Both the position numbers and the translations under genes were made by a program. From assembly GCA_007135805.1 (NCBI GenBank), contig SLID01000129.1, positions 1 to 35,225 of the forward strand: a stretch of DNA of 35,225 bases, read 5' to 3'. Position 1 is the stretch's first letter. Every line of letters begins with the position of its first letter. The notes under the pieces were generated by a model. The model was not told the origin of the DNA and made no database searches. It saw only the letters and a program-made list of their open reading frames with translations. This stretch comes from Candidatus Omnitrophota bacterium. Lineage in GTDB: Bacteria > Omnitrophota > Gorgyraeia > Tantalellales > Tantalellaceae. Below, one piece after another: positions 1 to 35,225 of the stretch.

Positions 1-1
1 A

Positions 2-565
2 GATAACTATGATTCCTTTACCTACAATCTGGTCCAGTATATTGGAGAGATGGGCGAGGATGTCAGGGTTTTCAGGAATGACAAGATAAGCGTAGGGGAA
101 ATAGAAGAGCTTTCACCGGATGCCCTGATAATATCACCGGGGCCGGGCAGGCCCTGTTCCGCGGGAATCTCCAAAGAAGCGGTAAGTTTTTTCGAGGGAC
201 GCGTTCCTGTCCTGGGTGTTTGCCTCGGACATCAGGTAATAGCCGAAATACACGGGGCCAAGGTCGAGCGGGCTGACAGGATAATGCATGGCAAGGTCAG
301 TGAGGTGCATCACGAAGGAGACGCTCTCTTCAGGGGAATAAATTCGCCGTTCATAGCCACAAGGTACCATTCGCTTATTGTGGTGCCCGGCAGCTTGAAG
401 CATCCGCTGGAGGTAACGGCCCGGACCGGAGACGGCGAGATAATGGCTATACGGAACGTTGAGGCCCCGACATGGGGAGTCCAGTTCCATCCGGAATCCG
501 TATTGACCACGGAAGGAAAAAAAATACTGAGTAACTTTCTTGAACTGGCAAGGGGAAAGGTATGA
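2..565 (+). CDS. trpG: Anthranilate synthase glutamine amidotransferase component, 5'-truncated by window start
   Basis: Frame opens at nt 2 (DNYDSFTYNLVQYIGEMG...); class I GATase motifs PGPGRP, GVCLGHQ, FHPES; followed by trpD. Confidence 0.95.
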   Translation, partial: DNYDSFTYNLVQYIGEMGEDVRVFRNDKISVGEIEELSPDALIISPGPGRPCSAGISKEAVSFFEGRVPVLGVCLGHQVIAEIHGAKVERADRIMHGKVSEVHHEGDALFRGINSPFIATRYHSLIVVPGSLKHPLEVTARTGDGEIMAIRNVEAPTWGVQFHPESVLTTEGKKILSNFLELARGKV

Positions 566-1662
566 AGGGTTCAAAAGCGGCCAAACGTCCGGGAAAAATG
601 GATATAAAGAGGGCCATACGGGAAGTGGTGGCTGGAAAGGATCTCACCGAAGCTGAGATGGCCTCGGTTTTCGATGTTATAATGACCGGCAAGGCAACTC
701 CAGCGCAGATAGCCGGATTCCTGACCGCCCTGCGCCTCAAAGGTGAAACCGCGGATGAGATAACCGGGGCGGCCCGCATAATGAGGAAACGGGCCCTTAA
801 ATTGAAAGTTTCCTGCGCGCCGGGGGAGAAACTGGTTGATACCTGCGGGACAGGCGGTTCTGGGCTAAGTACCTTCAATTTTTCCACCGCTTCGGCTTTT
901 ATCACGGCCGGATGCGGAGTAAAAGTCGCTAAACACGGGAACCGTTCCGCTTCCGGTAAGTGCGGCAGCGCCGACGTTCTCGAGGAGCTCGGTATAAAAC
1001 TTGATGTGTCCGCCCGGGTGGTTGAAAGATGTATTAACGAGATAGGGATAGGGTTCATATACGCCCCGGTATTCCACAGTTCTATGAAACACGCCATAGG
1101 CCCCAGAAAAGAGATAGGCATAAGGACGATATTCAATCTTCTGGGACCGCTTTGTAACCCGGCTTTTCCCGCCCGGCAGGTAATAGCTCTTTATGACGGG
1201 ACTCTCACGGTAACTATCGCGAGGGTCTTGAAGAACCTCGGGCTCGAGAAAGCTTATGTGGTCCACGGATCGGACGGCCTGGACGAGGTTACCATAACAG
1301 GCAAGACCAGGGTCAGCGAACTGAACGCGGGCAAGATAAGGACTTATGATGTGGATCCGTTTGATTTCGGTCTCAGGAAATATTCGGCAGGAAAGATCAC
1401 CGGCGGCGGCCCCGAGCGTAACGCCCGGATAATGCGGACTCTTCTTTCCGGGAAAAAAGGGGCTATACGCGACATGGCTGTAATGAATTCCGCCATGGCT
1501 CTTTTAGCCGCGAACGCGGCTAAGAGCCTGAAAGAAGGTGTCAGGATGTCACAGGACTCAATAGATTCGGGCAGAGCCATGGAAAAGTTGGAACTTCTCC
1601 GGCGCGTGACTTCCGATAGGCGGGGATGTTCCGGCGCCCGGATAAAAAAGAGAGTAAGATGA
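562..1662 (+). CDS. trpD: Anthranilate phosphoribosyltransferase
   Basis: DTCGTGGSGLSTFNFST and KHGNRSASGKCGSADVLEELG motifs; ATGA overlap with trpG. A start at the internal Met (nt 598) is also possible. Confidence 0.95.
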   Translation: MKGSKAAKRPGKMDIKRAIREVVAGKDLTEAEMASVFDVIMTGKATPAQIAGFLTALRLKGETADEITGAARIMRKRALKLKVSCAPGEKLVDTCGTGGSGLSTFNFSTASAFITAGCGVKVAKHGNRSASGKCGSADVLEELGIKLDVSARVVERCINEIGIGFIYAPVFHSSMKHAIGPRKEIGIRTIFNLLGPLCNPAFPARQVIALYDGTLTVTIARVLKNLGLEKAYVVHGSDGLDEVTITGKTRVSELNAGKIRTYDVDPFDFGLRKYSAGKITGGGPERNARIMRTLLSGKKGAIRDMAVMNSAMALLAANAAKSLKEGVRMSQDSIDSGRAMEKLELLRRVTSDRRGCSGARIKKRVR

Positions 1663-2435
1663 TACTTACCAAGATAATCGAGGAAAAAAGGAAAGAAGTG
1701 GACCGCGACCAGAGCGTGCTGTCATTAAGCTCGGTGAAAAAGAAAGCCGAGTCGATGTATATACGAAGTTCTTTTAAAAAGAACATCTCGAGGAAAGGTC
1801 ATATAAATCTCATAGCCGAGGTCAAGAAAAGTTCGCCTTCAAAGGGTCTTATCCGCCCCGGGTTCGACCCTGTAAGAATAGCTCTGGCATATAACGCCGC
1901 CGGTGCTTCTGCCATAAGCGTCCTTACCGATGAGAGGTTTTTCGACGGCAAATTGGAGTATCTCAAAAAAGTGAAGGATAGGGTTTCTATCCCCGTGCTG
2001 AGAAAAGATTTTATCATAGACGAATACCAGATATACCAGTCAGCTGTCGCCGGTGCCGATGCCATCCTTCTAATCGCTAAGATACTTACCGTGGAGGAGC
2101 TTAACAGGTACTGTCTTACGGCCAAGGCCCTGGGTATGGACGTTCTGATGGAGGTCCATAATTCCGAAGAGGTCGAGAAAGCTCTGGCGACACCGGCCTC
2201 GATAATAGGCATAAACAACAGGGATCTCAACAGCTTCGAGGTCGATCTTTCTGTAACGGGACACCTGATAAGAATGATCCCGGACAATAAGATCATAGTT
2301 TCCGAGAGTGGGATAGAGACTTACGAACAGGTCATGTTCCTCAAAAGTCTGGGCGTTAACGCGGTTCTGATAGGGGAGGCCTTTATGCGGTTCGACAATA
2401 TAGGCGAAAAGGTAAGACAGTTGATGAGAGAGTGA
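1659..2435 (+). CDS. trpC: Indole-3-glycerol phosphate synthase
   Basis: [40 protein letters not shown] motifs. ATG at 1659 overlaps the trpD stop (ATGA); the track's earlier start at 1626 is unlikely. Confidence 0.95.
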
Positions 2436-2455
2436 GGGGTCAACGGGTAAAGGAG

Positions 2456-3835
2456 ATGATGGATATGCAGGATACCAGAATAACACTATCGCAGAAAGAT
2501 ATGCCCGTGAGGTGGTATAACATACAGCCGGATCTGCCGGTACCTTTGAAGCCTCCGCTGAATCCGGGTACGGGCAAGCCCATAGATCCGTCGGAACTTT
2601 TGCCGATCTTTCCCATGTCGCTTATAGAACAGGAAATGTCACAGGAGAGGTACATAGATATACCTGACGAACTCTTGGATGTATACAGAATATGGCGGCC
2701 GACGCCTCTTCAAAGGGCTGTCCGGCTGGAAAAAGCTTTGAACACTCCCGCGCGCATATATTTCAAGGATGAGAGCGTTTCTCCCGCCGGGAGCCACAAG
2801 CCCAACACTGCCGTGGCGCAGGCGTATTACAACAAGAAGGAAGGGGTGAGGAAGATAACCACCGAAACTGGTGCGGGGCAGTGGGGCAGCGCTCTTTCGT
2901 TCGCCTGTAATATCTTTGGCCTGGAATGCGAGGTATACATGGTAAGGTGCAGTTATCACCAGAAACCTTACCGGAAGTTCCTTATGCACGTGTGGAACGG
3001 TACGGTGTATCCGTCCCCGAGCGAGAGGACCGAAGCCGGCAGAAATGTCCTTGCCGAGACACCTGACACCCCGGGAAGCCTTGGTATAGCGATTTCAGAG
3101 GCCATAGAGATGGCGGCCACGAACGAGGATGTAAAATATTCTCTTGGGAGCGTGCTTAACCATGTGCTTCTGCACCAAACGATAGTGGGGCAGGAAGTCC
3201 GCGAACAGCTCGTTTTGGCCGGAGAAAAACCCGACGTCCTTATCGGTTGCTGCGGAGGCGGCAGTAATTTCGCGGGATTCGCGTTTCCCTTTGTCAAGGA
3301 TAAGCTTGACGGCGCGGATATACAGATAATAGGCACCGAGCCTACAGCATGCCCTACTTTGACGCGGGCCCCATACAGGTATGATTTCGGCGACATCGCC
3401 CGCACCACACCCTTGATACTTATGCACACTCTGGGTCATGGATTCGTTCCTCCGAACATACACTCGGGAGGTCTGAGATATCACGGGATGGCTCCCCTTG
3501 TTAGTTTACTGGTGGACCAGGGTGTTATTGAGCCCCGGGCGTATCACCAGAACGCTGTTTTCGAGGCAGCCCTGCTTTTCGCGCGTACCGAAGGGACGGT
3601 TCCGGCGCCGGAGACTGCCCATGCTATAAAAGCGCTTATTGACGAAGCGGTAAAGTGCCGGGAAACGGCCCAGGAAAAATGCATAGTATTGATGTTCAGC
3701 GGACACGGGCATTTTGACCTTGCCTCTTACGACGCTTTTTTAAGCGGAGCCCTGACAGATTACGAATTACCTGACGAGTGTATACAGGAAGCCCTCAAAG
3801 GTGTTCCGGGGGTTGATATGTCCGGCGGAGATTAA
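2456..3835 (+). CDS. trpB2: Tryptophan synthase beta-like protein, TrpB2 type
   Basis: PLP fold-type [24 protein letters not shown] and [16 protein letters not shown] motifs and extended N-terminus typical of TrpB2 rather than TrpB1. AAAGGAG upstream; exact start among ATGs 2456/2459/2465 uncertain. Confidence 0.88.
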
Positions 3836-3836
3836 G

Positions 3837-4490
3837 ATGGTAAAGATCAAAATATGCGGGATAAAGAACGTTGAGGACGCTGTAGCGGCTTGCGGGTATG
3901 GGGCAGATTATCTGGGGTTCATATTTGTGGAAGGTACCCCGCGGTTTATGGGTGTAGAGGGAACGCTTTCAGTGGCCCGGAAAATACCCGTTGGGGCGCG
4001 GAGGAATGTCAGGCTCGTCGGCGTTTTTAAGGATATGGAACCCGGTGAAGTCGCCGAATCGGCGATCGCCGCGGGACTTGACGCGGTTCAGCTTCAGGGC
4101 GTCGAAACTCCCGGGGACTGCGCTTTTATAAAGGAAAGGGCGGAAGTCCTTATCTCCAAGGCTTTCAAGGTGGACGGCCGTGGCCGGATCACGGGCCCCG
4201 GTGTTCCCGTAGACTACGATACCTGCGATTACTTTGTGTTCGATACTTTTCATCCGGAAATGTCTGGAGGAACAGGCGACGCTTTCGATTGGGAGATGTT
4301 TGCCGAGGTGCCCGGGATCGACACGAAACCTTTTTTTGTTGCCGGAGGGCTGGTCCCGGGAAATGTCGCGCGAGCGGTAAGGGCCCTTAAACCCTACGGG
4401 GTGGATGTTTCAAGCGGGATCGAGACATTTATCGGCAAAAAGGATATAAAACTTCTTGAGGAGTTCATAAAAAATGCGAAAACAGCTTAA
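3837..4490 (+). CDS. trpF: Phosphoribosylanthranilate isomerase
   Basis: [45 protein letters not shown] motifs; ATG at 3837 just after the trpB2 stop. Confidence 0.94.
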
Positions 4491-5670
4491 AAAGCCCGAC
4501 GCGGAAGGCTATTTTGGTGATTTCGGCGGAACATATGTTCCGGAAACACTTATGTACGCGCTCGATGAACTCAAAAAGGCGTACTTTGAAATAACACCTT
4601 CGCGATCTTTTAAGAAAAAGCTGAAGTATTATCTTGAGACATATGCCGGTAGGCCGACACCGCTTTATTTCGCGGAAAAACTTACCAGGAAGTTCGGCGG
4701 AGCCAGGATATATCTCAAGAGAGAGGATCTGCTCCATACGGGGGCCCATAAAATAAACAATACCCTGGGTCAGATAATACTGGCTTCGCGGATGGGCAAA
4801 AAGAGAGTAATAGCCGAGACCGGAGCCGGCCAGCACGGGGTTGCCACGGCTACGGCCGCGGCTTTGTTCGGGCTGGAATGTGATGTGTACATGGGAACAG
4901 AAGACATAGAACGGCAGAGCATCAACGTATTCAGGATGAAACTGCTGGGCGCTCGCGTTATTCCGGTCGCCTCGGGCGCGTGTACGCTTAAGGATGCCAT
5001 GAACGAGGCGATGAGAGACTGGGTAGCCAGGGTAAGGGACACCTTTTATGTTATAGGTTCGGTAGCCGGGCCTCACCCTTATCCGCTTATGGTGAGGGAT
5101 TTCCAGTCGGTCATTGGACACGAGGTGAAAAAACAGGTTTTAAAACGGGAAGGCAGTCTTCCTACTCATCTACTCGCGTGTGTCGGAGGAGGAAGCAACG
5201 CTTTGGGCCTTTTTCACCCGTTTTATGAAAACAGGGAAGTGAAATTTGTGGGAGTGGAAGCGGGGGGGCTTGGTTTAAGAAGCGGCCGGCACGGCGCGGC
5301 CCTTATCAAAGGTGATGTAGGTGTTCTGCATGGAAGCAAGAGTCTTGTGCTTGAGAACCGGGACGGCCAGATCCTGCTGGCTCATTCAGTTTCCGCCGGC
5401 CTTGACTACCCTGGGGTCGGACCTGAACACGCTTACTACAAAAAAATTAAAAGGGCCGAATATGTTTCCGTGACGGATACCCAGGCCGTTGAAGGGGTGA
5501 AAATGCTTTCCGGAGAAGAGGGGATAATACCCGCTTTGGAATCCGCCCATGCTGTGGCTTTTCTGCCGAAGATGATCCCCGGGACGCGCAAAAAGGACAT
5601 TGTGGTGGTCTGCCTTTCCGGGCGGGGGGACAAGGATATAGGGATAATTCGGGAGAATGTCAGGTTGTAA
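4474..5670 (+). CDS. trpB: Tryptophan synthase beta chain (TrpB1)
   Basis: [59 protein letters not shown] motifs. Confidence 0.97.
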
Positions 5671-5767
5671 AGGATGTCTCCGGCACGTTACGGCCCTTTC
5701 CTCGCTGGAAAGCGGGTCAACTTTGATCTCTTAACGGACTGCCGGCGTCAGATCACGGGGGAAAGAT

Positions 5768-6577
5768 ATGAACGACAATAGGATAGACCGTACCTTAGCC
5801 GAACTTCAGAAAAACAATAAGAAAGCTTTTATAACTTACATTACCGCTGGTGACCCGGACTTGGAAACGACCCGTAAGACGGTATTGTCTCTGGATAAAG
5901 CGGGTGTAGATATTATCGAATTGGGGATACCTTTTTCCGATCCCATCGCGGACGGGCCGGTTATACAGAGGGCGGTGCAAAGGTCGCTTTCGGGCGGATG
6001 TACCGTCAGCGGTGTTTTTGAAATTGTAAAAAAGGTGAGAAAAAGTATAACTTCTCCTATAGTTTTTATGACGTATTACAACATCGTCTACAGGAGGGGG
6101 GTTTCCGCTTTTGTAAGAGACGCCAAACGCTGCGGAGCCGACGGGCTTATTGTGCCGGATCTCCCGCTGGAAGAATCAGACGAACTTCTTAAAGCGGCTT
6201 CCCGCGAGGATTTTCGCGTCATTATGCTCACTTCGCCCACGACTTCACCCGGAAGGTTCAAGAAGATAGCGTCCGTCTCGCGCGGGTTCATATATCATGT
6301 TTCTCTCACGGGTGTTACGGGTGTCAGGAACACTCTGTCTTCCGGCCTTAAGAAAGACCTGTCTCGGCTGAAGAAACTTTCCCCCATACCTTTATGCGTG
6401 GGGTTCGGTATTTCCGGACCCGATAAAGCCGCCGAGGTAGCGCGTTTCGCCGACGGGGTTATAGTCGGAAGCGCGATCATAAAGATCATTGAGCAAAATA
6501 TTGAAAAACGAAAGGAAATACCGGGTAAGGTGGGGCGGTTCGCTGAAAAGATCGCCGCCGCCGTACACGCGGTATGA
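5768..6577 (+). CDS. trpA: Tryptophan synthase alpha chain
   Basis: AFITYITAGDPD, IELGIPFSDPIADGPVIQRA, GLIVPDLPLEES, GFGISGPDKA motifs. Confidence 0.97.
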   Translation: MNDNRIDRTLAELQKNNKKAFITYITAGDPDLETTRKTVLSLDKAGVDIIELGIPFSDPIADGPVIQRAVQRSLSGGCTVSGVFEIVKKVRKSITSPIVFMTYYNIVYRRGVSAFVRDAKRCGADGLIVPDLPLEESDELLKAASREDFRVIMLTSPTTSPGRFKKIASVSRGFIYHVSLTGVTGVRNTLSSGLKKDLSRLKKLSPIPLCVGFGISGPDKAAEVARFADGVIVGSAIIKIIEQNIEKRKEIPGKVGRFAEKIAAAVHAV

Positions 6578-6584
6578 TCATGCC

Positions 6585-7019
6585 ATGCGCGTAATGGGCC
6601 TGGATGTGGGGAAAAAACGTATAGGTGTAGCGGTAAGCGATGAATCCGGCGCCCTTGCCCAGGGCAGGAGCGCCGTTTCAAGGACAAGCGACGCGAAGGC
6701 GCTGGACGAGATCGGTAAGATGATAGAGGAACAGGGGATCAGGACTGTAGTTGTGGGCATGCCCTTTAACATGGATGGGACAAAAGGCCCATCAGCGGAA
6801 GACGCGGAGCGTTTAGGCCGTAAACTGGCCGAAAAGACAGGGGTCCATGTGGTCTACTGGGATGAACGTTTAAGCACGAAAGAGATAGAGGACATAATGA
6901 TATTTTCCTCAGTTAGGAGGAAAGCGCGCAGGCAGGTAATAGATAAAATGGCCGCGCAGTTGATATTACAGAATTATCTTGATTCAAAAGAGGTCTCCGG
7001 CTTGGACGAGCCCGCATAG
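6585..7019 (+). CDS. ruvX: YqgF/RuvX family putative Holliday junction resolvase
   Basis: MGLDVGKKRIGVAVSD, VVGMPFNMDGTKGPSA, WDERLST motifs. Start at ATG 6585; the track start 6489 lies inside trpA. Confidence 0.9.
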   Translation: MRVMGLDVGKKRIGVAVSDESGALAQGRSAVSRTSDAKALDEIGKMIEEQGIRTVVVGMPFNMDGTKGPSAEDAERLGRKLAEKTGVHVVYWDERLSTKEIEDIMIFSSVRRKARRQVIDKMAAQLILQNYLDSKEVSGLDEPA

Positions 7020-7060
7020 CTGGGGCTCCTGACAGGCCCGAAGTCCGGAAAGGCGGTAAA

Positions 7061-8332
7061 ATGCACAAACACACGGTTTTAGATAATAAACTTAACGTGA
7101 TAAGTTCCCGGATGAGGGGGATGGCATCTGTTTCTCTAGGTGTATGGATAAAGGTCGGCGGCAGGTATGAAACAGAACAAAGAAGCGGTATAAGTCATCT
7201 GGTCGAGCATATGCTTTTCAAGGGTACCCCATCCCGTTCCGCTAAAAAACTGAAGCAGTCTATAGAAGGTGTCGGAGGGGCCTTCAACGGGTTTACGTCC
7301 GACGAAGTGACTTGTTACATGGTGAAGGTTCCCGCAAAACATACGGAACTCGGGCTTGACGTACTTTCGGATATGGTGCTGAGGGCAAAATTTTCTCCCA
7401 CTGATCTTGCCCGTGAAAAGTTTGTGATATACGAGGAAATCAAGATGTACAAGGATCAGCCCTCCGAGCATGTCTTGGAACTCTTGGCGGAGTTGATGTG
7501 GCCGGGAAACGCCCTGGGAAGACCCCTTACAGGGACTATCGACAGCGTCAGGGCCATAAAAAGACAGCATCTTGCAGATTTCAGGAACACTTATTATCAC
7601 TCCGGAAACATGTCGGTGGTCTCAGCGGGAGACGTTGATCATGTCGAGCTTGGCCGCCTTTCAGCAAAGTATTTTTCTAAGTGCCGGAGCGTGGAAAATC
7701 CGGGTTTTGATGCCCCGGCGATCTCGCGGGGCGCGTCGAGGGTAAGGTTCGCGCGCGGTAACGTAAAACAGGCGCACATCGCCATGGGGTTTTACTGTGA
7801 CGCCGGGACCAACCGGGAAAGATTGGCCGTTAAACTGATGAGTATAATACTCGGAGGGAATATGTCTTCACGCCTTTTCGACGGTCTTCGGGAAGAACGC
7901 GGCCTCTGTTACGACATATCTTCGGCGTACAAAAAACACAGCGATGTGGGAGAGGTCCAGATACACGCCGGGGTGGATAATGGCAAGGCTGTTAGCGCCG
8001 TGACCGCTATAATCGATGAACTTAAAAAGATCGCGGACAGAGGGGTGTCGCCTGGAGAGCTTACCAGGGCCAAAGAGTACGCTAAAGGCCAGTTCCTTCT
8101 TGCTATCGAAGGGACTTCGACACGGATGCTGTGGATGGGAGACAGGTTTCTGACACATGGTGGTATACCCGATGTCAAAAAAGTGGTAGATGAGATCGAC
8201 TCTTTGAGCGGAAAAGACATAAGGAAAGCGGCGAGGGATGTTTTTACGCCGGGATCGGCCAATCTGGCCCTCGTATCCCGGGTTGGGACAAAAGAGAAAC
8301 AGGCGATCAGAAGACAGGTGAGTCGGCTGTAA
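7061..8332 (+). CDS. M16 family zinc metallopeptidase (processing-peptidase-like)
   Basis: HLVEHMLFKGT (inverted zinc motif HxxEH), RLFDGLREERGLCYDISS C-terminal domain motif. Confidence 0.92.
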   Translation: MHKHTVLDNKLNVISSRMRGMASVSLGVWIKVGGRYETEQRSGISHLVEHMLFKGTPSRSAKKLKQSIEGVGGAFNGFTSDEVTCYMVKVPAKHTELGLDVLSDMVLRAKFSPTDLAREKFVIYEEIKMYKDQPSEHVLELLAELMWPGNALGRPLTGTIDSVRAIKRQHLADFRNTYYHSGNMSVVSAGDVDHVELGRLSAKYFSKCRSVENPGFDAPAISRGASRVRFARGNVKQAHIAMGFYCDAGTNRERLAVKLMSIILGGNMSSRLFDGLREERGLCYDISSAYKKHSDVGEVQIHAGVDNGKAVSAVTAIIDELKKIADRGVSPGELTRAKEYAKGQFLLAIEGTSTRMLWMGDRFLTHGGIPDVKKVVDEIDSLSGKDIRKAARDVFTPGSANLALVSRVGTKEKQAIRRQVSRL

Positions 8333-8345
8333 ACGCGCCGAGTCC

Positions 8346-8373
8346 CTTTTCGTATCAGGAAAAGTTTTTCTTT
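8346..8373 (+). terminator. Candidate weak intrinsic terminator after the trp/ruvX/M16 unit
   Basis: CTTTTC-gtatcag-GAAAAG hairpin (6 bp, 7-nt loop) followed by TTTTTCTTT. Confidence 0.45.
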
Positions 8374-8378
8374 ACACG

Positions 8379-8407
8379 TTGCAAAAAAACAGAACGCGAA
8401 ATATAAT
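8379..8407 (+). promoter_or_regulatory. Sigma70-type promoter for the rpe operon
   Basis: TTGCAA - 17 bp - TATAAT (8402-8407), directly after the candidate terminator and about 90 bp before rpe. Confidence 0.7.
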
Positions 8408-8496
8408 ACACTCTGCTGTTATCCGGGCTGATCGGAGACCGGCTGTTGGCAAAGGCCGGCCAAACGAACGGACGGCATAAGGAAAGAGGAGAAGAT

Positions 8497-9153
8497 ATGA
8501 CAGGCGCGGTAGATAAAAATGTCCTGATCGCTCCGAGCATCCTTTCGGCTGATTTCAGCCGCCTTGGTGAGGAGATCAGAAATGTTGAAAAAGCGGGCGC
8601 TGACTGGATACATGTGGATGTTATGGACGGGGTTTTCGTCCCTAACATTACCATAGGCCCTCTTGTTGTAAAGGCGATCCGGCCCGTCACCGGCCTCAAG
8701 CTTGATGTCCATCTCATGATAGAGTCTCCTGAGAGGTATGTACAGCGTTTTGCCGAAGCGGGAAGTGACATAATAACCTTTCATGTGGAGTCCTGTCCGT
8801 CACCCGCTAAAACAGCGGAACTGATAAGAGCCTGCGGTAAAAAGGTCGGTGTTTCACTGCGGCCCGGGACGTGCCTCTCGCAGCTGGAAAATATACTTCC
8901 CTTAGTGGATATGGTCCTGGTAATGACGGTCGAACCCGGATTCGGGGGACAGGATTTTATCCCGGAAATGATACAGAAGATAAGAGATTTGAAGCGGGAT
9001 TTCCCGGGAGATATACAGGTAGACGGCGGGATAAACGTTGAGACTGCTTCGGCGGCTGTCGATGCCGGGGCCGATGTTCTTGTCGCGGGGACCGCGGTCT
9101 TTGGAAAAGAAGATTACGCCGAAGCGATAAGCCGCTTAAGGACCGGAAAATAA
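8497..9153 (+). CDS. rpe: Ribulose-phosphate 3-epimerase
   Basis: IAPSILSADFSRLGEEI, HVDVMDGVFVPNITIGP, MTVEPGFGGQDFI, VDGGI motifs; GAGGAG RBS before ATG 8497. Confidence 0.95.
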   Translation: MTGAVDKNVLIAPSILSADFSRLGEEIRNVEKAGADWIHVDVMDGVFVPNITIGPLVVKAIRPVTGLKLDVHLMIESPERYVQRFAEAGSDIITFHVESCPSPAKTAELIRACGKKVGVSLRPGTCLSQLENILPLVDMVLVMTVEPGFGGQDFIPEMIQKIRDLKRDFPGDIQVDGGINVETASAAVDAGADVLVAGTAVFGKEDYAEAISRLRTGK

Positions 9154-9178
9154 AAAACTATTACGAGGGGGAGATAAA

Positions 9179-10606
9179 ATGTCAGAAATAAAGTTTGGTA
9201 CCGATGGCTGGAGAGCGGTTATCAGCGATGACTTCACTTTTGATAACGTTAGGGTGGTAGCCCAGGCGATAGCGGATTTTGTCAAGAGCCGCAAGAGCGA
9301 TATTTACAGAAAACGCTCTCTGGCGGTCGGGTACGATACGCGTTTTCTTTCGAAAAAATACGCTGAGATGGTCTCTGAGATACTTGCGGCTAACGGTATC
9401 AAGGTGGTGTTATCCGATAGGGTGTGTTCAACTCCTTCCGTGGGGCTATGCATAAGCTCCGGAAAGATGACCGGGGGGGTCATGATAACCGCGAGCCACA
9501 ACCCTCCTCAGTACAATGGTATAAAGTACAAGAACTTTTCAGGAGGGTCGGCCGGAAGTGAGATAATCGATGATATCGAGAAAAGGCTTTTCAAGAACCC
9601 GCCAAAGTCTATGCCCGTGGATGAAGCTGTTAAAAAAGGCATTGTCGGGAAAGAAAATTTTATGGCTCGCCAGGTACAAGTCGTCAGGAAATACGCGGAT
9701 ATGCGGCTATTGGGAAAGGCCCGACTTAAGGTCCTCGTGGATTCCATGAACGGGACGGGCGCGAGATACATGGAAGATATCCTGAAAGGGACGCCGATAA
9801 AACTTGATTTCATTTACGCTGACAGCAACCCGTCCTTTAACGGAAGGGCCCCCGAACCCAACGAAAAACACCTTAAGGAGCTTATGGCTCTGGTAAAGAA
9901 GGGAAAATACGATATGGGGATAGCCACCGACGGGGATTCTGACAGGGTCGGTATAGTGGATGAGAAAGGCAGGATGCTTACCGGCCACAAGGTAATGGCG
10001 CTTCTTCTGGTGTGTCTTTTTGAGCATAGGAAGATGAAAGGAGATATCGTGCAGACGGTATGCGGGACCGGGCTTATTGACAGGATGGCCGGTGAATACG
10101 GGGTCAAGGTCTACGAAACTCCCGTTGGGTTCAAATATATATGCGATATGATGGTGAAAAAAGATATACTTATCGGCGGAGAGGAGACTGGCGGTATAGG
10201 TTTTAAGGGGTATATCCCGGAAAGGGACGGTTTTCTTTCGGCATTGCTTATTATGGAGCTTATGGCGTCGAGAAAACAGAAACTGAGTGAGATATTGTCA
10301 GATCTTGACCAGAAATATGGAAAATTCGTTTACGAACGGGAGGATATACTTTTCGATGCCTCAAAAAGAAAAAAACTTCTTTCCGGCCTTAAAAAGAAAC
10401 CTCTTAAGAAAGTCCTGGGCAAGGATGTTGTCAGGGTGAACGATTCTGACGGTTACAAGTTCATATTGGGTGACGGCACCTGGCTCTTGTTGAGACTTTC
10501 GGGTACGGAGCCGAAACTCAGGGTTTACAGCGAAACGCCTTCCAGGAAAAGGTCCCTTGAGTATATCGCGTTCGGCAAAAAATACGCGTTCGGCCTAATG
10601 AAATAA
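9179..10606 (+). CDS. Phosphoglucomutase/phosphomannomutase family protein
   Basis: KFGTDGWR, phosphoserine loop TASHNPPQYNGIK, metal loop DGDSDR, GEETGGIGF, RLSGTEPKLRVY. Confidence 0.93.
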   Translation: MSEIKFGTDGWRAVISDDFTFDNVRVVAQAIADFVKSRKSDIYRKRSLAVGYDTRFLSKKYAEMVSEILAANGIKVVLSDRVCSTPSVGLCISSGKMTGGVMITASHNPPQYNGIKYKNFSGGSAGSEIIDDIEKRLFKNPPKSMPVDEAVKKGIVGKENFMARQVQVVRKYADMRLLGKARLKVLVDSMNGTGARYMEDILKGTPIKLDFIYADSNPSFNGRAPEPNEKHLKELMALVKKGKYDMGIATDGDSDRVGIVDEKGRMLTGHKVMALLLVCLFEHRKMKGDIVQTVCGTGLIDRMAGEYGVKVYETPVGFKYICDMMVKKDILIGGEETGGIGFKGYIPERDGFLSALLIMELMASRKQKLSEILSDLDQKYGKFVYEREDILFDASKRKKLLSGLKKKPLKKVLGKDVVRVNDSDGYKFILGDGTWLLLRLSGTEPKLRVYSETPSRKRSLEYIAFGKKYAFGLMK

Positions 10607-10644
10607 GCGCGCCTGTAAAGCGGGATAAAGAACGGGTAAAAGAG

Positions 10645-12444
10645 ATGATAAAACAGGAAAACACGCGAAATTTTTGTATTATAGCCCATATAGATCACGG
10701 GAAATCCACCCTGGCTGACAGGATGATACAGATTACCGGCGCCGTCGGGGCGAGGGAGTTCAGGGACCAGCTTCTCGATTCGATGGATCTGGAGAGAGAG
10801 CGAGGCATAACCATAAAATCCAGCGCTGTGAGGCTGCGATACGAATCACCCGGCAGAAAAAGTTATGTGCTCAATCTCATCGATACTCCGGGGCATGTGG
10901 ACTTTTCCTATGAGGTTTCGAAGTCAATAGCCGCCTGCGAGGGGGCCGTGCTTGTCGTAGACGCAGTTCAGGGGATAGAGGCCCAGACCATGGCAAACCT
11001 GTACCTTGCCATGGAGCATGACCTTACGATAATTCCCGTAATGAACAAGATAGACCTGAAAAGCGCCAGGGTGGATGAGGTCAGGCATCAGATATGTGAA
11101 CTTCTGGGGTGCGAAGAAAGCGATGTACTGCTCATAAGCGCTAAGGAAGGTCTGGGTGTCGACAAGCTTCTTGAAAGGATAGTGAGCAAGGTATCACCTC
11201 CGCAAGGAAAGCCCGAAGACCCCTTACAGGGGTTGATATTCGACTCTTCATATGACACTTTCAGGGGGGTTATAGTGTATGTCAGGGTCATGAACGGGAA
11301 AATAAGGGCTGGAACAGAGATAATGATGATGAATCAGCGGTCAAAATATGAGGTAAAAGAGGTCGGTGTATTTACCCCGAGAGAGACTACCGTGGACGAG
11401 CTTGATTGCGGACAAGTGGGGTATATAGTTTGCAACATCAAAGAAGCCAGGGAAGTGGTGGTGGGCGACACCGTTACGGATTGCGCGAACCCGGCAGAAA
11501 GCCCTTTGCCGGGGTACAAAGAAGTGAAACCCATGGTCTTCAGCGGGATGTACCCGGTCAGCAACGAGGATTATGAAGACCTTAAAAGCGCTGTTGAAAA
11601 ATTGCGCTTGTCGGATTCGTCTTTCATTTATGAACCCGAGACATCGGCCGCGCTTGGATTCGGCTTCAGGTGCGGTTTTTTAGGGCTCCTTCACATGGAA
11701 ATAATACAGGAGAGGCTGGAAAGGGAGTTTTCTCTGGACCTCATAACCTCATCTCCCAGCGTTAATTACAGGGTACGTCTTTCGGATGGGAACCTGGTGG
11801 AAGTTGATAACCCTACAAAATACCCAGACAAAGAAAGAATAGAATACGTTGAGGAGCCTTTTACGAGATGTTATGTGTTCGCTCCTTCCGAAAGTATCGG
11901 GGCCATAATGAAATTGTGCGAGGAAAAAAGAGGCGAGTTCGTGGCCACTAAATTCCTGGACCCGACAAGGGTGCAGATAACGTACAATTTGCCTCTCTCT
12001 GAAATAGTCATAGATTTTTATGACAAGATAAAATCCTTTACTCAGGGATACGGTTCTCTTGACTATGAGATAATTGGATACAGGCGCGCCCAGATCGTCA
12101 AACTTGATATACTTATAAATTCCGTGCCGTGTGACGCTTTGTCGACCATAGTTCACCGTGATAAGGCCAGGAAGATCGGGATCGAGCTGGCCAAAAAACT
12201 TAAAGAGACTATCCCGAAACATATGTTCAAAATAGCGATACAGGCCGCCGTAGGCGGCGACATAGTGGCAAGGGAAACAATTACCGCGCTGAAAAAACAT
12301 GTTACCGGTAAATGCTACGGAGGGGATATAACACGAAAACGCAAATTATGGGAAAAACAGAAAGAGGGAAAAAAGAAAATGAGAAGGATAGGAAAAGTGG
12401 ATGTACCCAAAGAGGCCTTCCTGAAAGCGATGAGGATATCATGA
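10645..12444 (+). CDS. lepA: Elongation factor 4 (LepA)
   Basis: NFCIIAHIDHGKSTLADR, ERERGITIKSSAVR, DTPGHVDFSYEVSKS, C-terminal KCYGGDITRKRKLWEKQKEGKKKMR. Confidence 0.98.
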   Translation: MIKQENTRNFCIIAHIDHGKSTLADRMIQITGAVGAREFRDQLLDSMDLERERGITIKSSAVRLRYESPGRKSYVLNLIDTPGHVDFSYEVSKSIAACEGAVLVVDAVQGIEAQTMANLYLAMEHDLTIIPVMNKIDLKSARVDEVRHQICELLGCEESDVLLISAKEGLGVDKLLERIVSKVSPPQGKPEDPLQGLIFDSSYDTFRGVIVYVRVMNGKIRAGTEIMMMNQRSKYEVKEVGVFTPRETTVDELDCGQVGYIVCNIKEAREVVVGDTVTDCANPAESPLPGYKEVKPMVFSGMYPVSNEDYEDLKSAVEKLRLSDSSFIYEPETSAALGFGFRCGFLGLLHMEIIQERLEREFSLDLITSSPSVNYRVRLSDGNLVEVDNPTKYPDKERIEYVEEPFTRCYVFAPSESIGAIMKLCEEKRGEFVATKFLDPTRVQITYNLPLSEIVIDFYDKIKSFTQGYGSLDYEIIGYRRAQIVKLDILINSVPCDALSTIVHRDKARKIGIELAKKLKETIPKHMFKIAIQAAVGGDIVARETITALKKHVTGKCYGGDITRKRKLWEKQKEGKKKMRRIGKVDVPKEAFLKAMRIS

Positions 12445-13028
12445 GAATAAACTTAAAATGGGATTACTGGTGGAACGAATGGATCAAACCTATACTTATA
12501 GCGGCCGTCCTCGCCATGTTCATAAGGACTTTTATAGCGCAGCCGTTCAAGATACCTTCAAGTTCCATGGTTCCCACTTTCATGCCGGGCGACAGGATAT
12601 TCGTCAACAAGCTGGCTTATGGAGCTAAAGTGCCCTTTACCGGTATGCGGCTTCCGGGATATGAGGAACCCTCGACAGGTGACATAGTGGTTTTTACCTC
12701 TTCGGTAGAGGAAAAAAAATATCTTGTTAAAAGATACATAGCCAGCGGAGGAGAGACCGTTGAGATCAAGGACGGGGCCGTTTTGGTTGACGGCAACCCT
12801 CTCGAGGAAGGGGCTGCCGCGGAATTTTTCTATTACAACAGAGGGGAATTCGCTCCGCGCGGGGTGGTTCTGCGGGTTCCAGAAGGCAAATTTTACGTTC
12901 TAGGCGATAATAGCGCTAACTCCATGGACTCAAGGTACTGGGGTTTTGTCCCGAAGGAAAATATAGTTGGTAAGGCCTTTATGATACACTGGCCTTTAAG
13001 GCGCGTAAGGCTGCTTTCGGGAAGATGA
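12441..13028 (+). CDS. lepB: Signal peptidase I
   Basis: N-terminal TM, IPSSSMVPTFMPGDRIFVNK (catalytic Ser), YLVKRYIASGGETVEIKDG (catalytic Lys), LGDNSANSMDSRYWGFVP; ATGA overlap with lepA. Confidence 0.95.
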   Translation: MRINLKWDYWWNEWIKPILIAAVLAMFIRTFIAQPFKIPSSSMVPTFMPGDRIFVNKLAYGAKVPFTGMRLPGYEEPSTGDIVVFTSSVEEKKYLVKRYIASGGETVEIKDGAVLVDGNPLEEGAAAEFFYYNRGEFAPRGVVLRVPEGKFYVLGDNSANSMDSRYWGFVPKENIVGKAFMIHWPLRRVRLLSGR

Positions 13029-13071
13029 CACTCGCCTTGGAGTGGAGTATATCGGGGCGGCTGGGAGGAAA

Positions 13072-13608
13072 ATGAACTGGGCTAACAGACTGACAATACT
13101 TAGGATAGTGCTTGTGCCTGTATTTGTGATGGCGGTCCTGTATCATCGGCTCGGATTCGCGCTGGGTGTTTTTATTTTTGCCGCCGTCACGGACGCGCTG
13201 GACGGGTATATCGCGAGGGCTCTTGATCAGAAAACGAAGTTTGGTGCGACCATAGATCCGATAGCGGATAAACTCCTGATAGTTACCGCTTTCGTGAGTT
13301 TGAGCCTTGTCTCGGGCCTGCCGGAATATTCCAGAATGCCGATATATGTGCCCGTTACGATCATATCGCGTGACCTCATAATACTGCTCGGCGCCGGGCT
13401 GATATACCTCAATAACGGACATGTGGAAATAAAACCTACCTCGATAAGCAAGGTAACCACTTTTTTCCAGATGCTCACCATAATACTGGTACTCATCGGG
13501 TTCGTCTACGCGAAGTGGGTCTGGACAACGGCGGTCATCCTGACCGTTGTCTCTGGGTTCGACTACATAAGGCGCGGTTCGGAGCAGATAAATGGAAGAA
13601 ACCAATAA
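13072..13608 (+). CDS. pgsA: CDP-alcohol phosphatidyltransferase, probable CDP-diacylglycerol-glycerol-3-phosphate 3-phosphatidyltransferase
   Basis: NWANRLTILRIVLVPVFV, DALDGYIARALDQKTKFGATIDPIADK (DG-AR-G-D-D motif); GGAGG before ATG 13072. Confidence 0.9.
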   Translation: MNWANRLTILRIVLVPVFVMAVLYHRLGFALGVFIFAAVTDALDGYIARALDQKTKFGATIDPIADKLLIVTAFVSLSLVSGLPEYSRMPIYVPVTIISRDLIILLGAGLIYLNNGHVEIKPTSISKVTTFFQMLTIILVLIGFVYAKWVWTTAVILTVVSGFDYIRRGSEQINGRNQ

Positions 13609-14950
13609 CATAACGACTATATGCATAGTGGGTCGTCCCAATGTCGGAAAGTCTTCCCTTTTTAACTGTCTTCTGGGGGAAAAACGCGCGGTCACTCTGG
13701 GGGAATCGGGAACTACGCGTGACAGGGTCGAAGCTGTTATGCGCATCGGAAAAACTGCCGTAAGACTGGTTGACACGGGAGGTTTTCTTTCCGGAGATAA
13801 GGATGATATATCCGTTCAGGTCAAGGCCCATATCCTGAGAGCCGTGGATGCCGCCGACAGCGTTCTGATGGTCGTCGACGCCACTGACGGACTCACGGGC
13901 GCTGACATTGAAGTAGCCGATATTTTGAGAAAATACGGCAAATCAGTTAAACTTGTGGTCAACAAGGCCGATAACGACCGTATAGCTTTAGGGGCATATG
14001 ATTTTTACCGTCTGGGTTTTGGTGAGCCGGATGTGGTTTCATGTTTACACAGGAGAGGCATAAGAAAACTTAAAAATCGCATATTGGAAGAGATAAAGTG
14101 TTCGAAAAATGAATATCTCGACCGTGAGGATAACGTTCTTTCCATAGCGGTCGTGGGTCGTCCCAATGTAGGAAAATCGTCTTTTGTGAACAGTCTTCTT
14201 TCTAAGGACCACGCGATAGTAAGCGACATACCGGGCACTACAAGGGACTCAACGGACACGAATTTCCATTTTGGTAACGAAGAATATACGCTTATAGATA
14301 CCGCTGGTATTCGCCATAAAAGAAAGGTACGCACGGCCGTCGATACGTACAGCATGATGAGGTCAAAAAAGGCCATATACCGGGGCGATGTCGTGATACT
14401 CATGCTGGATGCCCGCGATGGAGTGACAAGGGACGATCTGGCGATAATGGACCTTGTGGAAGAGGCGGGGAAGGGATGCCTCATTGCGGTCAATAAGTGG
14501 GATCTGGCTGAGGGAGTGGACGGAGCTACCAGGGAAGAATACCGCAAGGCGCTTGTTTACGCTTCGGACAGGATACGAAAATATCCCTTAACCTTTGTTT
14601 CGTCGGTTACCGGAGAGAACGTAACGGCGTGTTTACCTCTGCTTAAAGCTCTGGACTCTAACCTTGATATGAAAGTATCGACGCCTTTTCTTAACCGTAT
14701 ATTCGAGAAAGATGACCCGTCAAAAGTTTCTGTTCCGCGCAGGATGAAAAGGCCGAATTTTCTTTACATAGTTCAAAGCGGGACCAGGCCGGTCGAGTTT
14801 AAATATTTTGTCAATGACCCGGCAAGTGTCACGCCTTTACATGAAAATTTTATAGAAAATCGTCTCAGGGACGCGCTTCCCCTGGAGGGGATCCCGGTAA
14901 AAGTTGTGTTTGTCAGGTCGTCGAAAGTTCGTTTAAAAAAAGATCGATAA
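13592..14950 (+). CDS. der: Ribosome-associated GTPase Der (EngA)
   Basis: Two tandem G domains (IVGRPNVGKSSLFN and VVGRPNVGKSSFVN), DTGGF, DTAGIRHKRKV, C-terminal KH-like domain. Confidence 0.97.
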   Translation: MEETNNITTICIVGRPNVGKSSLFNCLLGEKRAVTLGESGTTRDRVEAVMRIGKTAVRLVDTGGFLSGDKDDISVQVKAHILRAVDAADSVLMVVDATDGLTGADIEVADILRKYGKSVKLVVNKADNDRIALGAYDFYRLGFGEPDVVSCLHRRGIRKLKNRILEEIKCSKNEYLDREDNVLSIAVVGRPNVGKSSFVNSLLSKDHAIVSDIPGTTRDSTDTNFHFGNEEYTLIDTAGIRHKRKVRTAVDTYSMMRSKKAIYRGDVVILMLDARDGVTRDDLAIMDLVEEAGKGCLIAVNKWDLAEGVDGATREEYRKALVYASDRIRKYPLTFVSSVTGENVTACLPLLKALDSNLDMKVSTPFLNRIFEKDDPSKVSVPRRMKRPNFLYIVQSGTRPVEFKYFVNDPASVTPLHENFIENRLRDALPLEGIPVKVVFVRSSKVRLKKDR

Positions 14951-14983
14951 GTTTAAAGTTTATCGTTAACCGAGGAAGGGCAC

Positions 14984-15610
14984 ATGCTATTCGCGATAAT
15001 TACTCTGGTTTTGGCCTATATTCTAGGTTCTTTCCCTACGGCTTTCATTTTCGGAAAGGTAATGCGTGGTATAGATATTCGTGAGCACGGTAGTGGTAAC
15101 GCGGGAGCTACTAATGTTGGGCGGGTCATAGGTAAGTGGCCAGGTCTTGCGGTATTTGTCATCGACTGCGCTAAAGGATTTATAGCGGTGACCTTTTTGC
15201 CGCGTCTGGTGTATGGTCTTTTGCCGGGAGATCCATACTACAACAACATTTTTTACTTGCTATTGGCGGCCAGCGTGGTTTCCGGTCACATCTGGACGTG
15301 TTTTTTGCGTTTCAAGGGCGGAAAAGGGGTGGCCACCACAGCCGGAGCGATGCTGGGACTTTTCCCAGCCATATTTTTTTCCGGACTGATAGTTTGGGTG
15401 ACGGTTTTTTATCTCTGGAGATACGTTTCCCTGGCGTCCCTGGCGGCCGCGGTGAGCCTGCCTGTAGTTTCTATACTTGTCAAAGAGGAGCTCAGCACTA
15501 CTGTTTTTCTTGCTTTCCTGGCTTTCCTGGGTGTATTTTCACATAGACAGAACATTAAAAGACTGATCCAGGGAACTGAGAACAAATCCGTTAAGCTTAA
15601 AAAAAGATAG
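14984..15610 (+). CDS. plsY: Acyl-phosphate glycerol-3-phosphate acyltransferase
   Basis: AYILGSFPTAFIFGK, DIREHGSGNAGATNVGRVIGK, FKGGKGVATTAGAMLGL. Confidence 0.95.
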   Translation: MLFAIITLVLAYILGSFPTAFIFGKVMRGIDIREHGSGNAGATNVGRVIGKWPGLAVFVIDCAKGFIAVTFLPRLVYGLLPGDPYYNNIFYLLLAASVVSGHIWTCFLRFKGGKGVATTAGAMLGLFPAIFFSGLIVWVTVFYLWRYVSLASLAAAVSLPVVSILVKEELSTTVFLAFLAFLGVFSHRQNIKRLIQGTENKSVKLKKR

Positions 15611-15620
15611 TTTTTTCCTC

Positions 15621-15648
15621 TTGCAATATCATAAATTTCTGGTATACT
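15621..15648 (+). promoter_or_regulatory. Sigma70-type promoter upstream of the orphan small-protein unit
   Basis: TTGCAA - 16 bp - TATACT (15643-15648). Confidence 0.6.
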
Positions 15649-15723
15649 GTAGATGTTAGGTTTCCCGAAAGGGATTTTTTAAACACCTCTTAATTAACTG
15701 TTTTAAAAAGGAAAACAAAAGAA

Positions 15724-16083
15724 ATGAAGAAGATAGTCCACAAAGAAAAAGTTGGGGGCAATCCACAGAAAAGAGAGATATCTGTGGATGAAACTATATA
15801 TCGTAGAGGGGCAACTATCAAAAAAAGGCGTTGTTGCAAGTATTACGTAAAAGATCGTTTTCGTTCGCGGGACGTAACGGAATTACGGGCGTGGATAAAC
15901 GAGAACAAGAACGAGGGTCTGAAAAAGAATTGCCACGTATTTCGGGAGATAAATACCAGCACAGGGGTGAACAAGGTCATGTGCAAAGTAATGGGAGAGT
16001 TCTTCGCTGTCTGTGGAGAGACGGCGTTCAGGATAATTTACATAAATGAGATAAAGATGGAACTTGACAACAGTAATAACTAA
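15724..16083 (+). CDS. Hypothetical protein, 119 aa, basic, 5 cysteines, no recognised domain
   Basis: Own promoter and GGA-containing RBS-like stretch; Ile codons mostly ATA (8 of 10 by hand), matching the neighbours. Confidence 0.65.
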   Translation: MKKIVHKEKVGGNPQKREISVDETIYRRGATIKKRRCCKYYVKDRFRSRDVTELRAWINENKNEGLKKNCHVFREINTSTGVNKVMCKVMGEFFAVCGETAFRIIYINEIKMELDNSNN

Positions 16084-16099
16084 CACGGACAGGTGGATC

Positions 16100-16213
16100 A
16101 TGAGGCATGTTTTGGAAAGTTTTAAAAGATTGAAATATATGTTTGAGGTTTTTTACCGGATAAGTGTGATAAGGTTCCGTTTGGCTTTCATGGAATTTAC
16201 AGCTAAGGTCTAA
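16100..16213 (+). CDS. Candidate 37-aa small protein MRHVLESFKRLKYMFEVFYRISVIRFRLAFMEFTAKV
   Basis: ATG preceded by purine-rich GGACAGGTGGA; open to TAA 16211-16213; located between the 119-aa ORF and the terminator; below the ORF-track cutoff. Confidence 0.4.
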   Translation: MRHVLESFKRLKYMFEVFYRISVIRFRLAFMEFTAKV

Positions 16214-16221
16214 CTCCCAAG

Positions 16222-16238
16222 GCCGCCATTGTGGCGGC
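16222..16238 (+). other. Perfect 7-bp GC-rich hairpin GCCGCCA-TTG-TGGCGGC
   Basis: Inverted repeat read directly; immediately precedes the terminator hairpin. Confidence 0.6.
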
Positions 16239-16249
16239 TCTTACCTCCC

Positions 16250-16294
16250 GGAAGAGAGGGGCGGCGGGTAGCTTCCCCTCTCTTTCCTCTTTTA
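16250..16294 (+). terminator. Intrinsic terminator
   Basis: GGAAGAGAGGGG / CCCCTCTCTTTCC stem (about 12 bp with one bulged T; 13-nt loop) followed by TCTTTT. Confidence 0.7.
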
Positions 16295-16355
16295 ATGAAC
16301 TTCATATGGCACCAAAGCGTCTATGATCCTTGAGACTACTACTATAGAGTTGTGA

Positions 16356-16384
16356 TTGACTACAAAAATCATCTGTGCTAAACT
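16356..16384 (+). promoter_or_regulatory. Sigma70-type promoter for gpsA
   Basis: TTGACT - 17 bp - TAAACT, ending 13 nt before the gpsA ATG; an alternative -10 CATAAT lies at 16387-16392. Confidence 0.65.
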
Positions 16385-16397
16385 CTCATAATCTGTT

Positions 16398-17384
16398 ATG
16401 GGAAGAATAAGTATAATAGGTGACGGCGGGTGGGGAACCTCACTGGCTATCCTATTAAATTCAAAGGGTTTAGAAGTTACCTTATGGAGCGCTTTTCCGG
16501 AGTATGCCCGGGAGCTTAAGGCAAGGCGTGAGAACGTCAAATTTTTAAAAGGGATCGGCATCCCGGAAAAGATCAACATAACTTCTGATGTGGCGCAGGC
16601 AGCTGGGGCGGATTTCACTTTTTTTGTCGTGCCGTGTGAACATCTCAGAAGTGTGGTTTCCAGGTTTGCCGGTCTGGAGCTCGGCAGGCTGATAAGCGCC
16701 ACAAAAGGAATAGAGAACGGTTCGTTGAAAAGGGCCTCTGAGGTGATCGGCGAATATTTTCCCGGGCGTGATGTTTGCGCTCTTTCAGGTCCAACCATTT
16801 CCGGGGAAGTCGCGAGGGGCATGCCCACCGCGGTTGTGGTAGCTTCCGCTGAAGCGGAATGCCAGGATGTCGCCTCGATCCTTATGACTGAGACGTTCAG
16901 GGTATACACTTCGAGCGATATTCTGGGAGTGGAACTCGGCGGGGCCGTCAAGAACGTTATTGCTATTGCTTCAGGGATATCTGATGGTATGGGTTTTGGC
17001 ACCAATACTAAAGCCGGGATCCTTACAAGAGGGCTGGCCGAGATAACGAGGCTTGGTGTCGCTATGGGAGCCGAAAGCGATACTTTCAGAGGACTTAGCG
17101 GACTGGGTGACTTGGCGACTACCTGTATGAGCGGTGAAAGCCGTAACAGGTGGTTCGGGGAGCAGATCGGTAAAGGCCGTGATGCCTCGAGTGTAAGAAA
17201 AGAAACGGAAATGGCGATAGAAGGGGAAAAGACTTCCGGGGCGGTCAATTGCCTGGCGGAAAAGTTCCAGGTAGATATGCCCATAGCCCGGAAAGTTTAT
17301 GAGGTAATTTACGGGAATGTCGATCCGGCGACCGCTGTCAGAGAACTTATGACAAGGGGAGCCAAGCGGGAAGATTACAGTTAA
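16398..17384 (+). CDS. gpsA: Glycerol-3-phosphate dehydrogenase [NAD(P)+]
   Basis: ISIIGDGGWGTSLAILL (GxGxxG), SATKGIENG, ALSGPTISGEVARGMPTAVVVAS, ELGGAVKNVIAIASGISDGMGFG. Confidence 0.96.
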   Translation: MGRISIIGDGGWGTSLAILLNSKGLEVTLWSAFPEYARELKARRENVKFLKGIGIPEKINITSDVAQAAGADFTFFVVPCEHLRSVVSRFAGLELGRLISATKGIENGSLKRASEVIGEYFPGRDVCALSGPTISGEVARGMPTAVVVASAEAECQDVASILMTETFRVYTSSDILGVELGGAVKNVIAIASGISDGMGFGTNTKAGILTRGLAEITRLGVAMGAESDTFRGLSGLGDLATTCMSGESRNRWFGEQIGKGRDASSVRKETEMAIEGEKTSGAVNCLAEKFQVDMPIARKVYEVIYGNVDPATAVRELMTRGAKREDYS

Positions 17385-17395
17385 TGATGAAACGT

Positions 17396-17474
17396 CGGGA
17401 CGTAGCGCAGCCTGGTTTAGCGTACTAGTCTGGGGGACTAGGGGTCGTGGGTTCAAATCCCACCGTCCCGACCA
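17396..17474 (+). tRNA. tRNA-Pro (anticodon GGG), CCA encoded
   Basis: Acceptor CGGGACG/CGTCCCG, D arm GCGC..GCGT, anticodon arm CTAGT-CTGGGGG-ACTAG, T arm TGGG-TTCAAAT-CCCA, discriminator A then CCA. Confidence 0.95.
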
Positions 17475-17534
17475 TTTTTTAAAAGAAAGTTTTATTAAGC
17501 GGCCGCCGGTAGAGTTTGGCGCGCGGGTGGAAAG

Positions 17535-18836
17535 ATGAAAAAAATAAATATAGGGGTAGTAGGCCTTGGGACCGTAGGCAGCGGGGTGCTGGAGGCTCTT
17601 CGAGATAATCGCGACATAATAGCTGAAAGGTCTGGTGTGATCCTTGAGGTTAAAACGGTTTGCGATAAGGATCCGTCGAAACTTGAGCAGGCGCCGGGGG
17701 ATGACAGGTCTCTTAGAACAGCGGACTTTAATGATATACTAAAAGACCCCGAAATTGACATTGTGGTTGAGTTGGTCGGAGGCATCGAACCGGCTCTTAC
17801 CGTCATAAAAGGCGCGTTGAACGCGGGAAAGCATGTTGTTACCGCGAATAAGGCCCTGCTTGCCGAGAGTTGGAAGGAGATAATCGAGCTCGCCGCGTCA
17901 AAAGGTCTTCTTGTAAGATTCGAAGCAAGTGTAGGCGGCGCCATTCCTATAATTAACACGCTTCGGGAAAGTTTTGTCGGTAACAGGATAAACGCTGTTT
18001 ACGGCATACTCAACGGCACAGCCAATTTTATCCTGACCGCCATGAGTTCCGGCGATATGTCCTTTCAAAAGGCCTTGAAAATAGCCCAGGACAAAGGAAT
18101 AGCCGAGAGCGATCCCGGTCTTGACATAAGCGGGGCCGACAGCGCGCACAAGCTCGCTATACTGGCGATGCTTTGTTTTGGACAGGAGGTTTATGCCGAC
18201 GATGTTTATACCGAAGGTATATCCTCAGTGGGAACCCAGGATGTGGTAAATGCCGCGAGGTGGGGATATGGTATAAAACTTTTAGGCATAGCTAAGAATT
18301 CGGAGAAAGGACTGGAACTCAGGGTACACCCGACCCTTATAAGACTTAGTCATCTTTTGTCGGGGGTCAATGGCGCGGATAATGCTATATATGTCCAGGG
18401 AGACCTCATGGGTGAGTCGCTCCTCTACGGTAAGGGCGCCGGGAAGTATCCTACCGCCAGTTCGGTGGTCGGGGATCTCGCGGGTATAGCTTCCCGTATA
18501 TCTTTTTGGAAAAAGGATCCCGCGGCGGTTTCCGCCGGCATTTACAAGTTCAAGAAATTGAGTTCCAGAAAAATGGAAGATATTGAGCTGGCTTACTATC
18601 TCAGATTTTCAGTTATCGACAAGCCCGGCGTTCTGGCGGGCATATCGGGAGTATTGTCCGAATACGGCATAAGTATCGCCAATGTGGCTCAGGAAGAAAG
18701 GAACGAAGGCGAGACAGTACCCGTGGTTATAATCACGCATAAGGCAAGGGAAGGAGATATGCGAAAGGCCATATCAAAGATAGATTCCCTGGACTATGTT
18801 ACTTCCGGAACAGTGGTGATCCGTATTGAGGACTGA
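17535..18836 (+). CDS. hom: Homoserine dehydrogenase with C-terminal ACT domain
   Basis: [66 protein letters not shown]-terminal [22 protein letters not shown]. Confidence 0.97.
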
Positions 18837-18853
18837 TATCTTTTGGGTACAGT

Positions 18854-19918
18854 ATGGGCATAATAGAAAGATACAGAAAGTACCTTCCCGTTACCGGCGG
18901 GACGCCGATAATTACCCTTGAAGAGGGGAACACTCCCCTGGTCAAGGCGGATCCCATAGCCGAGATACTGGGATTCGATTGCAATGTATGGCTTAAGTAC
19001 GAGGGACTCAATCCTACCGGGAGTTTCAAGGACAGGGGCATGACCATGGCCGTTTCCAAGGCCATCGAGGAGGGAGCCGGGGCGGTGGCGTGCGCCTCAA
19101 CCGGCAATACCTCCGCTTCGGCAGCGGCATACGCCGCGAGGTCCGGTATTAAATGCGTTGTCGTTATCCCGGAAGGGGCTATAGCTATGGGCAAGCTGGC
19201 CCAGGCGCTTATACACGGCGGTAAAGTCATCGCGGTCAAAGGCAATTTTGATGTGGCTCTTGAAATAGTCAGGGAGCTTACCGACAACTATCCGGTGACT
19301 CTTGTCAATTCCATAAATCCGTACCGGATAGAGGGACAAAAGACCGGCGCTTTTGAGATATGCGATACCCTTGGGAAAGCCCCGGATTTTCACGCGCTGC
19401 CGGTCGGGAACGCGGGCAATATAACGGCATACTGGAAAGGGTACAGGGAATACAGGGAGAACGGGATCATAGATAACCTTCCCGTGATGCTTGGGTTCCA
19501 GGCTCACGGCGCCGCTCCGATAGTCGATGGATGCCCGGTAAAGTATCCGGAGACTATCGCCACCGCCATACGGATAGGCAATCCCGCCAGTTGGGCGGGA
19601 GCGGAGGAAGCGCGGGATTCTTCAAGCGGTATCATAGAAAAAGTCACCGATGAGGAGATCCTGGAGGCCTACCGTTTACTGGCGGATACGGTGGGGGTTT
19701 TCGCTGAACCCGCTTCAGCGGCGGGAGTAGCGGGTATTATCAAAAAAGCCGCGGAGGGGTATTTCGAAAAATATGTGAACGCGGGACGAGAGCTTGACAT
19801 AGTCTGCGTTATCACGGGACATGGCCTCAAGGATCCGGACAGGGCCATAAAAAGCCTGGAAATGCCGGTAGTCGTTGAGCCGGATCTTAAAAACATTTTG
19901 AGAGAGGCCGGGATCTGA
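18854..19918 (+). CDS. thrC: Threonine synthase
   Basis: [31 protein letters not shown] (PLP Lys), [20 protein letters not shown]. Confidence 0.96.
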
Positions 19919-19989
19919 GCGGAGCGGAGTGGATCCTGTATACGAGAGTTTTCTCTTAACGGAAAAAACATAATATCGGAGATATCATC

Positions 19990-21192
19990 ATGAAGTATGT
20001 TATCCTTGTTCCGGACGGTATGTCTGGATTGCCGGTGGAAGAGCTGGACGACATGACCTGTATGGAGAAGGCCAATACTCCGAACATGGATCTTGTGGCG
20101 CGTAAGGGAGTTGTGGGAATGGCGAGGACCGTGCCCAGAGGAATGGTTCCGGCAAGTGACGTGGCCAATCTTTCCATACTCGGGTACGATCCCCAGAAAT
20201 ACTATTGCGGCAGGGGTCCTTTGGAAGCCGCGAATCTGGGAGTCGATCTCGGGGACAATGACGTGGCTTTTCGTTTCAACACGGTAACTGTTTCAGGCGG
20301 CAAGATGATGGATTATTGCGCCGGACACATATCTACAAAAGAGGCCGCTGTCTTGGTAAAGGTCCTTTCAGAGGAAATGGGCGGGGGAAAGTTCAGTTTC
20401 TACCCGGGGACAAGCTACAGGCACCTCATGGTCGCGCGCTGCTCCGGCCCCGAGGAAGTTGAAAGCATGACAAAACTGAAATGCACGCCCCCGCACGATA
20501 TTTCCGACAAGGAAATAGCAAAGTATTATCCGAAAGATCCAGAGATAACCGATATAATGAATAGGTCCGTAAATGTTCTCGAGGGGCACGATATCAACAA
20601 AGTGCGCGTTGATCTGGGGCAGAACCCCGCGAACATGATATGGATATGGGGACAGGGTAAAAAGCCCGATATCCCGCTTTTCAAAGACGCGTATAACCTC
20701 ACCGGGGGCATCATATCCGCAGTGGATCTCATAAAAGGCATGGGAAGGGTACTGGGTCTGGAAGTTGTGGAAGTGCCGGGGGCTACGGGTTATTACGATA
20801 CCGATTATGATGGGAAGGCAAAAGCCGCGATGAAAGTGCTTGAGGCCAAAGATCTTGTTTTTGTCCATGTAGAGGCCCCGGACGAGGCAGGGCACAACGG
20901 GGATATTCGCGAGAAACTTCGCGCCCTGGAAAACTTCGACCGTAAGATAACCGGCCCTGTAATAGACATGCTTGCGGCAGACGGCTGCGCTTATAGAGTA
21001 CTTATAATGCCGGATCACCCCACACCCGTGAAATTGAAAACGCATACGGCCGACCCGGTGCCGTTCGCTATGGCGGGGACCGGGATAGATCCCGATGACG
21101 TGACCGTTTTTACAGAACGGTCCGCCAAGTCGGGCAGCATGGGTCTTAAGAAAGGTTCTGACCTTTTGCGGATGCTCCTTGATGTGAGTTGA
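19990..21192 (+). CDS. ApgM-like alkaline-phosphatase-superfamily phosphoglycerate mutase homologue, probable homoserine kinase
   Basis: YVILVPDGMSG, VPASDVANLSILGYDP, YCGRGPLEAANLGVDL, HVEAPDEAGHNGD, MPDHPTPVKLKTHTADPVPF; sits between thrC and lysC. Confidence 0.85.
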   Translation: MKYVILVPDGMSGLPVEELDDMTCMEKANTPNMDLVARKGVVGMARTVPRGMVPASDVANLSILGYDPQKYYCGRGPLEAANLGVDLGDNDVAFRFNTVTVSGGKMMDYCAGHISTKEAAVLVKVLSEEMGGGKFSFYPGTSYRHLMVARCSGPEEVESMTKLKCTPPHDISDKEIAKYYPKDPEITDIMNRSVNVLEGHDINKVRVDLGQNPANMIWIWGQGKKPDIPLFKDAYNLTGGIISAVDLIKGMGRVLGLEVVEVPGATGYYDTDYDGKAKAAMKVLEAKDLVFVHVEAPDEAGHNGDIREKLRALENFDRKITGPVIDMLAADGCAYRVLIMPDHPTPVKLKTHTADPVPFAMAGTGIDPDDVTVFTERSAKSGSMGLKKGSDLLRMLLDVS

Positions 21193-21237
21193 TCTTTTGT
21201 TGTGTAACGGAACTTCATGCATGAGAGGAAAAAAACG

Positions 21238-22518
21238 ATGCGGAAAAAAAGAAAAAATAGAACGGTAGTGCAGAAATTCGGAGGAAGCAGTGTCGCGAAT
21301 ACTTCCCGGATAAAGGGCGTGGCGCGAAGGGTAGCGGAAACCAGGCGGGCGGGTAATGACGTGGTGGTAGTGGTTTCGGCCCTTGGGGATACCACGGATG
21401 AACTTGTTGGCCTTGCGGCGCGGATAACAAAGTCGCCCAGAGAAAGGGAACTTGACATGCTTTTATCGACCGGCGAACAGGTATCGGTGGCTCTTCTTGC
21501 TATGGCGCTGCATGAACTTGGGCTGGAAGCGGCATCCTTTACAGGAGCCCAGGTGGGCATAGTTACGGATTCTTCGCATACCAAGGCCAAAATAGTGGAC
21601 ATCTCAGGTAATAAGCTTAAAGAAACTATTTCGGAAGGTAAGATAGCTATTGTGGCGGGGTTCCAGGGTACGAATACTGAACAAGAGATAACCACGCTGG
21701 GTAGAGGCGGGTCCGACATGACCGCAGTGGCTCTCGCGAAAGTGCTTAACGCGGAACTCTGTGAAATATTCACGGATGTAAAAGGCGTCTATACGGCCGA
21801 CCCGAGGGTTGTCAAGGACGCTCGAAAACTCGATACCATAAGTTACGATGAAATGCTGGAGCTCGCGTCAATGGGAGCGCAGGTTATGCAGGCCAGGAGC
21901 ATGGAAGTCGCCAGCAAGTTCGACATTCCCATGCACATAAGGTCAAGTTTATCCAGAGGGGAAGGAACTATAGTGACTAAGGAGGTCAAAGGTATGGAAG
22001 ATGTCCTGGTAAGAGGAGTGACAGCGAACAAGGACGAGGCAAAAGTAACTGTGTGTGATGTTCCGGACAAGCCCGGTGAGGCCAGCCGATTGTTCCGCGA
22101 GCTTGCGGATCTGGACGTGAACGTTGATATGATAATACAGAACGTATCCAGGACAGGTCGAACGGATATATCATTTACCGTTTGTAAAAAAGACCTGGCG
22201 CGTACGGCATCGCTGATGAAAGATATCGTCCGGGGGATCGGGGCCAAAGGTATCAAGGTCGACAAAGACGTGGCGAAACTCTCTGTTGTAGGTATCGGCA
22301 TGAGAAGCCATTCGGGTGTGGCGGCCAAGATGTTCGGGGCTCTGGCCTCGGAAAAGATAAATATAGATATGATATCCACCAGTGAGATCAAGATATCCTG
22401 TGTTATCGCGGAAAAGAACGCGGACAGGGCGGTCAGGGTGGTTCACAATGCCTTTGGGCTCGGAGCGGCCGGTAAAAGTAAAAAGCGGTCCCGTGCCGGA
22501 AAGTGCCGAAAGAAGTGA
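21238..22518 (+). CDS. lysC: Aspartate kinase with two ACT domains
   Basis: VVQKFGGSSVAN, TTLGRGGSDMTAVALA, EIFTDVKGVYTADPR; GAGAGGAA RBS before ATG 21238. Confidence 0.95.
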   Translation: MRKKRKNRTVVQKFGGSSVANTSRIKGVARRVAETRRAGNDVVVVVSALGDTTDELVGLAARITKSPRERELDMLLSTGEQVSVALLAMALHELGLEAASFTGAQVGIVTDSSHTKAKIVDISGNKLKETISEGKIAIVAGFQGTNTEQEITTLGRGGSDMTAVALAKVLNAELCEIFTDVKGVYTADPRVVKDARKLDTISYDEMLELASMGAQVMQARSMEVASKFDIPMHIRSSLSRGEGTIVTKEVKGMEDVLVRGVTANKDEAKVTVCDVPDKPGEASRLFRELADLDVNVDMIIQNVSRTGRTDISFTVCKKDLARTASLMKDIVRGIGAKGIKVDKDVAKLSVVGIGMRSHSGVAAKMFGALASEKINIDMISTSEIKISCVIAEKNADRAVRVVHNAFGLGAAGKSKKRSRAGKCRKK

Positions 22519-22527
22519 GGTTTTGCG

Positions 22528-24123
22528 ATGACAGGAAAAGGTCTGGATAGAGTAAAAGTATACGATACGACTTTGAGGGACGGTTCACAGTCGGAGGGTA
22601 TATCTTTTTCGGTCAAAGATAAGTTAAGGATAGCCGCCAAGCTGGATGAGATCGGCGTTGATTTCATAGAAGGTGGATGGCCGGGGTCCAACCCCAAAGA
22701 CAGCGAGTTTTTCGCTTTAGCTAAAAAGGAGCTTAAACTCAAAAATTCCAAACTTACCGCTTTTGGAAGTACCAGAAGATCGTCTGTGGCTCCTTCGAAA
22801 GACCGTGTGATAAAAGAGCTTCTTAAAGCCGAAACAAAATATGTAACGATATTCGGAAAAAGCTGGGACCTCCATGTAAAGGAGGTCTTAAGGACTTCGC
22901 TCAAGGACAACCTGGGTATGATAGAGTCATCGGTCAAGTTTCTCGTGAAAAAAGGGCGCAGGGTCTTTTTCGACGCGGAACATTTTTTTGACGGCTACAA
23001 AGAACATCCCGCCCACGCGATAGAGACCCTTAAGGCGGCTGAGGCCGGCGGGGCGGAAGCTCTGGTACTCTGCGATACCAACGGCGGGTGTCTCACCAGC
23101 CAAATATTCGAGATAGTCGAAGTGGTGTCTTCTCGGGTATCCCTTCCTTTGGGCATACATGTGCACAATGACGCTGAGATGGCCGTAGCCAATTCCGTGG
23201 CGGCCGTGCAAGCCGGATGCTTACAAGTTCAGGGGACGTTCAACGGTTACGGGGAGAGGTGCGGCAACGCCAATCTTGTTTCTATACTTCCGGCCATAAA
23301 ATATAAGCTGGGTATGGAATGTCTCTCGGACCTCGCTTTTCGGGATCTTACGGAAGTTTCGATGTACATTGCCGAGATATCTAACGTGAAACAGGAAAAC
23401 TCACAGCCCTACGTGGGGAAAAGCGCGTTTGCTCATAAGGCGGGTGTGCATGTCAACGCCATACTGAAGAACTGCCGGACATACGAGCACATAGAGCCGT
23501 CCCTGATAGGCAACAAGAGGCGCATGTTGATTTCGGAACTTTCTGGCAGATCCAGCATAATAGACAAGGCCGGCGAGATGGGCATAAAAATGGATACTTC
23601 CAGTAAAGCCGCGGTCGAAATACTTAATCACGTACAGGACCTGGAAAACAAAGGATACCATTTCGAGCTTGCGGAAGCGTCTCTGCTTCTTCTGATGAAG
23701 CGCGCGGTTTCCCGTGTAAAAGAATATTTTGAGATGAAGGATTTCAGGGTTATTGTGGAGAGCAGGTCCGGTGGAGACTTAGTTTCCGAGGCCACCGTCA
23801 AACTTCAGGTCGGTGACGAGCTCAGGCATACTGTTTCTCTAGGAGACGGTCCCGTGCACGCCATGGACCAGGCTATAAGAAAATCTCTGGTAGAGTTCTA
23901 TCCTTCGCTTAGTGAAATGCGCCTTTCCGACTTCAGGGTAAGGGTGTTGGATGAAAAGTCCGGTACCGCGGCAAGCGTAAGGGTTCTCGTCCAATCCGAG
24001 GACGGGACCGATTCGTGGTGGACCGTAGGCGTCTCGGAAAATATCATAGAAGCCAGCTGGATGGCTCTCAGAGATTCAATAGAATATAAATTCGTCAAAG
24101 ATGATCTAGGAAAGAGGAAATGA
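22528..24123 (+). CDS. cimA: Citramalate synthase (CimA type)
   Basis: VYDTTLRDGSQSEGISFSV, EGGWPGSNPKD, HVHNDAEMAVANSVAAVQAGCLQVQGTFNGYGERCGNANL; length and C-terminal regulatory domain fit CimA. Confidence 0.9.
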   Translation: MTGKGLDRVKVYDTTLRDGSQSEGISFSVKDKLRIAAKLDEIGVDFIEGGWPGSNPKDSEFFALAKKELKLKNSKLTAFGSTRRSSVAPSKDRVIKELLKAETKYVTIFGKSWDLHVKEVLRTSLKDNLGMIESSVKFLVKKGRRVFFDAEHFFDGYKEHPAHAIETLKAAEAGGAEALVLCDTNGGCLTSQIFEIVEVVSSRVSLPLGIHVHNDAEMAVANSVAAVQAGCLQVQGTFNGYGERCGNANLVSILPAIKYKLGMECLSDLAFRDLTEVSMYIAEISNVKQENSQPYVGKSAFAHKAGVHVNAILKNCRTYEHIEPSLIGNKRRMLISELSGRSSIIDKAGEMGIKMDTSSKAAVEILNHVQDLENKGYHFELAEASLLLLMKRAVSRVKEYFEMKDFRVIVESRSGGDLVSEATVKLQVGDELRHTVSLGDGPVHAMDQAIRKSLVEFYPSLSEMRLSDFRVRVLDEKSGTAASVRVLVQSEDGTDSWWTVGVSENIIEASWMALRDSIEYKFVKDDLGKRK

Positions 24124-26810
24124 AAGAGATCCCTACCCGCTATGACCCCCACAGTATAGAAGAAAGTACATACGCTATGTGGTTGGAAAGCGGGATCTTC
24201 CACGCGGAAGCGTCTCCAGACGGTTCGCGATACTCTATAGTAATACCTCCCCCAAACATAACCGGAGTGCTCCACATGGGGCATGCCCTTAACAATGCCA
24301 TACAGGACATCCTTATAAGATGGAAAAGGATGAGCGGTTTCACGACGCTGTGGATGCCTGGCACGGACCACGCCGGTATAGCTACACAGAACGTGGTCGA
24401 AAAAGATCTTGCCCGTACCGGCCTTAAGAGGCATGACATGACCAGAGAAGAATTCATCGGCAGGGTATGGGAGTGGAAACAGGAATACGGCAGCACTATC
24501 ATAGAGCAATTGAAACGTCTGGGCTGTTCTTGCGACTGGGATCGGGAGCGTTTTACTATGGACGAGGGCCTCTCAAACGCCGTCAAAGAGGTCTTTATAC
24601 GGCTTTACCGGGAAGGGCTGATCTACAAGGGAAATTATATCATAAACTGGTGTCCAAGATGCGGTACGGCGCTAAGCGATGAAGAGGCCGAGCATAGGGA
24701 TTTGGACGGAATGATATATTACATAAAGTATCCGGTAAAGGGAAGTCCCACATTGTCCAGGGAGAACGAGGACTATGTAGTTATAGCCACGACGAGGCCC
24801 GAGACCATGCTCGGTGACGTGGCGGTCGCGGTAAACCCGAAAGACCCCAGGTACGCCGGCCTTAAAGGTAAGACCCTGGAACTGCCGATACTGAAGAGGG
24901 AGCTCAGGATAATTTTCGATGAGAGTGTCGATCCCGAGTTCGGTACAGGGGCGCTTAAGGTCACCCCGGCTCACGATCCGCTGGACTTTGAACTGGGCAG
25001 GCGCCACGGCCTGCCCAGCATAAACGTTATGCATCCCGACGGTGTTATAAACGCTGAAGGTGGTGATTATGAGGGGCTGGACAGGTTCGAATGCCGTGAG
25101 GTCATTTTAGAGGACCTTAAGAGCCGGCGTCTTTTTGTCCGCGCGGAAGAACATGTCCACGCTGTAGGGCATTGTTATCGATGTCATGTTGTGGTTGAGC
25201 CCCGCCTGTCCAAACAATGGTTTGTCAGGATGAAGCCTTTGGCCGAGGATGCTATTAAGGTGGTCGAGGACGGTACGATAAAATTTCATCCGGCCAGATG
25301 GACAAAGGTCTACCTTGGATGGATGTATAACATCAGGGACTGGTGCATATCAAGGCAGATATGGTGGGGGCACAGGATCCCGGTATGGTACTGTGTTTCA
25401 TGCGTAGGGACCCGTGATATGCGCGATGTGGACGTGTCGTCTCCGGGGGCGGCCGGTATATATGTGGGTAAAGAACCTCCTTCCGGGTGCCCCGACTGTG
25501 GCGCGGGTGAAATGGAACAGGACCCTGATGTTCTTGACACCTGGTTCAGTTCATGGTTATGGCCTTTTTCCACTATGGGGTGGCCGGACGATAACAAAAT
25601 GCTGGATTCTTTTTATCCCACAGACGCTCTTGTTACCGCCCAGGAGATAATTTTTTTCTGGGTAGCCAGGATGATCATGGCGGGGCTTAAATTTGCCGGA
25701 GATGTGCCGTTTAATGACGTGTATATACACGGCACTGTACGAGACTCTACCGGCACGAAAATGTCTAAATCTCTGGGCAATGTAATTGACCCGCTTGAGA
25801 TAATAAGGGAAGTGGGCAGTGACGCCTTGAGATTCAGCATAATATCTATAACCTCACAGGGGCAGGATGTTTTTCTTTCCAGGGATAAATTTGATGTGGG
25901 CAGAAATTTTGCCAACAAGATATGGAATGCCTCGCGGTATGTAATGATGACCACCGGAGGATGTTCAGATAACGTTGAGATAAATGTTTCGTCCCTGTCA
26001 TTGGCGGATAGGTGGATACTCCATAACCTGAACCTGGTGATTGAAGAAGTTAACCGGTGTTTTGAAAATTTCAGGTTCAATGACGCCGCTTCGCGGTTAT
26101 ACGATTTCATATGGCACAAATATTGCGACTGGTACCTCGAGATATCCAAGCTTTCGGGAGACAAAGATAATACCGCTCGGGTCCTGGTAACGGTCCTGAG
26201 AAAGTCTATGCAGCTTCTTCATCCCATAATGCCCTTTATCACGGAGGCAGTATGGCAGATGGCGCCGGAAAGTTCTTCCGGCCTTATATCCGCGTCTGAG
26301 TGGCCCCTGAAGCGGGAAGATTGGGAAGACGCCGCCTCCGCGGCGAAAATGGAAAAGCTCATAGCCTGCATAACGGCCGTTAGGAACATAAGGGCTTTCT
26401 GGAATGTATTGCCGGGAACTGAACTTGACGTTTTCTTTGATCCGCAAGATGAGAACGACAGTTCTATCGTCGAGGATAACAGGGTACTTCTGGAAAAACT
26501 CGCCCACTGCCGGGTCCGCGAGATACGAAAGGGCCTTTCGCGTCCGGAAAAGTCCGTCGCGGCGCTTTTGGGAAATTCAAGGATATTCGTCCCGCTGGGA
26601 GCTTCTGTGGATGTGGAATCTGAGAAACAGCGGGTTCGGGACAAGATCACTGAGATCGAACGTTATCTTGAAGGTGTAGGCAGGAAATTGTCAAACAAGG
26701 ATTTTCTTTCCAAAGCTCCCCGTGAGGTCGTAGAAAAAGAGAATAAAAAACTCGCTAAATTCCGCCAGGAGGCCGACACTCTCAGGGAAAACCTGGAAGC
26801 GCTGGTATAG
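24120..26810 (+). CDS. valS: Valyl-tRNA synthetase
   Basis: PPPNITGVLHMGHALN (HIGH), GTDHAGIATQ, KMSKSLGNVIDP (KMSKS), C-terminal coiled coil; ATGA overlap with cimA. Confidence 0.97.
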   Translation: MKEIPTRYDPHSIEESTYAMWLESGIFHAEASPDGSRYSIVIPPPNITGVLHMGHALNNAIQDILIRWKRMSGFTTLWMPGTDHAGIATQNVVEKDLARTGLKRHDMTREEFIGRVWEWKQEYGSTIIEQLKRLGCSCDWDRERFTMDEGLSNAVKEVFIRLYREGLIYKGNYIINWCPRCGTALSDEEAEHRDLDGMIYYIKYPVKGSPTLSRENEDYVVIATTRPETMLGDVAVAVNPKDPRYAGLKGKTLELPILKRELRIIFDESVDPEFGTGALKVTPAHDPLDFELGRRHGLPSINVMHPDGVINAEGGDYEGLDRFECREVILEDLKSRRLFVRAEEHVHAVGHCYRCHVVVEPRLSKQWFVRMKPLAEDAIKVVEDGTIKFHPARWTKVYLGWMYNIRDWCISRQIWWGHRIPVWYCVSCVGTRDMRDVDVSSPGAAGIYVGKEPPSGCPDCGAGEMEQDPDVLDTWFSSWLWPFSTMGWPDDNKMLDSFYPTDALVTAQEIIFFWVARMIMAGLKFAGDVPFNDVYIHGTVRDSTGTKMSKSLGNVIDPLEIIREVGSDALRFSIISITSQGQDVFLSRDKFDVGRNFANKIWNASRYVMMTTGGCSDNVEINVSSLSLADRWILHNLNLVIEEVNRCFENFRFNDAASRLYDFIWHKYCDWYLEISKLSGDKDNTARVLVTVLRKSMQLLHPIMPFITEAVWQMAPESSSGLISASEWPLKREDWEDAASAAKMEKLIACITAVRNIRAFWNVLPGTELDVFFDPQDENDSSIVEDNRVLLEKLAHCRVREIRKGLSRPEKSVAALLGNSRIFVPLGASVDVESEKQRVRDKITEIERYLEGVGRKLSNKDFLSKAPREVVEKENKKLAKFRQEADTLRENLEALV

Positions 26811-26842
26811 CGTCTTCCGGATCGGGGGGGACTCTGTCTGGT

Positions 26843-27598
26843 ATGGAAAAAAGACTCCAGAACATTCTAGCTCTTTCAGGAGTGGCCTCGCGAAGGGCGT
26901 CAGCTGAACTTATTCTGGGAGGATTTGTAGAAGTGGATGGTAGGGTCGTCAGGGAAAAGGGCCTGAGGCTGGACCCCGAAAAACACCGCATTAAGGTCAA
27001 GGGAAAAGAGATAGGCGCCCCGGAAAAGAAATACTATTTTTTGCTGAATAAACCTCCCGGTTACATATCAACGGTCTCCGATACTCATGGAAGAAGAAAG
27101 GTTCTGGATCTTTTCGCCGATATCCCGGCCAGGTTGTATCCGGTAGGGCGGCTAGATAAGGATACCACCGGAGTTCTTATAGTCACGAACGACGGTGAAC
27201 TGGCCCACCGTCTCGCTCATCCTGGATATGAGGTTGAAAAAGAATACCGGGTTACCGTGGATAAGGCCCTGGACAAAATAACTATCACTCGGATGTCAGA
27301 GGGGGTCGATATTGAAGGGAAAAAAACGTCTCCCTGCTTGATAAAAGCGGCCGGCGGCTCTAAGGATAAGAACGTATATAGCGTGAGATTGCACGAGGGC
27401 CGGAAAAGGCAGATAAAGAAAATGTTCGAGTCTGTGGGAGCGGTGGTCCGAGAACTTGATCGGGTCAAGTACGCCGGATTATCCTGTAAAAGTGTACCGG
27501 TGGGGTCACGGCGGGAACTCACGCGCGATGAGGTGACAAGATTGAAAAAGATATGCCGGAATAAACGCCGGCGCGGGGATAAACATGAAGGATCTTGA
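26843..27598 (+). CDS. RsuA/RluB/E/F family pseudouridine synthase
   Basis: N-terminal S4 domain (LQNILALSGVASRRASAELI), YPVGRLDKDTTGVLIVTNDGELAHRLAHP, EGRKRQIKKMFE. Confidence 0.93.
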   Translation: MEKRLQNILALSGVASRRASAELILGGFVEVDGRVVREKGLRLDPEKHRIKVKGKEIGAPEKKYYFLLNKPPGYISTVSDTHGRRKVLDLFADIPARLYPVGRLDKDTTGVLIVTNDGELAHRLAHPGYEVEKEYRVTVDKALDKITITRMSEGVDIEGKKTSPCLIKAAGGSKDKNVYSVRLHEGRKRQIKKMFESVGAVVRELDRVKYAGLSCKSVPVGSRRELTRDEVTRLKKICRNKRRRGDKHEGS

Positions 27599-28481
27599 TA
27601 AAAAGAGGGTGGACGCCATAGTCAGATTCGCTCTTAAGGAAGATGTCTGGACAGGCGACATCACCAGTCAGGCGGTACTGGACAGGTTCATTTCCGCTGA
27701 TGGTGTCATAGTTTCGCGCCAGAACGCCGTTCTATGCGGTGTTGACATTGCCGAGAGGGTGTTCACAGCTGTTGACTGTTCGACGAAGTTCCGGACTAAT
27801 GCCTCCGATGGTGATATTATACGCCCGGGCATGGAGATAGCGTTCGTGGAAGGTGACGCTCATTCAATATTGAAGGCAGAACGTACCGCGCTCAACTTCA
27901 TGGGGCTTTTGAGCGGCGTAGCTTCGGCTACGCGTGAGCTTGTAGATGCCGTCAGAGGCACCGGGGTAGAGATCTACGACACAAGAAAGACCGTACCCCT
28001 TCACAGATATCTTCAGAAATACGCCGTTACGGTGGGCGGCGGTCAAAACCATAGAAAGGGCCTGTGGGACATGGTGCTTATCAAGGACAACCACATAAGG
28101 GCCTATTCCATGCAGACGGGTATCACCGACAGTACGGTGCTATTGCCTAAAATGATAGAAAGGGCCCGCTCAAGTGTTCAGAAGAATATCAGAGTGGAAG
28201 TTGAGGTTGAGACACTTGAGGAATGCGCGGCCGCTCTGGGTGCCCATCCCGACATAATAATGCTGGACAACATGCCGCCGGAAATGGTTGCCAGGGCCGT
28301 GGGTATCAGGAAAGACATGGGACTTGAGGGCAAGGTCTTGTTCGAGGTTTCCGGGGGAATAACTCTGGAAAATATAAAAGGATACGCCGCCAGCGGCGTG
28401 GAGATGATATCCTCGGGCGCTTTGACCTCTCAAGCGCGGTCCGTGGACCTCAGTTTAGAGATAATATTCCGGAAAAACTGA
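27585..28481 (+). CDS. nadC: Nicotinate-nucleotide pyrophosphorylase (quinolinate phosphoribosyltransferase)
   Basis: [73 protein letters not shown]. Confidence 0.96.
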
Positions 28482-28543
28482 AAAAGGCCGCTTTTCACGG
28501 TGCCGGTCTGTCGCCGGCGCGAATGTCAGGAGGGAATGGTCCG

Positions 28544-30529
28544 ATGGACAGGTTCAAACTGATCACCGATCTTGTTCCCGCGGGTGACCAGGCCGGAGCT
28601 ATAAGCCGTATGGCCGGTTCCATACTGTCCGGAGAAAGGTTCCAGACGCTTTTGGGAGTCACGGGAAGCGGCAAAACGTTCACTATGGCGAATATAGTCG
28701 AACAAGTTAACCGCCCCACGCTGGTAATATCACACAACAAGACCCTTGCCGCCCAGCTTTACGCCGAATTCAAAACTTTTTTTCCGGAAAACGCCGTGGA
28801 ATATTTTGTAAGCTATTACGATTATTATCAGCCCGAAGCTTATGTGCCGCAGACGGATGTTTATATTGAAAAAGACGCGTCGATAAACGATGATATCGAC
28901 CGCCTGCGGCTTTCCGCTACCAGTTCTCTTTTTTCGAGAAGAGATGTCCTGGTTGTAGCCAGTGTTTCCTGCATATACGGTCTTGGTTCTCCGGAAGATT
29001 ATTCCTCTATGCTGGTCTCTCTGGAGACCGGGCAGGAAGCCTCGCGCGATAAAGTGGTAAGGGAGCTTGTTGACATACAGTACGAGCGTAACGACATCGC
29101 CCCTGAAAGGGGCAAGTTCAGGGTGCGGGGGGATATAGTCGAGATATTCCCGGCATACAGGCAGACATCATGCCGTGTGGAGTTCTTCGGGGATGAGATA
29201 ACCCGTATATCCGAAATAGACCCGTTGACCGGGGATCTTATCTCTAAACTTGAAAAAGTCGCCGTTTATCCCGCTAAACACTTTGTGACCACGGTCGACA
29301 AGATAGAAAAGGCGGCGACATCCATAGAAGAGGAACTCGAGGAGCGTCTGGTGGAACTCAGGAGAGAGGGAAAACTTCTGGAAGCCCAGCGCTTGGAGAG
29401 CCGTACGCGTTATGATCTTGATATGCTGCGTGAACTGGGATATTGTAACGGCATCGAGAATTATTCAAGGCATATTTCGGGGAGGCCGCCCGGGAGCAGG
29501 CCATGGTGTCTTCTCGATTATTTTGACGATGATTTTCTGGTTATAATAGATGAATCGCATGTCACCTTACCGCAGATAAGGGCCATGTATAACGGCGATC
29601 AGGCCAGAAAAAAAACCCTTGTCGAGTATGGTTTCAGGCTGCCTTCGGCGCTGGACAACCGTCCTCTTAAGTATGAGGAATTCATGGAAGAGGTGAATGA
29701 GCTGATGTTCGTTTCGGCTACGCCCGGGGAATATGAGTTGACCCGAAGTTCTATCGTAGCCGAGCAGGTCATAAGGCCCACCGGTCTTATGGATCCTGTC
29801 ATATCGGTGAGGCCCACCGAAGGCCAGATAAATGATATAATCTCCGAAGTGCGGAAAAGAGCGGAAAAGAACGAGAGGGTACTGGTTACCACAATAACAA
29901 AGCGTCTTGCCGAAGAGCTTACGGAATATCTAAAAAAAATGGACCTTCGCGTGCGCTATCTGCATTCGGAAATAAACGCCCTGGAAAGGATAGAGATAAT
30001 ACGGGACCTGCGGCTGGGCAAATTCGATTGCCTGGTGGGAATAAACCTTCTGAGAGAAGGAATAGACCTGCCCGAGGTCTCGCTTGTAGCTGTCCTGGAC
30101 GCGGACAAGGAGGGCTTCTTAAGAAGCGGGACTTCCTTGATACAGGTCGCGGGGCGCGCCGCGAGGAACGTGAACGGGGAAGTCATCTTTTACGCCGACA
30201 CGGTGACTTCTTCCATGAAAGAGACTATCGATGTCACGCGTAAAAGAAGAGAAAAACAGGAAAAGTATAACCTTGAGAACGGCATAAAACCCACCACGAT
30301 AAAAAAGGCCATAACCGAAGGTATCGAGGCGTATAAGAAGGCAAGAGAGATCGTCGAGGGTGTTACGGGACGTTCCGGCGAGGAATACGACGCTCTCGAG
30401 GTTCTGGCGGAACTGGAACGAGACATGGAAATGGCCGCCAGAAATCTCCAGTTTGAAAAAGCCATAGAGTACAGGGACCAGATAGACAAGCTGAGAAAAA
30501 AGATAAAAGCGGAGGAGGAACTGTCATGA
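28544..30529 (+). CDS. uvrB: Excinuclease ABC subunit B
   Basis: [15 protein letters not shown] (Walker A), [57 protein letters not shown]-terminal UVR motif. Start at internal Met 28544 preferred. Confidence 0.98.
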
Positions 30530-31017
30530 AAAAATGTCCGGTTTGTAAAGAAATGTGTCAGGACGATGAGATCAAATGCCCGACGTGTGGAAAAGATCTC
30601 GGCGGGGAAACCGCCGTCGCGGCGGATCCCGATACCCGCCCGCTTGAGAGCAAGACCTCCCCGGAAGAGAAAAACGTGAAAACCGGCTATAACGCCCTGG
30701 CCATGTGGTGCCACCTGGGCACCTTCGCGGGCGTGTTTTTCCCGCTGGGCGGGAATTTTATAGCTCCGCTTATTATCTGGCTTCTTAAAAAGGACGAGGA
30801 CGCCCTGGTGGACGATCAGGGAAAAGAATCTATCAATTTCCAAATAAGCATATTTCTTTACGGGATCGTGGCGAGCTTGCTTATGGTTTTGATGGTCGGC
30901 ATATTCTTGCTTATGGCGTTGGGGCTTTTTGCCGTTATACAGGTCATAATGGCGTCTATCGCCGCGAGTAAAGGCGAAAAGTACAGGTATCCATTATGTA
31001 TAAGGTTGATCAAATGA
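30526..31017 (+). CDS. Zinc-ribbon plus DUF4870-like membrane protein
   Basis: N-terminal [22 protein letters not shown] (two CxxC pairs); [51 protein letters not shown] resembles DUF4870/Tic20-like; two further hydrophobic helices. Confidence 0.8.
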
Positions 31018-31060
31018 AAATTCCGGCCGGGGCCGTTTCGGATCCGGAAGGGGAGGTTTG

Positions 31061-31327
31061 ATGACAAGGGCGTTTGTTGAAACAATAGGTTTTATAGCGG
31101 GGATATGCACCACATTGTCTTTTATCCCCCAGATAGTAAAGATACTGAAGACAAGCAAGACCCGCGATATATCTTTCGTTATGTACGCGGTCCTTACAAT
31201 GGGTATTTTTCTCTGGATGGTTTACGGTATACTTCTGGGAGAACTCCCCCTGATCATAGCCAACGGCATATCGTTCATGTTCTGTCTTGCCATACTTACC
31301 ATGAAACTTGTATACGGGAGGAGGTGA
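31061..31327 (+). CDS. SemiSWEET-type transporter (MtN3/saliva, PQ-loop)
   Basis: 88 aa, three TM helices; GFIAGICTTLSFIPQIVKILKTSKTRDISFVMY is the PQ-loop signature; GGGGAGG RBS before ATG 31061. Confidence 0.9.
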   Translation: MTRAFVETIGFIAGICTTLSFIPQIVKILKTSKTRDISFVMYAVLTMGIFLWMVYGILLGELPLIIANGISFMFCLAILTMKLVYGRR

Positions 31328-31331
31328 CGCC

Positions 31332-32333
31332 GTGAAAATACTGGTAACCGGAGCTACGGGATTTATAGGGTTCGATCTTACGCGCAAGCTGGCCGGGAAA
31401 AAGCATGACATCCTGTGTTCTGTGAGAAAAACGAGTAATGTCTCGAAACTTCGGGAGCTGGGAGTCTCTCTGGCCGAATCTGACATTACCGATGAAAGTT
31501 CCTTTCAGGACCTGGTAGCTTCTTTTCGGCCTGACGCGGTGTATCATTGCGCGGCCAGGGTATGGGATGCCGACTGGGAACGGCTTTTTACGGACAACGT
31601 TAAAGGAACTTCCGTAGTATGCCGGGCCTGCCATGAACACGGGACAGAGAAGTTCATCTATTTAAGCTCGGTTTCTGTGGTAAGCGGGAACGACGCTGTT
31701 CCTCTCACTGATGATCTTGAGTACAAGTCATCTGACGCTTATGGACGGTCCAAGGCGGAAGCGGAAAAGATAGTCATATCTTACAGAGAAAAAGGCCTGA
31801 AAGCGTCTATTTTAAGGCCTTGCATGGTTTACGGCGAAGATGAGCCTCACGCGTTGGACGGGATAATGAAGTCCATAATGTCAAGGAAGATACCCGTACT
31901 TGATGTCCCCCAGATGGATGCAAGGCTCGCTCTGGTTTACGTGGGAAATGTCACTGATGTCCTTTTGCTTGCGCTTGATCGCGACGAGGCTTTTGAGGGG
32001 ACTTTCATGGTGGCCGACAAGGAGATAATAAGCGCGAGGAAGTTTGTCGAGATAATAGCTGACGAGCTCGGGGCGAAACGGCCTTTTAGAATACCCGGGT
32101 GGATGGTCGGGGCCGCAAAACTGCTTCCGCCGGTTCGCGGAAAAATGAGCAGATTGTTCAAGGACAGGGTCTATGATATATCCAGGATGACCGATATCCT
32201 GGGGTATGTTCCCAGAGTTTCCACGGAAGAGGGCCTGAGGCGTACGGCGAGGCATTGGAAAGACTCCAGAAACGAATATGTATGCGACAATACCGGATCG
32301 CCGTTAAAATCACTTCCGGGACAAGGCACGTAA
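31332..32333 (+). CDS. NAD-dependent epimerase/dehydratase (extended SDR)
   Basis: ILVTGATGFIG Rossmann motif, YLSSVSVV, YGRSKAEAE (YxxxK). GTG start 31332 with GGAGGAGGTGA RBS. Confidence 0.9.
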   Translation: MKILVTGATGFIGFDLTRKLAGKKHDILCSVRKTSNVSKLRELGVSLAESDITDESSFQDLVASFRPDAVYHCAARVWDADWERLFTDNVKGTSVVCRACHEHGTEKFIYLSSVSVVSGNDAVPLTDDLEYKSSDAYGRSKAEAEKIVISYREKGLKASILRPCMVYGEDEPHALDGIMKSIMSRKIPVLDVPQMDARLALVYVGNVTDVLLLALDRDEAFEGTFMVADKEIISARKFVEIIADELGAKRPFRIPGWMVGAAKLLPPVRGKMSRLFKDRVYDISRMTDILGYVPRVSTEEGLRRTARHWKDSRNEYVCDNTGSPLKSLPGQGT

Positions 32334-32357
32334 AAGTCTGTTTTTGAAGGGGGAGAG

Positions 32358-33272
32358 GTGTCGAGTATAACCGTTACTGTATTGGGTTCCACAGCCGGTG
32401 TTCCTACCAGAGAAAGGGGGCATACGGCTATTTATCTCAGGCATGAGAGCTCCTCGGTTTTTTCCTGTCTTTTCGATTGCGGGGAAGGGACCCAGCGCCA
32501 GATGCTTAAAGCGGGTATCGGGATAAACAGCGTTGATATGATATTCGTAACCCACTGGCACGGAGATCACTGCCTCGGGATACCCGGCATCATCGATACT
32601 ATGGGTTTTGAGGGAAGAGAGAGACCACTCGTGGTGTACGGGCCAAAAGCCCGCAAAATGCTTTCCAGAAGCGGTTTATTGATATCCCGGAGCAAGTTTA
32701 AAGTTATCGTGAGGGATGTGCCATACCGGGGAAAAAAGATAACGGAAATATTTCAAACACCTTATATCACGTTACTGTCCGCGCCGGTGTGTCATGGCCT
32801 TCCGGCGGTCTGTTACGCTTTCAGGGAGAACGACAGATTATCGATAGATATTGAAAAGGCCGTGAGCGCCGGTTTCAGGGAAAACGACAGGATGTTGGGC
32901 GTCCTGAGGGAAAAGGGAAGTTGTGTTGTCCAGGGAAAACGCGTTAAACTGGAAGACGTGTCAAATGTTGTAAAAGGCCGGAAGGTGGTGTTTTCCGGAG
33001 ATACCGAGATATGCGGAACTCTGAGGGAGATGGCCCGGGGAGCCGACCTTCTTATACAGGACTGCACTTATCTGGAATTTCCCGGTGAAAACAGGCCTCA
33101 CTGTCACGCTTCTTTACCTGAAATAGTCGAAATGACCGGCGGCCTGGATGTTAAGAAGGTTTTGCTGACGCATTTCAGCCGTAAATATTCCGACAGCGGA
33201 GTAGTGCGCGGGGCCGTTGAGAAATATGATGGTTTTCAAGCCGCGGAAGACCTTTGTGTGGTGGAGGTTTGA
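32358..33272 (+). CDS. rnz: Ribonuclease Z family MBL nuclease
   Basis: DCGEGTQRQM, VTHWHGDHCLGIPG (HxHxDH), FSGDTEIC; GTG start with GGGGGAGAG upstream. Confidence 0.92.
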   Translation: MSSITVTVLGSTAGVPTRERGHTAIYLRHESSSVFSCLFDCGEGTQRQMLKAGIGINSVDMIFVTHWHGDHCLGIPGIIDTMGFEGRERPLVVYGPKARKMLSRSGLLISRSKFKVIVRDVPYRGKKITEIFQTPYITLLSAPVCHGLPAVCYAFRENDRLSIDIEKAVSAGFRENDRMLGVLREKGSCVVQGKRVKLEDVSNVVKGRKVVFSGDTEICGTLREMARGADLLIQDCTYLEFPGENRPHCHASLPEIVEMTGGLDVKKVLLTHFSRKYSDSGVVRGAVEKYDGFQAAEDLCVVEV

Positions 33273-33325
33273 TCGATATTTACGCGACAGATATCTGTTA
33301 CTCGCGCTCCGGAGGATAAACTGAG

Positions 33326-33901
33326 ATGAAAGTTTTATTGCATATGTGCTGCGGGATATGCGCGATACCGGCGGTCGAGAAACTGCTTTGCGATGGATAT
33401 ACAATAACCGGATTTTTTTATAACCCCAATATCCATCCAGTTGACGAGTACCAGAGAAGGCTGGAGGCGGCCCGTAAAGTCTCCGGCGAATGGGGTTTTG
33501 AGCTTGTAGAGGGCAAATATGACAGAGAAAAGTGGTTTGAGGCGGTGCGCGGCCATGAGTATGAAAAGGAGGGAGGGGAAAGATGCCTTATCTGTTACCG
33601 GTTGAGGCTCGAGAAAACTTATGAATACGCTAAGAGGCATATGTACGACGCTTTTACCACCACTCTTACATCAAGTCCCATGAAAGATGTTTCAGCGATA
33701 AACCGGATAGGAGGGGATATCGGGGGAGACAGGTTCATACGGGCCGACTTCAAGAAGAACGGCGCTCTCGAGAGAGCGTCCGTGTTGTCGCGTGAGATGG
33801 GGTTATACCGCCAGGGATATTGCGGGTGCGTTTACGGTCACGAACAGCAGATGTTGAAGGAGGAACGAACGCGCGGAAATGAAAGTGAAAAAAAACAGTA
33901 A
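33326..33901 (+). CDS. queH: Epoxyqueuosine reductase QueH (DUF208)
   Basis: LLHMCCGICAIPAVEKL, GFFYNPNIHPVDEYQRR, CLICYRLRLEKT, TLTSSPMKD, GYCGCVYG. Confidence 0.93.
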   Translation: MKVLLHMCCGICAIPAVEKLLCDGYTITGFFYNPNIHPVDEYQRRLEAARKVSGEWGFELVEGKYDREKWFEAVRGHEYEKEGGERCLICYRLRLEKTYEYAKRHMYDAFTTTLTSSPMKDVSAINRIGGDIGGDRFIRADFKKNGALERASVLSREMGLYRQGYCGCVYGHEQQMLKEERTRGNESEKKQ

Positions 33902-34916
33902 AAAAGCGTATACGGATCTCCTGAAGAGTGTCCGGGATACGGTATGCCACTACGATATGATCGGGAAAGGCGACCGCTTACTCGTGGGTGTATCGGGTGG
34001 GGCGGACTCCGTGGCGCTTATACTGGCCCTCAAGGCTCTCGGCCCCGCTCTTGGTATAGAACTTGTGGCGGCCAATCTGGACCACAGGGTGAGAGGCAGG
34101 GAATCAGCCGCTGAATCTTTGTTCGTGAGGGAGCTGATCCAGGATATCGGTCTCGAGTGCGTGTCCGGGAAGTTAAAACCATTGAAAAATACCTCTTCCG
34201 GGCCTTCTCTTGAAGAGAAACTTCGCCGCGCGCGATACAACTTTTTTACCCGGGCCGCTCGAAAAACGGGATGTAATGTCATCGCTACGGGGCACAATAT
34301 GGACGATCAGGCGGAAACCATGCTGATGAGGGTGCTAAAAGGATCTTCCGCGGACGGACTCTCGGGTATCCCTCCCGTGCGATCAGAGAGCGGTATCAGG
34401 GTCGTAAGGCCTCTTATAAGAACGTCGAGAGCGGAGATAATATCGTTCCTGAGCGCCGCGTCCCGGGAATATGTAACCGACAGCTCAAATTACGACACCA
34501 GGTTCCTTCGTAACCGTATACGGTCGGAGGTCCTGCCGTATCTTGAAAAGATCAATCCCGGGATAAAAGAAGCCCTTGTCAACATATCGGATTCGGTCAG
34601 GGACGAACTGTCTTTTTCGTCAGCTGTACGCAAAGAAAAAGTGGAGAGGATAGTCGGGCGTTCCGGTCCGGCTCTCTCTGTGGGTTTAAAGGAATATGCC
34701 GGCGAGGTCCCGGCGCTGCGGAGAGAGATCTTTAAAACGCTTTTCAGCGGCGCGGGCGGTAATATAAAAAAACTGGCTTACAGGCATTGGGTGCTCACGG
34801 ACCTTTTCGCCTGTTCTACGGACAAGGGCGGGTCGCTTGACCTGCCGGGCAATGTCAAAGTGGTGAAGAGGAAAGGTGTCTTGAGTTTCGTAAAGAAAGA
34901 AAAGCGGAAAGCCTAG
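33879..34916 (+). CDS. tilS: tRNA(Ile)-lysidine synthase
   Basis: LLVGVSGGADSVALILAL (SGGxDS PP-loop), ANLDHRVRG, ATGHNMDDQAETMLMRVLKGSSADGLSGIPP. Confidence 0.95.
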   Translation: MKVKKNSKKAYTDLLKSVRDTVCHYDMIGKGDRLLVGVSGGADSVALILALKALGPALGIELVAANLDHRVRGRESAAESLFVRELIQDIGLECVSGKLKPLKNTSSGPSLEEKLRRARYNFFTRAARKTGCNVIATGHNMDDQAETMLMRVLKGSSADGLSGIPPVRSESGIRVVRPLIRTSRAEIISFLSAASREYVTDSSNYDTRFLRNRIRSEVLPYLEKINPGIKEALVNISDSVRDELSFSSAVRKEKVERIVGRSGPALSVGLKEYAGEVPALRREIFKTLFSGAGGNIKKLAYRHWVLTDLFACSTDKGGSLDLPGNVKVVKRKGVLSFVKKEKRKA

Positions 34917-34977
34917 ACCCTCGGCGGTCATCCTGAGGCAGCGGATACTGACAAACGTCTTTAACAGGAGGGGAAAA

Positions 34978-35225
34978 ATGAGAACGGCCGTAAAACTTAA
35001 ACAGTTCATAGCGGGAAATTGTTATTCATACATTCTTGTATCCAACGCGGAAGCTGTGGTGATAGATCCACACATAAGCCTGCTTAAAGAATACCTCGAT
35101 TATATAGACCGCAACAAGCTCAAGGTCAGGTATATAATCGATACCCATACTCACGCGGATCATTTTTCCCTGGCCGCGGTACTGAAAAAAAAGCTGAAAG
35201 TTCCGGTATTGATGCACGAAAAGGC
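34978..35225 (+). CDS. MBL-fold hydrolase (glyoxalase II / persulfide-dioxygenase-like), 3'-truncated by window end
   Basis: MRTAVKLKQFIAGNCYSYILVSNAEAVVIDPH...IIDTHTHADHFSLA (HxHxDH); AGGAGGGG RBS. Confidence 0.85.
   Translation, partial: MRTAVKLKQFIAGNCYSYILVSNAEAVVIDPHISLLKEYLDYIDRNKLKVRYIIDTHTHADHFSLAAVLKKKLKVPVLMHEK

What the first reader, a model, noticed from the sequence alone, without database searches (positions are those of the whole stretch)
15621..16294. Self-contained orphan transcription unit between plsY and gpsA
In a window where every other gene has a recognisable function or family, this about 670-bp segment has its own promoter (TTGCAA-16-TATACT), a structured leader, a 119-aa ORF with no recognised domain, a further 37-aa ORF and a terminator region. 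It is more AT-rich than its flanks and bounded by independent signals on both sides. This is the best candidate here for an undescribed lineage-specific small-protein or RNA system.
Basis: partly seen in the sequence, partly recalled or inferred. Interest (0 to 1): 0.62.

Follow-up and report, generated by a model that had tools for sequence, protein, structure and literature searches.

The report
Conserved small-protein operon in Omnitrophota
Between two lipid-synthesis genes of an uncultured Omnitrophota bacterium sits a small, separately transcribed gene unit whose main protein recurs in about 60% of the sampled genomes of this phylum, matches no known protein family or solved fold, and in some relatives sits behind a switch for the signal c-di-GMP, which suggests an undescribed part of how these bacteria control their surface.

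Summary
Promoter, 119-aa ORF, 37-aa ORF and terminator are at the stated places, and a separate gpsA promoter follows. The "structured leader" is not unusually stable as a fold, but it carries a conserved sequence element. "Orphan" is wrong. The 119-aa protein has homologues in 16 other same-family genomes, 98 of 147 relatives and 230 of 384 Omnitrophota genomes, nearly always single copy and mostly just after plsY. Genomes without it have plsY and gpsA adjacent (54 bp apart in one same-family genome, overlapping by 4 bp in others), so the unit is dispensable and inserted or lost cleanly. No Pfam, NCBIfam, PHROG, PADLOC or PDB match; confident models (pLDDT 89) show six long beta strands with no solved counterpart. 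The 37-aa ORF is conserved in the family; the 3' end carries a covarying hairpin plus an anti-Shine-Dalgarno-like ACCUCC in 11 of 16 members. Its leader belongs to a recurrent Omnitrophota leader that also precedes very large surface-type ORFs; in one sister family a c-di-GMP-I riboswitch sits in the plsY-ORF gap. Best reading: an undescribed, post-initiation-regulated small-protein operon in the c-di-GMP/surface regulon. Biochemical function is inferred only.

The parts
15621..15648 (+). Promoter of the unit: TTGCAA-16-TATACT with TG before the -10 box
   Evidence: scan; most of the 16 same-family loci carry an equivalent 81-96 nt before the ATG
15663..15680 (+). Leader hairpin TCCC-GAAA-GGGA followed by T6 (terminator-like). 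The T-run is conserved in about 50 of 92 leaders; a stable hairpin before it in roughly a third of those
15675..15711 (+). Recurrent leader element: T-run, then about 26 nt from its start TTTAAAAAG (15702-15710)
   Evidence: 53 leaders aligned; offset 26 or 27 in 41 of 53; pattern 166 hits vs 72 for the reversed control in 59 genomes
15724..16083 (+). 119-aa basic (pI 9.65) protein, founder of an undescribed Omnitrophota family; model: strands 2-10, 16-27, 30-47, helix 51-64, strands 69-77, 82-97, 100-116
   Evidence: homologues; model pLDDT 89.5; pI
16100..16213 (+). 37-aa second ORF, conserved as ..ALWKLNxIKxQ.. in the family; in relatives its start lies from 8 nt inside to 35 nt after the end of the first ORF
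   Evidence: homologous ORF in all 16 family loci examined; weaker in four loci of family f8 (E 1e-6 to 1e-3)
16219..16243 (+). 3' UTR hairpin 1, with compensatory changes across the family
16243..16248 (+). ACCTCC (in CTTACCTCC): anti-Shine-Dalgarno-like motif between the two hairpins; in 11 of 16 family loci at the same place, not conserved at this place outside the family
16250..16293 (+). Intrinsic terminator of the unit (long GC hairpin and T-rich tail)
   Evidence: (region 16214-16298, z = -4.08)
16356..16400 (+). Separate promoter of gpsA (TTGACT-17-TAAACT) directly before its ATG at 16398; right boundary of the unit

Best explanation
The segment is a conserved, independently transcribed two-gene operon with a regulated leader and a terminator that ends in a small RNA-like 3' element. 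Shown by computation: both ORFs are real genes; the 119-aa protein is a single-domain, soluble, basic, nearly all-beta protein with no known relatives; the unit is inserted cleanly between plsY and gpsA and is dispensable; its leader element recurs in front of very large surface-type ORFs; in one sister family its gene is preceded by a c-di-GMP-I riboswitch. Inferred: transcription starts at the unit's promoter and is then gated in the leader (attenuation at the T-run, and in some lineages c-di-GMP sensing), so that the protein is made together with surface and adhesion proteins. The 119-aa protein most likely acts in the cytoplasm as a small nucleic-acid-binding or adaptor protein that adjusts expression or export of that surface programme. 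The 37-aa peptide, hydrophobic and amphipathic, may tie it to the membrane. The ACCUCC segment may pair with Shine-Dalgarno sites. My separate estimates: real conserved operon 0.97; post-initiation regulation through the leader 0.7; part of the c-di-GMP/surface regulon 0.5; nucleic-acid-binding protein 0.3.
For: Homologues in 98 of 147 relatives at E below 1e-12 and 230 of 384 genomes of the phylum sample. 70 of 98 lie on the same strand within 1 kb downstream of plsY, median gap 179 bp; most others are on a different contig from plsY. Genomes lacking it show plsY-gpsA adjacent: 54 bp in same-family G006, 4-bp overlaps in G034, G044, G065. Class-wide promoter, T-run and TTTAAAAAG at fixed spacing while the distance from the T-run to the ATG runs from 42 to 288 nt. 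The same element precedes ORFs of 1266, 1955, 2584, at least 2445 and at least 4308 aa with N-terminal membrane segments. c-di-GMP-I riboswitch above Rfam's threshold in the plsY-ORF gap of L070 and L065, sub-threshold c-di-GMP-I-GGC in L149 and L115; in these genomes c-di-GMP-I riboswitches also precede large secreted proteins, including one of the family that carries the leader element (L237). Basic charge: median pI 9.6, net +8, over 93 members. Second ORF conserved. 3' hairpin covariation above all 500 shuffles and all slid controls.
Against: No Rfam riboswitch is recognisable in the window's own leader; the c-di-GMP link rests on one sister family plus weak matches. c-di-GMP-I riboswitches are abundant in the phylum (130 of 147 genomes), so one near a given gene is less surprising. 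About two thirds of the leaders with the T-run show no stable hairpin before it, so simple termination cannot be the general mechanism. The leader element occurs in at least one genome without the protein (G023), so the protein is not required for the element. Nothing tests nucleic-acid binding directly; high pI is weak evidence. Expression is unmeasured.
Confidence: 0.45

Rival explanations
1. The protein is an accessory or regulator of phospholipid synthesis that acts on PlsY and/or GpsA, and sits between their genes for that reason.
For: Conserved position between plsY and gpsA over the whole group.
Against: It has its own promoter and terminator, unlike the overlapping plsY-gpsA of genomes without it. 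In some families it is not found next to plsY (f9, f19, f33) or not next to gpsA (f3, f12, f26). Genomes without it keep plsY and gpsA. Its leader resembles those of surface-protein genes, not lipid genes.
Confidence: 0.15
2. The protein is itself the factor that recognises the TTTAAAAAG leader element (an autoregulating antiterminator or RNA-binding protein for a surface-protein regulon).
For: Its gene carries the element, the element recurs at very large ORFs, and the protein is basic.
Against: The element is present in G023, which lacks a detectable homologue, and family f9 has the protein without the element in its leader.
Confidence: 0.2
3. It is a small housekeeping protein (for example a ribosome- or RNA-polymerase-associated factor) whose leader regulation is incidental.
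For: Single copy, basic, vertically inherited over the phylum, near lepA, der and other core genes.
Against: Absent from about 40% of genomes, including many above 90% complete, and cleanly lost in same-family G006.
Confidence: 0.2
4. It is a diverged PilZ-type c-di-GMP receptor.
For: A true PilZ gene follows gpsA in f17 genomes that lack the protein, and one sister family has a c-di-GMP riboswitch.
Against: No PilZ match by HMM, no PilZ fold among the best structural matches, no RxxxR or (D/N)xSxxG motif in the alignment.
Confidence: 0.05

Closest known systems
c-di-GMP-I riboswitch-controlled genes (Rfam RF01051)
   Same: Homologues in family f25 sit directly behind such riboswitches, and other large secreted-protein genes in these genomes do too
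   Different: No such riboswitch is recognisable in the window itself; the encoded protein matches no known c-di-GMP output
Promoter-proximal transcription attenuators (hairpin plus T-run leaders)
   Same: Hairpin and T6-8 run shortly after the promoter in the window and many relatives
   Different: About two thirds of leaders with the T-run lack a stable hairpin; a second conserved block TTTAAAAAG lies at fixed distance after the T-run, which ordinary attenuators do not need
3' UTR-derived small RNAs with C-rich, anti-Shine-Dalgarno seeds (RsaE-like in principle; from own knowledge)
   Same: Hairpin, single-stranded CUUACCUCC, then intrinsic terminator
   Different: No Rfam match, no evidence that a separate RNA is made, motif limited to one family and absent from 5 of 16 members
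Giant ORFs of Omnitrophota (Seymour et al. 2023, PMC10066038)
   Same: The same leader element precedes very large ORFs with N-terminal membrane segments
   Different: The unit here encodes small soluble proteins. The ORFs seen here are shorter than the paper's 20-kb limit where complete; several run off the fetched stretch or contig

Membership tests
Any Pfam, NCBIfam, PHROG or PADLOC protein family | HMM score above curated cut-off or significant E-value | tested here: not met
   57 members scanned against Pfam and NCBIfam, representatives against PHROGs and PADLOC; only chance-level matches
Any protein of solved structure | Sequence-profile or fold match | tested here: not met
   Best profile E = 4; best PDB fold TM by query length about 0.4 at rmsd 7-12 A, no match at E below 1e-3
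PilZ domain | RxxxR and (D/N)xSxxG motifs; six-stranded barrel matching PilZ structures | tested here: not met
   No HMM hit and motifs absent from the alignment; no PilZ among the listed fold matches
c-di-GMP-I riboswitch (RF01051) | Covariance score at or above 35 bits in the window leader | tested here: not met
   No match in 15500-16450; met in relatives L070 (37.0 bits) and L065 (36.0 bits)
Intrinsic terminator / attenuator leader | GC-rich hairpin immediately followed by T-run after the promoter | tested here: inconclusive
   Window has a 4-bp GNRA-loop hairpin plus T6; hairpin better than shuffles in 16 of 53 leaders
3' UTR-derived sRNA | Conserved RNA structure with seed and terminator | tested here: met
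   Hairpin covariation 0 of 500 shuffles as high, slid controls lower; invariant CCTCC in nine aligned loci
3' UTR-derived sRNA | A separate processed or transcribed short RNA acting in trans | not testable with these tools
   Needs RNA-seq and target tests

The most novel reading that the evidence does not exclude
An Omnitrophota-specific post-initiation control system: a recurrent leader element (promoter, T-run, TTTAAAAAG at fixed spacing), used interchangeably with c-di-GMP riboswitches, switches on very large surface proteins together with a small basic beta-protein of new fold that acts in the same switch, while the 3' end of its mRNA is a regulatory RNA that mimics the 16S rRNA anti-Shine-Dalgarno sequence.
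Probability: 0.15. Interest if true: 0.85.

Novelty: new variant of a known kind. Interest (0 to 1): 0.58.

Why it matters
Omnitrophota are widespread, uncultured, mostly ultra-small bacteria with suspected predatory or symbiotic lifestyles and giant surface proteins, but how they regulate these is unknown. This unit gives a widely conserved, undescribed protein family with a confident model of no known counterpart, a leader element that marks a candidate surface regulon, and a c-di-GMP link in one branch. Each can be tested with synthetic constructs or metatranscriptomes. It also shows that small intergenic ORFs missed by family databases can be conserved over most of a phylum.

Tried and rejected
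Orphan gene or chance ORF: rejected. Phage or mobile origin: no match in viral contigs or phage records. Matching single-protein patterns in genome contigs gave only the same record as G001, Candidatus Aadella gelida. PilZ relationship: rejected (see membership test). Internal duplication of the protein: suggested by the two beta-beta-beta halves but not supported by half-against-half profile comparison. Leader as a stable conserved fold: rejected for the window. ACCUCC motif as a class-wide feature: rejected, limited to the family. The protein as a strict requirement for the leader element: not supported (G023 has the element but no homologue). Hidden diverged homologue after plsY in genomes lacking it: none found in 19 genomes.

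Full report
WHAT IS THERE. The window lies in a 1.63-Mb genome (G000) of an Omnitrophota bacterium; a same-family genome is Candidatus Aadella gelida. Between plsY (ends 15610) and gpsA (starts 16398) lie: promoter TTGCAA-16-TATACT, a 75-nt stretch to the ATG, a 119-aa ORF (15724-16083), a 37-aa ORF (16100-16213), a hairpin, CTTACCTCC, a strong terminator hairpin, and then a separate gpsA promoter. The unit is AT-rich (38% GC against 50%).

IT IS NOT AN ORPHAN. A single-sequence search found homologues in 64 of 147 relatives, 35-47% identical within the family. Profiles built from these reached 99 of 147 and then 98 at E below 1e-12, and 230 of 384 genomes drawn from the phylum. Almost all have a single copy. 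The order lepA-lepB-pgsA-(der)-plsY-ORF-gpsA-hom-thrC is kept far outside the family. Of 98 genomes, 70 have the ORF on the same strand within 1 kb downstream of plsY; in 22 the two genes are on different contigs, in 4 plsY was not found, and in 2 they are about 3 kb apart. Even very weak matches (E about 1e-5) sit directly after plsY, which supports their homology independently.

CLEAN PRESENCE/ABSENCE. In same-family G006 (92% complete) plsY is followed after 54 bp by gpsA; in G034, G044 and G065 the two overlap by 4 bp. In the 19 ORF-less genomes examined no diverged copy was found after plsY. The unit is therefore dispensable and was gained or lost as a block.

THE PROTEIN. No match to Pfam, NCBIfam, PHROGs, PADLOC or PDB sequences. 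AlphaFold2 models of the window protein (pLDDT 89.5, pTM 0.73) and of a short 110-aa relative (pLDDT 89.2, pTM 0.75) agree: six long strands; the window protein has a helix in the middle that the short relatives lack. Foldseek finds nothing convincing in the PDB (best TM by query length about 0.4, rmsd 7-12 A, no E below 1e-3), and the one BFVD match with E below 1e-3 has TM 0.31. The family is basic (median pI 9.6, net charge +8) and the window protein has no membrane segment.

THE SECOND ORF. A 33-50 aa ORF follows in all 16 same-family loci examined, starting from 8 nt inside to 35 nt after the first ORF, with the core ALWKLNxIKxQ. Two family members left out of the model match it (L025 3e-17; L037 7e-5), as do four loci of family f8 (1e-6 to 1e-3). 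It is a hydrophobic, positively charged peptide.

THE LEADER. A promoter is present between plsY and the ORF through most families. After it comes a run of 6-9 T, and about 26 nt from the start of that run TTTAAAAAG. The offset is 26 or 27 nt in 41 of 53 aligned leaders, while the distance from the T-run to the ATG ranges from 42 to 288 nt. The TTTA part was used to find the motif, so only the spacing, the TAAA block before it and the G/T after it are independent evidence. A hairpin before the T-run beats shuffles in 16 of 53. In 59 genomes the pattern scores 166 hits against 72 for the reversed control (overlapping T-run hits counted in both). Of 20 other places inspected, about half have a good element close upstream of long ORFs with an N-terminal membrane segment; extended, these are 1266, 1955, 2584, at least 2445 and at least 4308 aa. 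Seymour et al. (PMC10066038) describe giant ORFs as common in Omnitrophota and propose roles in adhesion or predation.

THE C-DI-GMP LINK. In family f25, c-di-GMP-I riboswitches score above Rfam's threshold in the plsY-ORF gap (L070 37.0 bits, L065 36.0 bits); L149 and L115 score below threshold with the related GGC model. The window itself has none. In f3, f12, f26, f28, f32, f35 many members have a different leader (CCCCACCAGCC.., then a GCCGGG..CCCGGC hairpin), without a gathering-level Rfam match there in 13 loci. The phylum is rich in c-di-GMP-I riboswitches (130 of 147 genomes); those inspected mostly precede secreted or large proteins, including one IQDAHC-type protein of the kind that elsewhere carries the leader element. 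In f17, which lacks the ORF, a PilZ gene (Pfam E 2.8e-7) follows gpsA.

THE 3' ELEMENT. In 11 of 16 family loci ACCTCC or GCCTCC lies at the same place after the 37-aa ORF, behind a hairpin with compensatory changes (covariation 0.398 vs 0.233 shuffled, 0 of 500 as high; slid controls at most 0.176) and before the terminator. It is complementary to Shine-Dalgarno sequences. It is not conserved at this place outside the family.

MECHANISM. Shown: conserved operon, its position, leader motif, riboswitch in relatives, 3' structure. Inferred: transcription is gated in the leader, the protein is made with the surface programme and acts as a small cytoplasmic regulator or adaptor. I hold the last step at about 0.3 and list rivals.

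VERDICT. Most of the interest lies in the phylum-wide undescribed protein family and in the shared leader element.

Noticed in passing
L182-L187, L189, L190, L194 (also L222-L229): The leader element T-run + TTTAAAAAG stands before very large ORFs with N-terminal membrane segments; several share an N-terminal module ..HIQDAHCNxxAQ..LEGGxGDYDLSxFTSI.. without a significant Pfam match.
   Followed up: partly
L065 2077-2160, L070 3548-3627: c-di-GMP-I riboswitch exactly between plsY and the homologue of the 119-aa gene in family f25.
   Followed up: yes
L118, L119, L121, L124, L131, L133-L138, L140, upstream of the ORF: Another structured leader, CCCCACCAGCCAYGG..GGGG followed by a GCCGGGUURCC..GGYARCCCGGC hairpin; its 3' part resembles the end of c-di-GMP-I riboswitches. 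Possible unrecognised riboswitch variant.
   Followed up: partly
L234, L235, L238, L239: c-di-GMP-I riboswitches in same-family genomes precede large ORFs that look like filamentous-haemagglutinin-type two-partner secretion adhesins (from own knowledge of the sequence; not tested by HMM).
   Followed up: no
L209 and L216, downstream of gpsA: PilZ-domain gene between gpsA and hom in family f17, which lacks the 119-aa gene.
   Followed up: partly
L220 (G120), directly after plsY: The leader element is present after plsY but is followed by a different, secreted-looking 139-aa ORF instead of the family protein.
   Followed up: no
L025 and L028: Homologues in G017 and G014 read with one in-frame stop (TAG, TGA). 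In G017 it falls near the natural C-terminus; in G014 it is internal: decay or assembly error not resolved.
   Followed up: no
L125 and L151 (G045): One of the few genomes with two copies of the family, the second (120 aa) at an unrelated place; f23 genomes also carry a second weak copy.
   Followed up: no
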